DNA from: Thermodesulfobacteriaceae bacterium
Lineage (GTDB): Bacteria; Desulfobacterota; Thermodesulfobacteria; Thermodesulfobacteriales; Thermodesulfobacteriaceae
Direction of reading: 5' to 3'
DNA: 60,241 nucleotides
Assembly: GCA_025062245.1 (NCBI GenBank)
Contig: JANXAD010000006.1
Coordinates: 1-60,241 of the forward strand
The position numbers and the translations under genes are program-made. The notes under the pieces are model-generated. The model did no database searches. It was not told the origin of the DNA and was given only the letters and a program-made list of their open reading frames with translations. Positions 1 to 60,241 of the stretch are shown here, piece by piece. The stretch's first letter is position 1, and every line of letters begins with the position of its first letter.

Positions 1-252
1 CATTATTAAACTCATAGAGGCGAATTTTTCTTTTTTCCTTATCTCTTTAAAAAGCTCTATAGCATTACCATCAGGTAATATGTAAGAAGAAATGAGTAAA
101 TTAGGTATTTCCTTTTCATCTACCAGATTTTCTAAATAAAAAAGGGTTTCTTTTAAGGAAGTAGTATCAATTATATCTTGAGTAAAATCCTTTAGTAAGG
201 ATTTTAAGATTTTTTTAAAACCCTCAAAAGGCTCTACTAAAAGAATTTTCAT
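1..252 (-). CDS. Degenerate response-regulator receiver domain protein, cut by window edge
   Basis: An ATG at 252 opens a minus-strand frame that stays open for 84 codons to the window edge, so only the N-terminus is visible. It begins MKILLVEP and continues to LLISSYILPDGNAIEL, the layout of a CheY-like receiver domain (beta1, then beta3 with the phosphorylation loop). The acidic pair after beta1 is replaced by Glu-Pro, and the usual phospho-acceptor Asp before xxLP is a Ser. It is therefore probably a pseudo-receiver that is not phosphorylated in the normal way. The fold call rests on pattern only, and the rest of the protein and its output domain lie outside the window. Confidence 0.6.
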   Translation of the reverse strand, partial: MKILLVEPFEGFKKILKSLLKDFTQDIIDTTSLKETLFYLENLVDEKEIPNLLISSYILPDGNAIELFKEIRKKEKFASMSLIM

Positions 253-500
253 TCCTAAAATAGTTCAATTATATTTTAAAAATTATAATCTTTTACCTAA
301 ATTTTCAAATAGCTCCATTTATCAATGAAGGAATTACCTTTCTAATTTTTTAAGTTTTTAGATTTTTTCTTCAATCTTTGAAACTGTTTGAAAGTTATTT
401 AGGATGAAGGTGCATTCCCATTTATGAGGAAAGCCTTGTTCTCGCTATTTGGATTCTCAAAAAATTTATCCCCTTTTTTACAACCTCTCTCTCCCCCCTC

Positions 501-1566
501 CTGCATAAGTTCCACCTCTTATTGGAATGTAAGAAAGTGGTAAAATTAAAAATCAAAAAATCAATCCCAGAAGCGCCTCTCCATGTATTCTTTTACTATC
601 TCTCCAAATATTATTCAAGATACAAAAAATGCTTGAAATACTCAACTCTATTAAAGAAGCCTCTTCCCAAGAGGAAGTTCTCTTTAAGGTTAAAAGTCAT
701 AGAATTTCATAACAAATATGGCACTCAAGCTACTAAAGAAGCTTATGGAGTATCTAAAAGCACTGTTTACAGGTGTGGGTATCCAGACCGAGAACACCAA
801 AGAGGAAGGCTCAAAAGAAGTGGAGAGCAGAAATAGGTAAGGAAAAGCTTAAGCCTTTTGTGGATAGATTTTGGTAAGAGGGGAATGAGGAAAGGTGTCG
901 GTATCAACGATAGGGAGAATAATAAGGTATTTGAAAGAAAGGGGGTTAATTTGAGGGGAGGAAGGAGTGAGATTAAGCTTTATGCAAGGATAGAAAAGCT
1001 TGTGAAGATATTGAAAAAGAAGAGGAATAAGAGGAGATATAGAGGCAAGAGGGGGGAAAGCGCCTGGGGAGCTAGTGCAGATAGATAGCTTAGTGTATTT
1101 TTTTGAATGGGATAAAGAGGTATATAATAGCTGGGATAGATACCCATAGGAGATTTGGATTTGCACCTGAGTATAGGAATTTATCAAGTAGGAGTGGGAA
1201 GGATATTATGAAGAGGGGTGCAGAGGGATAAGGGGAGTTGAGTTTTGGGGGGAAATTGAGAGGTATTTAGAGGAGGAGGGGATAGAGCACTATTTTAATG
1301 ATTCGAGAAATCCTAAGGGGGATAGTTATGTTTGAGCAATTTAATAGGAGGTTAGATGCGGATTTGATAGATTATATGGAGGAGGAGTTGGGCTATGATA
1401 TAGAGGGGTTTAACAGGGAGATGATGAAGTTATTTGTTGTGGTATAATGTGGAGAGGAGCCTTATGGATTGAGTAATCAATCGCTGTTAAGATGGTGTTG
1501 CGAAAATTAGGTCAAAAATTCTACTCAGTCCCCAATCATATGGACTCATACAGTACCTTGACAAAA
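501..1566 (+). pseudogene. Decayed IS481-like DDE transposase
   Basis: Pieces of one transposase appear in order but in changing frames with many stops. From 522 there is a helix-turn-helix segment (KVIEFHNKYGTQATKEAYGV). Near 895-955 comes STIGRIIRYLKERG. Near 1068-1085 is GELVQIDS, which carries the first catalytic Asp. Near 1130 is THRRFGFA. Near 1285-1400 are IEHYFNDSRNPKGDSYV and a MEEELGYDIEGFNREMM stretch, followed by WYNVERS near 1440. The order matches IS481/IS3-type integrase cores. At least four frameshifts or stops separate the pieces, so it cannot make an active enzyme. Its 3' end coincides with the promoter-bearing repeat upstream of rpsT. Confidence 0.8.
1526..1566 (+). repeat. 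IS-terminus repeat, copy A
   Basis: This is one of five copies of a motif of about 40 bp: CAGT, then CCAATCATATGGACTCATAC, six variable bases, then TTGACAAAA. It marks the 3' end of the decayed IS481-like element and is followed by unique sequence leading to rpsT. Other copies are at 4411-4450, 19628-19669 (minus), 52619-52659 and 59507-59549 (minus). Confidence 0.75.
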
Positions 1567-1585
1567 TCGATTTTTTCTTTAAATT
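1558..1585 (+). promoter_or_regulatory. Putative sigma70-type promoter for rpsT
   Basis: TTGACA at 1558-1563 is followed after 16 bp by TAAATT at 1580-1585. The rpsT start codon lies 31 bp downstream. The -35 box is the last conserved part of the IS-terminus repeat, whereas the -10 box is in unique sequence. Confidence 0.5.
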
Positions 1586-1616
1586 GTAAATCAAAAAAGA
1601 AGGAGGGTAGTTATCT

Positions 1617-1895
1617 GTGCCACATCATAAATCTGCTAAAAAAGCCCTAATTCAAAGTGAAAAAAGAAGATTAAGAAATAGAATGTTCAAAAGTAGAGTT
1701 AAAACTGAAATTAAAAAGTTTTTTAGTTATTTGGACAAAGGAGAATTGGAAAAAGCTGAAGCTCAACTTAGATTAGCTCAAAGTTTGCTCCATAAAGGAG
1801 TAAGTAAGGGCATTCTTCATTGGAAAAAGGCTGGGAATAAACTCTCTAAATTATTTTATAAGTTTAATAAAGTTAAAGGTCAAGTAGCTTCTTAA
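1617..1895 (+). CDS. rpsT: 30S ribosomal protein S20
   Basis: S20 binds 16S rRNA early in small-subunit assembly. The 92-residue product has the normal family length and composition. The N-terminus MPHHKSAKKALIQSEKRRLRN matches the conserved basic start, and the C-terminal half has the LHKGVSKGILHWKKAGNKLSKL helix. The start is GTG, chosen because AAGGAGGG lies about 10 bases upstream and the conserved Pro-His-His-Lys-Ser follows at once. The gene stands alone: a decayed IS with an outward promoter is upstream and tRNA-Ala lies 20 bp downstream, probably co-transcribed. Confidence 0.97.
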   Translation: MPHHKSAKKALIQSEKRRLRNRMFKSRVKTEIKKFFSYLDKGELEKAEAQLRLAQSLLHKGVSKGILHWKKAGNKLSKLFYKFNKVKGQVAS

Positions 1896-1915
1896 TATAG
1901 ATTTTAAAATTTGAA

Positions 1916-1987
1916 GGGGATGTAGCTCAGAGGGAGAGCGCCGGAATCGCACTCCGGAGGTCGGGGGTTCAATTCCCCTCATCTCCA
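1916..1987 (+). tRNA. tRNA-Ala(CGC)
   Basis: A full cloverleaf can be drawn. The acceptor stem is GGGGATG/CATCTCC, with a G3-U70 wobble that is the alanine identity element. The anticodon stem is CCGGA/TCCGG around loop ATCGCAC, giving anticodon CGC (codon GCG). The T arm is GGGGG TTCAATT CCCCT with one wobble. The discriminator is A. The 3' CCA is not encoded. Confidence 0.93.
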
Positions 1988-2391
1988 TTTTTTCTTATGA
2001 AAAGGAGAAAAAATTCTTTAAACTGACTCAATTTCTTTTCCCTATACTTAGCAGATACCCTCCCCTTGCTATACAACTTTTATCTTACCTTAACTTCCAA
2101 AACATTTAAAAAAACTTAAGCTATTATTTTGGGGAAAAGTGAATTTTTCCCTCCATTTTTTGAAGAAAATATAGTATCTAAAAAACAACTTTTTACAGAT
2201 GGGAAAAATTAAAGGTCTCTCTTTTTAAAAATATTTTAAAACTTCGTTATCTCCAAGGATATCAAATACCTTTTACCTCTTGAGCTAAATCCTTAAAACT
2301 AAAAACAAATTTCAAAAATTTAATTTATATACCACCTACCTAACTTTATCTACCTTAAGAAAAACAAGAATTTTAAGAGATCCTTTTTAAA
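1988..2391. other. Intergenic stretch, no recognised gene
   Basis: About 400 bp between tRNA-Ala and the convergent creatininase-family gene. It is AT-rich with short homopolymer runs. I found no convincing reading frame, RNA fold or IS end. It probably contains termination signals for both sides, but I cannot point to a clear hairpin. Confidence 0.4.
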
Positions 2392-3102
2392 TTAACTTTC
2401 CATTTCCTGAATTTCTCTTTTTAAAATCTCAATTAAAGCCTCTACCATTCTTTTCCCTTTTTCAAAAGAAGCTTTTTCAGGATTTCCCCAAATTCCTGAA
2501 GACCAGTACTTCTCTTTTTCATGGACCACCCTAAACTTAGGAAAACAGGGATAATCCTCAAATCCTCCTTTTTTGACCAGTTCAGGTTTTAAATACATAA
2601 TTAACGAAGTTTCCCACTCTCCTGCATGCGAATCACTCTCAGAAATTTTAAGTTCAGTTAAAACTTTTTTTAAAAGTTGATAAATATCTGCTACAAAAAA
2701 TTTAACCTCTTTAGCCTCTTCTAAAAAGGTTTCTGCGGTATCTATAATATAGGCTAAATGTGTTTTTCCAGCATGCCCTGAAAGAATAAAAAAGTTTTTA
2801 AACCCCTGTCGATAAAATTCTGAAAGAAGATTCAAAAGAAGATTTTTTAAAACCTCACCTTTTAAACTTATAGTTCCATAAAGAGGCTTGGTACTCCGAC
2901 AAAGTCCATAATAGATAGGGGGAGCAATAAAGACCTTTACTTCCTGGATAAGTTTTTTACATACCTCGTAAATAGTATAAAGATCTGTAGCTAAAGGTAA
3001 ATGGGGGCCGTGAGATTCAATAGAACCTATGGGAATAATTATAGTTTTTATTTCCTTAGAAAGCTCCTTAAACTCTTCAGAAGTAAGTTCTTCTATTAAC
3101 AT
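2392..3102 (-). CDS. Creatininase-family metal-dependent amidohydrolase
   Basis: Members of this family hydrolyse small cyclic or linear amides (creatinine, formylated pyrimidine intermediates) using a two-metal site. Ligand motifs are present: IGSIESHGPHLPLATD near the N-terminus (Glu, His and Asp ligands), SGHAGKTH mid-protein, and SDSHAGEWETS with the second His and Glu. About 236 residues fits the family's 230-260. I chose the ATG at 3102; a TTG at 3120 would add six hydrophobic residues, and neither has a clear ribosome site. The gene is isolated between a tRNA and a pseudogene, so context does not reveal the substrate. Substrate unknown; family call firm. Confidence 0.85.
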   Translation of the reverse strand: MLIEELTSEEFKELSKEIKTIIIPIGSIESHGPHLPLATDLYTIYEVCKKLIQEVKVFIAPPIYYGLCRSTKPLYGTISLKGEVLKNLLLNLLSEFYRQGFKNFFILSGHAGKTHLAYIIDTAETFLEEAKEVKFFVADIYQLLKKVLTELKISESDSHAGEWETSLIMYLKPELVKKGGFEDYPCFPKFRVVHEKEKYWSSGIWGNPEKASFEKGKRMVEALIEILKREIQEMES

Positions 3103-3158
3103 AATTAAAAAATATAACAAAAAATTGATAGATTTGAAGGATGTATAAGTTCATAAGA

Positions 3159-4245
3159 TTAGCTACATTTTAAACCTATTATCTTTATGGCCTTATATCT
3201 TTCCCAATTAAAGTTAGAAATATTTTTATTCCCCTTGCTAAGATCAATACCTATTAAGTAGATTTCCCGATAATCCTCCTTATACTTTTCTTGACAATTT
3301 TTGCTCTTTAAAACCTTTATAACCTTTGGAGTTTTACCCCCATCTTCCACAGCCTTAAAATCAAGAATAATAGCCCTATCAGAAAGGAGAATACTTGAAT
3401 CAAGCCTTCCTTTGTTTGTAAAATCCTCCCCTATTACAGGCAATCCTGCCTCACAAAGAAAATTATAAACCACACTGACATAATAACCCCCTCATATCAG
3501 CTCAAGCTCATTTTTCCTATTTATTTAAAGCCTTTCTTAACCTCTTTATTAGGATAAATTCGCTTATAAAAACTCCTTCTCTGCTTGCTTCATATCCTTT
3601 AACAGTGGCTCCATAGTCCCACATCAAAGGTATCAAGAAGATACAAGGATTATATGTTATATCACTCCCTAATAGCGGATAAATCTTTGCTTTTAAGCGC
3701 ATAATCAAAAACCCTCTCAAGCTCTTCTTGAGTATATCCACAAGAAGTAGCCTATCTGAGACTTAAAGTAATATTTTGAAGCTGATTAGGTCTTGAAAAA
3801 GGGAGACCTTAAAAAATTTAGAAATCCCTGTTGGAAAAATAACTCTTTTTTCCCTTCAATTTTATCCCAAATAGACTTGTCATATTCATCAATAAGAACC
3901 ACCACCTTCTTTTGATATTTTTCATAAAGTTTTTCTACTAATTCTATAAGTTTCCTTTCTAAAGAGTTCTTCAGTTAGACCTATCTCATATCTCTGGAAT
4001 AATTTTAGAGTTTCGGTCTTAGCCTTTCCAAACTCAATATGAATAACTGGATAACTTCTTTCCCAGTTCCAGTCTTTCTTAAGATAAAGTCCTTCAAAGG
4101 CTCTCTTCTTCCCAAAAAGCTTGTTTAAGAATATCCGAAAATGAAGAATTCCCAAATCTTCTGGGACGGAAAGGAAAAATAATACTTTCCTTCATCTACA
4201 AGTTTTTTTTACAAAAAGGTCTTATCCACATTAGTAATACTCTTC
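3159..4245 (-). pseudogene. Broken AAA-ATPase-like / PD-(D/E)XK nuclease fusion gene
   Basis: On the minus strand, fragments of one protein lie in order but out of frame. Near 4020-4150 is a piece with FEGLYLKKDWNWERSYPVIHIEF, typical just after the Walker A region of the AAA-ATPase_like (PF09820) family. Near 3850-3950 is VEKLYEKYQKKVVVLIDEYDK, the Walker B strand. At 3159-3473 is a 104-residue piece with GRLDSSILLSDRAIILDFKA, the nuclease core of the PDDEXK_9 (DUF1703) domain. The arrangement is that of a common accessory family of unknown function often found in many copies. The Walker A region near 4150-4200 is frameshifted. Several frameshifts make the gene dead. Confidence 0.8.
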
Positions 4246-4295
4246 AGTTCGAATCTTCTCAAAACTCTTTCTTCCAATAGGTAGCTTTTTAAAAC

Positions 4296-4450
4296 GAATA
4301 ACCAATACGGCACTTTTTAAAGCCTAACTAAGAACTCTCAAGAAAAAAGGAAAGTAAAGTGGAAACCTTGAACTTATAAACTACTTGATATGGTATAAAG
4401 AGTTAATACACAGTCCCAAATCCTATGGTCTCATACATTAAGTTTTCAAA
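4296..4450 (+). repeat. Long IS-end repeat, copy B (inverted partner of copy C)
   Basis: About 150 bp closely match the reverse complement of 19628-19782, from GAATAACCAATACGGCACTT through AAGGAAAGTAAAGTGGAAACC-like sequence to the shared terminus CCAAATCCTATGGTCTCATAC. A decayed transposase tail can be read (NNQYGTF, then IWYKG in copy C). The final TTTTCA replaces TTGACA. A weak promoter TTTCAA-16 bp-TAAGAT (4444-4471) points at the small membrane ORF downstream. Confidence 0.7.
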
Positions 4451-4653
4451 TTTAATATTATGGTGTAAGATAAAGGTTAACAAAGTAATAGATTTTTTAA
4501 AAGTATAATAAGATTTAACAGTGTGTTTATAGATTATCTGATTGGACATCCTATTAAAGGGGTTACCTAGTTTAAGTATATATTGGAAAAATTTAAAAAA
4601 AACCAGTTTCAGTCTAAAAATCTTAGAAACTAATACCCAAAAATTAGATTTTA

Positions 4654-4946
4654 TGATTAAAAAATTAATTAAAAAAGTACTATATAAGTGGACAGAAAAG
4701 CTCTTTTTTGAATTCGTAGAGGAATTTTTTAAAAAAGGTGTTTTCTTTGGAAAGAGTTTAAGAAAAAAACTTCTTATCTTCCTTATTTCGTTTTTTTTAA
4801 TTTTAGGATTAATACTATTTACCCTATTAATAGCCATTCTTTATTTAATTTATTATTTACTAATTAAATTATGGGAATTTATAAAAACTTATATTTTTGA
4901 ATTTATAAAGTTTAGCTTTTCCTTTATCATAAAATTAAATTTTTAG
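4654..4946 (+). CDS. Small hypothetical membrane protein
   Basis: I do not recognise this protein. From the ATG at 4654 it has about 97 residues: a basic, amphipathic N-terminal half (MIKKLIKKVLYKWTEKLFFEF) and then a very hydrophobic stretch, IFLISFFLILGLILFTLLIA, continuing into a second hydrophobic helix. A TTG at 4542 would extend it by 37 residues. Neither start has a good ribosome site. Very high Phe/Lys/Ile content in an AT-rich region could let a frame stay open by chance, so this is only a likely gene. A decayed IS terminus lies upstream. Confidence 0.4.
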
Positions 4947-5038
4947 AAAAAATAGGGGAAAAAGCCTCTACAATAACATTAAACTCTAAATTTAGGTTTT
5001 CCAAAAATAATGGAAGGGAAAGTCTGCCACAAAAACTT

Positions 5039-5755
5039 TTATTTTTGCCAAGTTAAAGAGGTAATTAACCAAATATAGTCAGCTTTAGGGTCTGAAATTT
5101 TTACCTTGTAGGAAGTAACTAAAGTATAATATCCTTCCTTTAACTTCAGATCTTCTACTTTTAATTTAACCATTCCTTGAGAATCTGTCTTAGCAAGTTC
5201 TTTATGAAAGGCGTTAAGAACAGAAACCCCTTCCACCGGTTTTCCCTCATACAAAATTTTAACCTCTATCAAATCTCTCTTTTCAAAAGGATTATCCATA
5301 AATAAGGGTTCAAGCCTAATTCCTAAAGGCTTTTTTAAGATAGGGGTATCAGAAAAAATTCCCTTCGTGGCTTGAATAACCATAAAACTTTCCGTAACCT
5401 GTAAGCCCTGTTTTTGGGCCTCAATTTTATTCATTCTTTTTCTACCTTCTGAAGTATTTACAAGATAGACCTCTTCCATAGAAGCTATAATAATAGAAGG
5501 TTTCCTATTTACTAATAAGACCAAAGCTTTATCTTCAGTTTTTTTATTAAATTTAAGAGATCTTTCCCTTTCATCAAACACTTTAATTTCTTTAATTCTT
5601 TCAGGATTATAAGGCTCAACCTTTCCCTTATGTCCCCAAAAAATTTTAAACTCCCCCTTTTCTTCTTCTATCCAAAGCATATGGGAAAATCCTAGGTGGA
5701 ACTTTAAAAATACTAATAAAATAGCTAAAACCCAGGGTTTAAAAAATTCCTTCAT
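5039..5755 (-). CDS. Periplasmic DUF4198 (NikM-like) protein
   Basis: DUF4198 proteins (PF10670) are secreted or periplasmic and are frequently linked to nickel or cobalt uptake and TonB receptors. The 238-residue product starts with a signal peptide of about 24 residues (MKEFFKPWVLAILLVFLKF), followed directly by the family's aromatic start SHMLWIEEEKG and FKIFWGHKGKVEPYNP. The C-terminal part has a beta-sandwich-like segment (EVKILYEGKPVEGVSVLNAF, TDSQGMVKLKVEDL) resembling a carboxypeptidase-regulatory-type repeat. It is the last gene after the permease (14-bp gap), so it likely belongs to the same transcript as the exported methylase-like protein. Role in metal handling is inferred. Confidence 0.75.
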   Translation of the reverse strand: MKEFFKPWVLAILLVFLKFHLGFSHMLWIEEEKGEFKIFWGHKGKVEPYNPERIKEIKVFDERERSLKFNKKTEDKALVLLVNRKPSIIIASMEEVYLVNTSEGRKRMNKIEAQKQGLQVTESFMVIQATKGIFSDTPILKKPLGIRLEPLFMDNPFEKRDLIEVKILYEGKPVEGVSVLNAFHKELAKTDSQGMVKLKVEDLKLKEGYYTLVTSYKVKISDPKADYIWLITSLTWQK

Positions 5756-5769
5756 AACCTTTTCCCTCC

Positions 5770-7110
5770 CTAAAAATTATTTTTAAATCTAAATCTATAT
5801 AAAAAAATACCTACTAAAATAGTTAAAAATCCTGCTAAAAGAGTCAAAGGTTTAGTTATTATGCTAAAAAAAACGATCCAAAGATTGGCTAAGATAAAGA
5901 GCCCTGCACTGAGCACTAATTTTCTTTTTAGCTTTATAAGCCCAAAAGCTGTAAGACTTGCACACAGAGATAAGGTAAAACCAATATAAAGAAGAAGGGC
6001 TTCAAAGGAGGAAGTTAAAACCATAAAAATAGCTATGATTGCCTGAAGAAGAATGGAAAAAACAGGAGTCTTAGTTTTAGGATCTACTTGAGAAAAAATC
6101 TTAAAAAAGACTTTATCCCTGGCCATAGCATAATAAACTCTCGGTCCTGCTAAAATCATAGCGCTTAAAACTGAAAGTAGTCCTAAGGTTATCCCTAAGG
6201 TAAAAAGAAAGGAAATACCTTCTCCAAAGAGTTTCTCTGCGGTTTTAGCTCCAATTTCCAAAACCCCAGACATTTCATTAACCGAAAGGACCCTTAGATA
6301 AAGAAGATTTAATCCCATATAAAAACCTATCACCGTTAAAGTTCCAAATAAAAGAGAAAGAGGAATATTTTTTTCAGGATTTTTGATTTCTTCCCCTACA
6401 TAGGTTGCTGCATTCCATCCACTATAAGCATACATTACATATATAAAAGAAACAGGAAAACCTAAACTAAAAACTGATTCCCTTTGAGGAATTAAATCGG
6501 CAAGCTCAAACTGAGTAAAACTATCCTTAGCACCTAAAAATCCCAAAGTTAAAAACACAAGAATAAAGAGTATTTTAAAAATTGTAATTCCAGTTTGAAA
6601 ATTAGCTCCTATTTTGACTCTTTGAAGATGAATAAAGGATAAAATTAAAATCGCCAAGATGCTTAAAATAGTTGAGTAAGATAGGGTTAACAAAGGAATT
6701 TGATTAATTTTGAGATTTAATCCAAAATCTTTGAAGTGAAAAAGTTCTAAAAGGTATTTAGAGAAAGCTATAGCTGTGGCTGCAATAGGTGCTGAAAAGC
6801 CAACTATAAGAGAAATCCAACCCGCTATAAATCCAAAGGCTTCTCCCAAGCTTTCCTTTAAAAAAGTATATTCTCCTCCAGCACGGGGAAACATTTTTCC
6901 AAGTTCAGCATAAGATAAAGCACCAAAAAGGGAGATAATTCCTCCTAAAAGCCAAACTAAAAGAAGAGCTCCAGGATCTCCAACTTCTTTAAGAATAAAG
7001 CCAGAAGTTGTAAAAATTCCTGTGCCAATGGTATTTCCTATAACTAACATAACTGCAGGAATAAGCCCAAGATCTCTTTGAAGACTCGTAGAAAAAGATT
7101 TAGTTTCCAT
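5770..7110 (-). CDS. APC-family amino acid/polyamine permease
   Basis: An inner-membrane secondary transporter of the amino acid-polyamine-organocation superfamily. The 446 residues contain about 12 hydrophobic segments. TM1 carries the family helix break GNTIGTGIFTTSGFI, and TM6 the FSLGFPVSFIYVMYAYSGWN region; EEIKNPEKNIPLSL follows, as is typical. Its start overlaps the end of the exported methylase-like gene by 11 bp, indicating translational coupling. The substrate cannot be read from sequence. Its position among metal-uptake-type genes suggests either an amino acid or chelator substrate or a chance operon partner. Confidence 0.9.
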   Translation of the reverse strand: METKSFSTSLQRDLGLIPAVMLVIGNTIGTGIFTTSGFILKEVGDPGALLLVWLLGGIISLFGALSYAELGKMFPRAGGEYTFLKESLGEAFGFIAGWISLIVGFSAPIAATAIAFSKYLLELFHFKDFGLNLKINQIPLLTLSYSTILSILAILILSFIHLQRVKIGANFQTGITIFKILFILVFLTLGFLGAKDSFTQFELADLIPQRESVFSLGFPVSFIYVMYAYSGWNAATYVGEEIKNPEKNIPLSLLFGTLTVIGFYMGLNLLYLRVLSVNEMSGVLEIGAKTAEKLFGEGISFLFTLGITLGLLSVLSAMILAGPRVYYAMARDKVFFKIFSQVDPKTKTPVFSILLQAIIAIFMVLTSSFEALLLYIGFTLSLCASLTAFGLIKLKRKLVLSAGLFILANLWIVFFSIITKPLTLLAGFLTILVGIFLYRFRFKNNF

Positions 7111-7903
7111 AAGAAAAATCGCCTATATATACTAAATATTCAAAAGGAAGTTTTACATCCTTTATTTTTTCGTATATGTCTTCAAAAGTTCCAGCTATTA
7201 CCCTTTCCTTTTCTCTAAAACCGGCATAAAGCACAAAGATCACTTGAGTTTTAGGAGAATAGTATTTTTCAATCTTTTTTAAAACCTCAGTTATATCTTT
7301 TATTCTCATAGTAAAAAGCACCAGATTAATTCCTGTTTTAGCAAGATTTTCAAGGTCGGAAAATCCAGAAACTAAAGCTACCCCACCTGCCTTTCCTCCA
7401 GTAACCCTACTCTTTATGGCTGCATTGGCAGCATTAAAAGAACTAACCCCAGGAATAATTTTAGGATTTAAATCTTTAAAGGCATCCATATACCAAATAT
7501 GGGGTCCAAAAATAGTAGGATCTCCATCTTCTAAAACTACCACCGTTTTACCCTGCTTTATGGCTTCTCTTATAATTTGGTTTATCCTTTCAAATTCCCT
7601 TTGTTTTTCCTCTAAGTTAAACCTTGGGTCTGGCTTTTTATAATAAACCCAATAAATTCCAAAACCAGCATCATAAACCTTTTTTCCTTGAATAAGTTCC
7701 TTCATTCTTTCACAAGTCCAAGGACTACAAAAAATTATCTCCGCCTTTTCAATAACCTTTAAGGCTTTAAGAGTTAAATTATCCAGCTCATCTTTATCTC
7801 CTACTCCTGTGCTAACAAGATAAAGTTTTCCTTCCGGAGTCTGAGCCAAACTTAAACCTATAGCTAAAACAAAAAAGATGATACTTAAAAAAATTTTTCT
7901 CAT
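7100..7903 (-). CDS. Exported tetrapyrrole (corrin/porphyrin) methylase-family protein
   Basis: The fold is that of SAM-dependent tetrapyrrole methylases such as CbiF/CobM. Motifs seen: LYLVSTGVGDKDELDNLTLKA (N-terminal GxGxxDxLTLKA loop), VVLEDGDPTIFG (SAM/substrate loop) and IIPGVSSFNAANAA. Unlike the cytoplasmic enzymes, it opens with a clear signal peptide, MRKIFLSIIFFVLAIGLSLAQ, at residues 1-21. The start ATG follows a GGAGGGTAGGAG ribosome site. About 267 residues is a normal length. It lies downstream of a TonB receptor and is coupled to a permease. A periplasmic enzyme would lack SAM, so it may instead bind or chaperone a tetrapyrrole or metal complex; that is inference. Confidence 0.85.
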   Translation of the reverse strand: MRKIFLSIIFFVLAIGLSLAQTPEGKLYLVSTGVGDKDELDNLTLKALKVIEKAEIIFCSPWTCERMKELIQGKKVYDAGFGIYWVYYKKPDPRFNLEEKQREFERINQIIREAIKQGKTVVVLEDGDPTIFGPHIWYMDAFKDLNPKIIPGVSSFNAANAAIKSRVTGGKAGGVALVSGFSDLENLAKTGINLVLFTMRIKDITEVLKKIEKYYSPKTQVIFVLYAGFREKERVIAGTFEDIYEKIKDVKLPFEYLVYIGDFSYGN

Positions 7904-7932
7904 CTCCTACCCTCCAGTTTTTTAAATAATAT

Positions 7933-8154
7933 TTAAAAATAATAAACTTTACCTTCAAAGTAAACTTTCCCTTCTAAGGAAGCGTAATATACAGCAACTT
8001 CCATAGAGTCAAGATAAGGCTTAGCTACTGCTATTATAGTATATAGAATTTATCTTAGTTTCCTTTTCCCTAAAAATTCCATAAAATCTAAAGGGGGCTC
8101 CTTAAAACCAAAGAGTTTGTATAAGGTTTGATTGCTTACTATTATCTTTTTCAT
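7933..8154 (-). pseudogene. Small reading frame interrupted by TAA, between receptor and methylase genes
   Basis: An ATG at 8154 follows a strong AAAGGAGGT site and opens MKKIIVSNQTLYKLFGFKEP through GKRKLR (34 residues), then TAA at 8052-8050. The same frame continues after the stop with ILYTIIAVAKPYLDSMEVAV, then YYASLEGKVYFEGKVYYF and a TAA at 7935. The unbroken frame would encode about 73 residues. Either it is a recently killed small gene of the uptake operon or only the short peptide is made. I recognise no family. Confidence 0.45.
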
Positions 8155-8182
8155 AAAACTTTTACCTCCTTTAAATATCTTT

Positions 8183-10477
8183 TTAAAACTTAAAGGATAA
8201 AGAGCTAAACAGGGTAAAAGGGGGCCCTGGATAATAGCCTGGTATAAAATATTTTTTATCCAAAAGATTATAAAGTTCTAATCCGATTTTGAAATCCCTT
8301 ATTTTTAAAGTTTTAAACTCAGGTATGGTATAAGAAAGTTTTAAATCTATCAGTGTATATTCAGGAATTTTTTCGGTAAACCTGAGGTCTCCATAAGCTT
8401 TACTTACATATCTAAGCATGGGAACAACTTCTAAACCCTTCCAACTCATTATTATTCCTGAAACAAGCATTCTCTTGGGAACATTCACTACCTGTTTTCC
8501 ATCAACCCTATAAGTAATTCCTTGACTGGTAATATTTCCGTCATATTTTAACCTTACATAAGAGGGATTAAAAAAGAAAGAAACTTTATTTGTAAAATGA
8601 TAAATTGTACTAAGCTCAAAACCATATCCCTTTGCTTTTCCAACAAAGGTGTTAAAACTTACTGGACGATTAGTGGTAGGATCAAGTAAAAGCTGAGTAG
8701 GATGGTCGGGATCTTTCCATCCTGGTGTAATAGGAGTGTTTAAATTTTTATGTTTGGAAAAATAAATAGTAGGATAAAGTTCTAACCTTGAAGTTCTTAC
8801 TCTTAAACCTAAATCTATATTATCTGTCTTTTCAGGATTAAAGTCTTTAAATAAATCATTAAGGGTTATCCCAAGCTTTCTAAATTTATCGTATAGCCTA
8901 TAATAAAGACTAACAATAGGCATATACATATAGGGTGTTTGAAAGGTCCTTCCAGCACTGAGATAAACTTCTAAGTTTGGATTTAGATTATAAGACAATC
9001 CCAAAGAGGGAAGCCAAACTGAATAGCTTTTTCCACCATGATCAAGTAGAGGTTCTCTTTCTAAGTAAGGTGTTCCATTAGGAGTATACTTAGTGATATA
9101 CCCTATGTTTTTACTATCCTTAGTTTCTAAATATTTAAGGCCTATTTGCCAGTTGAATTTATTAAACCTTCCAGAAAGTTTGACAAAAGGACTTTTTATA
9201 GGAGATTTACCCTTACTTTTAAGAACTCTTCCCCATCCCACAAAGTTTAAACTTCCATCAGGATTAAGCCAATAATTTTTACCAGGAACATCTATCCATT
9301 CGGAATCTTGATAATGATACCCTAATAGTCCCTCCAAAGTTTTATAATTAAAGACTATTTGCGAGATTAGGCCATACCTTTTAACCGTCCACCCACTATA
9401 GGTAACACCAGGCTTAGATCCTTTAAAGCCCGAAATTCTACTACTTCCCTCCCAATCGTCTTTCTCTTCTTCTCTATAATAAGGTTTTAGCTCTAATCCT
9501 ATGTAAGGAGAAATCTTGAAATTCAAAAACCCCAGAAAGTCCCAATTACTCCATTCTACTTTAAAAAACTTGTAATACTGCCAATCCACGGAAGAGTTCC
9601 CTGTAAGATAGGTATTATAATCCCACCTTCTATACTCACTTAAATTATCTGCTTGAGCATAGGAAAGACTTCTATATTTATGATGGGAAATATCATTATA
9701 ATTAACCCAAAGTTTTATATTTATAGATTCACCGATAGGTTGAACTAAAGTAAAATTCACATTATTTCGAGGTCCCATCTTTCCTTTTCCTCTCCATTTA
9801 TCTGCTTCAGTATAAGAATAGGAAAGTGAAAGCTTAGTTCCATAGGGAGTTATTTTCCCTGAATCAACTCTAACATAGCTTTTAAGGTAGTCAAACATTC
9901 CCAAAGCTTGGTTAAACTCTATTCCCAATTTATCCTTAGCCCATTTGGGTCGTAATTCTACTACCCCACCTCTTGTTCCAGCTCCTGTTCCAAGTTCAAC
10001 AGGTGCAATCCCTTTATATACTCCTATATTTTCCAAATTTTCAGAATCCAGAAGGTAGTGTCTGGGTCCTATGGGATTTCCTCCATAGATAGGGATACCT
10101 TCAACAGACATAGTTCCCAGTCCCCCACTAACACCTCTTACCCGAATGGTAGTATAAGTGGAAGCAAGATTAGCAAAATCAGGAGACTCAAACATAATTC
10201 CCGGTAAAATACTAAGAATAGACCAAATGGTGCTACTTCCCTGTTGTCCCCTAATTTCTATTCCCTTTGGGGTGATCTCAGTTCCTGTATACACTGTCTC
10301 TGCAGTTTCCTTAGTAGGAACAAGAATTCGTTCTCCCTTTACTACGATCTCAGGAAGTTCTTCAGCCTTCCTAAATTCTTCACTTCTTTTAAGTTCCTCT
10401 GCTAAAACTGAAGAACTTAATACTAAACCTGTTATCAATCCTAAAATTGTAGAACTTATAAAAAATTTCTTTTTCAT
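8183..10477 (-). CDS. TonB-dependent outer-membrane receptor
   Basis: An outer-membrane beta-barrel that imports a ligand (metal chelate, corrinoid or similar) using energy from TonB-ExbB-ExbD. The 764-residue form starts at the ATG at 10477, right after AAAGGAGGGGAT; an ATG 39 bp earlier is less likely. It has a signal peptide (KKKFFISSTILGLITGLVL to VLAEE), a TonB-box-like EIVVKGE, and a plug domain with SILSILPGIMFESP, IRVRGVSGG and a glycine-rich GTGAGTRGGVVEL. The barrel ends with LYNLLDKKYFIPGYYP and a terminal Phe (SSLSFKF). It heads the minus-strand uptake operon, with exbB-exbD-tonB divergent about 570 bp away. Ligand unknown. Confidence 0.93.
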   Translation of the reverse strand: MKKKFFISSTILGLITGLVLSSSVLAEELKRSEEFRKAEELPEIVVKGERILVPTKETAETVYTGTEITPKGIEIRGQQGSSTIWSILSILPGIMFESPDFANLASTYTTIRVRGVSGGLGTMSVEGIPIYGGNPIGPRHYLLDSENLENIGVYKGIAPVELGTGAGTRGGVVELRPKWAKDKLGIEFNQALGMFDYLKSYVRVDSGKITPYGTKLSLSYSYTEADKWRGKGKMGPRNNVNFTLVQPIGESINIKLWVNYNDISHHKYRSLSYAQADNLSEYRRWDYNTYLTGNSSVDWQYYKFFKVEWSNWDFLGFLNFKISPYIGLELKPYYREEEKDDWEGSSRISGFKGSKPGVTYSGWTVKRYGLISQIVFNYKTLEGLLGYHYQDSEWIDVPGKNYWLNPDGSLNFVGWGRVLKSKGKSPIKSPFVKLSGRFNKFNWQIGLKYLETKDSKNIGYITKYTPNGTPYLEREPLLDHGGKSYSVWLPSLGLSYNLNPNLEVYLSAGRTFQTPYMYMPIVSLYYRLYDKFRKLGITLNDLFKDFNPEKTDNIDLGLRVRTSRLELYPTIYFSKHKNLNTPITPGWKDPDHPTQLLLDPTTNRPVSFNTFVGKAKGYGFELSTIYHFTNKVSFFFNPSYVRLKYDGNITSQGITYRVDGKQVVNVPKRMLVSGIIMSWKGLEVVPMLRYVSKAYGDLRFTEKIPEYTLIDLKLSYTIPEFKTLKIRDFKIGLELYNLLDKKYFIPGYYPGPPFTLFSSLSFKF

Positions 10478-10659
10478 ATCCCCTCCTTTTATAATATTTT
10501 TAAAATTTTTTTTCATTTTTTATAACTTAAAAATTATTTTTGTCAATGAAATTTTATTTATTTTTAAAAAAATTTATAATTTTAAGTTTAAGAACTTAGC
10601 TTAGTTAATAAAACTTACCTTGAACTTTTTAAAAAGTAAGAAAATTTCTTTGTAAAAAT

Positions 10660-10968
10660 CCCCTTGCATAAGTTTAGTCTCCTTAGAAAAAATTAAAAAC
10701 TTAAGAAAGGATCTATTGATGCTTTCTATTCTTCCTAATCTTATTAAAGAACCTAAAGGGTAGAAAAGGTAAACTCTATAAAAAACCTCTTTTAAAGAAG
10801 AGGTCCTCTTTAGGCTTAAAGTTATAAAGTTTCTGAAATTTTAAACAAAAATATTTTAAAGGAGGGAAAGTTAGGTGAAAAGCTTGAGAGGACATAGAGT
10901 AGGATTTTATAGAGTGTAGGAAGAAGGAGCTGTTAGGGGATTAGAGGCCTTAAACACCATACTTGACA
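10660..10968 (+). pseudogene. Internally deleted IS481-like remnant upstream of exbB
   Basis: Two parts match other IS remnants in the window. 10670-10850 follows 501-710 (TGCATAAGTT near the start, then ACTCTAT, CCTCTT and a TCTCTTTA-GG-TTAAA-GT-ATA series coding the transposase N-terminus). 10860-10930 follows 52415-52485 (TTAGGTGAA, TTTTATAGAGT, TAGGAAGAAG; readable as GEKLERT and, in the other copy, LERTIEEDFIEYRKK). The middle of the transposase is missing. The remnant ends in CATACTTGACAAAA. The rest of the 10478-11045 gap holds only the receptor leader and the exbB promoter. Confidence 0.65.
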
Positions 10969-10990
10969 AAAATGAAAAAAGCATTAGTAT
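10963..10990 (+). promoter_or_regulatory. Putative promoter for exbB-exbD-tonB
   Basis: TTGACA at 10963-10968, 16 bp, then TAGTAT at 10985-10990; exbB begins 55 bp later. The -35 box is again the last part of an IS remnant. No Fur-like inverted repeat was obvious. Confidence 0.45.
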
Positions 10991-11045
10991 TACTTTTACT
11001 AAAATTTTAGCACATTAAGATTTAAAAAATAAAAAAACAAATTTT

Positions 11046-11480
11046 ATGGAACATTTGGCTCTAATTATAGATTATGGAATCATTGGAATTCTCTTATTTC
11101 TTAGTGTAATTGCCTTAGGGATAGGAATAGAGCGTTTTTTTTACTATAAAAAAATAAAATTGCAAGATTTCAGAGACAAAAAAGAACTGGAAATAGATTT
11201 AACTAAAAATCTTTATCTTATAGCCACTATTGCTTCTAATGCTCCTTACATAGGCCTTTTAGGAACAGTTTTAGGAATTATGTTGACCTTTTATAGCATA
11301 GGACAGGAGGGACTAATTGAGAGTAAAAAGGTTATGATTGGTTTAGCTTTAGCTCTAAAAGCTACAGCCATAGGACTTTTGGTTGCTATTCCAGCCTCTG
11401 CTATTTATAACTTTCTATTAAGAAAAGTTAGAGAAAAACTTGCTCTTTGGGAAATAGAAAATGGAAGAGAAAGAATTTGA
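11046..11480 (+). CDS. exbB: TonB-system proton channel subunit ExbB (MotA/TolQ/ExbB family)
   Basis: ExbB pentamers with ExbD convert the proton gradient into force on TonB. At 144 residues this is the short form. TM1 is at residues 10-28 (YGIIGILLFLSVIALGIGIE), and the conserved TM2-TM3 region reads APYIGLLGTVLGIMLTFYSIG and ALKATAIGLLVAIPASAIYNFL, matching the family's signature. It overlaps exbD by 20 bp, so the three genes form a tight operon. The start ATG has only a weak ribosome site. It most likely powers the receptor encoded divergently. Confidence 0.92.
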   Translation: MEHLALIIDYGIIGILLFLSVIALGIGIERFFYYKKIKLQDFRDKKELEIDLTKNLYLIATIASNAPYIGLLGTVLGIMLTFYSIGQEGLIESKKVMIGLALALKATAIGLLVAIPASAIYNFLLRKVREKLALWEIENGRERI

Positions 11481-11841
11481 TAGTATTAATGTGATTCCTT
11501 TGGTAGACATAATGTTAGTGCTGTTAACTATAGTTTTGACGGCAGCTACTTTTATCGTTCAAGGTAGTCTTCCTGTCGATTTGCCTAAGGCTTCCCAAGT
11601 TCAACCTTTAGAAATGAGGTCCTATCAAATTGTTATTCAGCAAAACGGAGATTTTCTCTTTGAGGGAAAAAAAGTTGAATTTTCTGAACTAAGAGAAATT
11701 GTTAAAAGTATTAACAAAAACTCCCAAATAGCTATTTTAGCAGATCGGTCAGCTCAAATTCAAAACCTAGTTAAAGTGCTTGATCTCTTAAAGGAATACG
11801 ATTTTAAAAAGACCTATCTTAGAACTGAGCTTATAAGATGA
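11461..11841 (+). CDS. exbD: TonB-system subunit ExbD (ExbD/TolR family)
   Basis: ExbD lies inside the ExbB pore and carries the essential membrane Asp. The 126-residue product has the short cytoplasmic start EFDSINVIPLVDIMLVLLTIVL, in which the VDIMLVLL Asp is the conserved proton-carrying residue at the start of the only TM helix. A periplasmic domain follows (IVIQQNGDFLFEGKKVEFSE, AILADRSAQIQNLVKVLDLL). It overlaps exbB by 20 bp and tonB by 4 bp. Confidence 0.93.
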   Translation: MEEKEFDSINVIPLVDIMLVLLTIVLTAATFIVQGSLPVDLPKASQVQPLEMRSYQIVIQQNGDFLFEGKKVEFSELREIVKSINKNSQIAILADRSAQIQNLVKVLDLLKEYDFKKTYLRTELIR

Positions 11842-12566
11842 GTGAGAAAGTTAAAGCCTATAGTCTCTCCATCCTTATTCACCTTCTTTTTATTTTGCCA
11901 TTTTCTTATTTTTTATCTTCTTCCATGGGTATCCCTAATCAAAAATACTTAGAAATTGATTTGAGTTTATATAATTTAAGAGAAGAAGGGGGAGGAAGAA
12001 AGGAACTTCCGGAAGTTAAAAAAACTTTTTCTAAAACCCTTAGTTCTCAAAAGGTTTTATCTCCTGAAAGGGTCTATTATCCTGAAAATGTTCCTAAGGT
12101 TAAAACAGAGGAAAACAAAATAGAAGATGCAATGGTAAAGAATGAAGATATAAATAAAAGAGGTATTGAGGAAGGTTTAGCTAAGGGAATGGGAGTAAGG
12201 GAGGGTGAAGTAGGAAGTAGAAGAGGTGAAAAGGGAGAGGGAGTAGGTAAAGGGGGTGGCACAGGAACAGAAATGAAGCCAGAAGAACTCTACCTTCATT
12301 CTAAATTAGGAATTATTTCTAAAATTGTGCAAAATCATATCTCCTATCCCTATTTAGCCAGAAAAATGGGTTGGGAGGGTAAGGTAATCATTTCTTTCCT
12401 TTTAACTAAGGAGGGAAAGGTCACTAATTTTACTATTGAAAAAACTTCTTCTTATGAAATTTTAGACCAGAATGCTTTAGAAACTGTTAAAAGGTGTGCT
12501 AAGCTTTTTCCCCTTCCTCCTGTAGATGTAAAAATTAAACTTCCTATTGTGTACCAATTAAATTGA
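11838..12566 (+). CDS. tonB: Energy transducer TonB
   Basis: TonB spans the periplasm and pulls open the receptor plug. The 242 residues comprise an N-terminal membrane anchor at about 8-30 (SLSILIHLLFILPFSYFLSS), a long charged linker, and the C-terminal TonB domain from about 160 (IVQNHISYPYLARKMGWEGK, VIISFLLTKEGKV, LDQNALETVKRCAKLFPLPP). The linker is Gly/Lys/Glu-rich (for example RRGEKGEGVGKGGGTGTE) rather than the usual Pro-rich rod. It is the last gene of the exb operon and converges on coaD, with 215 bp of unrecognised sequence between. Confidence 0.92.
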   Translation: MSEKVKAYSLSILIHLLFILPFSYFLSSSMGIPNQKYLEIDLSLYNLREEGGGRKELPEVKKTFSKTLSSQKVLSPERVYYPENVPKVKTEENKIEDAMVKNEDINKRGIEEGLAKGMGVREGEVGSRRGEKGEGVGKGGGTGTEMKPEELYLHSKLGIISKIVQNHISYPYLARKMGWEGKVIISFLLTKEGKVTNFTIEKTSSYEILDQNALETVKRCAKLFPLPPVDVKIKLPIVYQLN

Positions 12567-12781
12567 GAACTTTAAAAAATTCGGTCTAATTTCACTACCT
12601 AAGAGCCTCTCTCTTTGCTATAGCTTAGATGAAGCTCTTAAGGAAGCTCCTGTGATAGAGAAGATTTTCTCCTATTGATAATTGAGAAGTCTTTTTTCTA
12701 TACCCTTGAGAAACCCTCTTATTTTTTCTTTCACTTTATCTTAAAATCTTTGTGTTAGACCATTGAATTTTGCAAAGGTCT

Positions 12782-13279
12782 CTAAATTAAGAATTTTTCT
12801 TTAAGTTTTTTAACTACCACAGGAGGAACCAGATCTTCTATGTTTCCTCCAAACTGAGCTGCTTCTTTAACAATAGAGGAACTTAAAAAGATCCATCTTA
12901 GACTGGGCATTAAAAATATGGTATCTATGCTATTAGATAATTTTCTATTCATTAAGGCTAATTGCATTTCATATTCAAAATCTGAAACAGCCCTAAGTCC
13001 TCTTATAATTACACAGACCGATTTTTTTTTAGCAAAATCTACTAAAAGCCCTGAAAAGGAGTCAACTTCTATTCTGTGATGTTCAGGAATTTCTTTAATA
13101 GCTTCTTTAATCATAAAAATTCTTTCTTCTACAGTAAAAAGAGGTTTTTTAACAGGATTTTCTCCAATAGCTACAATTAGATAGTCAAAAAGATTTAAAG
13201 CTCTTCTAATCAGGTCTAAGTGCCCATTAGTAACGGGATCAAAAGTTCCTGGATAAATAGCTTTTTTAGCGGACCTCAT
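12782..13279 (-). CDS. coaD: Phosphopantetheine adenylyltransferase
   Basis: Catalyses the fourth step of CoA synthesis, joining ATP and 4'-phosphopantetheine to give dephospho-CoA. At 165 residues it has the normal length. It shows the nucleotidyltransferase motif [16 protein letters not shown] (the GH of the HxGH-like loop) near the N-terminus, [20 protein letters not shown] mid-protein, and [14 protein letters not shown] near the C-terminus, close to the usual SSSxVRE signature. It is the last gene of the minus-strand run that begins at rplU, 24 bp after the WPF-repeat gene. Confidence 0.96.
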
Positions 13280-13303
13280 AAAGTCTCCTCCCCACTGACA
13301 CCT

Positions 13304-14734
13304 TTATTTAATTTTAATAAAAAATATCTTTACCACAGGTTTTCCCTCTATTTTTCCAAAACCTAAAAAGCCTTCCCCAATTTCTAAATAATTAGTATTT
13401 ATATCTCTAACTAATCTTATTAAGAAAGCTAACTCCTGAACCCTTCTTTCTCCCTCCTTTTCATATCGGTAAAGTCCCCATAAAAGTTTTAAAAAAGAAT
13501 AATTTCCCTTTTTATAATATTCAATTAATTTTAGAAAAGGTGCATAATTCCTTTCCACTCCTTCGTCATAAAAGGGTAAAAGGGCTGGAAAATAGAATAA
13601 ATATAAATTTTGAGATAATTCCTCATGGGAGTGATAAAAGGGCCAAAGACGGGTTTCAGTTTGAAGGAGGGTTTCCTTTTCATACTGAGAATATTTCTTA
13701 GAAAAAAGTAAAAATCTATGCTGTTTTTCATAGTAAGAACTATGTCCTTTAGAAAAAATATTTTCATTATAAAAGTAAAAGGGCCAAAGAATGAACCTTT
13801 CTAAACTTTCTTCCCTCTTAAGATATCCATAAAAGGGCCAAAATCTCCATCCTTGAATATTTTCCCCCTCTATTTTCCTATAAAAAGGCCAAGGAGCATC
13901 TATCTGTTTATAATCAGGCTTTTCTGCTTGAACCTTTTGGAAAAAGGGCCAAAGCACAATTCTTCTACGGAATTCAGGTCTCTCCTCTTTTATGTAAAAA
14001 GGAAAAAACATCCACTTTTCCTCAAAGTCTCCCTCAGAATAATAGGCACTCTCTCTTATATAAAAAGGCCAAAGAAAAAAGCTTCTTTTTCTTTCTTTTT
14101 CTTGGAAGCTTCCGTAAAGAGGCCAAATTTTAAAACCCCTATGCTTTTCTCCTTTAATAGTTTTAAAAATGGGCCAGAGATAGTTTTGAGAAGTATACTC
14201 TTCATATCTTACCTTAGTATAAAAGGGCCACAGAATAAAAGTAATTTCCTCCTTTCCAAATCTCTCTTTAAATTTTCCATAAAAGGGAAAAAAACCTCCA
14301 TAGAGTTTACCTTCAGAAGTCTTACCTATAAAAATAGGAAAAAAATCGAAATGTTCTCCTTTTTTTACTTCTGAAGAAGGTCTTTTTTCTGAGGATTTAG
14401 AAATAAGAGGAATTAACCTTAGAGTTCTTCTCTCAGAGTCTGACCTGTAAAGTCCAAGTGGAGAAAGAAAAAAGGTTTTTTTTTCTTGAGGAGTTGAAAC
14501 CCAAGATATAAAAGGCCTTATAGAAGTTCCATTTTCCTTAGAACCTGAATATTTATAAAAAAGGGGACCTAAAATTTCTAATCTTTGATAGGAAGAAAGT
14601 TTATTTTTATTTAAAACCAAAAAAGGCCAAAGATTTACTCTTTTTTCAATAGAATCTTCATAAGCTAACCCTATTTTAATTAACAAATTTAAAAAAAAGA
14701 TTAAGAAAAAACCTTTCCAGAAAAAATTTAAAAT
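13304..14734 (-). CDS. Exported tandem-repeat protein with WPF/Y motifs
   Basis: I do not recognise a named family. The protein is built of about 15-18 short units of 18-28 residues, each centred on a WPFY-like core: LWPFYTK, LWPIFKT, IWPLYGS, LWPFYIR, FFPFYIK, LWPFFQK, PWPFYRK, FWPFYGY, LWPFYFY, LWPFYHS. The spacing suggests repeated beta strands, perhaps a barrel or beta-solenoid at the outer membrane. The first usual start codon (TTG at 14686) lies inside a hydrophobic segment. Reading back to an ATT at 14734, which follows AGAGGAGAAAC, gives the signal-peptide-like FFLIFFLNLLIKIGLAY. I take ATT as the likely start. It sits between tilS and coaD. Confidence 0.6.
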   Translation of the reverse strand: MLNFFWKGFFLIFFLNLLIKIGLAYEDSIEKRVNLWPFLVLNKNKLSSYQRLEILGPLFYKYSGSKENGTSIRPFISWVSTPQEKKTFFLSPLGLYRSDSERRTLRLIPLISKSSEKRPSSEVKKGEHFDFFPIFIGKTSEGKLYGGFFPFYGKFKERFGKEEITFILWPFYTKVRYEEYTSQNYLWPIFKTIKGEKHRGFKIWPLYGSFQEKERKRSFFLWPFYIRESAYYSEGDFEEKWMFFPFYIKEERPEFRRRIVLWPFFQKVQAEKPDYKQIDAPWPFYRKIEGENIQGWRFWPFYGYLKREESLERFILWPFYFYNENIFSKGHSSYYEKQHRFLLFSKKYSQYEKETLLQTETRLWPFYHSHEELSQNLYLFYFPALLPFYDEGVERNYAPFLKLIEYYKKGNYSFLKLLWGLYRYEKEGERRVQELAFLIRLVRDINTNYLEIGEGFLGFGKIEGKPVVKIFFIKIK

Positions 14735-14788
14735 CCTGTTTCTCCTCTTTGAATCTTACCTTTTATTATAATTCGGAAAAATACTCAG

Positions 14789-16201
14789 TCAACTAATAAT
14801 TTCAAGAATTAAAACCTCTTCAGGAAAGTTTTTAACTTCATATTCTGGATGGATATATAAATTCCATACTCCTACAATCTCATTTTGATGTTCAATAATT
14901 ATGATTCTATCTCTTTCATAGGAAGGAATACTTTTTTCCCATAAAAATTTTTTCAATTTTTTATGACCAACAGAAGGGATAAATAGGGTATCTCCCGGTT
15001 TTCTCTTTCTTATTAAAAAGGGAAAGGACAATCTCTTAGCCAGAAAATACATGATTTTGGTCTTGGTTTTAAAAAGGTCTTCCGATTTTTCTAAAAAGGT
15101 TTTATAAATTTTAATTTTTTGCTTAGAAGGTAGTTCAATTTCCTTTTCTCTATCTATTACCATTTCAAAATAGGGTAAGGTAAAAAGTTTCTTAGTAAAT
15201 CTTAAATATCCAGGTCCTCTATAAACTAAGAAATTACCTGGCAAGTATACAGGTCCTTTACTACTTTTAGTAATTAAATTTTCCAAACTTTCTAAGTGAG
15301 GGTAAGTAATTCTAAAAAGAGGTATCTGAGCCTCTTTAAAGGCTAAAAAATAAACTCTTTTTCTTAATACTGGAGAAAGTAACTTTAATTCAGTTAACTT
15401 TAGAGCCAAATCTTCTTCTAAATAAAACTTTAATTTTTCAAATTCCCTTTGAGCCAATTCTTCAATTAATTCTTCTTCCTCAGCAATAATAAAAGCGGTT
15501 TTCTTAATATTTTCCTTTATAGTCTTACTAAATTTTTTTTCTAAAAAGGGGATAAGAAGATGTCTAATTCTATTTCTCAAAAACCTTATATCCCTATTGG
15601 TTAGATCCTCTTTCCAGCTAAGATTCCTTTCTAAAGCGAATTTTTTAATTTCTTCCTTAGTAAAAAACAGAAAGGGTCTTACAATTAAATCCTCTCTTTT
15701 TACAGGAATACCAGCCAATCCTCTTTTACCAGTTCCTCTTATTAATTTTAAAAAAATTTCTTCTATCAGATCATCTAAATGGTGGGCTAAAGCAATTTTT
15801 TGAAAATCATATTTTTTGGCTAAATCGTACCAAAGATTGTACCTTAATTCTCTTCCGGCCATTTCTAAACTTATTTTTTCCTTTTTAGCATATTTTGAAA
15901 CACAACAAGCAGTATATAAAAAGGAAATTCCCTTATTTTTACAAAATTGATATACAAAAAAAGCATCTTCAAGGGAAGATTTTCTAAGTTTATGATCATA
16001 GTGAGAAACAAAAAGTTTAAAATGGTAATATTTTTGTAAAAGAAATAGGGCTTCTAAGAGAGATATAGAATCTATTCCCCCAGAAACCCCAACTAAAATT
16101 CTTTCCCCTTCTCTAAAAAGACCAAAATTTTCTATGTAATTTCTAAGTTTTCTTAGAAACCAATTCAATAATCTCCCTGGCCTCTTTTTGATGTTTTTCA
16201 A
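14789..16201 (-). CDS. tilS: tRNA(Ile)-lysidine synthase
   Basis: TilS modifies C34 of tRNA-Ile(CAU) to lysidine so that it reads AUA, an essential step. The PP-loop ATPase motif is ILVGVSGGIDSISLLEAL at about residues 35-52, followed by SHYDHKLRKSS, CCVSKYAKKEKISLEMAGRELRY, and LAHHLDDLIEEIFLKLIRGTG. About 470 residues includes the C-terminal tRNA-binding domains (LPSKQKIKIYK, RKRKPGDTLFIPSVGHKKLKKFL). The chosen ATG overlaps the upstream gene by 59 bp. A TTG 36 bp further in would shorten the overlap, so the start is uncertain. Confidence 0.94.
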   Translation of the reverse strand: MKNIKKRPGRLLNWFLRKLRNYIENFGLFREGERILVGVSGGIDSISLLEALFLLQKYYHFKLFVSHYDHKLRKSSLEDAFFVYQFCKNKGISFLYTACCVSKYAKKEKISLEMAGRELRYNLWYDLAKKYDFQKIALAHHLDDLIEEIFLKLIRGTGKRGLAGIPVKREDLIVRPFLFFTKEEIKKFALERNLSWKEDLTNRDIRFLRNRIRHLLIPFLEKKFSKTIKENIKKTAFIIAEEEELIEELAQREFEKLKFYLEEDLALKLTELKLLSPVLRKRVYFLAFKEAQIPLFRITYPHLESLENLITKSSKGPVYLPGNFLVYRGPGYLRFTKKLFTLPYFEMVIDREKEIELPSKQKIKIYKTFLEKSEDLFKTKTKIMYFLAKRLSFPFLIRKRKPGDTLFIPSVGHKKLKKFLWEKSIPSYERDRIIIIEHQNEIVGVWNLYIHPEYEVKNFPEEVLILEIIS

Positions 16202-16889
16202 AGGCTTTTTTAGCTAATCTTATAATCTCCGAGGAAACTTCTGAAAAAGGAGGAATAGGTTTTACCTTTTCAACCATTTCTTCAGGAGAAGGAGGAATTT
16301 TTATCTTTAAAGTTTCTGCTAAGGTTTCATAAGTTTTTTCCATAGGTTCAATAGGACCTATATTAAAACTTCCTCCCTCAAGTCTTCTAAAAAATCCTAA
16401 AATAGCAGAAAGATCAAATCTCTGATAAAAGGCTTGGGTTTCTCCTTTTAATCTTTCATAATATTTTTTAATTTCATTTAACTCTTTTAAAAAGTCTCTA
16501 ATAGCTGTCTCTAAATCCCGATAAATATTTATAAAAAGTTTAACAAATTTATTTTTAGAACTAAAACCAAAAGGAGCTTTTAACTTTTTAAAAAGACTCT
16601 TTTTAATTCCATAGGATTTTAAAATTTGACTATCATAAAAATTTTTTAAAGAGAATCCTGTAATTTTTTCAAATTCATCCCAAAGCTCTTTTTCTCCTAA
16701 AAGAATCAACATTCTACAACCATTAAGAATCACTCTTTCTTCTTTTTTCTGAAGTTTTTTAAAAAGATCCTTCTGATAATGTTCCCACTCCTCTTCTAAA
16801 TAATTTTTTTCGTTAAAATAATTTTCAGCAATTTCTCTTTTTATCTCTATACTTAAACTTTCAGCTAAATTTTCCCAGTCTTTACTCAT
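16143..16889 (-). CDS. Hypothetical charged helical protein in the fapA-tilS operon
   Basis: I do not recognise this 248-residue protein. It is acidic/basic and almost wholly helical by eye, with coiled-coil-like stretches (YRDLETAIRDFLKELNEIKK, EIIRLAKKAFEKHQKEAREI) and no signal peptide or membrane segment. The middle has a Gly-rich break (RRLEGGSFNIGPIEP). Its start overlaps the fapA stop by 4 bp and its end overlaps tilS by 59 bp, so it is translationally coupled on both sides. A link with the FapA-type protein is plausible from coupling alone. Confidence 0.7.
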   Translation of the reverse strand: MSKDWENLAESLSIEIKREIAENYFNEKNYLEEEWEHYQKDLFKKLQKKEERVILNGCRMLILLGEKELWDEFEKITGFSLKNFYDSQILKSYGIKKSLFKKLKAPFGFSSKNKFVKLFINIYRDLETAIRDFLKELNEIKKYYERLKGETQAFYQRFDLSAILGFFRRLEGGSFNIGPIEPMEKTYETLAETLKIKIPPSPEEMVEKVKPIPPFSEVSSEIIRLAKKAFEKHQKEAREIIELVSKKT

Positions 16890-18304
16890 TTTAGCTTTCT
16901 AATTTCTTTTTCCTTAGAAGAAAATTCTTTAATAAAATTACCCTCTATATGAAACACTAAAGGACCTTTCTTTTCTTCTGATACTGTGTAAGTTAAATTA
17001 GTAATTCCTAAAATAACTCCAGGATATACTTTATCTAAAACTTTAATAAATTGTTTCTTAAAATTTGCTATCCTTTCCTCAAGCTCGTTAATTTTACAGT
17101 CTAATTCTTCTAAATCTTTCATTTTCATTTCAAATTCTTCTTGGAGATTTATCCAGATTTTTTCTTTTTCTGGGGTTAACTTTCCCTCCCTCTGTAATCT
17201 TTCTCCTAACATTATTCCATAGGAAATTTTTTCAATAACCTCGTTAAGTAAAATTTTTTCCTGTTTAAGTTTGGAATAAGAGTCTATAAGTTCTAAAGGA
17301 TAACCGGCAAAAATTTGAGTTAAGGTTTGGGCGGGATGCCCTAAAATTTTAGCCTCTATATTTTTCCCAACCATTATTTTACCACCATAAATTATTCCCT
17401 TACCTGCAGTACATTTCAAATCTCCCTTAACTATAACCTCTGCAAAAATTAAGTAATTTTTAATTTCCAAATTACCTTCTACTTCTAAATAGGCATATTC
17501 CACTCCACTGATTTGGCTATTCCCCTTTACCCTTATTTTAGTTTCCTCTCCTCTTATAAATTCAGAACATAAAAAATTTCCTTCCACCTCAATATAAACT
17601 TTATTTTCTGTGCCCCCCTTTAATTCTAAATCTCCTTTACATTTTACCTTAAAACCAAATTTTATGTCTCCTTCAATAGTTAATTTTTTTCCTATAAAAT
17701 TTACATTCCCAGTAGTAAAATCTATATCTCCTTTAATAGTAAATTCTGGAAAAATTTCTATTAGATTTCTACTACAAAAAAAGACTCCACTTTCTTTAGC
17801 CTTAATTAAATTAGTATTTTCTTCTATGTATAAGTTATTTCCTAACTGATAAATTTCAGAAGGAGTTTGAATTGGACTTTCTACTGGTTCACCCCAGATA
17901 TTTATTCCCGGAATACCTGGAATAGAAGGGATCCACTTACCTATAGCCTCTCCCTTTTTTACACAAATAATTTTAGACTTTTCTCTTAAATCCTCTGGGG
18001 AAATGTCTTCTAAGTAGCAATAGGAGGAGAAATTTTCAAAAAGTTCAATTCTTTCAGGAAAACCCTCCTTAGGAGGGATTCCTCGAGCTACAATAATTCT
18101 ATTAGATTCGACCTCTGGCTGGGAAAGAATTCCTGAAAGTCCTTCTTGTTCTAATTTAGTTTTAAGATTTTCCCAATTAATTAGTAAACTCTCTTTTATC
18201 TTCATATAAGAAGATATTTCTACATAAGCTAACATTGAGTCTTCAGAAATCTTTATTAAAAAATTATCTATTAAAATTTCTTTTTTTTTAGTTTTATGGT
18301 TCAC
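16886..18304 (-). CDS. FapA (DUF342) family polymer-forming protein
   Basis: DUF342/FapA proteins carry a central right-handed beta-helix and have been tied to flagellar assembly and cell-surface or cytoskeletal functions. In these 472 residues the conserved entry is WIPSIPGIPGINIWGEPVES at about 125-145. The beta-helix follows with repeated GD/EG turns (FTIKGDIDFTTGNVNFIG, LTIEGDIKFGFKVKCKGDLE, LEVEGNLEIKNYL, VIVKGDLKCTAGKGIIYGG). A coiled coil covers about 340-420, with EERIANFKKQF. It overlaps plsY upstream by 11 bp. The flagellar link is family knowledge, and the large flagellar cluster elsewhere in the window is consistent with it. Confidence 0.85.
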   Translation of the reverse strand: MNHKTKKKEILIDNFLIKISEDSMLAYVEISSYMKIKESLLINWENLKTKLEQEGLSGILSQPEVESNRIIVARGIPPKEGFPERIELFENFSSYCYLEDISPEDLREKSKIICVKKGEAIGKWIPSIPGIPGINIWGEPVESPIQTPSEIYQLGNNLYIEENTNLIKAKESGVFFCSRNLIEIFPEFTIKGDIDFTTGNVNFIGKKLTIEGDIKFGFKVKCKGDLELKGGTENKVYIEVEGNFLCSEFIRGEETKIRVKGNSQISGVEYAYLEVEGNLEIKNYLIFAEVIVKGDLKCTAGKGIIYGGKIMVGKNIEAKILGHPAQTLTQIFAGYPLELIDSYSKLKQEKILLNEVIEKISYGIMLGERLQREGKLTPEKEKIWINLQEEFEMKMKDLEELDCKINELEERIANFKKQFIKVLDKVYPGVILGITNLTYTVSEEKKGPLVFHIEGNFIKEFSSKEKEIRKLK

Positions 18305-18917
18305 GATTTAAAGTTTTTTTCCAGGATTTTTCTTCTCCCCTTAAAAGTCTTTTTATATTTTCCTGATGTTTAAACCATATTAACAGACCTAAAAATATAC
18401 TAATATATAAATAATATTCGGAATAATTAAAGAAATAAATAAATAGAGGTAGTAAAGCGGTAGCTAAAAGTGAACCTACGGAAACAAAGCCTGACAAGGC
18501 AACTCCTAAAAAGAAAAATAGAAAGGATAAAAGAATAGCCTTCGGAGTTAAAATTAAAAAAACTCCTATAGTAGTTGCAACCCCTTTACCTCCTTTAAAT
18601 TTCAGAAAGATAGAAAAAAGATGCCCTAAAATGGCAAAAAATCCTGTTCCTGCATAAATTAATTCCTTAGGAAAAGGTAAGTTTGGAGCTAAGAAAAAGG
18701 CTCCTAAAAGGGCTAAAATACCTTTACCACTGTCTCCTATAAAAGTTAAAATTCCCCATTTTTTGCCTAAGAGTCTTGCTACATTGGTAGCTCCTGGATT
18801 CTTACTTCCTTCTTTTTGGGGATTTACTCCTTGAGGTAAGGCTATAATAAGAGCAAAAGGAATAGATCCTAAAAGGTAGGCTCCTAAAAATAATAAAGAA
18901 AGTTTTAAAAAATCCAC
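18294..18917 (-). CDS. plsY: Acyl-phosphate:glycerol-3-phosphate acyltransferase PlsY
   Basis: An inner-membrane enzyme that makes lysophosphatidate from acyl-phosphate and glycerol-3-phosphate, the first step of phospholipid synthesis. The 207 residues include about five hydrophobic segments and the three PlsY motifs: GSIPFALI with EGSKNPGATNVARLLG, GHLFSIFLKFKGGKGVATTIG, and WFKHQENIKRLLRGEE near the C-terminus. It lies 46 bp after rpmA and overlaps the fapA-like gene by 11 bp. Confidence 0.95.
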   Translation of the reverse strand: MDFLKLSLLFLGAYLLGSIPFALIIALPQGVNPQKEGSKNPGATNVARLLGKKWGILTFIGDSGKGILALLGAFFLAPNLPFPKELIYAGTGFFAILGHLFSIFLKFKGGKGVATTIGVFLILTPKAILLSFLFFFLGVALSGFVSVGSLLATALLPLFIYFFNYSEYYLYISIFLGLLIWFKHQENIKRLLRGEEKSWKKTLNREP

Positions 18918-18963
18918 AAAAATATTTTAAAACAAATATAAGAAATGAAAAGCTTAAAAGGAA

Positions 18964-19218
18964 TTATAAGGAAGGATAAACACTTACTACTTTTCTTCCT
19001 CTTAGGGTTTCAAATTTTACTATTCCACTAACCTTAGCAAAAAGGGTATAATCTTTACCTACTCCTACATTAAAACCTGGGTGAAATTTGGTTCCCCTTT
19101 GACGGGCTATGATTTCTCCAGCTTTTACATATTGTCCACCGTATCTTTTAACTCCCAAACGTTTAGAATGGGAATCTCTACCGTTTCTTGAAGCCCCTCC
19201 TGATTTTTTATGAGCCAT
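18964..19218 (-). CDS. rpmA: 50S ribosomal protein L27
   Basis: L27 lies near the peptidyl-transferase centre. The 84-residue product reads [20 protein letters not shown] at the N-terminus and [21 protein letters not shown] next, which are diagnostic. There is no extra N-terminal cleavage extension of the Firmicutes type. It follows rplU by 29 bp in the usual rplU-rpmA pair. Confidence 0.98.
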
Positions 19219-19247
19219 AGTTGGTTTGCCCTCCTCTTCTTAAAGAT

Positions 19248-19562
19248 TTATTCTTCTATAATTTCCTTAATTTCAAGAAGAGTATAAAGTTGTCTATGCC
19301 CCTTTTTTCTTTTATAACCCTTTTTAGGTTTTTTCTTGAAAACTATTACCTTAGGAGCCTTTCCTTGTTCTAAAATAGTTGCTAATACCTTAGAATGGTT
19401 TAAATAGGGTTGGCCTATTTTTATTTCCCCCTCTTTTTTTATTAAGAGAACCTTGGACAACTCTATAGAATCTCCTATTTCTCCCTCTAATTTTTCTACT
19501 TTAATACGCTGACCAGGTTTAACTACATACTGTTTCCCACCTGTTTGAATAACAGCTAACAC
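19248..19562 (-). CDS. rplU: 50S ribosomal protein L21
   Basis: L21 binds 23S rRNA. The 104-residue product opens MLAVIQTGGKQYVVKPGQRI and ends with a basic tail containing VIVFKKKPKKGYKRKKGHRQ, as expected. The start is GTG at 19562 behind an AGGGAGG site. It is first in a minus-strand run of eight genes, and its promoter abuts a decayed IS terminus (copy C). Confidence 0.98.
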   Translation of the reverse strand: MLAVIQTGGKQYVVKPGQRIKVEKLEGEIGDSIELSKVLLIKKEGEIKIGQPYLNHSKVLATILEQGKAPKVIVFKKKPKKGYKRKKGHRQLYTLLEIKEIIEE

Positions 19563-19608
19563 AAAGACCTCCCTTTACAGAATTTTTTTAAAAAAACTTT
19601 TTGCTTTA

Positions 19609-19636
19609 AAAATACCTTAAAAATGCCTTTTGTCAA
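19609..19636 (-). promoter_or_regulatory. Putative promoter for rplU-rpmA and the downstream run
   Basis: On the minus strand TTGACA (19636-19631) is followed after 16 bp by TATTTT (19614-19609), about 47 bp before the rplU GTG. The -35 box is the last conserved part of IS-terminus copy C. Confidence 0.5.
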
Positions 19637-19782
19637 GCGGTTTGTATGAAACCATAGGATTTGGAACTGCATGTTACCCTTTATACCATATCAAATAGTA
19701 CATAAGTTCAAGGCTTCCACTTTCCTTCCCTTTTTTCTTGAGAGTTCTTAGTTGGGCTTAAAAAGTGCCGTATTGGTTATTC
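19628..19782 (-). repeat. Long IS-end repeat, copy C
   Basis: The reverse complement of about 155 bp here closely matches 4296-4450 (copy B), with only scattered substitutions. A decayed transposase tail reads MNNQYGTF then, after a stop, LRTLKKKG and IWYKG. It ends CATAC-N7-TTGACAAAA facing rplU. The remaining 19783-19926 holds only AT-rich leader for the divergent serine-hydrolase gene. Confidence 0.7.
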
Positions 19783-19926
19783 ATCTTTTTCAGATTAGTT
19801 GAAACTTTTTAATTTTCCCAAAAGAGAAAGAACTTATAAAAACCCCCAAATACCCTACCCTTTCCAAAAAAGATAAATTTAGGTAGAGCTTCTTTATAAA
19901 AATTTTTTATTAATTATATTTTTGAT

Positions 19927-21024
19927 ATGCTTTTTAATTCTTTAAGTTCCTTACTTGATTCTGCAATAAAAGAGGGAGTTTTTCCTTGTGCTTTAGCAGG
20001 TATATCTTATCAAGAAAAAAGATATATCATAGGAAGGGGATATAGGTCTCTTACTCCTTTTTTAGAACCTCTTGAAGAAACAGATATTTTTGATTTAGCT
20101 TCTCTTACTAAGCCATTAGCTCTAAGCTTTATCCTAATGTATTTAATTTCTCGGGAATCTAAAATAGATCCCTTGGCTCCTCTTGAAAATTATTTAGACC
20201 TAAAAAATCCACTTAAAAAAATTTCTATTTTTAGATTCTTAAATCATACTTCGGGATTGAAAGCTTGGCATCCCTTTTATAAAAGTTTTATTGATAATGT
20301 AGAACTTTTAAATCAAGAAAGGTCTTTTAAACTTAAAAAAATAATTCAAGAAATAGAAAGGGAACCTTTACAGTATACACCAGGAAAAGGATGTCTTTAT
20401 TCTGACCTTGGATACTTAGTTCTAACCTATCTCTTAGAGATTTTATATGAGAAAAGCTTAGACAAGCTCTTTGAGGAAGCTAAAAGGATTATCCCTTGTA
20501 GTTCCAAAGCCTTTTTAAATTTTAATCCTTTAAAAAGGGGAGTTTCTCAAGAAAAAATTGTTCCCACCTCTGTTTGTCCTTGGACTAAAAAAATTTTGAG
20601 AGGATGGGTAGAAGATGAAAATACCAGAATTCTTGATGGAGTTTCAGGAGTTTCTGGACTTTTTGGAAACCTTTATGGAGTTTTAGAAATTTTAGAATTT
20701 TTACTTAAGATTTATAAAGGAGAAAAACTAGGACTTTCATCGGAGGTGGTAAAATTCTTTATGGAATTTAAAGAGGAGGTCTCTAATTTTTCCTTAGGTT
20801 TTATGTATAAAAGTTTAGAGGGCTATTCTGCTTTAGGAAAAGCTTTCTCTAAAAAAACTATAGGTCATCTTGGATTTACAGGTTGTTCTTTTTTTATAGA
20901 TTTGGAAAAAGATTTGATAGTAATACTTTTAACCAATCGAGTTCATCCAGAAAGAAACAATCAAAAAATAAAAGCCTTTAGACCCATTTTTCATCAAAGA
21001 CTTGCTGAACTTCTAAGGTTATGA
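19927..21024 (+). CDS. Beta-lactamase-family serine hydrolase (class C-like fold)
   Basis: Belongs to the penicillin-binding/serine esterase superfamily (PF00144). Catalytic motifs are SLTK at residues 59-62 (SxxK nucleophile and base), YSDLGY near 160 (in place of YxN), and HLGFTG near 305 (equivalent of KTG). FLNHTSGLKAW is the usual helper motif. The 365 residues lack a signal peptide, so it is probably cytoplasmic and more likely an esterase or peptidase than a beta-lactamase. Its stop overlaps the radical SAM gene by 4 bp, hinting at a shared pathway. Confidence 0.88.
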   Translation: MLFNSLSSLLDSAIKEGVFPCALAGISYQEKRYIIGRGYRSLTPFLEPLEETDIFDLASLTKPLALSFILMYLISRESKIDPLAPLENYLDLKNPLKKISIFRFLNHTSGLKAWHPFYKSFIDNVELLNQERSFKLKKIIQEIEREPLQYTPGKGCLYSDLGYLVLTYLLEILYEKSLDKLFEEAKRIIPCSSKAFLNFNPLKRGVSQEKIVPTSVCPWTKKILRGWVEDENTRILDGVSGVSGLFGNLYGVLEILEFLLKIYKGEKLGLSSEVVKFFMEFKEEVSNFSLGFMYKSLEGYSALGKAFSKKTIGHLGFTGCSFFIDLEKDLIVILLTNRVHPERNNQKIKAFRPIFHQRLAELLRL

Positions 21025-22292
21025 AAAAAATTGGTTTAGTAATTTTGGACTCTAAAACCAACCGTTATAGTTTTAATGCCCTTTTGGGGGCCTTAGAAAA
21101 AGAGGAATTTTTAAATGAGACTCCTATTTACTTTTTAAAAAGCGAGTCAGAACTTTTTTCAAAACTCTCAGAACTTTTAGAAGAATTTCAGAAAGTTATC
21201 ATAGCCTTTTCCTTTTTCACCACTCAGGTTTTAGAGATTAAAGATCTCTTAGAAAGGTTGAACCATTATTTTAAAATTCTAAAAAAAAGGCCCCTTCTTG
21301 TGGCAGGAGGAGCCCATCCTACAGGAAAAATTAGAAGCACTTTAAAAATGGGATTTGACTTGGTATTTATTAGGGAGGGAGAAAAAAGCTGGGTAGATTT
21401 CTTAAGAGCCTTTTTAAAAGAAGAACCCTGGGAAAAAATTAAAGGTATAGCCTTTTTAAAAGAGGAAAAGCTAATTTTTACTGGAATCCCTGAAGAGGTT
21501 GATTTAAACAATTATCCTCCCTTTTCTTTAAAATATAATAGAATTGGTCCTATAGAAATTACCCGAGGATGTCCTTATAAGTGTGCCTTTTGTCAGACTC
21601 CCAGAATTTTTGGAAATAAAGTAAAACATCGATCCATAGAAGTAATTCTTAAATATGTAGAGCTTTTACTAAAAAGAGGGATTAGAGATTTTAGATTTAT
21701 TACCCCTAATGCTTTTAGTTATGGTTCTTTAGATGGAAGGTCTTTAAATCTTTCCTCCTTAGAGGAATTATTAAAGGGCTTAAAAAAATTAATAAAACCT
21801 AAGGGAGGAAGAATCTTTTTTGGAACCTTTCCTTCAGAGGTAAGGCCTGAACATGTAAATGAAGAAACGGTAGAATTAATCAGAAAGTACGCCGATAATG
21901 ACAATCTGGTCATAGGAGCTCAATCCGGAAGTGATAGAATTCTAAAAATTTGTCAAAGGGAACATACAGTTGAGGATATTTATAGAGCGGTTAAGCTAAG
22001 TGTTAAAGCTGGTCTAAAGCCGAAAGTTGACTTTATCTTTGGATTACCAGGAGAAACTAAAGAAGATGTGGAACTTACCATAAAAACTATGGAAGATTTA
22101 ACTAAAATAGGTGCTATCATTCATGCTCACACCTTTATGCCTCTTCCTCAAACCCCCTTCTCTTCTCAAAGACCTAAGGAATTGGATACCCAACTTTTAA
22201 AAACTATAAATAAACTCTTAGGGAAAGGGTTGCTTTATGGAGACTGGAAAAAACAAAAATTATTAGGTGAGAAAATTTTGACAAGGATTTAA
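21021..22292 (+). CDS. B12-binding/radical SAM protein (MJ_1487-like)
   Basis: A 423-residue radical SAM enzyme with an N-terminal Rossmann-like cobalamin-binding-type domain (residues 1-130; LLVAGGAHPTG, DLVFIREGEKSW) and a radical SAM core. Cys184, Cys188 and Cys191 in TRGCPYKCAFCQTP bind the 4Fe-4S cluster, and GAQSGSDRILKICQREHT and DFIFGLPGETKED are standard later motifs. The N-terminal domain lacks an obvious DxHxxG cobalamin-ligand motif, so true B12 binding is uncertain. It resembles the MJ_1487 family of unknown reaction. Coupled to the serine hydrolase upstream. Confidence 0.88.
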   Translation: MKKIGLVILDSKTNRYSFNALLGALEKEEFLNETPIYFLKSESELFSKLSELLEEFQKVIIAFSFFTTQVLEIKDLLERLNHYFKILKKRPLLVAGGAHPTGKIRSTLKMGFDLVFIREGEKSWVDFLRAFLKEEPWEKIKGIAFLKEEKLIFTGIPEEVDLNNYPPFSLKYNRIGPIEITRGCPYKCAFCQTPRIFGNKVKHRSIEVILKYVELLLKRGIRDFRFITPNAFSYGSLDGRSLNLSSLEELLKGLKKLIKPKGGRIFFGTFPSEVRPEHVNEETVELIRKYADNDNLVIGAQSGSDRILKICQREHTVEDIYRAVKLSVKAGLKPKVDFIFGLPGETKEDVELTIKTMEDLTKIGAIIHAHTFMPLPQTPFSSQRPKELDTQLLKTINKLLGKGLLYGDWKKQKLLGEKILTRI

Positions 22293-22342
22293 AAAGGAAT
22301 TATACTTTAATTTAAAAAGAAAGAAATTTTAAAGGGGGTTTT

Positions 22343-22855
22343 ATGGCTAAAAAGGGAGATAAATGGATTCGTCATACTTGGGAGTTTGAAACCAGTGAAG
22401 ATCCCTATGCTATGAAATCTGCACCCTCAGGCGAAGCTATATGTCCAAGATGTAAAGCTATTTTCAAAGATAAAAGATGGTTTACCGATGAAGAACTTTA
22501 TGAAGAACTAAAGGAAACTGAAAATGTTCCTCATATCATTTGTCCAGGATGTAGAAAAGCTTTAGAACAATATGCTATGGGGTATTTATATCTTTCCGGA
22601 AATTTTTGGAAAACCCATAAAGAAGAAATCATGAAACTTATTAACAATGAATATGAAAAAGCACGAGGTTTAAATCCTTTACATCAAATTATCAGTATAT
22701 ATGAGGAAGCCGAAACTACAGTTATAGAAACCACTACCGATCAATTAGCCCAAAGATTTGGACGGGCTCTTTACAGAGCCTATAAGGGTGAATTAGAATT
22801 TAAGTGGTCTAAGGGAGATAAATTAGTTAGAGTTTATTGGTCCAGAGAAAAATAA
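22343..22855 (+). CDS. BCAM0308-like zinc-ribbon protein
   Basis: A 170-residue protein with two Cys pairs, AICPRCKAIFKDKRWF and HIICPGCRKALEQYAMGY, which form a zinc-ribbon-like site. A C-terminal alpha-beta part follows (EAETTVIETTTDQLAQRFGR, GELEFKWSKGDKLVRVYW). This agrees with the small conserved BCAM0308 family, whose function is unknown to me; the N-terminal layout resembles NMD3-type ribbons. A good AAAGGGGG site precedes the ATG. It lies between the radical SAM and cation exchanger genes, all on the plus strand. Confidence 0.75.
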   Translation: MAKKGDKWIRHTWEFETSEDPYAMKSAPSGEAICPRCKAIFKDKRWFTDEELYEELKETENVPHIICPGCRKALEQYAMGYLYLSGNFWKTHKEEIMKLINNEYEKARGLNPLHQIISIYEEAETTVIETTTDQLAQRFGRALYRAYKGELEFKWSKGDKLVRVYWSREK

Positions 22856-22861
22856 CTTTCT

Positions 22862-23896
22862 ATGGAATTTCTCCTTTTAATTCTTTCTCTCTTTTTAATT
22901 TTTATTTCTTCTGAGCTTTTCACTAATGGTATAGAGAACTTGGGAGAAAAACTATCCCTTTCTCAAGCAGTAGTGGGAAGTATTTTAGCCTCCTTAGGAA
23001 CTGCGCTTCCAGAAACAGTCATCCCCTTAGTGGCTATTCTTTTTCACGAAGGAGAAAGAGGAACAGAAATCGGAACGGGTGCTATCTTAGGTGCTCCTTT
23101 TATGCTCTCTACCATAGGCTTTTTTTTGATAAGCTTAGGAGTTATTACAGGATATTTTTTAAAAACAAGAAAAAAATTCGAAGTTCACTTAGAATTTACT
23201 ACCTTTAAGAGAAACTTCTCCTTTTTTCTTTTTAGCTACTCCTTAGCTATTTTCTTGCCCTTACTTTTTCCTAAGATCTTTTTTTTGAATTATCTTTTAG
23301 CCCTGTTTTTAATTTTTACTTACCTTTTCTACCTAAGACAGACCTTTAGAGCCAAAAGTTCTAACTTGGAATTAGAAGAAGAATTACACTTTCTAAAGTT
23401 CTTAAACTTTCTTTTTTCTAAGAAACTTAATTCTAAATCTTTATTTCTAAGTTTAGCCTGTTTTCAAACTATTTTAGCCTTAATTTTATTATTAAAGGGA
23501 GCAGATCTGTTTGTAGAAAACTTAGAAACTCTTTCTTTAAAGTGGGGTTTAGATCCTTTGCTTTTTTCTTTACTTATAGCACCCATAGCTACTGAACTTC
23601 CTGAAAAATTTAACAGTCTCCTTTGGACTTTAAAAGGGAAAGATATTTTAGCTTTTGGAAACATAGTGGGAGCTATGGTATTTCAAACTACCTTTCCTGT
23701 AAGTATAGGACTTATCTTTACTCCCTGGGAAATAAAGGGATTAGCATTAGTGGCAGCCATAATTACCATTCTTCTTAATCTTTTTTACCTATGGTTTTTA
23801 AAAACCTTTAACAAAATTTCACCTTATGTGCTTTTCCTTTCAGGTTTTTCTTATATAATATATGTGGTCTTAATAATCTATAAATTTGAGTTTTAA
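22862..23896 (+). CDS. Sodium/calcium exchanger-family membrane protein
   Basis: A 344-residue inner-membrane antiporter of the CaCA superfamily. It shows the internal duplication typical of the family: repeat 1 has GSILASLGTALPETVIPLVA and repeat 2 has LIAPIATELPEKFNSLLWTL with GNIVGAMVFQTTFPV. The acidic residues in both alpha-repeats (LPET, LPEK) are the expected cation ligands. About ten hydrophobic segments. It starts only 4 bases after the zinc-ribbon gene stop, so it is co-transcribed. Confidence 0.9.
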   Translation: MEFLLLILSLFLIFISSELFTNGIENLGEKLSLSQAVVGSILASLGTALPETVIPLVAILFHEGERGTEIGTGAILGAPFMLSTIGFFLISLGVITGYFLKTRKKFEVHLEFTTFKRNFSFFLFSYSLAIFLPLLFPKIFFLNYLLALFLIFTYLFYLRQTFRAKSSNLELEEELHFLKFLNFLFSKKLNSKSLFLSLACFQTILALILLLKGADLFVENLETLSLKWGLDPLLFSLLIAPIATELPEKFNSLLWTLKGKDILAFGNIVGAMVFQTTFPVSIGLIFTPWEIKGLALVAAIITILLNLFYLWFLKTFNKISPYVLFLSGFSYIIYVVLIIYKFEF

Positions 23897-24188
23897 GTAG
23901 TATAATAAAAATTGTGTAGGAACTTGGAGTTTGGGGTAAAAAGGAAAGATAGGAGTTTTAAAAAATTGAATTATCTATCAGACTGCCCTCCTAATATCCC
24001 ATCCATCTCAAAACCACAACCAGAAGAAAAGCCTTGAAAAAGAAGTTTTTAAGAAAAGCTTTGAAAACCTAATCATGGAAGAAATTTTAAAAGGTGTAAA
24101 AGACTTCTTAGAAAACCTCCTTCCCAGAGGAGAAAGCCCTACTTTGTTGCTTTATATACAAAAAACTTGACCCTAAGTTCTAATTCCT
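23897..24188 (+). other. Intergenic, possible fragment of a lost gene
   Basis: About 290 bp before folC. A short frame near 24020-24170 reads KEVFKKSFENLIMEEILKGV then KDFLENLLPRGESPTLLLYI, ending in a stop. It looks protein-like and might be the start of a degraded transposase or other gene, but I cannot name it. Nothing else is seen. Confidence 0.3.
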
Positions 24189-25460
24189 ATGTTAGAAGAA
24201 CTCATTCAGTGGTTAAATAGTTATCAACTTCACGGAATTAAACCTGGTTTAGGAAGAATTACTAAAGTTTTAAAGCTTTTGGGAAATCCTCATAAAAAGA
24301 TTAAAACTCTCCATATAGCAGGAACCAATGGGAAAGGTTCTACTTCTTCTATTTTGGCTAAAGTTTTAAAAGAACAGGGCTTTAAAACCGGTCTTTATAC
24401 CTCTCCCCATCTTTTTAGATTAAATGAACGCTATCAAATAAATGAAAAAGAAATAGAAAATGAAGACTTAGAGGATTGCTTAAAAATTCTTAAAAAAATT
24501 ATTCCTAAGGATTTTCTAATTACCTATTTTGAAATTACCACAGCTTTAGCTTTTTTATATTTTTATGAAAAAAAAGTAGACTTAGCAGTGATAGAATGTG
24601 GACTGGGAGGTCGTTTAGATGCTACCAATGTAATTAAACCTGAGGTTTCTATTATTACCAATATAGGATGGGATCACATGCACTACTTAGGAAATACTTT
24701 GGAAAAGATAGCCTTTGAAAAAGCAGGTATTATGAAAAGGGGTGTCCCTTGTGTCCTTGGAAATATAGAAAATTCTATAAAACATGTTTTTGAAAATAAA
24801 GCTCAAAAATTAAAAATTCCTTTATTTTGGTTGAGAAAGGATTTTACTATTAATCAAGAAGACTCAAAGTGGAATTACTCTGGAACTTACAGCTTTAAAA
24901 ATTTAGAACTTAGTTTAAAGGGAGCTTTTCAAGGAGAAAACTTAGCCTGTGCTTTAAAAGCTTTAGAAATTTTAGAAGAAAGGGGGGTTTTAAAAATTAA
25001 AGAATCCCTATTAAGGAAAGCTTTAAAGGAAGTTAGGTGGCTCGGAAGATATCAGCTTTTCTCTTTAAAAGGTAAAGAATTTCTTATAGATGTTGCTCAC
25101 AATCCTTCAGGAATAGAGACTTTAAGGGAAAATCTACTTAAAGATAATTTTACTGATTTTTTACTTATTATAGGGGTCTCAAATGAAGAGGGAGATAAAC
25201 CCTTTGTAAAAATGTTGGAAATCTTAGTTCCCTTAGCTTCAGAAATTTTTATCTGTGAATTTCCCTCTCCCAGAAAAGTAGTGACTATAAAAGAATGGAA
25301 AGAGGCTTTAAAAAATTTTTCTTTTAATAAAAAAATCTCTTTTTGGGAAAATCCTAAAAAGGCTTTAGAGGAAGCTCTAAATCGAAACTATAATAAAATT
25401 TTAATTACAGGTTCTATCTATTTCGTAGCTAAGGTTTTACCTTGGTTTTTTTCCTTTTAA
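24189..25460 (+). CDS. folC: Bifunctional folylpolyglutamate synthase/dihydrofolate synthase
   Basis: Adds glutamate to dihydropteroate and to folates using ATP. The 423 residues show the Mur-ligase-type P-loop HIAGTNGKGSTSSILAKVL near 45, TSPHLFRLNERYQIN, ECGLGGRLDATNV, and NIGWDHMHYLGNTLEKIAFEKAGI with the conserved substrate-binding residues. Then come LGRYQLF and FLIDVAHNPSGIETL in the C-terminal domain. Length and order match FolC. It converges with ychF, 17 bp apart. Confidence 0.95.
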   Translation: MLEELIQWLNSYQLHGIKPGLGRITKVLKLLGNPHKKIKTLHIAGTNGKGSTSSILAKVLKEQGFKTGLYTSPHLFRLNERYQINEKEIENEDLEDCLKILKKIIPKDFLITYFEITTALAFLYFYEKKVDLAVIECGLGGRLDATNVIKPEVSIITNIGWDHMHYLGNTLEKIAFEKAGIMKRGVPCVLGNIENSIKHVFENKAQKLKIPLFWLRKDFTINQEDSKWNYSGTYSFKNLELSLKGAFQGENLACALKALEILEERGVLKIKESLLRKALKEVRWLGRYQLFSLKGKEFLIDVAHNPSGIETLRENLLKDNFTDFLLIIGVSNEEGDKPFVKMLEILVPLASEIFICEFPSPRKVVTIKEWKEALKNFSFNKKISFWENPKKALEEALNRNYNKILITGSIYFVAKVLPWFFSF

Positions 25461-25477
25461 ATAATCTAAATACCAAA

Positions 25478-26578
25478 CTATTTTCCTATTCTTAAATAAA
25501 TTATATCTCCATCCTCTACTATGTAAGATTTTCCCTCTAATCTTACCTCTCCTTTTTCCTTAGCTTGAGAAAGGTTTAAAAAGTTTTTATATCTTTCAAA
25601 GTTTATAACTTCGGCTACCACGAAATATTTTTCAAAATCGGAATGGATTTTTCCAGCAGCTTTTACTACTGGAGTGCCCTTTTTTATTTGCCAAGCCCTT
25701 ACCTCTTCTTCATTGAAGGTAAAAAAGAAAATTAAATCCAAAAGTTTAATAATAGCCCTTATTAACTTTTTAAAGGGACTTTCTTGGAGACAGTAAAGTT
25801 CTTTAAATTCCTCTACTTCTTCAGGAGAAAGAGATAAAAGTTCGTATTCCAATTTAGAACATATCTTTATTACTGGAGCCTCATTTTTAATCCTTTCCTC
25901 AAAAAGCTTTATGTACTTTCTTTCTTCTTTTAAGTTTTCCTCTCCCATATTTAGGACATAAATAAAAGGTTTAGCTGTAAGTAAAAAAAGTTCCTTTTTA
26001 GCGTATTCGTAAGCTAGGGGATCTTCTTTAAGTAAAAGGTAGCTCATTTTTTCACTTTCTAAAAGATTTTTAATTTTTTCCAAGAGTTTAAGTTCCTCTT
26101 TAGCTTGAGAATGACAAGCTTTGGCCAGTTTTAAAACCCTATTTAATCTTTTTTCCACAGTTTCTAAATCCTTTAAAATTAATTCTAATTTGAGAATTTC
26201 TAATTCTTCTAAAGGATCAACTTTAGAAAGAACATTTACTATGTGAGGATCTTCAAAGGCTCTTAAAACAAAAACTATTACATCCACTTCCCTTATGTGA
26301 GCCAAAAATTGATTGCCTAAGCCTTCTCCCTTACTTGCTCCCCTTACTAATCCAGCTATATCTATAAGTTTTAAGTAGGAAGGAACTATCTTGGAAATCT
26401 TTTCTTTTTTAGCAATGACTTCTAATCTTTCATCTGGAATTTCTATAATTCCTAAGTTTGGTTCTATGGTGCAAAAAGGATAATTAGCTACCTCAGCTTG
26501 AAATTTTTTTATTAAAACATTAAATAAAGTTGACTTTCCTACATTAGTTAAACCAACTAGTCCACAAGAAAAACTCAT
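25478..26578 (-). CDS. ychF: Redox/ribosome-associated ATPase YchF (OLA1 family)
   Basis: An Obg-related P-loop protein that prefers ATP and binds ribosomes. The 366 residues begin with CGLVGLTNVGKSTLFNVLIK (P-loop). They continue with ANYPFCTIEPNLGIIEIPDER, LIDIAGLVRGASKGEGLGNQFLAHIREVD (switch regions) and a coiled-coil insert. The C-terminal TGS domain contains TFNEEEVRAWQIKKGTPVVKAAGKIHSDFEKYF, diagnostic for YchF. It reads away from the peroxiredoxin gene. Confidence 0.96.
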   Translation of the reverse strand: MSFSCGLVGLTNVGKSTLFNVLIKKFQAEVANYPFCTIEPNLGIIEIPDERLEVIAKKEKISKIVPSYLKLIDIAGLVRGASKGEGLGNQFLAHIREVDVIVFVLRAFEDPHIVNVLSKVDPLEELEILKLELILKDLETVEKRLNRVLKLAKACHSQAKEELKLLEKIKNLLESEKMSYLLLKEDPLAYEYAKKELFLLTAKPFIYVLNMGEENLKEERKYIKLFEERIKNEAPVIKICSKLEYELLSLSPEEVEEFKELYCLQESPFKKLIRAIIKLLDLIFFFTFNEEEVRAWQIKKGTPVVKAAGKIHSDFEKYFVVAEVINFERYKNFLNLSQAKEKGEVRLEGKSYIVEDGDIIYLRIGK

Positions 26579-26697
26579 ACCAAGTTAGATTATAAAGGAT
26601 ACTTTTTACTTTACAATAATTTTTGGGAACTTTTCGCTCCATCTCTCAAAAATAAATTCAATTTTAAAAATATTTTATTTTAAAGTTTCTTTTAATC

Positions 26698-26725
26698 TTG
26701 AAAAATTATTTAGAGAGGATATACT
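26698..26725 (+). promoter_or_regulatory. Putative promoter of the peroxiredoxin gene
   Basis: TTGAAA at 26698-26703, a 16-bp spacer, then TATACT at 26720-26725. The ribosome site AAGGAGGT lies about 24 bp further, followed by the ATG at 26761. The intergenic region is shared with the divergent ychF gene. Confidence 0.5.
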
Positions 26726-26760
26726 AAAATTAATAAAATTTCTAAATAAGGAGGTAGATT

Positions 26761-27375
26761 ATGTGTTTAAGACCTGGATTAAAAGCTCCTGAGTTTGAAA
26801 TAATAGCTTATTTTCCTGATGGACAGGTTAATATCGTTAAACTTTCAGATTATAAAGGAAAATGGTTAGTTCTATTTTTTTATCCTGCAGACTTTACTTT
26901 TGTTTGACCCACTGAGATGGCAGCAGTAGCTGCTAAAGCTAATGAACTTAAAAGATTAAACGCTGATTTATTGGCCATAAGTATTGATACTGTATTTGTA
27001 CATAAGGTTTGGCAAGAGATAGAACTTAGTAAACTTATACCAGGTGGATTTCCCTTTCCTATGGCTTCAGACCCTGCTGGAAAAATAGGAACTCTTTATG
27101 GAGTATATGATGAAAAAGCTGGTATAAATTTAAGAGGTACCTATCTTATCGATCCTGAAGGAATTGTGAAAATAGTCCAGATTTATGATGCTCCTATAGG
27201 AAGAAATTTTGATGAAATGATAAGAATGATAGAAGCAGCTCAACATGTTAAAGCTACTCAAGGTTCTGAAGCCTGTCCTGCCAATTGGAAACCTGGAAAA
27301 AGTACTTTAAAACCTATGCCTGCACTGGCAGGAAAAGTTCATGAAATTTGGAACCCCTCAGAGCTTGATAATTAA
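26761..27375 (+). CDS. 2-Cys-type peroxiredoxin with in-frame TGA (probable selenocysteine) at the active site
   Basis: An AhpC/Prx1-type peroxidase that reduces peroxides. Start ATG at 26761 follows AAGGAGG. The frame reads [12 protein letters not shown] through [13 protein letters not shown], then TGA at 26905-26907 (codon 49), then [14 protein letters not shown] and on without a break to TAA at 27375, about 204 residues. The family motif is FTFVCPTE, so TGA sits exactly on the peroxidatic Cys. The resolving Cys is present (ACPANW, residue 172). A hairpin 12 bases past the TGA fits a bacterial SECIS. Selenoprotein peroxiredoxins are known in other bacteria. A simple nonsense mutation is the alternative, but the rest of the gene is undamaged. 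Ordinary gene callers would start at 26917. Confidence 0.88.
26905..26934 (+). promoter_or_regulatory. SECIS-like hairpin after the in-frame TGA
   Basis: TGA at 26905-26907 is followed by 12 bases and then GCAGC (26920-26924), loop AGTA, GCTGC (26929-26933), extendable by a G-U pair. A short stem with GU in the apical loop about 11-12 bases from UGA is the layout of bacterial SECIS elements such as that of fdhF. Confidence 0.65.
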
Positions 27376-27456
27376 ATAAAACACGGTTAAAGCTATTTAA
27401 GCTTTGGAAGCTACCTTCTAATCCCCTAATTCAAGGTTTGAGAAATTTTTAAAAGA

Positions 27457-27475
27457 AAAGAGCTAAAAGCTCTTT
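27457..27475 (+). terminator. Possible intrinsic terminator downstream of the peroxiredoxin
   Basis: AAAGAGC, loop TAAAA, GCTCTTT, then TTATT-like sequence. A 7-bp stem with a weak T run. It lies between the peroxiredoxin and HNH genes, both plus strand. Confidence 0.4.
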
Positions 27476-27608
27476 ATTCAGAGGAAAAAAAGATTGAGCT
27501 TTTTTTAAACCGGTATCGCTTAAAAAAGTATAATTAATCTTGGAATTTTAAAATTAGTCTTGCAATTTTAAAATTTTAATTTAACCTTTTCCCAAAGGTG
27601 AGCTTAAA

Positions 27609-28214
27609 GTGGGACAAAATTCTCTTTTACAAGAGAAAGTTCTTATTCTGAATAAGTACTATCAAGCTGTTCAGATAACAACTGTTCAAAAGGCTATATG
27701 TCACTTAGTAAAAGGAACAGCTAAGGTGATAACCCCAGATTGGACTACCCACTCCTTAGAAGAATGGATTAAAATTAGTAAGTTTTATGAAAATGGAGAA
27801 ACTAAATTGATTAGAAGTCCATCTATAGCTATTATTATTCCAGAAGCTATCTATCTTCCCTATTATGAGAGTCTACCCAAAACAGAAGTCATTTTTTCTC
27901 GGCAGAATTTATTCTTAAGAGATAAATATACCTGTCAGTATTGTGGTAAATCACTAAAAAATCCTAAAGATCGAACCATAGATCATATAATACCCAGAAG
28001 TAGAGGAGGAAAAACAGTTTGGACTAATGTGGTTCTATGCTGTAAAAAATGCAACTTAAAAAAGGGAGATAGAACACCTGAAGAAGCAGGTCTTAAACTT
28101 TTAAAAATCCCCAAATCTCCCAAATGGCAAGCTCTTATTTTGGAAGATTTCCCTAAACATAAAAAAGAAAGTTGGAAAGTTTTTCTTAACTTTGCAGGAA
28201 TTCTTAGTGACTAA
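27609..28214 (+). CDS. HNH endonuclease-family protein
   Basis: A 201-residue protein whose C-terminal half is an HNH domain: YTCQYCGKSLKNPKDRTIDH, IIPRSRGGKTVWTNVVLCCKKCN. The Cys pairs CQYC and CKKC bind structural zinc, and the DH...RGG...N motif is the catalytic ββα-metal core. The N-terminal half (LILNKYYQAVQITTVQKAI) is the usual extension of this stand-alone bacterial family, whose biological role is not established. The start is GTG at 27609. It converges with cheW with a 4-bp overlap. Confidence 0.88.
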   Translation: MGQNSLLQEKVLILNKYYQAVQITTVQKAICHLVKGTAKVITPDWTTHSLEEWIKISKFYENGETKLIRSPSIAIIIPEAIYLPYYESLPKTEVIFSRQNLFLRDKYTCQYCGKSLKNPKDRTIDHIIPRSRGGKTVWTNVVLCCKKCNLKKGDRTPEEAGLKLLKIPKSPKWQALILEDFPKHKKESWKVFLNFAGILSD

Positions 28215-28696
28215 TTTTCAAAAATTTTTTCAATTTTTAACAAAATAAGTAATCTATCCGGCAATTGGTAGACCCTATCTATATATTCCTTTTTCAAACC
28301 CTCTACCCTTTCAGGAGGAGGTTCAAGTTTAGAAAGGGGCACCTCTAAAATATCTCCTATTTTTTCTATAACAAAAGAGACAGGAGTTTCTTCCTCAGCT
28401 TTGATAATCAAATTCAACTTAGGTTGAACTTGAGCTTTTAACTCAAGTTTTTTAGTAAGATCTATCACAGTAAGAATTTCTCCTCTTAAATTCATAATTC
28501 CTAAAATATAATTTTCAGCCAAAGGAACAGGAGTAATATCTAAATCTTTATTAATTTCTACCACCTTTTCCGCAGGGATTCCAAAAAGAAAAGGGCCCAA
28601 ATAAAAGGTTACTAAAGTTAAAGTTTCCCTAAAAGCAAAAGTCTTTTTTTCTTCAGGTTTTACTAAAAAACTCTCTTCACTTTTAGCTATTTCCAT
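28211..28696 (-). CDS. cheW: Chemotaxis adaptor CheW
   Basis: CheW couples chemoreceptors to the kinase CheA. The 161 residues contain the CheW fold: TFYLGPFLFGIPAEKVVEIN, TPVPLAENYILGIMNLRGEI (the classic NLRG motif), LTVIDLTKKL and SFVIEKIGDILEVP. An N-terminal tail of about 25 residues is extra. Its start overlaps the DnaJ-like gene by 14 bp. It is the last gene of the 19-kb flagellar/chemotaxis run. Confidence 0.93.
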   Translation of the reverse strand: MEIAKSEESFLVKPEEKKTFAFRETLTLVTFYLGPFLFGIPAEKVVEINKDLDITPVPLAENYILGIMNLRGEILTVIDLTKKLELKAQVQPKLNLIIKAEEETPVSFVIEKIGDILEVPLSKLEPPPERVEGLKKEYIDRVYQLPDRLLILLKIEKIFEN

Positions 28697-29615
28697 TTAT
28701 TCCTCCCCTATGTTTTTCTAATAAATTTTCCACTGCCTTAGCAATCAAAGTTTTGCTTTCTTCTGGTATTTCTAAAGGAACCACGATACGAAAATCTATG
28801 TAAAAATCTCCCCTTTTTCCATGAGACAAAAAAGGACCTCTTCCCTTAAGAATTATAGGAGAGTCTTGAATAAAATATTTAGAATCAATTTTTTCTTCCC
28901 CTTCTAAGGTAACCACAGTTATTTCTTTCTTTAAAATCACTTCCCAGAAAGGAATCTTACATTTGTAAAGTATATAATTCTCCCTTAGCTCAAAAAAAGG
29001 ATGGGGTAAAATAGTTACCTCAAAGTATAAATCGTATAAAGAATCTACCAAGTTCTTATCTAAAAAAAGTATTTTTCCTTCTTTCAAACCTAAGGGTATT
29101 TCAATAAAAATCTCCCTCTCTTCCCTTATTTTTCCTTTCCCTCGGCATAGACTACAAACTTCTGCTATCAAAAATCCCTCTCCCTTACAATAGGGACACT
29201 TTAAAAAGGTTTCTCCTTCCTTTCTTTTATCATAAATTTTAACATATCTATCTCCTTTACAAAAACCGCAGTAATTTTTCTTACCCTCTTTATTTTTTCC
29301 ACTACCCTTACAAGCTTCACAAGTCTTTTCCTCAACAGGAATTTTTATCTTTTTAAACCCTCCTAAAGCTATCTCCTCTACCGTAAATTCTAAAATAGAA
29401 AAAAGATATTTTCCCTTAAAGGAACAGGTATCCTTTACCTCTACCCTTTGAAAACAGGAGTGATTTTTCAAATATTTAGAGACCTTTTCGTACCAGTTCA
29501 TAAATTCTAAAAATTCTTCCTTATTTCCACCTCTATCAGGATGTAGGGATTTTATCCTTTCTCTAAAATAATGCTTTAATTCTTGAAGGGAAGAAAAATT
29601 ATTTAAATCCTTCAT
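28683..29615 (-). CDS. DnaJ-like co-chaperone in the chemotaxis operon
   Basis: A 310-residue divergent DnaJ. The J-domain is short but keeps the HPD tripeptide that stimulates Hsp70 (RIKSLHPDRGGNKEEFLEFM). The Zn-finger region has four cysteine repeats, CEACKGSG, CGFCKGD, CPYCKGEG and CSLCRGKG, and the C-terminal substrate-binding domain follows (ILPHPFFELRENYILYKCKI, ILKGRGPFLSHGKRGDFYID). It lacks the usual Gly/Phe linker and starts only 5 bases after cheA. Location between cheA and cheW suggests a dedicated role in folding or localising chemotaxis proteins, which is inference. Confidence 0.85.
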   Translation of the reverse strand: MKDLNNFSSLQELKHYFRERIKSLHPDRGGNKEEFLEFMNWYEKVSKYLKNHSCFQRVEVKDTCSFKGKYLFSILEFTVEEIALGGFKKIKIPVEEKTCEACKGSGKNKEGKKNYCGFCKGDRYVKIYDKRKEGETFLKCPYCKGEGFLIAEVCSLCRGKGKIREEREIFIEIPLGLKEGKILFLDKNLVDSLYDLYFEVTILPHPFFELRENYILYKCKIPFWEVILKKEITVVTLEGEEKIDSKYFIQDSPIILKGRGPFLSHGKRGDFYIDFRIVVPLEIPEESKTLIAKAVENLLEKHRGGINGNS

Positions 29616-29620
29616 TTTAA

Positions 29621-32305
29621 TTAAACAGCCTTTTTATATTTTCCTCTTGAACTTAGTAAATTTTCTATAATAGCAAGCACCCTTTCACGGGATAATTTAA
29701 CCTCATAGGCATTAGCCCCCGCCTCCATAACTTTCCTTCTTATGTCCTCTCCTGTTAAAGAGGTCAACACTATAATAGGAAGTTCTATAAATTTAGGATT
29801 TTCTCTTAGAACTTTTACTAATTCAATACCGTCCATTTCAGGCATTTCAATATCCGTAATAAGTAAATCAATTTCTAAATCTGAATTAAGTTTTTCTAAG
29901 GCTACTTTACCATTTTCTGCAGTTTCTACTTCATAACCTGCAGAGCGAAGATAATTTGAAACTAAATTTCTAAAGAAGGGAGAATCTTCAGCTAGTAAAA
30001 GCTTATAAACCCTTTTTTCCTCCTCAAGTTTTCTCTTCACTATAAACCATTCAGGATCATACATTTCTATTATTTTATAGATATCAATAAACAAAACGGT
30101 TCGATCGTTAATGATTCTATGCCCTAAAATCCCAGGGATGTTATAAAGTCCCTCTTCCACATCTAAAGTGGTCTCTAAGGTATCCACAATTTGGGTACAC
30201 AAAAAGGCACAAGTTTTTCCTCTTTCAGCAAAAAATAAAGCATGGTATTCCTCTAAAGGCGGATTTCCTTGAATTGGTAAATAATTTTCTAAACGTACTA
30301 TGGGAATCACTTTATTTTGATAAATAATAACTTCCTTTCCTCCCACTATGCTTAAGTCTGAAGCCTTAATTTTATCAAGTCTTGAAACCAATGCTAAGGG
30401 TAAGCTTAAAATCTCTTCTCCTATTTTAAAAAGAATTATAAACTGGGTTTCTTCTGAAGAAGTCTTTTTAGTTACAGTAGTTTCATAGGTTTTTTCAAAC
30501 TCTTCTAACCTAAAACCTGTATAAGTTGAAAGCCCTACCACATCAAGGATAAGGGCCAGTTTGCCATCTCCCATAATAGTTGCACCACTGTAAATAGGAA
30601 TATTTTTAAACCACTTCCCTAAGGGCTTAACCACAATTTCTTCGGAAGCAAAAATCTGATCTACCAATAAGCCAATAAACTTTTCGCCGGTAGTTAAAAT
30701 AACTAAGTTTTTCTCCTCTAACTTTCCATTACCTTGTAAAATACGGGATAATCTTAAAACAGGAATAATCTCTCCTCTTAATCTATAAAATTCAGTATCT
30801 CCTAATTTTAAAATATCTCTTTCAGGATCAATTCTTACTAATTCTCTTAAACTAACCTGAGGAATGGCATAACGGCCTTCTCCTGAGGTTACAATCAAAG
30901 CAGGAATAATAGCTAAGGTTAAAGGAATTTTTATCCTTATGGTAGTTCCCTTACCTAAGATAGTATTTATATCTATAGAACCTCCTAATTTTTCTATATT
31001 AGTTTTAACTACGTCCATTCCCACGCCGCGACCAGAAACTTGAGTAACGTTTTCAGCGGTAGAAAATCCCGGTTTAAAAATAAGGGAAAGAAGTTCCTTT
31101 TCAGAAGCTGTTTGGGCTTCTTCAAAACTCATAAATCCCTTCTCAATAGCCTTTTTTCTAATTTTTTCTATATCAATACCCTTTCCATCGTCTTCTACCT
31201 CAATAACAACCTGACCTCCCTCGTGAAAGGCTCTTAAAACAAGATTCCCTTCAGGGGACTTACCTAAGAGCACTCTCTCCTCCCATGGTTCTATTCCATG
31301 ATCTATAGCGTTTCTAATTAGATGGGTAAGGGGATCTTTAATAGCTTCTATAAGGGATCTATCAAGTTCGGTATCCGTTCCTTCTAAGTGTAAGTTTACT
31401 TTTTTGTTTAAAGCCCGAGAAAGATCTCTTACTATTCTGGGAAACTTATTAAAAACCACCCCTATAGGTTGCATTCTGGTTTTCATAATAGTTTCTTGAA
31501 GTTCAGTAGTAACTAAGGATAGATTTTGAACACTCCTTACTAATTCTGGATCTGCTATTCGGGAAGCAAGCTGAACCACTCTGTTTCTTGCTAAAACCAA
31601 CTCCCCTGCTAAATTCATTAAAGTATCTAAAAGTTTCACATCCACCTTTATGTGGGTTTCAGTTAATATTACCTGAGGAGTAAGAGAAGCCTCTTTAACA
31701 GGTTTTTCCTTTTTAGGTTCCAAAACCTCTTCTTTAAAACTCTCTGGCTCTACCCTTTTAGGTTCTAAAACTTCCTTGGTAAGATCTTCCTTAGGAACTT
31801 CTTCTTTACTAACCTCTTCTTTAGAAACCTCTTCTTTAGAAGCTTCCTTTTTAGGAGCCTCTTCAAAAACCTCAGATATCTCTTCTTTGATAGAAGGTTC
31901 CTTTTTTTCTAAACGCTTTTTTAGTCTTTCATTAAAATTAGAAAGTTCTACTACAAAATCTAAAAGTCTATCTTCTAAAGGTTCGGTCTTATTTTTTTCT
32001 AAGTAATTTACTACATACTTTATGTTATCTACTGCTTTAAGAAGAAGGTCCACAATCTCAGGTTCAGGTTCAATTAGTCTATCTCTAAGTTTAGAAAGGA
32101 TATCCTCTGAAAAATGAGCTATAGCCTCTAAGGTTTTAAAACCAAAAAAGCCAGCTGCACCTTTCAAAGAGTGCATAGTTCTAAAAAGACTCTTTATTAT
32201 TTCTAAATTTTCTTTATCCTTTTCAAGTTCTACAAATTCTTCCTCTAATTTAGAAATTCCTTCCTTAGCTTCTACTAAAAAATCTTGTAAAATGTCTTCT
32301 TCCAT
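29621..32305 (-). CDS. cheA: Chemotaxis histidine kinase CheA with extra CheW domain and receiver
   Basis: An 894-residue hybrid kinase. The order is: Hpt domain with phospho-His45 (TMHSLKGAAGFFGF); a low-complexity Lys/Glu linker around 155-205 with repeats of KEEVS, where a normal P2 domain is not evident; dimerisation domain (LLDTLMNLAGELVLARNR); HATPase with HLIRNAIDHGIE, VEDDGKGID and GRGVGMDVV; a CheW-like domain; a second CheW-like domain (FIILFKIGEEILSLPLALV); and a C-terminal receiver (KLLLAEDSPFFRNLV, LLITDIEMPEMDG). Such fused receivers often act as phosphate sinks or feedback elements. It lies between cheR and the DnaJ-like gene. Confidence 0.93.
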   Translation of the reverse strand: MEEDILQDFLVEAKEGISKLEEEFVELEKDKENLEIIKSLFRTMHSLKGAAGFFGFKTLEAIAHFSEDILSKLRDRLIEPEPEIVDLLLKAVDNIKYVVNYLEKNKTEPLEDRLLDFVVELSNFNERLKKRLEKKEPSIKEEISEVFEEAPKKEASKEEVSKEEVSKEEVPKEDLTKEVLEPKRVEPESFKEEVLEPKKEKPVKEASLTPQVILTETHIKVDVKLLDTLMNLAGELVLARNRVVQLASRIADPELVRSVQNLSLVTTELQETIMKTRMQPIGVVFNKFPRIVRDLSRALNKKVNLHLEGTDTELDRSLIEAIKDPLTHLIRNAIDHGIEPWEERVLLGKSPEGNLVLRAFHEGGQVVIEVEDDGKGIDIEKIRKKAIEKGFMSFEEAQTASEKELLSLIFKPGFSTAENVTQVSGRGVGMDVVKTNIEKLGGSIDINTILGKGTTIRIKIPLTLAIIPALIVTSGEGRYAIPQVSLRELVRIDPERDILKLGDTEFYRLRGEIIPVLRLSRILQGNGKLEEKNLVILTTGEKFIGLLVDQIFASEEIVVKPLGKWFKNIPIYSGATIMGDGKLALILDVVGLSTYTGFRLEEFEKTYETTVTKKTSSEETQFIILFKIGEEILSLPLALVSRLDKIKASDLSIVGGKEVIIYQNKVIPIVRLENYLPIQGNPPLEEYHALFFAERGKTCAFLCTQIVDTLETTLDVEEGLYNIPGILGHRIINDRTVLFIDIYKIIEMYDPEWFIVKRKLEEEKRVYKLLLAEDSPFFRNLVSNYLRSAGYEVETAENGKVALEKLNSDLEIDLLITDIEMPEMDGIELVKVLRENPKFIELPIIVLTSLTGEDIRRKVMEAGANAYEVKLSRERVLAIIENLLSSRGKYKKAV

Positions 32306-32317
32306 GGCTCCTCTCCC

Positions 32318-33136
32318 CTATTCTTTTTTATAAAAAACTGTAGTTTTTCCTATAACCTTTCTTTCTATGTCTGGCAATTCCGAAGGAGCAAGTTCTGTTC
32401 CTCCTAAAATTATGTAACCACCAGGTTTAAGCAACTGACATAAGTTTTGCCAAACTCTTTTTTTAGTTGAATTTGAAAAATAAATTAACACATATCTACA
32501 TAAAATTAGATCAAAATTTTCTCGTACCCTTTTATTAATTTCAAGCAAATTTAAAAAATCAAACTTCACCAATTCTTTTACCCTTTCATCTATTTCCCAA
32601 ACCGACCCTTTTTGTTTAAAATATTTAAGTAAAAAGTGGATAGGTAATCCTCGGTTTACCTCTATTTGATTATAAACTCCCTCTTTAGCCTTTTTTAAAC
32701 TACTGAGGGAAATGTCGGTAGCCCAGATCTTTATCTCATAGTTGCTTAAATATTGATTAAAATATTCCAAAAGAAGTATAGCCACGCTATAGGGTTCCTG
32801 TCCAGTAGAACAAGCTGCAGACCATATAGAAATTTTTTTACCGTTTTTTCTTTTAAAAAGTTCAGGTAAAAGATAATTTTTAAGGGTTTCAAAAGGATGG
32901 GTATCTCTAAAAAAATAGGTTTCATTAATAGTTAAGGCATCTACAATACTATTTAAAAGTTGTGAAGAAAGTTGATTTTTAATCTTTAAGTAAAATTCAT
33001 TTAGATCTCTATATCCGAGAGTTTGGGCTAATTCCAAAAGTCTACTTTCTACCAAATACTCCTTACCAGCTCCGTAGGAAATACCACTTACCTTTTCCAC
33101 TAAAGTAGTAAAAAAATCAAAAATCTCCCTATCCAT
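32318..33136 (-). CDS. cheR: Chemoreceptor glutamate methyltransferase CheR
   Basis: Transfers methyl groups from SAM to receptor glutamates during adaptation. The 272 residues include the N-terminal helical CheR_N part (TLVEKVSGISYGAGKEYLVE), NETYFFRDTHPFETL, the SAM-binding loop KISIWSAACSTGQEPYSVAI, IWATDISLSSLKKAKEGVY, FDLILCRYVLIYFS and a closing GGYIILGGTE motif. All are diagnostic. It overlaps cheB by 8 bp. Confidence 0.96.
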   Translation of the reverse strand: MDREIFDFFTTLVEKVSGISYGAGKEYLVESRLLELAQTLGYRDLNEFYLKIKNQLSSQLLNSIVDALTINETYFFRDTHPFETLKNYLLPELFKRKNGKKISIWSAACSTGQEPYSVAILLLEYFNQYLSNYEIKIWATDISLSSLKKAKEGVYNQIEVNRGLPIHFLLKYFKQKGSVWEIDERVKELVKFDFLNLLEINKRVRENFDLILCRYVLIYFSNSTKKRVWQNLCQLLKPGGYIILGGTELAPSELPDIERKVIGKTTVFYKKE

Positions 33137-34175
33137 TGCTTCTTCCTTTAAAAATTTCTATTAATCTTTGAGGAATTTCTGAAAGATTAAGTACTTCATC
33201 TACCAAACCTGCCTCAATTACCACCTTAGGCATACCAAAAACAACCGAACTTTGAGCATCCTGAGCTAAAATTATTCCACCCTTTTCTTTAATCTTTTGA
33301 GATCCCTCTTTGCCATCATACCCCATTCCGGTTAAAATTAAACCTAAGGCATACCCATTATAAACTTCTGCTAAGGACTCAAAAAGTTCATCTACCGATG
33401 GTCTACAATAGTTTCTTAAAGGCCCCTGATGTAAGAAAATTTTTACCTTGGTGCCTTCCTTTTTAACTTCCATATGATAATCACCTGGAGCTATATAAAC
33501 CACTCCATCTCTCACTAATTCTCCCTGTTCTGCCTCTTTAACCTCTAAGGTGGAAATAGAATTTAACCTTTCTGCTAAATGTTGAGTAAAAATAGGAGGC
33601 ATATGTTGAACAATTAATATGGGAACAGGAAAATCCTTAGGTAGTTTGGGAAAAATTTGCATTAAAGTTTGAGGCCCACCAGTTGAAACTCCAATTCCAC
33701 AAATTTTAAAAGCTCCCTTTTTATTTTCTAAAATAGAACTTTTAGCCTTTAAAATAGGCTTAATCTCTTTTAGAGGGATTACGCTCTTTATTTTAGGAAG
33801 TAGGTCCGATTCTATCTTTTTTATGCTTTCTAAGAAAGAACGAGTAGAAGGTTTAGGAACAAAATCATAGGCTCCTAAGGACAGAGCTTCAATGGTAGCT
33901 TTAGCTCCTTCTTGAGTTAAAGAGGAAAACATGATAACTTTTACCCGAGGCATTCTTTGTCTTAAAATTTTTAGAGCTGAAAGCCCATCCATCACAGGCA
34001 TCTCAACATCCAAAGTTATCACATCAGGTTGAAGCTCTTCAGCCTTTTCTATAGCCTCTTTTCCATCCTTAGCAGTTCCTACAACTTCTATTTCAGAATT
34101 CTTGCTTAAAATATCTGTAATTACCTTTCTAATAAGAGATGAATCATCAACTACTAAAACCCTTATTTTTTTCAT
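33129..34175 (-). CDS. cheB: Chemoreceptor methylesterase/deamidase CheB
   Basis: Removes methyl groups from receptors when phosphorylated. The 348 residues comprise an N-terminal receiver with acidic pair VVDDSS and phospho-Asp56 (ITLDVEMPVMDG), then a linker and the esterase domain. The catalytic triad motifs are GVSTGGPQTL (Ser), VQHMPPIFTQHLAERL (His) and LTGMGYDGKEG (Asp). It overlaps cheY upstream by 4 bp and cheR downstream by 8 bp, so the three are coupled. Confidence 0.97.
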   Translation of the reverse strand: MKKIRVLVVDDSSLIRKVITDILSKNSEIEVVGTAKDGKEAIEKAEELQPDVITLDVEMPVMDGLSALKILRQRMPRVKVIMFSSLTQEGAKATIEALSLGAYDFVPKPSTRSFLESIKKIESDLLPKIKSVIPLKEIKPILKAKSSILENKKGAFKICGIGVSTGGPQTLMQIFPKLPKDFPVPILIVQHMPPIFTQHLAERLNSISTLEVKEAEQGELVRDGVVYIAPGDYHMEVKKEGTKVKIFLHQGPLRNYCRPSVDELFESLAEVYNGYALGLILTGMGYDGKEGSQKIKEKGGIILAQDAQSSVVFGMPKVVIEAGLVDEVLNLSEIPQRLIEIFKGRSNG

Positions 34176-34549
34176 AATTCCAAACCTTCTAAAAGATATT
34201 GAATTTTAACTTTAAGCATTTCTTTATCAAAGGGTTTCATTAAGTATTCATTGGCTCCATTCATAATAGCTTCAAGAATATTTTTTTGCTGATTTTCCGT
34301 GGTAACCATCATAATCTTAACTTCATTCCACTTAGAATTTTCCCTTACCTTTTTTAAAAATTCAAAACCGTTCATAACCGGCATATACCAGTCAAGTAAA
34401 ATCAATTTTATATCTGGATTTTCTTCTAACACCCTTAAGGCTTCTTCTCCATTTTCAGCTTCTAAAACTTTAAAATTCATCTCCTCTAAATATTTTTTTT
34501 CAATTTCCCTTATGGCTTTAGAGTCGTCTACTACTAAAACTTTTATCAT
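34172..34549 (-). CDS. cheY: CheY-like response regulator
   Basis: A stand-alone 125-residue receiver. Conserved sites are VVDDSK at the N-terminus, LILLDWYMPVMNG (phospho-Asp), MMVTTENQ (Thr) and YLMKPF (Lys). Immediately upstream of cheB with a 4-bp overlap, it could be the CheY that signals to the flagellar switch FliM or an adaptation partner. A second cheY-like gene lies at 36914-37297. Confidence 0.93.
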   Translation of the reverse strand: MIKVLVVDDSKAIREIEKKYLEEMNFKVLEAENGEEALRVLEENPDIKLILLDWYMPVMNGFEFLKKVRENSKWNEVKIMMVTTENQQKNILEAIMNGANEYLMKPFDKEMLKVKIQYLLEGLEL

Positions 34550-34550
34550 T

Positions 34551-35108
34551 TTACCAATCCCTCGGTTTAGCTAATATCTCCCTAATTTTTAAATTAAAAA
34601 ACATGTTAGAAGGAACTGCTTTAAGAATAACTACCGTGTCGGCTCCTCTGGCTGTCCCTGCTATAGCTATTACATCTTCTGGTGGAATAAGACCCGCATC
34701 AGAGGCCATAAGAGTAATTTCTACACACACCTTCATTCCCTGTCCAAATAGTCTTAAAACTGAAGCTATGAGTGCCTCCTCTGAATACCCAAATTGAGAT
34801 CTTATGGCTGTTCCTACATTTCTAAATACTAAACTACCGGTGTAAACCTTAGCCCCTAAGCTTTCAAGTTCCCTTCTTACTTCAGGAGTCATTTCTATAC
34901 TTCCTGGCTCTTTAAATCCATAGTTATGGGTAACTACCACTAAGTTAACCTCTAAGTCTTTAAACACCTTTACGGCCTTTAAGGCCGTATCTCCATAGGT
35001 TGAAGCTACTACTATATGTTTTATTCCCCTTTCTAAAACAGCCTTTTTAGCAATTTCTAAACATTTTTCAGTGTTTTCAGGACCGGGCTTAGAAAAATAA
35101 ACTCCCAT
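34551..35108 (-). CDS. Pyruvate kinase C-terminal-domain-like protein
   Basis: A 185-residue protein with the alpha/beta fold of the pyruvate kinase C-terminal domain (PK_C), without the catalytic barrel. It shows KKAVLERGIKHIVVASTYGDTA, NLVVVTHNYGFKEPGS and VIAIAGTARGADTVVILKAV, as in free-standing PK_C-like proteins. No membrane or signal segment. It starts next to cheY (1-bp gap) inside the chemotaxis run. Its function is unknown; a role as a metabolite sensor feeding chemotaxis is possible but speculative. Confidence 0.8.
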   Translation of the reverse strand: MGVYFSKPGPENTEKCLEIAKKAVLERGIKHIVVASTYGDTALKAVKVFKDLEVNLVVVTHNYGFKEPGSIEMTPEVRRELESLGAKVYTGSLVFRNVGTAIRSQFGYSEEALIASVLRLFGQGMKVCVEITLMASDAGLIPPEDVIAIAGTARGADTVVILKAVPSNMFFNLKIREILAKPRDW

Positions 35109-35110
35109 CT

Positions 35111-35920
35111 CTATCCCTCCTTTTCAAGCAAATAACCTGGAGCAAGTTTTTTCTCTTCTAAATTTATTTTAGCTAAAATATCCTTAGCTAAAAACATCTG
35201 GTGAAGCTCCTTAAACTCTTTTTTAGCAAGTTCTAAAGCCTGAGAATTATAAAAATATAGATCCACGAAAACCTTTTGATCTAAATAACTTAAAATTCCT
35301 TCTACTAAACCTAAGTATTCTAAAAAAAGTCTAAAAGAAAAAATTTTAACTCTATGCTCTATTTCTTCAGGAAGACCCAACTCTAAATATCCCCAAGATT
35401 TTTCATCCGAAAAAAGAAAAGGTAAGATAATTTTGTTTTCTTCATAAAGAATTTTCAAAGTTTTAAGGTCTTTCCCTAAAAAAAATTCTTCTTTTTCCCT
35501 TCTTATCTCCCCCTTTTCTCTTCTGATTATATTCCAAAGGAGATCTCTTACAAAGTCTACCATTAAATTTATTTCCTTAAGTTCTACCTCAGACCCAGAA
35601 GGTTTAGTTTTAAAGGAAGTTATTAGGTAAAGTAAGTTTAATTCCGGAGAGATCTTAGAAGGGCGTGGAGAAAGAACCTGTAAAATTATAGGACCTTCAT
35701 TTTTCATTACCCTAATTCTTATATTTTCTCCTACCCTAAAATCTTCAGGATTTAGGGTTCCTCCTATACGGGCTTGAAACCTATCTCCTCCTAACTCTAA
35801 ACTAAGGGTTTTCCCCTCTATTCCTATTACTCTGACTAATAATTCTCGCCCAGGTCTGCTAAAAAGGGACCACAAATTTTCAGGAAGATATATAATAGGG
35901 GCTGGAGCTGTTATTTGCAT
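35111..35920 (-). CDS. Hypothetical flagellar-operon protein, FliK-like N-terminal motif
   Basis: I recognise no firm family. In 269 residues the first 90 look like the beta-rich region often seen in FliK-type or hook-length-related proteins (LLVRVIGIEGKTLSLELGGD, FQARIGGTLNPEDFRVGENI, RIRVMKNEGPIILQVL). The remainder is helical with an aromatic C-terminal part (FSFRLFLEYLGLVEGILSYL). There is no signal peptide. Position between a YlxL-like gene and the PK_C-like gene, with 2-bp spacing downstream, supports a flagellar role, which remains inference. Confidence 0.6.
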   Translation of the reverse strand: MQITAPAPIIYLPENLWSLFSRPGRELLVRVIGIEGKTLSLELGGDRFQARIGGTLNPEDFRVGENIRIRVMKNEGPIILQVLSPRPSKISPELNLLYLITSFKTKPSGSEVELKEINLMVDFVRDLLWNIIRREKGEIRREKEEFFLGKDLKTLKILYEENKIILPFLFSDEKSWGYLELGLPEEIEHRVKIFSFRLFLEYLGLVEGILSYLDQKVFVDLYFYNSQALELAKKEFKELHQMFLAKDILAKINLEEKKLAPGYLLEKEG

Positions 35921-35937
35921 AATTTTTATTCCTTTAT

Positions 35938-36270
35938 TTATCTTTTAGAAGCTAAAATTAATTCTACCTCTGCCTCAGTTATTCTTAATCTTTTAGCAAT
36001 ATCCTTAGGGGTATAGCCTTGACTGGCTAACACCCATACCCTTTCTTTTATATCCGTCTTTACCTCACTTTCAGAAAATTTTTTTTCTTTCTCCAACTCT
36101 TTTAACTTTTTAACTAACTCTTGAGCCCTTTCTATGCTTTCCTTAATTTCCTCCCAAGGAAGTTCATAAACCCTTTTAAACTTTAAATAAAAAACTATTA
36201 AGATTAAAATAATAATAATATCTAAAATTAGAAAAATAATCAAAAAATTCCAAATTAAAACTTCACCCAT
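35938..36270 (-). CDS. Membrane-anchored helix-turn-helix protein (YlxL/DUF6115-like)
   Basis: A 110-residue protein: an N-terminal membrane helix at about 8-30 (FLIIFLILDIIIILILIVFY), a coiled coil (IERAQELVKKLKELEKEKKF), and a C-terminal helix-turn-helix-like segment, VWVLASQGYTPKDIAKRLRI followed by TEAEVELIL. This layout is common in small proteins of flagellar operons such as YlxL. It is adjacent to the FliL-like gene upstream (no gap). Function unknown. Confidence 0.7.
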   Translation of the reverse strand: MGEVLIWNFLIIFLILDIIIILILIVFYLKFKRVYELPWEEIKESIERAQELVKKLKELEKEKKFSESEVKTDIKERVWVLASQGYTPKDIAKRLRITEAEVELILASKR

Positions 36271-36924
36271 TTAAGCCCTTAAAAGGAAACCATCCAACTG
36301 AACAGCCTTAGGTAAAGGTTTTAACCCCCTCTTTTCCATCTCATGAAGAATTCTTTTTTCTAATTCCTTTACATATCTTTCCTCTTTCCAATTTTTAGTC
36401 TCTATACTTCCTAAAAATTTAAAGATGAAATCCCTATAAATTATTTCATGATGCATAGCTTCTTTGTAGTCTGAATCTCTATCAAAATAAAAAATCACAT
36501 CTAATTTCAAAAAATTTTTGGCATCTAAGGAAACTAAAAAATTTTTAAATTCAAGCTTATAGGGATAATTAGGTTGAGAAGTTAAAAAATCTATTTTCTC
36601 CTTAGAATAAACTAAGGTTTGATTTGCTCTTTGCTCTTCTAAAGCAGGTTTAACTTCCAAATTCTCTCTTTTTTCTTTAGAAGCTATATTTTCTGAGGGC
36701 CTCTCCTTAGCTATAAAGATTTGATAAAAAAAAACTATACCGGCTAAGATTAAAATCAAACTCATTCCTATTCCTAAAAGGATTAAGAAATTCTGAGAGA
36801 AAAAGGGGGGGATCTTCTTTTTTTGAATCTCAGAACTGGGGGAAAGCTCCTTGGATTCCTCTTTAAGATCCCTTTCCAATTCCTCAATTTCTTTTTTAGT
36901 TTTTTCGTCCAAATTAACCTCCAA
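36271..36924 (-). CDS. FliL-like membrane protein
   Basis: A 217-residue protein with a charged cytoplasmic N-terminus, one membrane helix at about 45-70 (FLILLGIGMSLILILAGIVF) and a periplasmic domain. The domain shows YKLEFKNFLVSLDAKNFLKL, DVIFYFDRDS and a C-terminal DGFLL ending, which resemble the FliL fold. A clear canonical fliL is encoded at 46551-47048, so this would be a second, diverged FliL-like protein. It overlaps the upstream cheY-like gene by 11 bp. Confidence 0.65.
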   Translation of the reverse strand: MEVNLDEKTKKEIEELERDLKEESKELSPSSEIQKKKIPPFFSQNFLILLGIGMSLILILAGIVFFYQIFIAKERPSENIASKEKRENLEVKPALEEQRANQTLVYSKEKIDFLTSQPNYPYKLEFKNFLVSLDAKNFLKLDVIFYFDRDSDYKEAMHHEIIYRDFIFKFLGSIETKNWKEERYVKELEKRILHEMEKRGLKPLPKAVQLDGFLLRA

Positions 36925-37297
36925 AAACCTTTTCTAACTTCTCTTTTAAAACCTCTGGAGTAAAGGGTTTTACTACATATTGATTAACTCCGTGCTTAAT
37001 AGCCTCTAATACATTTTCCTTTTGAGCCTCAGCTGTAATCATAATAAAGGGAATATCTTTTAATTTTTCGTTAGAGCGAACGGCTTTAAGAAGTTCTAAG
37101 CCACTCATCTTAGGCATATTCCAATCTGCTAATATAAGATCAACTTTTTCTTTAGATAAAACTTCTAAAGCTGTGGTTCCGTCATCTGCTTCTAAAATGT
37201 TTTTAAATCCCAATTGAACCAAAATATTTCTAATAATCTTTCGCATAGTAGAAAAATCATCCACAATCAAAACCTTTATATTTGAGTCTAAAGCCAT
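36914..37297 (-). CDS. CheY-like response regulator (second copy)
   Basis: A 127-residue single-domain receiver. It shows LIVDDFSTMRKIIRNILVQL (the N-terminal FSTMR segment is typical of CheY proteins that bind FliM), LILADWNMPKMSGLELL (phospho-Asp), FIMITAEAQ and YVVKPFTPEVL. By these motifs it is the better candidate for the CheY that binds the flagellar switch. It lies between fliA and the FliL-like gene. Confidence 0.93.
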   Translation of the reverse strand: MALDSNIKVLIVDDFSTMRKIIRNILVQLGFKNILEADDGTTALEVLSKEKVDLILADWNMPKMSGLELLKAVRSNEKLKDIPFIMITAEAQKENVLEAIKHGVNQYVVKPFTPEVLKEKLEKVFGG

Positions 37298-37316
37298 TTT
37301 ACAAAACCTCCTTTCC

Positions 37317-38042
37317 TTACTTATTTAGTAAACTTCTCAATTTCAAAATCGCTTGATTATGAATTTGAGAAATTCTACTTTCCGTATAGCCTAAGATTTT
37401 AGATATTTCTTTCATGGTTAAATCTTCATAATAATATAAAGCTAAAACCAATCTTTCTTTTTCTGAAAGAAGTTCTAAGGCTTTTTCTAATTGTTCTTGA
37501 AGTTCTTTAAGAGCATATATTTCATGGGGACTATCCTTTTCACTACCAGCTAAAAAATTTAAAACATCTTCTTCACTTATATCAGAAACCCTTTGCTTAA
37601 GGGTTTCTAAATCTATAAAAGTGATACCCTTTATATTTTCTAACATTTTATAATAATCATCTAAACTTATATTCATTTCTTGAGCTATTTCCTCTTCCTC
37701 TGGCATTCTTCCTAATTGAGAAAAAAGCTCCTTAATTTTTTCTTCTAATTGGTTAGCCTTTTCCTTAATACTTCTTGGTATTATACCTACTTTTCTTATT
37801 TCATCAAGAATAGCTCCTTTAATTCTATACTCTGCATAGGTTCTAAATTTTACCCTTTTGGAGGGATCGTATCTTCTGTAGGCCTCAATAAGACCTATGA
37901 TACCTGCAGAAATTAAGTCCTCTTTACTTAAAATAGGATTTAAGGGATTGACATATTTAGAAGCCCAATAATTTATAAGAGGTAAAAATTCCTCTACTAC
38001 TTCTTCTAAAGAGGGCTTTTTCTCTAAAATTTTGTTTATCAT
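37317..38042 (-). CDS. fliA: Flagellar sigma factor FliA (sigma28)
   Basis: Directs RNA polymerase to late flagellar and chemotaxis promoters. The 241 residues show region 2 (LISAGIIGLIEAYRRYDPSK, VKFRTYAEYRIKGAILDEIR with the FliA-type RIKGAILDE), region 3 (IPRSIKEKANQLEEKIKELF) and region 4 (LALYYYEDLTMKEISKILGY, TESRISQIHNQAILKLR). Length and motifs separate it from sigma70. It follows flhG by 48 bp, the usual flhF-flhG-fliA order. Confidence 0.96.
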   Translation of the reverse strand: MINKILEKKPSLEEVVEEFLPLINYWASKYVNPLNPILSKEDLISAGIIGLIEAYRRYDPSKRVKFRTYAEYRIKGAILDEIRKVGIIPRSIKEKANQLEEKIKELFSQLGRMPEEEEIAQEMNISLDDYYKMLENIKGITFIDLETLKQRVSDISEEDVLNFLAGSEKDSPHEIYALKELQEQLEKALELLSEKERLVLALYYYEDLTMKEISKILGYTESRISQIHNQAILKLRSLLNK

Positions 38043-38090
38043 ACAAATATTATAAATCTATTTAAAAATTTATAAACTGAGATTAAAAAT

Positions 38091-38882
38091 TTATAAACTG
38101 AGCCATTTTTCCAAAAAAACCTCTAAATGATCTTCCCCTTTAGGCGAAACCTTAATTAATTTTAAAGCTACTTCTCTTACCTTTTGACTAACTGAAGCTA
38201 AAGGGCAAAGTTTTAAAAAGGGAATTTGGAGTTTCACTGCTTTACTTACACATTCATCAAAAGGTATAGCTCCTAAATAGGAAAGTTTTATCTCAGGCAA
38301 AAACTTTTCTAAGACATAAATCAATTGTTGATAAATCTTTTTTCCCTCCCGTTCTTCTTTAACCATATTTAAAAGAAGATAAAAATCTTTAATTTTATAT
38401 TTTTTAAAAGCCACCTTTATCAAAGCATAAGCATCAGCTAAGGAAGTAGGTTCAGAGGTGGCAATTACTATTCGCTCTTCAGCCAAAAAATTAAAGAACA
38501 ATACATTTTCCGAAATTCCAGCTGAGATGTCAAAAATTAAAAAGTCTTGCTTTTTTAAGATTTCTTCTAATTGAGCCTTGAGTAAAAGCTTCTGAGAAAG
38601 GTTTAATTGAGTCAATTCCAAATTTCCAGAACTTGCTGGAATAAGGCTAAAATTATATTCTGTTTTATATAAAATCTCACTTAAAGTTTTTTCACCTTTT
38701 AGAACATATCTTATGTCAAAGGGTGGAGAAAGGCCCAACATGACATCCACATTAGCTAATCCCAGATCAGCATCAAAAACTACTACCCTTTCTCCCTGTT
38801 CAGAGAGAGCTAAAGCTAAATTTATAACTAAACTTGTTTTCCCTACCCCACCCTTACCACTGGAAACAGCAAATACCCTCAT
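38091..38882 (-). CDS. flhG: Flagellar number regulator FlhG (MinD/ParA-type ATPase)
   Basis: FlhG restrains flagellar number, working against FlhF. The 263 residues start with the deviant Walker A motif FAVSSGKGGVGKTSLVINLA and continue with VVFDADLGLANVDVMLGL, DFLIFDISAGISENVLFF and ATSEPTSLADAYALIKV. A C-terminal amphipathic membrane-targeting helix is not evident by eye. It follows flhF, with a 16-bp gap. Confidence 0.94.
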   Translation of the reverse strand: MRVFAVSSGKGGVGKTSLVINLALALSEQGERVVVFDADLGLANVDVMLGLSPPFDIRYVLKGEKTLSEILYKTEYNFSLIPASSGNLELTQLNLSQKLLLKAQLEEILKKQDFLIFDISAGISENVLFFNFLAEERIVIATSEPTSLADAYALIKVAFKKYKIKDFYLLLNMVKEEREGKKIYQQLIYVLEKFLPEIKLSYLGAIPFDECVSKAVKLQIPFLKLCPLASVSQKVREVALKLIKVSPKGEDHLEVFLEKWLSL

Positions 38883-38898
38883 CCCTTTCTCCTCCTTC

Positions 38899-39888
38899 TT
38901 AAGTTTCTTCCAGTCCTCTTAAAAAAAACTTTAAAAGATAACTATTTTCGGCTCTAATAAGGTCTTCAGGAAGTCTTTCTCCCGTAGAAATAAAATTAAT
39001 AGGAGGAACTTGAGAATCTAAGAGCCATAAAATAGGATAACTTAACACAATCTTATCGGCAAAGGTAAGTAAAATTCCCTCCACAGGAAGTTTTTTAATT
39101 TTTTCCCAAGTTTTTAAACCCCAAAAATAGTGTTCTGTAGCTTTAACCACCCATTGAAACCTCAAAAAAGGCATTTTATAGTAAAGTTCTTCCAATTCCT
39201 CTATCAAAATTCCTCTCCCTAAGGCAGGTGCATCTACTAAAATATAATCATAATTCGTGCCTAACTTTAAAATTGGTGGAAATTCATCTAAGTCTACAAT
39301 TTTAAAGTCAAATTCTAAAAGCTCGGCAATCCTTTTTACTTGAAAAATAGCTTCTATCTTGTAATTATCTAAGCTAATTATTAACACCTTGGCTTTTCTT
39401 TGACTTTTATACCAAGTAGCTATTTTAAAGATGTTAGAGGTCTTACCTACTCCTGCTTCACCAATATAAATCTGAACCTTAGAGTGAGGAACCACTCCCT
39501 TTTCCTTTAACTTTTTAAATACATACTCAGACCAGGAAATTTTTTCTTCTATAACCTCCTTAGCTATAAAAGGAGGAATTCCTCTTTCTATCCACTTAAG
39601 GTATTCATAATTTTCAGGTTGATTTAAGTTCAAAGCTTTTTTTAAAAGAGTTTTAATTTCCATAAGCTCTTTCTTTAAGTCCTCTTGAAAAGAGTATTCT
39701 CCCTCTCTTTTTTCCCTTTCAGAGAGGTTAATTTCTTTTTCCTCTATAGCTGCGGTAATTTCGTAATAGGTCTCCTTATCCTCAGTGATCCTTTCAGAAT
39801 TTAAAATCACAGCCTCTTCCCCAAATTCTTCCTTTACTTTACTTAAGGCTTCAGTAATATTTTTTCCTCTAAATCTTTTAATTTTCAT
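38899..39888 (-). CDS. flhF: Flagellar placement SRP-type GTPase FlhF
   Basis: A signal-recognition-particle-like GTPase that sets the site of flagellum assembly. The 329 residues begin with the B-domain motif MKIKRFRGKNITEALSKVKE and EEAVILNSERITE. The NG domain has the P-loop IYIGEAGVGKTSNIFKIATW, ISLDNYKIEAI and DYILVDAPALGRG. It is shorter than the 370-450 residues usual for FlhF. The threonine-rich and DTAG-type signatures are diverged (DAPALGRG replaces DTAGR), so GTPase activity may be altered. Confidence 0.88.
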   Translation of the reverse strand: MKIKRFRGKNITEALSKVKEEFGEEAVILNSERITEDKETYYEITAAIEEKEINLSEREKREGEYSFQEDLKKELMEIKTLLKKALNLNQPENYEYLKWIERGIPPFIAKEVIEEKISWSEYVFKKLKEKGVVPHSKVQIYIGEAGVGKTSNIFKIATWYKSQRKAKVLIISLDNYKIEAIFQVKRIAELLEFDFKIVDLDEFPPILKLGTNYDYILVDAPALGRGILIEELEELYYKMPFLRFQWVVKATEHYFWGLKTWEKIKKLPVEGILLTFADKIVLSYPILWLLDSQVPPINFISTGERLPEDLIRAENSYLLKFFLRGLEET

Positions 39889-39892
39889 TTGC

Positions 39893-41956
39893 CTATTCCC
39901 TTACCAATTTTACTACTTCTAAAATTTCTACCTTAATTTCTAAGGGGATTTCAACTTGAGAAATAACTGGAATATAGGGTAAGGATCTTTCTATAAGTTT
40001 TCTTAAATGTCTTCTGATAGTAGGACTACAGAGAATAACAGGTAAGATATTTTTTTGTCCTGCCCTTTCCACAGCTTGGGTTAAACTAGCCACAATTTTT
40101 CCACCTATCTTAGGATCTATAATCAAAAAAACACCTTGCTCTGTTCTCTGTAAAGCCTTTTTGATCAACTCTTCTATATCTTCTCCTATCAAAATGGCCG
40201 AAAGTTTATGCTCTACCAAATAGGGTTTTACTATAAAACGAGATAGTTTCTGCCTTACATACTCAGTAAGAATCTCAGGATCCTTTATAGTGGCTCCATA
40301 ATCACTTAAAGTTTCAAATATGGTAACCAAATCCTTTAAAGGGATACCTTCTTTGACTAAATTCTGTAAGACCTTTTGGATAATACTTAGGGATACATTA
40401 TTTAAACATTCTTCTACAATTTTAGGATAATATCTGTTCATGGTATCAATTATTTTTTGAACTTCCTGTTTAGTGAGGATTTCCTCGGCATGACGTTTTA
40501 TCACTTCAGAAAGATGGGTGGTAATTACGGTAGTAAGATTAACTACGGTAAAACCTGCCAGTTCAGCCTCCTCTCTTACAGTTTCAGGAATAAAATAGGC
40601 TGTCATCCCAAAGGTTGGCTCTTTAGTAGGAAGGGCTCCTTGAGGAGGAGTAAGTTCTGGAGAAGAGGGTATAGCTAAGAGATAACCAGGAAGAAGTTCT
40701 CCTTGAGCCACTTCCACTCCTTTAATCAAAATAGAATATTCTCCTGGTTTTAAAGATAAATTATCTCGCACATGAACAGGAGGAACCACTATACCTATTT
40801 CTAAAGCTAACTGCTTTCTTAAATTTTTAATTTTGACCAACAGATCTCCTCCTCTGGCTTCATCTGCTAAGTATATAAGTCCATATCCCAACTCTAAGGC
40901 TAAGAGTTCTACAGGTCTTACTTCTTCTATCTCAGGAGGGGGGGCTACCTTTTCAGGCTCCTTTTCAACCTCTACTTTTTTCTGAAAAGAATAGGCCAGA
41001 TATCCTAAGCCTAAAAAGGTTAAAGTTAGGAGAAAAAAAGGGAAAAAGGGAAGTCCTGGCAAGAGCCCGATAATGAAAAGTATTCCTCCACTAAACATTA
41101 ACACTTCAGGTCTTACCATAAACTGACGAGCAATGTCTCTCCCCATTCCAGCCTCTGAGGCAGCTCTACTTATAATAATTCCTGCAGAGGTGGAAACAAT
41201 TAAAGCAGGAATCTGAGAAACCAAACCATCTCCTATGGTTAAAATAGTATAGGTCTTAGCTGAGGTAGCTAAGTCTAAACCCTTTTGCAGAGTCCCTATT
41301 AGAATTCCACCGATAATATTAACAAAAGTAATTACTAAACCTGCAATAGCCTCCCCTCTGATAAATTTAGAAGCTCCATCCATAGCTCCATAAAATTCTG
41401 CTTCCTTAGCTATAGTTTCTCTTCTCCTTCGAGCTTCATTTTCGTCAATAAGTCCAGCATTTAGGTCCGCATCTATAGCCATCTGTTTTCCTGGCATAGC
41501 ATCTAAAGTAAATCTGGCAGCCACTTCAGCTATTCTTCCTGCTCCCTTAGTAATTACCACAAAATTAATTAAAACTAAAATAATAAAAACAATAAAACCT
41601 ACTATATAATTTCCTCCTACCACAAATTCTCCAAAACTCTTGATAAGATGTCCTGCAGCCAAAGTCCCTTCATGTCCTCTTAAAAGTATCACCCTGGTAG
41701 TAGCTATATTCATAGAAAGTCTAAAAAGAGTGGTAATCAAAAGCAAAGAAGGAAAGGCAGTAAAATCAAGGGGTTTTACGATCTGCATGGACATAATTAA
41801 AATTAAAATGGCTACAGAAAAACTTAAGGTAAGCCCTAAATCAATAAGAAGACTTGGTAAAGGAAAAATGATTAGTCCCAAAAGTAAGATAATTCCTAAA
41901 ATAGCTGAAAGATTGAAAAGATCTAAAAAGTTTTTAAAAGTAGTAGTTTTTTCCAT
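39893..41956 (-). CDS. flhA: Flagellar type III export gate protein FlhA
   Basis: The largest membrane component of the flagellar export gate. The 687 residues have eight predicted membrane helices in the first half, including LDFTAFPSLLLITTLFRLSM. The FHIPEP loop reads VVITKGAGRIAEVAARFTLD, then AMPGKQMAIDADLNAGLIDE with the conserved Asp region. The large cytoplasmic domain ends with ILPVILCSPTIRRHLRKLIE and the PVISQVEIP segment. Between flhB (3-bp gap) and flhF. Confidence 0.98.
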   Translation of the reverse strand: MEKTTTFKNFLDLFNLSAILGIILLLGLIIFPLPSLLIDLGLTLSFSVAILILIMSMQIVKPLDFTAFPSLLLITTLFRLSMNIATTRVILLRGHEGTLAAGHLIKSFGEFVVGGNYIVGFIVFIILVLINFVVITKGAGRIAEVAARFTLDAMPGKQMAIDADLNAGLIDENEARRRRETIAKEAEFYGAMDGASKFIRGEAIAGLVITFVNIIGGILIGTLQKGLDLATSAKTYTILTIGDGLVSQIPALIVSTSAGIIISRAASEAGMGRDIARQFMVRPEVLMFSGGILFIIGLLPGLPFFPFFLLTLTFLGLGYLAYSFQKKVEVEKEPEKVAPPPEIEEVRPVELLALELGYGLIYLADEARGGDLLVKIKNLRKQLALEIGIVVPPVHVRDNLSLKPGEYSILIKGVEVAQGELLPGYLLAIPSSPELTPPQGALPTKEPTFGMTAYFIPETVREEAELAGFTVVNLTTVITTHLSEVIKRHAEEILTKQEVQKIIDTMNRYYPKIVEECLNNVSLSIIQKVLQNLVKEGIPLKDLVTIFETLSDYGATIKDPEILTEYVRQKLSRFIVKPYLVEHKLSAILIGEDIEELIKKALQRTEQGVFLIIDPKIGGKIVASLTQAVERAGQKNILPVILCSPTIRRHLRKLIERSLPYIPVISQVEIPLEIKVEILEVVKLVRE

Positions 41957-41959
41957 CTT

Positions 41960-43030
41960 TTAGAGCAACTTTTTTCCTTTTAATTTATATACATAAGCTA
42001 AAATTTTAGCTATAACCTGATAGAGTTCTTCAGGAATGTAGGCTCCCAATTCTACTTTTTCGTAAAGAAGACGAGCCAAAGGTGGATCTTCATAAATAGG
42101 AATTTTATTTTCCTGAGCAATTTCCTTTATTTTTAAAGCCAAAAAGTCCTTTCCTTTAGCTATTACTTGGGGAGCAGGCATAGTTTTTACCTCATACCTT
42201 AGGGCTACGGCATAGTGTTCAGGGTTAGTAATCACTACATCGGCTCTACGAACTTCAGCTAACATTCTTCTTCTACTAAGTTCTATCTGTTTTTGTCTAA
42301 TTCTGGCCTTAACTCTGGGATCCCCTTCGGTTTGTTTAATTTCTTCTTTTAACTCTTGACGGGTAAGTTTTAACTTTCTTTCTACATCCCACCAATTGTA
42401 AAGCCAGTCTAAAATTGCTAAAATAGCTAAAACAACTAAAAATTTGAATATTAAGTCCTTAGTAAATACCTTTATACTAAAGGAAATATATTTTACATCT
42501 GCTCCAAATAACTTAAGAATATTTTCAAAATTTTTACTGACAATTAAATAAACCACTCCTATTATAATTAAAAGTTTTAATAAAGCTTTAAGAAGTTCAA
42601 ATAGGGAAACTAAAGAAAACATTCTCTTAAAACCTTCTACAGGATTTATTCTATCAAAATCAAACCTTATAACTTCTGTAGCTAATACTCCACCACCACT
42701 TTGTAAAAGATAAATCAATATTGCAGCTAAAGACACAATAATAAAAAGGGGAATTATTATTTTAGCAACTAAAGAAAATAAACTTTTGAATAAATATATC
42801 AAATTATTAAGATTTATTTCTAAGTTAAAAGAGTTAAAGGAGTGATAAAAGATAAAGTAAAATTGATAAAAGAGAAAGGAACTCAAAAGAAAAAAAACAA
42901 AAGTAGCAGAGGCTATAATAGCTACAGAAGATAATTCTCTACTCCTTACAATTTGACCCCTTCTGCGGGCCTCTTCTCTTCTTCGTGGGGTAGGCTGTTC
43001 TGTTTTCTCTTCTAAGGGTTCTTCAGGCAT
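41960..43030 (-). CDS. flhB: Flagellar export switch protein FlhB
   Basis: Controls the switch in export specificity by self-cleavage. The 356 residues show EKTEQPTPRRREEARRRGQI at the N-terminus, four membrane helices, then the cytoplasmic domain (QTEGDPRVKARIRQKQIELS, RRRMLAEVRRADVVITNPEHY). The cleavage motif is Asn-Pro-Glu-His (269-272) rather than the classic Asn-Pro-Thr-His. Cleavage occurs between Asn and Pro, so it may still work. YEDPPLARLLYEKVELGAYI follows as usual. Confidence 0.97.
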   Translation of the reverse strand: MPEEPLEEKTEQPTPRRREEARRRGQIVRSRELSSVAIIASATFVFFLLSSFLFYQFYFIFYHSFNSFNLEINLNNLIYLFKSLFSLVAKIIIPLFIIVSLAAILIYLLQSGGGVLATEVIRFDFDRINPVEGFKRMFSLVSLFELLKALLKLLIIIGVVYLIVSKNFENILKLFGADVKYISFSIKVFTKDLIFKFLVVLAILAILDWLYNWWDVERKLKLTRQELKEEIKQTEGDPRVKARIRQKQIELSRRRMLAEVRRADVVITNPEHYAVALRYEVKTMPAPQVIAKGKDFLALKIKEIAQENKIPIYEDPPLARLLYEKVELGAYIPEELYQVIAKILAYVYKLKGKKLL

Positions 43031-43036
43031 AAACTT

Positions 43037-43810
43037 TTACTTAAAAACTACTCCTAAAATTTTAAAATATTGTTCTATATAATGGGTAATCACCTTAGGA
43101 AAAAAGGTTAACATTAGTCCAAAAAATAGTAATCCTAAGCCGATAGTTAAAGGGAAACTAACAAATAATACATTCATTTGAGGAATTATTCTTCCTAAAA
43201 TACCTAAGGTTATATAAATTAAAAACATAAAAACTAAAAGAGGAGCTAAAAATTTAAGACTAATAGTAAAAATTAGTCCACCTTTCTTCATTAAAAAGAT
43301 TCCTAAATTTTCAGTTAACAGAAATGAACCAGGTGGGATTTTCTGAAAACTCTCAAAAAGAAAGTAAATTAAATAGTGATGGAAATTAAAAGTAAAAAAG
43401 AAAAGAAAAAATATAATATATACAAATTCTGAAATAATAGGTAAACTAAAACCAGAAATAGGATCCATAGTTTGAGAAATTCCAAAACCCATTTGTATAC
43501 CAACTAACTCTCCTCCAAGTTGTATTCCTGCTAAAATAAATCTAAAGATTAAAGCTATTATAAAAATAAGCAAAAATTCAAAGAAAAATATTATTAAAAT
43601 AATATATAAATTATTAAGCTTAGGTAAATCAAAATTAATAATAGGAGTTAAGAGCAAAGCTAAGACTAAAGCTAAGGCAATTTTTATTTTATCAGGAATA
43701 AAAACAGTGGCAAATAAAGGAAAAATAAAAATAAACAATAGGATTCTAAAAAAGATAAAGAAAAAGATAAAAATTTTAGCTTCTAAACTTTGAAAAATTT
43801 GTTCCATCAT
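43037..43810 (-). CDS. fliR: Flagellar export gate protein FliR
   Basis: A core gate subunit with FliP and FliQ. The 257 residues have six hydrophobic helices, with the family stretch LAGIQLGGELVGIQMGFGIS QTMDP in the middle and GRIIPQMNVLFVSFPLTIGL near the end, both diagnostic of FliR. It overlaps fliQ by 4 bp and is followed by flhB after 6 bp. Confidence 0.95.
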   Translation of the reverse strand: MMEQIFQSLEAKIFIFFFIFFRILLFIFIFPLFATVFIPDKIKIALALVLALLLTPIINFDLPKLNNLYIILIIFFFEFLLIFIIALIFRFILAGIQLGGELVGIQMGFGISQTMDPISGFSLPIISEFVYIIFFLFFFTFNFHHYLIYFLFESFQKIPPGSFLLTENLGIFLMKKGGLIFTISLKFLAPLLVFMFLIYITLGILGRIIPQMNVLFVSFPLTIGLGLLFFGLMLTFFPKVITHYIEQYFKILGVVFK

Positions 43811-44076
43811 TTTATAAAATTAGGTATATTTAAAATCAAATTTTCTGTAAAATTAATTAACTTTTTAAGCATCCAAGGTAAGGTTAAAAAGAAGACTAAA
43901 ATTAAAGCTAAGATTTTTGGTACAAAGGTTAAAGTCATTTCTTGAATTTGAGTCACTGCTTGAAAAATGCTAATAACTAAACCTACTACTAAAGCAGTAA
44001 TTAAAAAAGGAGCAGCAATAAATATAGTTAATTTTATAGCTTCCTTAGCTAAAAATAGTATAGTTGTATCTGTCAT
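43807..44076 (-). CDS. fliQ: Flagellar export gate protein FliQ
   Basis: An 89-residue, two-helix subunit. It shows AKEAIKLTIFIAAPFLITAL, VVGLVISIFQAVTQIQEMTL and TFVPKILALILVFFLTLPWM, the complete FliQ signature. It is between fliP and fliR in the standard fliPQR order. Confidence 0.97.
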   Translation of the reverse strand: MTDTTILFLAKEAIKLTIFIAAPFLITALVVGLVISIFQAVTQIQEMTLTFVPKILALILVFFLTLPWMLKKLINFTENLILNIPNFIK

Positions 44077-44090
44077 AACTTATACCTCTA

Positions 44091-44795
44091 TTAATAAAAA
44101 CTTTTTACTAAAGACATAATTAAAAGATTCCAACCATCTACTAAAACAAAAAGTAAAAGTTTTATAGGTAGAGAAATCATCATAGGTGGTAACATTAAAA
44201 CACCCATTGAAATAAGCACACTTGAAATAACTATATCAATAATTAAAAAGGGTATATAAAGAAGAAATCCAATTTGAAAGGCTGTTTTAAGTTCACTTAT
44301 CATAAAAGCAGGAATAAGAGTAAAAATAGAAACTTCCTCTGGATCATGGGGTTTCGGCTCATTTCTTATTTTAAGAAAGAGGGCTAAATCTTTTTCTCTG
44401 GTATTTTTAAACATGAACTTCTTAAGAGGAAGGGTGCTTCTTTCCCAAAGTTCCTTTTCACTAATTTCCCTTTTCAGGTAAGGAACTAAGGCAGATTCAT
44501 AAATTTCCTGAAAAGTGGGAGCCATAATGAAAAAGGTTAAAAATAGAGCCAAAGAAATAAGAACTTGATTAGGAGGAGTTTGTTGAGTCCCTAAGGCATG
44601 TCTTAAAATAGAAAAAACTACTACCAATCTGGTAAAAGAAGTAAGCATAAGAAGTAGGGCTGGAGCTACAGAAAGAATGGTTAAAAGAATTAAAACTTGT
44701 AACAAGGTAGATACTTGAGAAGGTTCTTTAGCACTCTCGAACCCTATTTTTAAAGTAGGTAAGGCTATGGTGTATAAACTAAGAAGAAGGCTCAT
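44091..44795 (-). CDS. fliP: Flagellar export gate protein FliP
   Basis: Forms the export pore. The 234 residues begin with a hydrophobic signal-like segment, then VLILLTILSVAPALLLMLTS, FTRLVVVFSILRHALGTQQTPPNQVLISLALFLTFFIMAP in pieces, and later TLIPAFMISELKTAFQIGFL, and MLPPMMISLPIKLLLFVLVD GWNLL. All are conserved FliP motifs. Its start overlaps fliO by 17 bp. Confidence 0.97.
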   Translation of the reverse strand: MSLLLSLYTIALPTLKIGFESAKEPSQVSTLLQVLILLTILSVAPALLLMLTSFTRLVVVFSILRHALGTQQTPPNQVLISLALFLTFFIMAPTFQEIYESALVPYLKREISEKELWERSTLPLKKFMFKNTREKDLALFLKIRNEPKPHDPEEVSIFTLIPAFMISELKTAFQIGFLLYIPFLIIDIVISSVLISMGVLMLPPMMISLPIKLLLFVLVDGWNLLIMSLVKSFY

Positions 44796-45036
44796 CTTTA
44801 ATTTCTCCTAAAAAGGTAAATCCTTTATCAGTAAGTCCAATAAGAATCTTTTGATTTTCTACCTCTAAAAGTAAAATTTGAGCTTTATAATTTATAGGTT
44901 TAATAGCTAAGATTTTTATTTTATCTGAGGTAGGAAGTTTAGGGGTCCATTTTTTATAGAAATGAAGTCCTAAGGGAACTAAACTTAAAATTAATAAAAT
45001 AATTCCCAAACTTTGAAGATAATTTAAAAGATCCAT
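44779..45036 (-). CDS. fliO: Flagellar biosynthesis protein FliO
   Basis: A small membrane protein that stabilises FliP assembly. The 85 residues have an N-terminal membrane helix at about 8-25 (LGIILLILSLVPLGLHFYK) and the short cytoplasmic FliO domain (IKILAIKPINYKAQILLLEV then NQKILIGLTDKGFTFLGEI). Position between fliN and fliP and the length support the assignment. Sequence signals alone are modest. Confidence 0.85.
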   Translation of the reverse strand: MDLLNYLQSLGIILLILSLVPLGLHFYKKWTPKLPTSDKIKILAIKPINYKAQILLLEVENQKILIGLTDKGFTFLGEIKDEPSS

Positions 45037-45039
45037 AAC

Positions 45040-45528
45040 CTAACTTCCTAATCTTCTCACTCTTTCTTGAGCACTAATTATTTCAGTAATTCTTACTCCA
45101 AACTTTTCATTCACTACCACCACTTCTCCCTTAGCCATAAGTTTTCCATTTACGTAAACTTCCACCGGTTCTCCTGCAAACTTTTCCAGTTCAATAATAG
45201 AACCCTGATTTAGTTTTAAAAGGTCTTTAATAATCATTCTGGTTCTTCCTATTTCTACAGAGATTTCCAAGGGTATGTCTAAAATAAAGTCCAATTCTGG
45301 ATAAACTTTAGTTTCTTTTTTAGGAGTTAGTTCCTGTAATTTAGCAGGCTCTCCCGAAAAGGTTTCCCTTTTTTCTTCCTTTTTTTCACTTAAAGCTTCA
45401 GAGGCACTTACTGAAGTTTCTTCAGACACTTTAGCTTCTTTAAGAGCATCTTCCCATAATTTCATCAAATCTTCAGGACTTATCTCTTCCTTATCTTCCT
45501 TTTCTCCTTTAATTTCATCTTCTAACAT
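45040..45528 (-). CDS. fliN: Flagellar motor switch protein FliN
   Basis: Part of the C-ring that reverses the motor. The 162 residues have a charged N-terminal extension of about 75 residues and a C-terminal SpoA domain: ELDFILDIPLEISVEIGRTR, MIIKDLLKLNQGSIIELEKF, AGEPVEVYVNGKLMAKGEVV, VVNEKFGVRITEI. This is diagnostic. It follows fliM, 30 bp apart. Confidence 0.96.
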   Translation of the reverse strand: MLEDEIKGEKEDKEEISPEDLMKLWEDALKEAKVSEETSVSASEALSEKKEEKRETFSGEPAKLQELTPKKETKVYPELDFILDIPLEISVEIGRTRMIIKDLLKLNQGSIIELEKFAGEPVEVYVNGKLMAKGEVVVVNEKFGVRITEIISAQERVRRLGS

Positions 45529-45558
45529 TATTTTTTTAAACCTCCCTTTTAAAAAATT

Positions 45559-46542
45559 TTAACTATCCCTTTCTGAAGTTAAAAATTTTTCTATTTGAAT
45601 AGCCAAATGATTTTTAAAAACACCTATTCTTCCTAAGATTTTAGGAGTATCTTCAATTAAAACCTCAATAGGGTCTTCCACTTTTTTATCCAAAATTATT
45701 ATATCTCCAGGTTCTAAATTGATTAAATCACCCACAGTTATCTGTCCTTTACCAAGTAAAGCTTTTATTACAACCTCGCTATTATAAAGGCAAGTTTCTA
45801 TAGCCTTTTTCCAAGTGTAATCTACATATTCTTCAACTTGGTAAGGAGAATAAAGATGAACCTTTATGGGTTGAAGGGTAGTGAGAGAGTAGGCAAACAA
45901 AATTTTGCCACTTAAAGCTTCAAGTTCCACATTATATCCACAAACAATGACTGTTTCTTCAGGCTGTAAAACTCTAGCAAATTGGGGATTAACCTCTCCC
46001 CTTATATATTTAGGCTTTACAGGATAGATATTTCTCCAAGCCTTTTCTAATTCATCAAAAATTAGATTTACTACCTTTCTTATAAGTTTCTGTTCCACAG
46101 GAGTAAATTCCCTACCCTCTATCTTAGTAATTTTCCGTTCTCCACCTCCTAAAAATCTTTCTATAAAAGCAAAGACCAAAGGAGCATCTATAATCAATAA
46201 AGCTTGACCTTTAAGAGGTTCAATTCTAAATATGTGAATAGAAGTAGGAACGGGAATTTTATTTAAAAAATCTTTAAATCTCTCCATTTGAATAGGAAAA
46301 TTAACTATATCTATCATCTCTCTTAAAAGGGTAGAAAAACTCATTCTTAAACTACGGGCTAATTGATCATTTATTACTTCTAAACCAGGAATTTTAAGTC
46401 GGGTAGAAATGGTATAGTTTCTAAAATCAAAGGCTTTGGCTTCCCTTCCTTCTTCAACCTTTTTAGGAGCGGTCTCTATTTTCCCTTCTTCTATACCAGA
46501 AAGTAGGGCATCTATTTCTTCTTGAGATAAAACCTTTTCCAT
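45559..46542 (-). CDS. fliM: Flagellar motor switch protein FliM
   Basis: C-ring protein that binds phospho-CheY. The 327 residues start with the CheY-binding motif VLSQEEIDALLSGI. The middle domain has IPGLEVINDQLARSLRMSFS and FIERFLGGGERKITKIEGRE FTPVEQKLI. The C-terminal SpoA domain contains ITVGDLINLEPGDIIILDKK. The order fliL-fliM-fliN is standard. Confidence 0.97.
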   Translation of the reverse strand: MEKVLSQEEIDALLSGIEEGKIETAPKKVEEGREAKAFDFRNYTISTRLKIPGLEVINDQLARSLRMSFSTLLREMIDIVNFPIQMERFKDFLNKIPVPTSIHIFRIEPLKGQALLIIDAPLVFAFIERFLGGGERKITKIEGREFTPVEQKLIRKVVNLIFDELEKAWRNIYPVKPKYIRGEVNPQFARVLQPEETVIVCGYNVELEALSGKILFAYSLTTLQPIKVHLYSPYQVEEYVDYTWKKAIETCLYNSEVVIKALLGKGQITVGDLINLEPGDIIILDKKVEDPIEVLIEDTPKILGRIGVFKNHLAIQIEKFLTSERDS

Positions 46543-46550
46543 TTCCTTCC

Positions 46551-47048
46551 CTATTCTATAATGTATTGAGTAATATAAAGGTTTAAAACTAAATCTTCTC
46601 CTAAGGCTGTGTGGTTTATTTTTTGTAAAAGCTCCCTTTTAATTTCCTCTTTAGCCGTAGGCTTTAAAACATCCTCCACAGTTTTTCCACTTAAGTAGGA
46701 AATAATAACATCTTTAATCTTAGAGTCCTTCTTTTTAACTATTTCTTCTATTTTTTTATCTCCTACCTCTAAGCTCAATCTTATCTGAAGATATCTTTTG
46801 CCTGTAGGATCAAGTAGATTTACCACAATAGGATCTAAGTCTATTAGAATTGAGTCTTTATCCTTTTTGCCCACCTTTTCTTTTTTTTCTCCACCCTTAG
46901 CAGAAAGAAAAATAAAAAATCCAACTCCTGCAAGACCAATGACCAAAAGTCCTATAACTGCAAAAACTAAAAGCCTTTTTTTCCCTAAAAAGGAGGTTTT
47001 TTTAGGAGTTGCCGACTCTTGGGCTTCTGCCTTAGTTTCTTCTGCCAT
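46551..47048 (-). CDS. fliL: Flagellar basal body-associated protein FliL
   Basis: An inner-membrane protein around the stator. The 165 residues have a membrane helix at about 28-48 (LLVFAVIGLLVIGLAGVGFF) and a periplasmic domain with LIDLDPIVVNLLDPTGKRYL, QIRLSLEVGD and DVIISYLSGKTVEDVLKPTA KEEIKREL, the FliL signature. It is first in the fli-flh-che run. Confidence 0.95.
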   Translation of the reverse strand: MAEETKAEAQESATPKKTSFLGKKRLLVFAVIGLLVIGLAGVGFFIFLSAKGGEKKEKVGKKDKDSILIDLDPIVVNLLDPTGKRYLQIRLSLEVGDKKIEEIVKKKDSKIKDVIISYLSGKTVEDVLKPTAKEEIKRELLQKINHTALGEDLVLNLYITQYIIE

Positions 47049-47136
47049 AAGTCCTCCTCTTTTAAATCTCTTTTAAATTCAACTTAAATTTTTTCAAATT
47101 TTATACCTACTTAAGCTAAATCTCCTCTTTTATAAT

Positions 47137-47162
47137 TTTGACAAAAAATTGACATTTGTCAA
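47137..47162. promoter_or_regulatory. Inverted-repeat operator-like site upstream of fliL
   Basis: TTGACATTTGTCAA (47149-47162) is an inverted repeat TTGACA/TGTCAA around a 2-bp centre, and a third half-site TTTTGACAAAA lies at 47137-47146. It lies in the 133-bp gap between ogt and fliL. The sequence could be a repressor site or include -35 boxes for the fliL operon. Confidence 0.4.
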
Positions 47163-47181
47163 AAATTAAACTTCTATACTT

Positions 47182-47667
47182 CTATCTTATTATTTCTAAC
47201 TCCCTATAAAGTAAAAACTGTTTGATTAAAAACCCTTGAGAATATCCACCTAAATTTTTACTTCCTATGACTCTATGACAGGGGTACACTAAAGGAAGAG
47301 GATTTTTGGCTAAGATTTTTCCTATCCATCTGTATCCCTTAGAAATTCCTACTTCTTCAGCCAAATCTTTATATCTCTTAACTTTACCAATTTTTATTTC
47401 TCTTAAACCTAATAAAACCTTTTTTTCTAACTCAGTTCCTATTAATCTGTGTTTTACGTTTATAAAGGGTGTTTTAAAATTCCAATAACTCCAGAGGGCT
47501 TCCCAAAAAGCTTTACAAAATTTCTGTGCTTTCTCATTATCGTAAAAAATTACTTGAGAAACCAAATTAAAATCCCAAGCCAAATTGAGCTTTAATAAAT
47601 TCCCTTCTTGATCCCAGATAAGGTAAAATTTTAGAGGAAAAACACTTAAAATAGCCTTGAAAGACAA
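47182..47667 (-). CDS. ogt: Methylated-DNA-protein cysteine methyltransferase
   Basis: Removes alkyl groups from O6-guanine in one turnover, onto its own Cys. The 161 residues carry the acceptor motif PLVYPCHRVIGSKNLGGYSQ, preceded by the helix-turn-helix part (IKVGKVKRYKDLAEEV-like, GISKGYRWIGKILAKNPLPL). The N-terminal domain is short, and the start appears to be TTG at 47667. The stop is 133 bp upstream of fliL. Confidence 0.93.
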   Translation of the reverse strand: MSFKAILSVFPLKFYLIWDQEGNLLKLNLAWDFNLVSQVIFYDNEKAQKFCKAFWEALWSYWNFKTPFINVKHRLIGTELEKKVLLGLREIKIGKVKRYKDLAEEVGISKGYRWIGKILAKNPLPLVYPCHRVIGSKNLGGYSQGFLIKQFLLYRELEIIR

Positions 47668-47945
47668 TTTTATCTTCTTAAAAATTTTATTAGTTTAAAA
47701 ATAACCAATCCTTTTAATTTTTAAACCTTCCTAAAATTTCTCAAGAGAAACTTAAACCTTTTTTCAAGAAGGCCTAAGCATCCAAATCCAATGGATATAC
47801 CTACCCTTTCATACACAACTCTTGCATTTTTAAAGTATTATGGTAAAAAGAAAGAAACTTTCCACTCAGGGAGTTTTCTATTTATGACCTTTTTATATTT
47901 TTTTCTGTAATTTTTTAAAGGGAGACAGTAAAAAATAAGTAAAAA
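47668..47945. other. Divergent ogt-dnaG intergenic region
   Basis: About 280 bp of AT-rich sequence between divergent genes. It should hold promoters in both directions, but I found no strong TTGACA-TATAAT pair and no recognisable gene fragment. AGGGAGAC lies about 20 bases before the dnaG ATG. Confidence 0.35.
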
Positions 47946-49670
47946 ATGTCCTTAGATACTTTATTAGATCAAGTTAGAAACACCTACGATATTGTAGAGG
48001 TGGTGTCTTCTTTTGTAAATCTCAAAAAAGCCGGCAGAAATTATGTGGGTTTTTGTCCCTTTCATTCAGAAAGCAAACCCTCTTTTACCGTTAGTCCTGA
48101 AAAACAGATTTTTAAATGTTTTGGATGCAATTCTGGAGGAGATGTGGTTACCTTTTACATGAAAATGAAGGGTCTTTCCTTTAGAGAAGCTCTTTTAGAA
48201 CTTGCTGAGAAAGCTGGTTTAGTGGTAGAAAAAAAATTTAGCTTAGAGAAAGAGAAAATAAGAGAAAAAGAATTAGTAGAATTTAATTATAGGGTAGCTA
48301 AATTTTATCATCAACTTCTTTTTATTCATTCCTCTTCTGAGTTAGCCCTTTCTTATTTAAGGACAAGAGGTCTTAGGGAGGAGACTCTTAAAACTTTCTT
48401 AATAGGTTTTGCTCCCTTTGAGGGGAGGGTGTTAGCAAGTTATTTAAGAGGAAGGGAAGAGGATCTTAAGAAGGCCGAAGAATTAGGATTAATAAAAAGG
48501 GTAGAAGATGGTTCCTATTTAGACCTTTTCAGAGGAAGAATTGTTTTTCCAATTTTTAATTCTAAAGGAGAGTGTATTGGTTTTGGAGGAAGAGCCTTAG
48601 AAAAGGATATAGAACCTAAGTATTTAAACACTCCTGATTCTAAGATTTATAAAAAAAGTGAAGCCCTCTACGGTCTTTATCAAGCTAAGGAATTTATTAA
48701 AAGAGAACAGGAAGGATTTATAGTAGAAGGCTATTTTGACTTTTTATCCCTCTGGGAAAGGGGAATTAAAAATGTGATAGCCAGTTGTGGAACGGCTTTA
48801 ACGGAGAAACATCTTAAAATACTAAAACCTTTAGCTAAAAATTGGAATCTTTTTTATGATGGAGACTTAGCAGGAAAAAAGGCTACTTTAAGAACGATTT
48901 CCCTTTTCTTAAAGGAATCTCTTTTACCTAAGATAGTGGTTCTACCTGAAGGAGAAGATCCAGATTCTTGGATTAGAAGTTTTTCCTTAGATATTTTCTC
49001 TTTAAAAAAAGAAATCACTTCTTACACTGTAGAAGCTATGAGCTTTGTGATTGAGTATTTTAAGAAGGATCTTCTTAAAAATCCCTCTCAGGTATTTAAA
49101 GAAATAGTGGAAATTTTTAAACCCATAGAAGATCCTATTTTAAAAAGTAAAATAGTTAAGGATTTAAGTTTTTATTTAGAAATTCCTGAAAATGAAATTT
49201 GGAAGTCTTTATCAAATACCAAAGGTTTATCTGAAAAAAGAGAAAGTTCTTTTATGAGTGAAGAAAAGGAAGAATATTTTTTAAAAGTTATTTCTCAGTT
49301 TTTAGTTAACTTTCCTGAATATTTTCCAGAATTAATTTCAAGAGGTCTTTTAACCCTTTTAGAAGATTTTGCAGATTCAATCTATGCTCAATTTTTAGTA
49401 TACTTTTATGAGGAGTTCAAATTAAAGAGAAGAATTTTTGAACTTTGGGAAAATTCTAAATTTCAAGAAATCTTCAGCGAACTTCTTTTAGCTCCTCCCT
49501 TTGAAAATCCAGAAGAGGTCTTTTCTCAAATTAAAGATTATCTGGTTAAACAAGTTAAAAAAAGAGAAATCAAAAAAATAGTCGAAAATTTAAGACTTTT
49601 GGAGATAAAAGGAAAAAAGGAAGAGATAGAAAGATATCTTTGGCTTGTAAAGAATTCCCTGAATATATAG
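47946..49670 (+). CDS. dnaG: DNA primase
   Basis: Makes RNA primers at the fork. The 574 residues have the CHC2 zinc-binding domain (GFCPFHSESKPSFTVSPEKQ IFKCFGC), the RNA polymerase core with YLRTRGLREETLKTFLIGFA and FPIFNSKGECIGFGGRALEK, and the Toprim domain (FIVEGYFDFLSLWERGIKNV, ASCGTALT, LFYDGDLAGKKA). It is followed by rpoD after 50 bp, as in many bacteria. Confidence 0.97.
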   Translation: MSLDTLLDQVRNTYDIVEVVSSFVNLKKAGRNYVGFCPFHSESKPSFTVSPEKQIFKCFGCNSGGDVVTFYMKMKGLSFREALLELAEKAGLVVEKKFSLEKEKIREKELVEFNYRVAKFYHQLLFIHSSSELALSYLRTRGLREETLKTFLIGFAPFEGRVLASYLRGREEDLKKAEELGLIKRVEDGSYLDLFRGRIVFPIFNSKGECIGFGGRALEKDIEPKYLNTPDSKIYKKSEALYGLYQAKEFIKREQEGFIVEGYFDFLSLWERGIKNVIASCGTALTEKHLKILKPLAKNWNLFYDGDLAGKKATLRTISLFLKESLLPKIVVLPEGEDPDSWIRSFSLDIFSLKKEITSYTVEAMSFVIEYFKKDLLKNPSQVFKEIVEIFKPIEDPILKSKIVKDLSFYLEIPENEIWKSLSNTKGLSEKRESSFMSEEKEEYFLKVISQFLVNFPEYFPELISRGLLTLLEDFADSIYAQFLVYFYEEFKLKRRIFELWENSKFQEIFSELLLAPPFENPEEVFSQIKDYLVKQVKKREIKKIVENLRLLEIKGKKEEIERYLWLVKNSLNI

Positions 49671-49720
49671 ATATTTTCAATTTTTGGTAAAGAAAGAAAT
49701 TAACTTAAAAGGAGGTATTT

Positions 49721-51256
49721 ATGGACCTCCACAATAAAAAGAAACTATGCCTTTTTGAAGAGGAAGACTTTTTTTCTGAGGAGCTTCAAGATGAAATTTG
49801 GGAGGAGGAAAAGGAAAATATAAAGGTTAAAGACCCCGTTAATATTTATTTTAAAGAGGTTTTTTCTAATAGGTTACTTTCTAAGGAAGATGAAATTAGA
49901 ATAGGTAAAACCATTGAAGAAAATGAAAAGCAAATTTTAAGAGAATGTTTTTCTTATTATCCCCAATTGAGCAAATTTTTTTGCTTAATTAAACAAATTG
50001 AAAAAGAAAAAAATTTTATAGTTTATTTTAAAGACTATGAAGAATTAGAAAAAAATCCTCAAAAAGCTCAAAAATGGTTTTTAAATATTAAAGAATTAAC
50101 TAATGAGCTATTAGAAAATAATGACAACAAATCGGACAAAGAAAAAATTATATTTATCGAAAAAATAATAGATATTTTATATGAAGTTAGACCTACTAAA
50201 AATTTATTGGAATTAATTTCTTGTGAAATTTTAGAAACCTATTATGCTTTAAAAAATTTTAAAAATTTTCAAGAGTATTTGTATAATAATTATAAAATTA
50301 AATGGAAAGAAATTAGGAAACTTATATTTAATAATGGAAATTTAGAAAGTGGAAACGATTTTTTAAACAATACTGGTATTAAAACAGAAGATTATATAAA
50401 AATAAAGAAAGAAATAGAAACTCTTAGAAAAAAAATTAAAAAAAGTAAAGAATATTTTGGAAAGACATTAAAACAAATTTTAAAAAGTGGTGAATTAATA
50501 GATAAATCTTTTAAAGAAATTAAAAAATCTAAAGAAGAATTAATAAAAGCTAATTTAAGACTAATTATTTCTATAGCAAAGAAATATTCTCCTAAAGGTA
50601 TGTTTTTAAGTGATCTAATTCAAGAGGGAAATATAGGACTTATCAAAGCTGTTGAAAAGTTTGATTATCGTAAAGGATTTAAGTTTAGTACTTATGCAAC
50701 TTGGTGGATTAGACAGTCTATTACCAGATATTTAGCTGAAAATACAAGAACTATAAGAGTCCCTATTCATATTATTGAAACTATTTATAAAATAAGTAAG
50801 ATAATTTCTACCAAGTTTTATCAAGAATACGGAAGAGAACCTACTTTAGATGAACTTGCTAAGGAAACTAATTTATCTATAGAAAGATTAAACTATATAT
50901 TTAAAATAATGAAACAACCTATTTCCTTAGAGACTACAGTTGGAGAGGATGAAGAAAGTCCTTTAAAAGACTTTATTGAAGACCAAAGTTCTATTAGACC
51001 TGAAGAAAGAACAATCAATTTAGCTCTTTCAGAAAAAATTAGAGAACTGTTAAAGATTTTATCTCCGAGGGAAGAAAAAATTATAAGACTAAGATTTGGT
51101 ATAGGGGAAAGAGAACCTTGTACCTTAGAGGAGGTAGGTAATAAATTTGGAGTAACCAAAGAACGTATAAGGCAAATTGAAACTATGGCTTTGAGAAAAC
51201 TTAAACATCCTAATCGGATAAAGCTTCTAAAAAATTTCCTAATTCATGGTTCTTAA
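49721..51256 (+). CDS. rpoD: RNA polymerase primary sigma factor RpoD
   Basis: The housekeeping sigma70. The 511 residues include region 1.2 ([20 protein letters not shown]), a long non-conserved insert rich in Lys/Glu/Asn, and region 2 ([60 protein letters not shown]). Regions 3 and 4 follow ([40 protein letters not shown]). Good AAAGGAGGT site before the ATG. A full region 1.1 is not evident. Its end overlaps the next gene by 11 bp. Confidence 0.97.
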
Positions 51257-52229
51257 TTTAAGTCAACCTTTTCTAAGGGATTTTCTAAAAATTATCCAAA
51301 AGGACTTTCCTCTGGATTCAAGACCTTTTTTAAAAATTGCTCAAAAATTAAAAATTACTGAAGAGGAAGTTTTAAGGCTTTTAGAGGAACTAACCAAACA
51401 AAAGTATCTAAGACAAATTTCAGCTATCTTTAATCCTTCCTTTTTTGGACATTCTTCAGCTCTTTTCGCTTTTAAAGTCCTTGAAAAAAACCTTCTTAAG
51501 GCTATAGAAATCATAAATGCCCATCCTGGCATAACTCATAACTATTTGCGTAACCATCCTTATAACCTATGGTTTACTTTGGTAGTTTTACCAGGCCAAA
51601 AAATCTTAGAAGTTGCCTCCAAACTTTTTCTTTTAAGTGAAGCAGAAGATTTTTTGTATTTGCCTGTCATAAAAACTTTTAAAATCTCAACCGTTTTAGA
51701 GGTAGAAACGGAAAATTTTGAAATAAAAGAAGATTTAACAGAAGGGGTATCTAATTTTACCTTTACAGAGGAAGATATAAAATTAGTTAAAGTGTTACAA
51801 GAACCCTTACCTTTAGTAAAAACTCCTTTTGCCTCTCTTTCTCAAGCTTGTGGCCTTAGTGAAAAAAAAATTTTTTCTTGGTTAAAAGGGATGGACCAGT
51901 TAAAAGCTTTGAGAAGATTTGGAGCTCTTTTAAATCACAAGTATCTGGGATATACCAAAAATATTATGGTTTTATGGGAAGTTCCTGAAGAAAAAACCTA
52001 CGAAATAGGAAAAAAACTTAGCCAAGAAAATTTTATTACCCATTGTTATGAGAGAAAAACCTATCCCCATTGGAAGTATAACCTATATACTATGTGTCAC
52101 TTTAAAACTGAAGAGGAAAAGAAAATTATTTCTGTTTTAGCTAAAAAATTTAAGATAGAAAATTACTTGATGTTAGAAACCCTAAAAGAATTTAAAAAAG
52201 AAAGACTTAAACTTTTCTATGAAACCTAA
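51246..52229 (+). CDS. Fused siroheme decarboxylase (AhbA-AhbB type)
   Basis: In sulfate reducers and archaea, AhbA/AhbB convert siroheme to didecarboxysiroheme on the alternative heme route. The 327 residues contain two Lrp/AsnC-like halves, each with a winged-helix part followed by a ligand-binding half. The first has [20 protein letters not shown] and [20 protein letters not shown]. The second has [20 protein letters not shown] and [20 protein letters not shown]. The two halves correspond to AhbA and AhbB, here in one chain as in NirDL-type proteins. It overlaps rpoD by 11 bp. Confidence 0.9.
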
Positions 52230-52239
52230 TTTAGGTTTC
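52221..52239 (+). terminator. Likely terminator of dnaG-rpoD-ahb
   Basis: GAAACCTA, loop ATT, TAGGTTTC forms a perfect 8-bp stem that includes the stop codon of the siroheme decarboxylase gene, followed by CTTTT. Confidence 0.55.
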
Positions 52240-52362
52240 ACTTTTAAAGTTACTTTTAGCCTTTGGAGGTCATAATTTTTTAAAATCTTAGTTTTCTTTT
52301 TGCTAAACTCCATTCGACCCTTTTCGTGCCATCCCTTATTCATCCGGGCAGAATTTCTCAGC

Positions 52363-52656
52363 CTAACATTTTAAGTGTCCAAATTCTGGGGACATCTCAT
52401 TCCCCAAGCATCTCAAGGGAAATAGTTAGGTGAAGAATTAGAAAGGACCATAGAGGAGGATTTTATAGAGTATAGGAAGAAGAATTTTTTAAAGATTTAA
52501 GGACCTTTCCCAGGGGATTGATGAATTATTTAATATGGTATCATGGAGGAGGAGCCCATGACTTAGATCATAAGCCACCTTTAAGATGGTATGGTGAAGA
52601 ATTTATAAAAATAAAATGCAGTCTAAAATCATATGGACGCATACATGTGCTTGACA
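52363..52656 (+). pseudogene. Composite IS remnant (IS3-type end plus IS481-like transposase tail)
   Basis: CCTAACATTTTAAGTGTCC followed by AAATTCTGGGGACAT (52363-52395) matches, base for base in most positions, the end of the IS3-type element at 59554-59590. It is followed by an IS481-like transposase tail: GEELERTIEEDFIEYRKK around 52428-52480, then in another frame NYLIWYHGGGAHDLDHKPPLRWYGEEF. Stops interrupt every frame. The tail ends at the conserved terminus next to tRNA-Val. 52240-52362 holds nothing I recognise. Confidence 0.7.
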
Positions 52657-52659
52657 AAA
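52619..52659 (+). repeat. IS-terminus repeat, copy D
   Basis: CAGTCTAAAATCATATGGAC GCATAC, six bases, TTGACAAAA. Same layout as copies A, C and E. The unique sequence beyond it leads straight to tRNA-Val. Confidence 0.75.
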
Positions 52660-52678
52660 CTTGATTTTATTTTAAAAT
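52651..52678 (+). promoter_or_regulatory. Putative promoter for tRNA-Val-tRNA-Asp
   Basis: TTGACA at 52651-52656, 16 bp, then TAAAAT at 52673-52678. The tRNA starts at 52694, leaving only a few bases of leader. This is the strongest match among the repeat-associated promoters. Confidence 0.6.
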
Positions 52679-52693
52679 AATCTTTTATAGGAT

Positions 52694-52765
52694 GGGCGGA
52701 TAGCTCAGGGGGAGAGCATCGGCCTTACAAGCCGGGGGTCAGAGGTTCAAATCCTCTTCCGCCCA
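52694..52765 (+). tRNA. tRNA-Val(TAC)
   Basis: Acceptor stem GGGCGGA/TCCGCCC is perfect. Anticodon stem TCGGC/GCCGG (first pair T-G) with loop CTTACAA gives anticodon TAC (codon GTA). T arm AGAGG TTCAAAT CCTCT. Discriminator A; the CCA end is not encoded. Confidence 0.95.
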
Positions 52766-52842
52766 GGTTCTTTTTTAAAATTTCTTTATAAGAAGACTTC
52801 TTGAAAAAATTGAAAAATTTTATATAATAATTTTTTAAAATT

Positions 52843-52920
52843 GGGGCTGTAGCTCAGCAAGGTTAGAGCGCCTGCCTGTCACGCAGGAGGCCGCGGGTTC
52901 AAGTCCCGTCAGCCCCGCCA
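52843..52920 (+). tRNA. tRNA-Asp(GTC)
   Basis: Acceptor stem GGGGCTG/CAGCCCC is perfect. Anticodon stem CCTGC/GCAGG around loop CTGTCAC gives anticodon GTC. T arm GCGGG TTCAAGT CCCGT. Discriminator G as expected for Asp, and the 3' CCA is encoded, unlike the other two tRNAs here. Confidence 0.95.
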
Positions 52921-52927
52921 TTTTTTT

Positions 52928-53713
52928 ATGTCTACTGATTTTTACTTTAATCTTAAAAAATTTTTTCTTTCCCTATTATATCCCTCTTCCGTCATCTTCA
53001 TATTTCTTCTTATAGTTTCCATATATGTAGTTTTAGGTAAAAGAAGAGGCAGAAGAAGGTTTCTTCTTTTCGTAGCTCTTTTTTTATACTACATCTCCTC
53101 CACCCCCTTTTTCCCTTATTTGCTTTTTAAATATTTAGAAAGAAAGCAACAAATCCCTTCCCTAGAACAAATTAAAACAGCTAAATATCTCATAGTATTA
53201 AATGGAAAGGTTTACAATCATAAAAACCTCTCCTTAGAAGAGAGATTCAGTAGAGAAACCTTAGTTAGGGTCTTAAAAGCTATAGAGATAAAAAAACAAT
53301 TTCCTCAAAAGGAACTTTTAATTTTAGGAGGTTCCTCAAATGGGGAAAGTGTTTCACAATACTTTCAAGCCTTAGCCTATAAATGGGAAGTAAATTTAAA
53401 AACTATAGAAGATCCTAAAGATACCTTTGAAAGTGTTAAATATTTAAAAAAATTTTTGTCCCAATCTAACGAATCCTTTATCCTCTTTACTTCAGCCTAT
53501 CATATTCCACGAACATCCTATCTTATGGAAAAAGAGGGTTTACGTCCTATTTTTTATCCAACTAACTACAATTATAAATTATGTAAACCAAGTTTTAGTA
53601 TCTGGAGTTTCATTCCTGACGATATATACATTACCTTTACCAATATGGCTGTTCATGAATATTTAGGTTTGTTTTTTTATAAACTAAAATATTTTATAGG
53701 GAGATTTCTATGA
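52928..53713 (+). CDS. ElyC/SanA/YdcF (DUF218) family membrane protein
   Basis: DUF218 proteins are linked to envelope integrity and cell-wall precursor handling; the exact reaction is unknown. The 261 residues have two N-terminal membrane helices (PSSVIFIFLLIVSIYVVLG and FLLFVALFLYYISSTPF) and the DUF218 core, with LIVLNGKVYNHKN, LLILGGSSNGESVSQYFQAL, EDPKDTFESVKYLKKFL and LFTSAYHIPRTSYLMEKEGL. It starts 7 bases after tRNA-Asp and overlaps gmhA by 4 bp. Confidence 0.88.
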   Translation: MSTDFYFNLKKFFLSLLYPSSVIFIFLLIVSIYVVLGKRRGRRRFLLFVALFLYYISSTPFFPYLLFKYLERKQQIPSLEQIKTAKYLIVLNGKVYNHKNLSLEERFSRETLVRVLKAIEIKKQFPQKELLILGGSSNGESVSQYFQALAYKWEVNLKTIEDPKDTFESVKYLKKFLSQSNESFILFTSAYHIPRTSYLMEKEGLRPIFYPTNYNYKLCKPSFSIWSFIPDDIYITFTNMAVHEYLGLFFYKLKYFIGRFL

Positions 53714-54288
53714 AGGAGCTTATAGAGAAAATTTTAAGCATAGAGGAAGAACATACCTTAGTTTTAAAAAACTTTATAAAAAAGGAAAAGGAAAAAATTT
53801 TAGAGGTTGTTTTTCTTTGTAAGGAGATAATTTCCAAGGGAGGTAAAATTCTTATTTTTGGAAATGGAGGGAGTGCAGCTGATGCTCAACATTTAGCAGC
53901 AGAATTAGTAAATCGTTTTAAAAGGGAAAGGTATCCTTTACCAGCTATAGCACTAACTACAGATACTTCTATTCTTACTGCCATAGCTAATGATTATAAT
54001 TTTTCTGAAATTTTTGTAAAACAGATACAAGCTCTCGGAAAAAAGGGAGATTTAGCCTTAGGTATAAGTACCAGTGGTAAATCTGATAATGTAATTAAAG
54101 CTTTAAAAGTAGCTAAAGACTTAGGACTTCATACCGTAGGTTTAAGCGGAGGAGAAGGAGGTTTAATGAAAGATTATTGTGATTATTTAATTTTAGTTCC
54201 AAGTTCTAACACTCCTCGTATCCAAGAAGGACACCTACTTTTTTTACACATTTTTTCGGAACTTTTAGAGGAAGTATTCTTTTCTTAG
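53710..54288 (+). CDS. gmhA: Phosphoheptose isomerase GmhA
   Basis: Converts sedoheptulose-7-phosphate to heptose-7-phosphate for lipopolysaccharide inner core, supporting a Gram-negative envelope. The 192 residues show the SIS fold with LIFGNGGSAADAQHLAAELV, FKRERYPLPAIALTTDTSIL, TAIANDYNFSEIFVKQIQAL, LGISTSGKSDNVIKAL and the C-terminal IQEGHLLFLHIFSELLEE with conserved Glu and His. Length is normal. Confidence 0.95.
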   Translation: MKELIEKILSIEEEHTLVLKNFIKKEKEKILEVVFLCKEIISKGGKILIFGNGGSAADAQHLAAELVNRFKRERYPLPAIALTTDTSILTAIANDYNFSEIFVKQIQALGKKGDLALGISTSGKSDNVIKALKVAKDLGLHTVGLSGGEGGLMKDYCDYLILVPSSNTPRIQEGHLLFLHIFSELLEEVFFS

Positions 54289-54300
54289 TTTTAAGAAACC

Positions 54301-55281
54301 ATGCTTTTAGCTTTAGAAACTTCCTGTGATGAAACGGGTGTAGCTTTATTCTCTGAAGAGGGTGTTTTAGTTAAGCATCTTCTTTATTCTCAAGTAGCTC
54401 TTCACTCCCCTTTTGGAGGAATTGTTCCTGAGATAGCCTCACGTAAACAATTAGAGGTATTACCCTCTTTGGTTAAGAAACTCTTAGAAGAAACTAATAC
54501 TTCTTTAGGGGATCTTAAGGCTTTAGCAGTAACCTTTGGACCAGGCCTTATAGGTTCTCTTTTAGTGGGGGTTTCCTTTACTAAAGCCCTAAGTTGGTCC
54601 TTAAGGGTTCCTCTTATAAAAGTTGACCACTTAGAGGCCCATTTAAGAAGCATTTTTTTAGAGAAAAAAGTTGAATTTCCCTATATAGGTCTCTTGGTTT
54701 CTGGGGGACATACAGCTCTTTTTTTAGTAAATTCTTGGGAAAATTATCAACTTTTAGGATCTACTAAAGATGATGCAGCAGGAGAAGCCTTTGATAAAGT
54801 AGCTAAACTTTTAGGTCTTGGATATCCAGGAGGACCTCCCATAGGCAAGTTAGCTAAAAAAGGTAATAGAAAGGCTATCCCCTTTCCTCGTCCCATGTTA
54901 GAAAATAAAACCTACGAATTTAGCTTTTCAGGACTTAAAACGGCAGTAGTAAATTATATAAAAAGTGAAACCTCTTTTAAGATAGAAGATATTTGCGCTA
55001 GCTTTGAAGAAGCTGTGGTAGAAGTATTGGTGGAAAAGAGTCTTAAAGCTTCAAAGGATCTGGGAGTTCCACGAATAGTAGTTACAGGAGGAGTTGCTTC
55101 TAACCTTCGCTTACGAGAAGTTTTTTCTCAAAGAGCTCAAAAAGAAAACTTAGAGGTCTTTTTTCCATCCCCAGAGTTTTGTACCGATAATGCTGCTATG
55201 GTAGGAATCATAGGATGGTATAAGTGGCAAAAAAAGGAATTTACCTCCTTAGAGGATGAACCCTATACCAGATCTTTCTAA
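54301..55281 (+). CDS. tsaD: tRNA N6-adenosine threonylcarbamoyltransferase TsaD
   Basis: With TsaB, TsaC and TsaE it makes t6A37 in tRNAs that read ANN codons. The 326 residues begin MLLALETSCDETGVALF and contain PEIASRKQLEVLPSLVKKLL, AVTFGPGLIGSLLVGVSFTK, the metal-binding HLEAHLRS, YIGLLVSGGHTALFLV and DDAAGEAFDKVAKLLGLGYP GGPPIGKLA, with VVTGGVASNLRLRE later. All are diagnostic. It converges on the NtrC-type gene with a 4-bp overlap. Confidence 0.97.
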   Translation: MLLALETSCDETGVALFSEEGVLVKHLLYSQVALHSPFGGIVPEIASRKQLEVLPSLVKKLLEETNTSLGDLKALAVTFGPGLIGSLLVGVSFTKALSWSLRVPLIKVDHLEAHLRSIFLEKKVEFPYIGLLVSGGHTALFLVNSWENYQLLGSTKDDAAGEAFDKVAKLLGLGYPGGPPIGKLAKKGNRKAIPFPRPMLENKTYEFSFSGLKTAVVNYIKSETSFKIEDICASFEEAVVEVLVEKSLKASKDLGVPRIVVTGGVASNLRLREVFSQRAQKENLEVFFPSPEFCTDNAAMVGIIGWYKWQKKEFTSLEDEPYTRSF

Positions 55282-56663
55282 AGATCTTCCTTTAAATCCT
55301 CTTTTAATCCTAATTCCTTTATCTTTTTTTGCAAATAAGCCCTTTCTAAACCTATTTCTTTAGCTGTTTGAGAAATATTTCCTTTGAATTCTAAAAGTTT
55401 TCTTCTTAAAAATTCTTTTTCAAAGAGCCATTTAGCAGTTTTGTAGTCCTTTTCTTGAAACCAAGGCTCAGAGGTTCCTTTAGATGGCAAAGACTCTATT
55501 AGATTTCTAAAATCCAAAGGTAAATCTTCGTAAGTTATTTCAAGATCAGGAGAAATGATCACCAATCTTTCTATAAAGTTTTTTAACTCTCTTACATTTC
55601 CAGGCCAGTGATACTTCATTAAAGCTGAAAGAACCTCTCCCTTTAACCTTTTTCTTCCTAATCCTGTCTTTAAAGCCAGTTCCTCCAAAAACTCTTCTAC
55701 CAAAAAAGGAATATCCTCTTTTCTCTCTCTGAGAGGAGGTATATAGATAGGAAAAACGTTTAACCGATAAAAAAGGTCTTCTCTAAAATTACCTTTTTTA
55801 ATTTCCTCTTGAAGATTTTTGTTAGTAGCTCCTATAATCCTTACATCTACCTCAATAGGTCTAACCCCTCCTAATCTTTCTATTTTTCTCTCCTGAAGAA
55901 CTCTTAAAACCTTAGCTTGAGCAGAAAGACTCATATCTCCTACTTCATCTAAAAAAATAGTTCCTCCCTCAGCTTGTTCAAACTTACCCTTTTTTGAAGT
56001 TTGAGCTCCTGTAAAGGCTCCTTTTTCGTAACCGAAAAGCTCAGCTTCAATAAGAGTATCTGGAATTCCTGCGCAGTTAATTTCCACAAAAGGTCCTTTA
56101 GCTCTGGTAGAATAAAGATGAATAAGTTTAGCTACTAATTCTTTCCCCACTCCAGACTCTCCAAAAATTAATACTGTAGTATCTGTAGGAGCTGCCTTCA
56201 AAATAAGTTCTTTTATCTCTTTAATAGCTGGAGAAATTCCAGAAAGTTTAACCCTTCCAAAAATATTCTCCCTTAATCTTCTATTTTCCTCCTCTAAGCT
56301 AACTAATTTAAAAGCATTTTCCAAAGTAATTAAAATTCTTTCATAAGAAAGAGGTTTTTCTATAAAATCATAGGCTCCCAGTTTTATGGCCTTTACTGCA
56401 GTCTCAATGGTACCATGCCCAGAAATAATAATAACTGGAATAAAGGGAAAAAGGACTTTTATTTTCTTTAAAACCTCAAATCCATCCATATCTTTCAACC
56501 AAAGGTCAAGAAAAACTACTTGAGGAGGATTAAGAGGAAGTTCCTCTACGGCTTTTTTTCCTGAAAGAAAGGTCTTTATACTATAGCCCTCATCTTTTAA
56601 AATATCTGTTAAAACTTCTAAAATACCCTTTTCATCATCTATAATCCAAACTTCTCCTTTCAT
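55278..56663 (-). CDS. NtrC-family sigma54-dependent response regulator
   Basis: A two-component activator of sigma54 promoters. The 461 residues: receiver with phospho-Asp53 (VVFLDLWLKDMDGFEVLKKI), then AAA+ domain with Walker A LIFGESGVGKELVAKLIHLY, the sigma54-contact loop ELFGYEKGAFTGAQTSKKGK, Walker B GGTIFLDEVGDM and the arginine finger region VGATNKNLQEEIKKG-like. A C-terminal Fis-type helix-turn-helix follows (KGNISQTAKEIGLERAYLQK KIKELGL). The layout is NtrX-like. Its partner kinase is not in the window. Confidence 0.95.
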   Translation of the reverse strand: MKGEVWIIDDEKGILEVLTDILKDEGYSIKTFLSGKKAVEELPLNPPQVVFLDLWLKDMDGFEVLKKIKVLFPFIPVIIISGHGTIETAVKAIKLGAYDFIEKPLSYERILITLENAFKLVSLEEENRRLRENIFGRVKLSGISPAIKEIKELILKAAPTDTTVLIFGESGVGKELVAKLIHLYSTRAKGPFVEINCAGIPDTLIEAELFGYEKGAFTGAQTSKKGKFEQAEGGTIFLDEVGDMSLSAQAKVLRVLQERKIERLGGVRPIEVDVRIIGATNKNLQEEIKKGNFREDLFYRLNVFPIYIPPLRERKEDIPFLVEEFLEELALKTGLGRKRLKGEVLSALMKYHWPGNVRELKNFIERLVIISPDLEITYEDLPLDFRNLIESLPSKGTSEPWFQEKDYKTAKWLFEKEFLRRKLLEFKGNISQTAKEIGLERAYLQKKIKELGLKEDLKEDL

Positions 56664-56762
56664 ACTTTAGAAATAAAACTATACAAAAACTTTAAAAAAG
56701 CAAGGGGTATATTATAATATCCTTTTCAGTAGATAAAAAATTTAAAAGGAATTTAAAGCTTC

Positions 56763-57557
56763 GTGGAGTTATTCCATTTATATTCCTTTTTTCTTTTTGA
56801 ATCTCCTCTCATGGTTATAGCCCTTTTAGCAGGTATGTTTGTGGCTTTCACTACTTCCTTAGGTTCTATGTTAGCTCTTTTTGCTAAGAAAATGCCTTCT
56901 TGGGGAATAGATTTAAGTCTCTCTTTTGCAGCAGGAGTAATGTTAGTTGCCAGCTTTACCAGTTTAATCCTTCCTGCTATAGAAATTAGTCAAAGTTTTT
57001 TACCCACCGCTATAGGAATTTTTTTAGGTATCCTTTTGATGTACTTCGTAGAAACCTTTATTCCTCATGAGCATCTTATTAAGGGTTATGAGGGTCCCAA
57101 AGAGTTTAAGGATAGAATGAAAACCGCTTGGCTTTTAGTTTTAGCTATGATAATTCACAATTTTCCAGAAGGGTTAGCTATTGGAACAGCTTTAAATTTT
57201 GAAATTAAAACAGGGTTGGTAACGACTTTAGCTATAGGAATTCAAGATTTACCAGAAGGCTTGGTGGTCTCCTTGCCATTGGCTACCCTTCAAAAAAAAA
57301 GATTTGAACCTATCCTTTTAGGGGTATTAAGTGGCTTAGTAGAATTGATAGCCGTTCTGTTAGGAGCCTATTTTTTTAAAAATTTTGCCTATCTTTTAAT
57401 CTATGGATTAGGTTTAGCAGGAGGAGCTATGCTATTTGTCACTATAAAAGAGGTTATCCCAGAAATTTATAAACACGAAAAAAATGAGCTTTTAGTAACC
57501 TTCGGCTTTTTCTTAGGATTTTATACTATGCTTTTTCTTGATTCTATAAAATTTTAA
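56763..57557 (+). CDS. ZIP-family divalent metal transporter
   Basis: An inner-membrane zinc/iron/manganese importer. The 264 residues have eight hydrophobic helices with the paired metal-binding motifs of the family: MIIHNFPEGLAIGTALNFEI in TM4 and AIGIQDLPEGLVVSLPLATL in TM5. A His-rich site is absent, and a short loop has PHEHLIKGYEGP. The start is GTG at 56763. It reads away from the NtrC-type gene. Confidence 0.92.
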   Translation: MELFHLYSFFLFESPLMVIALLAGMFVAFTTSLGSMLALFAKKMPSWGIDLSLSFAAGVMLVASFTSLILPAIEISQSFLPTAIGIFLGILLMYFVETFIPHEHLIKGYEGPKEFKDRMKTAWLLVLAMIIHNFPEGLAIGTALNFEIKTGLVTTLAIGIQDLPEGLVVSLPLATLQKKRFEPILLGVLSGLVELIAVLLGAYFFKNFAYLLIYGLGLAGGAMLFVTIKEVIPEIYKHEKNELLVTFGFFLGFYTMLFLDSIKF

Positions 57558-57613
57558 ATTAAATATATTATTAATTTTAAAAATTTTTTTATTAAAGGAG
57601 GCTTTTTAAGGTT

Positions 57614-57892
57614 ATGCAATGTGAAAGATTAAAATTTTTAATTCGTGATTGGTATCAACAGGTTAGGGAATTTACCTTATCTCCTACAAAAATGATGGAG
57701 TTAGTAGATAGGCATGTTAAGAATTGTGAAACTTGTCAAGGAGATGAAGAACTTTCTTTAGAACTTGAACAATTGAGAGAAATCATAAGAGTTCCCTATG
57801 TTCCTATACCCAAAGAAGAAAGGGAAGAAGAAGTTATGGAGGAATTTGAATATGTATATGAGGAAGAGGATAAGGAAGAGGAGGAATATTAA
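57614..57892 (+). CDS. Small acidic protein with CxxC motif
   Basis: I do not recognise this 92-residue protein. A strong AAAGGAGG site lies ahead of the ATG. Residues 30-45 hold HVKNCETCQGD, a His-Cys-x-x-Cys arrangement resembling anti-sigma-factor-type zinc motifs, and the C-terminus is almost purely acidic (EEEDKEEEEY). No membrane segment. It lies 56 bp after the ZIP transporter and converges on paaK, so a metal-related or regulatory role is possible, no more. Confidence 0.7.
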   Translation: MQCERLKFLIRDWYQQVREFTLSPTKMMELVDRHVKNCETCQGDEELSLELEQLREIIRVPYVPIPKEEREEEVMEEFEYVYEEEDKEEEEY

Positions 57893-57916
57893 TTTATAAT
57901 ATAAATTTATTTCAAT

Positions 57917-59191
57917 TTATTTTTTTCTTTTATCTATAATTCTCACTGCCTTACCTGGAACTCTTTGAATAGTTCCCTCTGGGACAATTTGAAGTTTACT
58001 TCTAAAACCGAGAAAATCATAAAGTTCTAATTCTAATTGTTCTAACTCCTTCTGAGTAAGTCCTTGGTCTATCTTTTCTACAATAATAGTCATTTCATCC
58101 TTTCCCTTTAAAGTTTCTATAACCAGTTGATAATAAGAAGAAAGTCCTTTGTACTTAAGTAAAATTTCTTCTATCTGAGAGGGATAGAAATTTACTCCCT
58201 TTACTTTTAACATATCATCTGTTCTACCCTTTATTCTGTCTATTCTCATATGAGTTCTTCCACAAGTGCAAGGTTCATAACTAAGTATTTTAGTAATATC
58301 CCGGGTTCTATATCTTATCAAAGGTAAACCCTCTCTGGTAAGAGTTGTAATTATCATTTCTCCTTCTTCTCCTGGAGGAAGAACCTGACCAGTTTGAGGG
58401 TCTACTATTTCCACAATATAGTGATCTTCCCAAACATGAATACCCTCTCTGGCTACACAATCAATTCCAAGCCCTACTCCTCCTGTTTCAGTCATTCCTA
58501 TAATATCATAGGTCTTTACTCCCATTTCCTCCTCAATTCTTTTCCTGTATTCATCAGACCAAGTTTCAGCTCCCAAAATAGCTACTCTTAGTTTGGTTTT
58601 ACTAAAATCGTAACCTATCTCTTTAGCCACCTCAATAAGTCTTGCAGGATAGGAGGCAATAGCTCCTATAGCGGTAACTTCTAAATCTTTTATAAGTTTT
58701 AATTGCATAAGAGTTCTTCCTGCTCCCGCAGGAACGATAAAACATCCTAATTTTTCTGCTCCATAGTGAAACCCAAAACCACCGTTAAATAAGCCAAAAG
58801 AAGGCATGATTTGAATTCTATCTTTAGAAGTAAGACCTGCACAAGCAAGACACCGAGCCATAATTTCTCCCCACTGTTCTACATCTCTTGCAGTCATAAA
58901 ATTCATCACCGGAATACCTGTAGTTCCTGAACTCATGTGCATTCTGGAACACTCTGAAGGCTCTACCGCTATATGAGCAAAGGGATAGCAATCTCTCAAT
59001 TCCTCCTTGGTAGTAAAAGGTAAATATTTTAAATCCTCTAAGGTTTTAAGATCCTCTGGTTCTAAATCTTTAAATTTTTCCTTAAGTTTAGATCGTGAAT
59101 TTTTTAGAAATCTTAAAGTTTCCCTTAATCTTGAAAGTTGTAATTTTTTAAGTTCCTCTCGAGGTAAAGTCTCCATTTTAAAATTAAACAT
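57917..59191 (-). CDS. Phenylacetate-CoA ligase-family adenylate-forming enzyme
   Basis: Activates an aryl acid with ATP and CoA; PaaK-type enzymes act on phenylacetate and relatives. The 424 residues show MHMSSGTTGIPVMNFMTARD (ATP loop), RIQIMPSFGLFNGGFGFHYG, VKTYDIIGMTETGGVGLGID, HVWEDHYIVEIVDP and RIKGRTDDMLKVKGVNFYPS with a catalytic-domain Lys near the end. Length fits PaaK. No other phenylacetate genes are nearby, so in this organism it could serve amino acid or indole/aryl-pyruvate metabolism. Confidence 0.92.
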   Translation of the reverse strand: MFNFKMETLPREELKKLQLSRLRETLRFLKNSRSKLKEKFKDLEPEDLKTLEDLKYLPFTTKEELRDCYPFAHIAVEPSECSRMHMSSGTTGIPVMNFMTARDVEQWGEIMARCLACAGLTSKDRIQIMPSFGLFNGGFGFHYGAEKLGCFIVPAGAGRTLMQLKLIKDLEVTAIGAIASYPARLIEVAKEIGYDFSKTKLRVAILGAETWSDEYRKRIEEEMGVKTYDIIGMTETGGVGLGIDCVAREGIHVWEDHYIVEIVDPQTGQVLPPGEEGEMIITTLTREGLPLIRYRTRDITKILSYEPCTCGRTHMRIDRIKGRTDDMLKVKGVNFYPSQIEEILLKYKGLSSYYQLVIETLKGKDEMTIIVEKIDQGLTQKELEQLELELYDFLGFRSKLQIVPEGTIQRVPGKAVRIIDKRKK

Positions 59192-59486
59192 ATTTTACCT
59201 CCTATCTTTTAGCTTCACTTAAAGTTGGTGTAGGAAATTAAGCCTTCAATTTGGGGATTACAAATCATAAAATTTTTGCTATTTTCTTTACCTTTTACAA
59301 AAAGATAAGTAAATTTTAGTTAAAATAATTTTAATGACCTACGGTCTACATTTATATCCTCTTTTCTCCTTTACTTCAAAAAACAAGTATGACTCGCAAT
59401 CCTTATTATTAATTAACCTCAACGACTTGTCACCAAAATACTTAAGAAAACACCTAAAAACTTGAAAAAGCAGCATGGTGAAGTTG

Positions 59487-59514
59487 ATTTTACCAAAATT
59501 TAGCATTCTGACAA
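59487..59514 (-). promoter_or_regulatory. Putative promoter next to IS-terminus copy E
   Basis: On the minus strand TTGTCA (59514-59509), 16 bp, TAAAAT (59492-59487). It points at the phenylacetate-CoA ligase gene, whose ATG is about 300 bp away. Confidence 0.4.
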
Positions 59515-59549
59515 GCCTTTGTATGAGTCCATATGATTGGGAAAAACTG
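59507..59549 (-). repeat. IS-terminus repeat, copy E
   Basis: Minus strand: CAGTTTTTCCCAATCATATG GACTCATAC, six bases, TTGTCA. This is the same terminus as copy A, here placed just beyond the end of an IS3-type element. Confidence 0.75.
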
Positions 59550-59553
59550 TGGG

Positions 59554-60241
59554 ATGCCCCCAAATTTTGGACAACTAAAATGTTAGGGTTTGTTTTTCGG
59601 CCCCCTTTCTTGGACACCTCTTTCGTTAACCTCATCCCTGTTGTTACCCTTTAACCTCCAAATATCCTCAGGCACTACCTATCCCAATGAAGAGTGTATC
59701 CTCTCCCTATTATACCTCTCTATCCATCCATTTATCCTCATCCTCGCAGATACTATATCCTCAAATACCTCCCTATCCAAACATTCCATCCTAAATACCC
59801 TATGAAAACTCTCTATGTGCCCATTGTTGTAGGCCTGCCCAGGAGGAATTACCTCCTCCTCTATTCCCCACCTAGCAATCACTCTACGAAAGGCTTTAGA
59901 TTTGAACCCCATATTCCCTAAATATACGCTCTAAATGCTCCGCTACCACATTTCCTGTCAAACTAAAATCAACCAATGCCGGAAATACATACCTCGAATA
60001 AGCATCTATCACATTGAATACCCTAAATCTTCTGCCATTCTCAAGACTGTCATGGATAAAGTCTACCGCATATAACTCTCCTCTGCAACTAGCTATTACT
60101 CCTCTAAAATCCTTACTCCTACCTCTGTTTTGTCTCCTTCTCTTGAAAAACACATATCTGTTAAATCCCTCTTCCCTCCATAGCCTTAATACCTTCTTAT
60201 GATTTACTCTGTAGCCCTTAAGCCCCTAAGTCAAAAAGGCT
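59554..60241 (-). pseudogene. Dead IS3-family transposase (orfB), continuing past the window
   Basis: The minus-strand frame from about 60229 reads GLKGYRVNHKKVLRLWREEG, FNRYVFFKRRRQNRGRSKDF, LYAVDFIHDSLENGRRFRVF (first catalytic Asp) and NVIDAYSRYVFPAL. After FREYG near 59905 the frame shifts to FKSKAFRRVIARWGIEEEVI; the expected block of roughly ten residues with the second Asp (DNG) is missing. AYNNGHIESFHRVFRMECLD supplies the Glu. At 59679 a TAG replaces the Tyr codon after RIHSSLG, with VVPEDIWRLKGNNRDEV beyond it. The element's end ATGCCCCCAAATTTTGGACA is at 59554-59573. Confidence 0.88.

Follow-up and report, generated by a model that had tools for sequence, protein, structure and literature searches.

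A PrxU-family peroxiredoxin of the 2-Cys type, predicted to contain selenocysteine encoded by an in-frame TGA

The NCBIfam model NF040737 describes what we take to be the selenocysteine (Sec) peroxiredoxin PrxU of Eubacterium acidaminophilum. Sohling et al. 2001 is cited on this organism in PMC8533274. The portion of PMC13188914 that we consulted lists Sec peroxiredoxins with the motif TxxU and quotes the motif PxxxTxxU, and 43 Sec peroxiredoxin genes from Sargasso Sea data are mentioned in an excerpt of PMC1088965. Sec peroxiredoxins are an established family and the gene described here is a further member, a point on which the initial annotation of this DNA was silent. Like PrxU, the gene has a proposed Sec codon at the peroxidatic position within PxxxTxxU (P42, T46, TGA49) and scores above the family cut-off. 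It keeps Cys172 and lacks Cys39, unlike most of the Sec proteins that we examined. With the typical 2-Cys peroxiredoxins (rat and human Prx1, AhpC) it shares the active-site motif, the fold as judged by sequence, and the resolving Cys172, but differs in that a Sec codon replaces the peroxidatic Cys. Judged from sequence comparison, the gene almost certainly encodes a Sec-containing 2-Cys-type peroxiredoxin of the PrxU family, in which UGA codon 49 is read as Sec.

Gene, reading frame and active-site residues

The window, by which we mean the whole stretch of 60,241 nucleotides that was analysed, is contig C66 of a draft genome of 1.63 Mb (89 contigs, 93% complete). The locus contains the following features.

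26761..27375, forward strand: PrxU-type peroxiredoxin gene, 204 codons including Sec49, stop TAA at 27373-27375 (read-through translation, NCBIfam NF040737, Pfam AhpC-TSA)
26905..26907, forward strand: in-frame TGA, proposed Sec codon for residue 49 at the peroxidatic position (direct reading; alignment to the Cys of solved peroxiredoxins and to TGA/TGY in relatives)
27274..27276, forward strand: codon of Cys172, the resolving cysteine (sequence; alignment with solved 2-Cys peroxiredoxins)
26748..26754, forward strand: Shine-Dalgarno sequence AAGGAGG (direct reading)
26698..26725, forward strand: sigma-70-like promoter match, weak evidence (7 in the region against 3.4 expected)
26918..26935, forward strand: bacterial SECIS-type hairpin, 7 bp, loop AGUA, 17 nt from TGA to loop (fold; fixed place and covariation among TGA genes)

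The TGA at codon 49 of 204 is the sole interruption of the frame and lies in the context PADFTFV-U-PTEMA of the read-through translation. It aligns with the peroxidatic Cys, and Cys172 (context EACPA) with the resolving Cys, of solved 2-Cys peroxiredoxins (1qq2, E 4e-48). Of the hallmarks of typical 2-Cys enzymes, the resolving Cys near the C-terminus is present as Cys172, and TGA stands in place of the peroxidatic cysteine. The AAGGAGG sequence sits 6 bases upstream of the ATG at 26761. The initial annotation had described an intact frame with a single TGA, the placement of this TGA at the peroxidatic Cys of an FTFV-x-PTE motif, a resolving Cys at residue 172 and a strong ribosome site, and each of these descriptions was borne out. 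It had also named a promoter. A TTGAAA-16-TATACT match does exist, but it carries little weight because the region holds 7 promoter-like sites against 3.4 (sd 1.9) expected. The predicted truncation by standard gene calling was reproduced by a mechanical ORF listing under table 11, which called 26917-27375 alone (152 aa).

The protein matches Pfam AhpC-TSA at 125.8 bits and 1-cysPrx_C at 29.8 bits. With C written for Sec, the read-through protein scores 278.9 bits against NF040737, just above the cut-off of 270, in an alignment that covers only profile positions 37-232 of 233. A six-frame search with the same model gave 273.8 bits for the locus, also above the curated 270-bit cut-off, and each of the 12 other NCBIfam families listed for the protein falls below its own cut-off. 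Four frames in the window are interrupted by a TGA with at least 30 codons before it and at least 60 after; the peroxiredoxin frame has 48 + 155, and the other three have 31-43 before and 62-71 after. Elsewhere in the window, the product of 28683-29615 has the C-terminal and central domains of DnaJ and no J-domain match, its gene being flanked by CheW-like and CheA-like genes, and 22343-22855 is a 170-aa frame with no Pfam match at E 0.001.

Sec machinery and the hairpin downstream of the TGA

A genome search for selA, selB, selC and selD, as the initial annotation had proposed, found all four. The tRNA-Sec gene scores 85.4 bits (cut-off 47) and has the anticodon TCA; a second match just above the cut-off is a tRNA-Ser. 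SelB reaches 378.5 bits (cut-off 242.25) and contains the winged-helix domains SelB-wing_2 and wing_3, SelA reaches 606.4 bits (cut-off 267.9) and SelD 337.2 bits (cut-off 125). The SelD frame (L018) has one internal TGA in the context AAG-TGA-ASKLP; the 55 bases from this codon onward form a hairpin-containing fold of -15.5 kcal/mol, and SelD is likely a third selenoprotein of the genome. A second is probably a formate-dehydrogenase-like frame with one TGA (L161, G000:C88:33696-36464), which matches its family in several pieces at 227.8 against a cut-off of 666; the 55 bases from this TGA fold at -20.3 kcal/mol.

In the peroxiredoxin gene, the hairpin stem pairs 26918-26924 with 26929-26935 around the loop AGUA (26925-26928). 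The 5-bp core 12 bases after the TGA with GU in its loop, which had been noticed at the outset, is present, but the full stem is 7 bp long and begins 10 bases past the TGA. The consulted portion of PMC13188914 gives bSECIS limits of 3-9 nt for the loop, 4-16 bp for the stem, G in the first two loop positions, a spacing of 16-37 nt and an energy of -7.5 kcal/mol or lower. The hairpin lies within the four limits of that model, with a 4-nt loop, a 7-bp stem, 17 nt from UGA to loop and -10.3 kcal/mol; its loop has G in the first two positions, followed by U, and no difference from the model as given in that portion was found. Folding of the RNA after the TGA, a check that the initial annotation had suggested, gave this hairpin, but taken by itself it does not exceed chance expectation (40-nt fold, z -1.15, with an equal or better fold in 30 of 200 shuffles). 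Among synonymous re-codings of the window sequence alone, the complete 7-bp stem arises in 24%, and the inner 5 pairs together with a loop GT in 34%. The argument for the hairpin therefore rests on comparison within the family.

For this comparison, the geometry was fixed from the window's hairpin (offsets 13-19 with 30-24, loop 20-23) and applied to 59 distinct stretches after codon 49 (L021-L080, identical ones removed). These comprise 43 TGA stretches, including the window's and a broken copy from genome G400, and 16 Cys stretches, including 5 distant AhpC-like homologues. The TGA genes, which are related and so not independent, form the inner 5 pairs in 43/43, have GT at loop positions 21-22 in 43/43 and average 6.95 of 7 pairs. 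Among the Cys genes, the inner 5 pairs occur in 1/16, GT in 4/16 and both together in 0/16, with a mean of 4.88 of 7 pairs. Synonymous re-coding of the same proteins gave a mean of 5.47 pairs (sd 0.16) and a highest value of 5.95 in 2000, against the observed 6.95. Thus, the Ala-rich protein sequence favours a hairpin, but less strongly than is observed in the TGA genes. Covariation is seen across the 43 TGA genes at pair 14-29 (T-A 18, C-G 12, G-C 9; non-standard in 2), pair 15-28 (T-A 28, G-C 14, A-T 1) and pair 17-26 (A-T 21, G-C 18, C-G 2, T-A 2).

A control in which the two sides were slid against each other was not clean. With the 3' side moved by -3, TGA stretches keep 5.44 of 7 pairs and Cys stretches 4.5, probably owing to the three-base periodicity of repeated Ala codons; the remaining slides leave TGA stretches with 2.5-3.3 pairs. 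We added a test on 80 further loci outside the set that defined the geometry, 4 with TGA and 76 with Cys. The 4 TGA genes come from other phyla, in records named Calditrichaceae, Syntrophomonadaceae, Aggregatilineales and Deltaproteobacteria; all 4 carry a loop GU and form 6 of 7 pairs (mean 6.0), and the strict inner stem forms in 1 of them. The Cys genes have GU in 6/76, the inner stem in 1/76 and both in 0/76, with a mean of 2.7 pairs. The outcome of this test is only partly favourable.

Conservation of the TGA and competing readings

A phylum sample of 395 genomes was searched with NF040737, giving some match in 358 and a match above the cut-off in 130. A TGA occurs in many of the matches listed; as this list gives stops without location, the position was checked in the 30 best-scoring loci, and codon 49 is TGA in 30/30 of these. 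Because matches can extend upstream of the start codon, the stop counts of this search were not taken as proof of Sec; in genome G309 the TGA in the match falls outside codon 49, which encodes Cys. Within the window's own family, 25 of 30 genomes contain a match to the protein. Codon 49 is TGA in the closest copies, from G395, G128, G398 and G289 (82, 81, 79 and 77% identity), and in 7 more at 57-69% identity (G396, a second copy in G289, two copies in G327, G404, G180, G345), a total of 11 further family copies 57-82% identical to the window protein. Two different TGA-bearing PrxU-like genes adjoin each other in G289 (G289:C11:100706-102002, L055/L076).

Codon 49 is TGC or TGT in 11 orthologues (G412, G383, G399, G407, G409, G309, G408, G410, G397 and second copies in G128 and G395) and in 5 distant homologues. 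The alignment of orthologues at this site, another check raised by the initial annotation, displays the Cys/Sec pair at one column, in 45 Sec and 92 Cys rows. SelA is above its cut-off in 27 of the 30 family genomes, and the three misses are 64-72% complete. The best tRNA-Sec match scores 79-86 bits in 15/15 family genomes that were chosen because they carry a Sec or Cys copy, a count based on scores and not on anticodons. The occurrence of Cys copies in Sec-using relatives implies that Sec is not required for function.

We consider it very improbable that the gene was inactivated by a nonsense mutation and is now decaying. The points in favour of this reading come from the window's genus: among its 14 genomes, an open TGA copy is found in 4 (the window's counted) and no close homologue in 9, 5 of which hold only a distant AhpC-like protein. 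The remaining genome, G400, has a copy (L070/L080, C42) with the same TGA plus another stop and a frameshift, which is either broken or misassembled, in a genome that holds selA and a tRNA-Sec match. Decayed relatives had been named in advance as grounds for doubt; one such copy was found, but the 11 other family TGA copies are open over the aligned stretch. Against decay also stand the recurrence of this TGA in open copies that are 57-82% identical, the covariation of the hairpin in TGA copies and the pattern of substitution, in which amino-acid changes are few and third-position changes many on both sides of the TGA. Relative to 4 close relatives, dN is 0.156-0.175 for codons 1-48 and 0.121-0.147 for codons 50-204. 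Substitutions relative to L052 by codon position number 9/6/23 before the TGA and 19/13/78 after it, mostly at third positions. NG86 dS values were high (0.97-3.7) or could not be computed, so that only dN and these counts were used. Such conservation of codons 1-48 would not be expected if the gene were truncated or decaying.

Equally hard to credit is that the TGA is a real stop and that a working 152-aa protein, shortened at its N-terminus, starts beyond it. An open frame does run from the ATG at 26917, but its product would lack residues 1-52, including the peroxidatic position, no clear ribosome site was read in the sequence ahead of 26917, and codons 1-48 are conserved. A sequencing or assembly error that turned TGT or TGC into TGA, conceivable in a draft of many contigs, is very unlikely given the same TGA in many independent genomes, among them G128, a single contig listed as 100% complete. 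All three readings were rejected. The original proposal of a probable selenoprotein is supported by the Sec machinery, the conservation of the TGA in relatives, the covarying hairpin and the PrxU score above cut-off.

Resolving cysteines and implications for Sec peroxiredoxins

The steps proposed for the gene and its product build on the mechanism of 2-Cys peroxiredoxins and on SelB-dependent Sec insertion. SelB would bring Sec-tRNA-Sec to the ribosome by binding the hairpin 17 nt downstream of UGA codon 49, which would then be read as Sec; the genome encodes both the components of this system and the conserved hairpin. By analogy with the 2-Cys mechanism and from the conserved residues, Sec49 would attack the peroxide and become a selenenic acid. 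Cys172, probably that of the partner subunit, would resolve this to a selenenylsulfide, which a thioredoxin-like protein may then reduce.

We calculated a tree from 137 protein rows (45 Sec, 92 Cys) with a midpoint root, after removal of duplicate rows, short hits and the broken copy from G400. On this tree 4 Sec/Cys changes are required, and well-supported branches force at least 3 of them. The window copy groups with the Sec copies of its own family, a group that also contains the Cys copy of G412. Replacement of Cys by Sec is described as a general trend in the part of PMC1794560 that we consulted, which has peroxiredoxin among the Sec families and includes several Deltaproteobacteria.

The Sec copies examined at positions 39 and 172 (window numbering) include L021-L050, L061, L079 and L083-L085. 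Cys172 is kept in 11 of the 45 Sec rows, the window's included, and absent from 34. Cys39 is found in 33 of the 34 Sec rows without Cys172, against 3 of the 11 with it, a ratio that is no census because the 30 top-scoring phylum loci favour one type and the rows are related and not independent. The window protein has Cys172 and no Cys39, and Cys39 occurs in 4 of the 92 Cys rows. Both cysteines are present in the Sec copies L068, L069 and L082. L061 (G404), from the window's genus, is a Sec copy with neither, possibly a one-Sec enzyme. We suggest with some hesitation, as the less likely side of the question, that Sec peroxiredoxins have two resolving layouts, the classical Sec49-Cys172 pair in a minority of the rows examined, the window's gene included, and Cys39, ten residues before the Sec, in most of them. 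Cys39 may then be a new resolving position or reflect a different reductant, and L068, L069 and L082 may be intermediates. A narrow search of the selenocysteine and peroxiredoxin literature did not meet this pattern.

The locus adds a well-supported Sec peroxiredoxin, of which a mechanical table 11 reading leaves a fragment that lacks the active-site residue. Closely related Sec and Cys copies occur in one family, and twice in a single genome (G128, G395), so that the two chemistries can be usefully compared in a natural setting. The pattern of Cys172 and Cys39 raises a testable question on how Sec peroxiredoxins are resolved.
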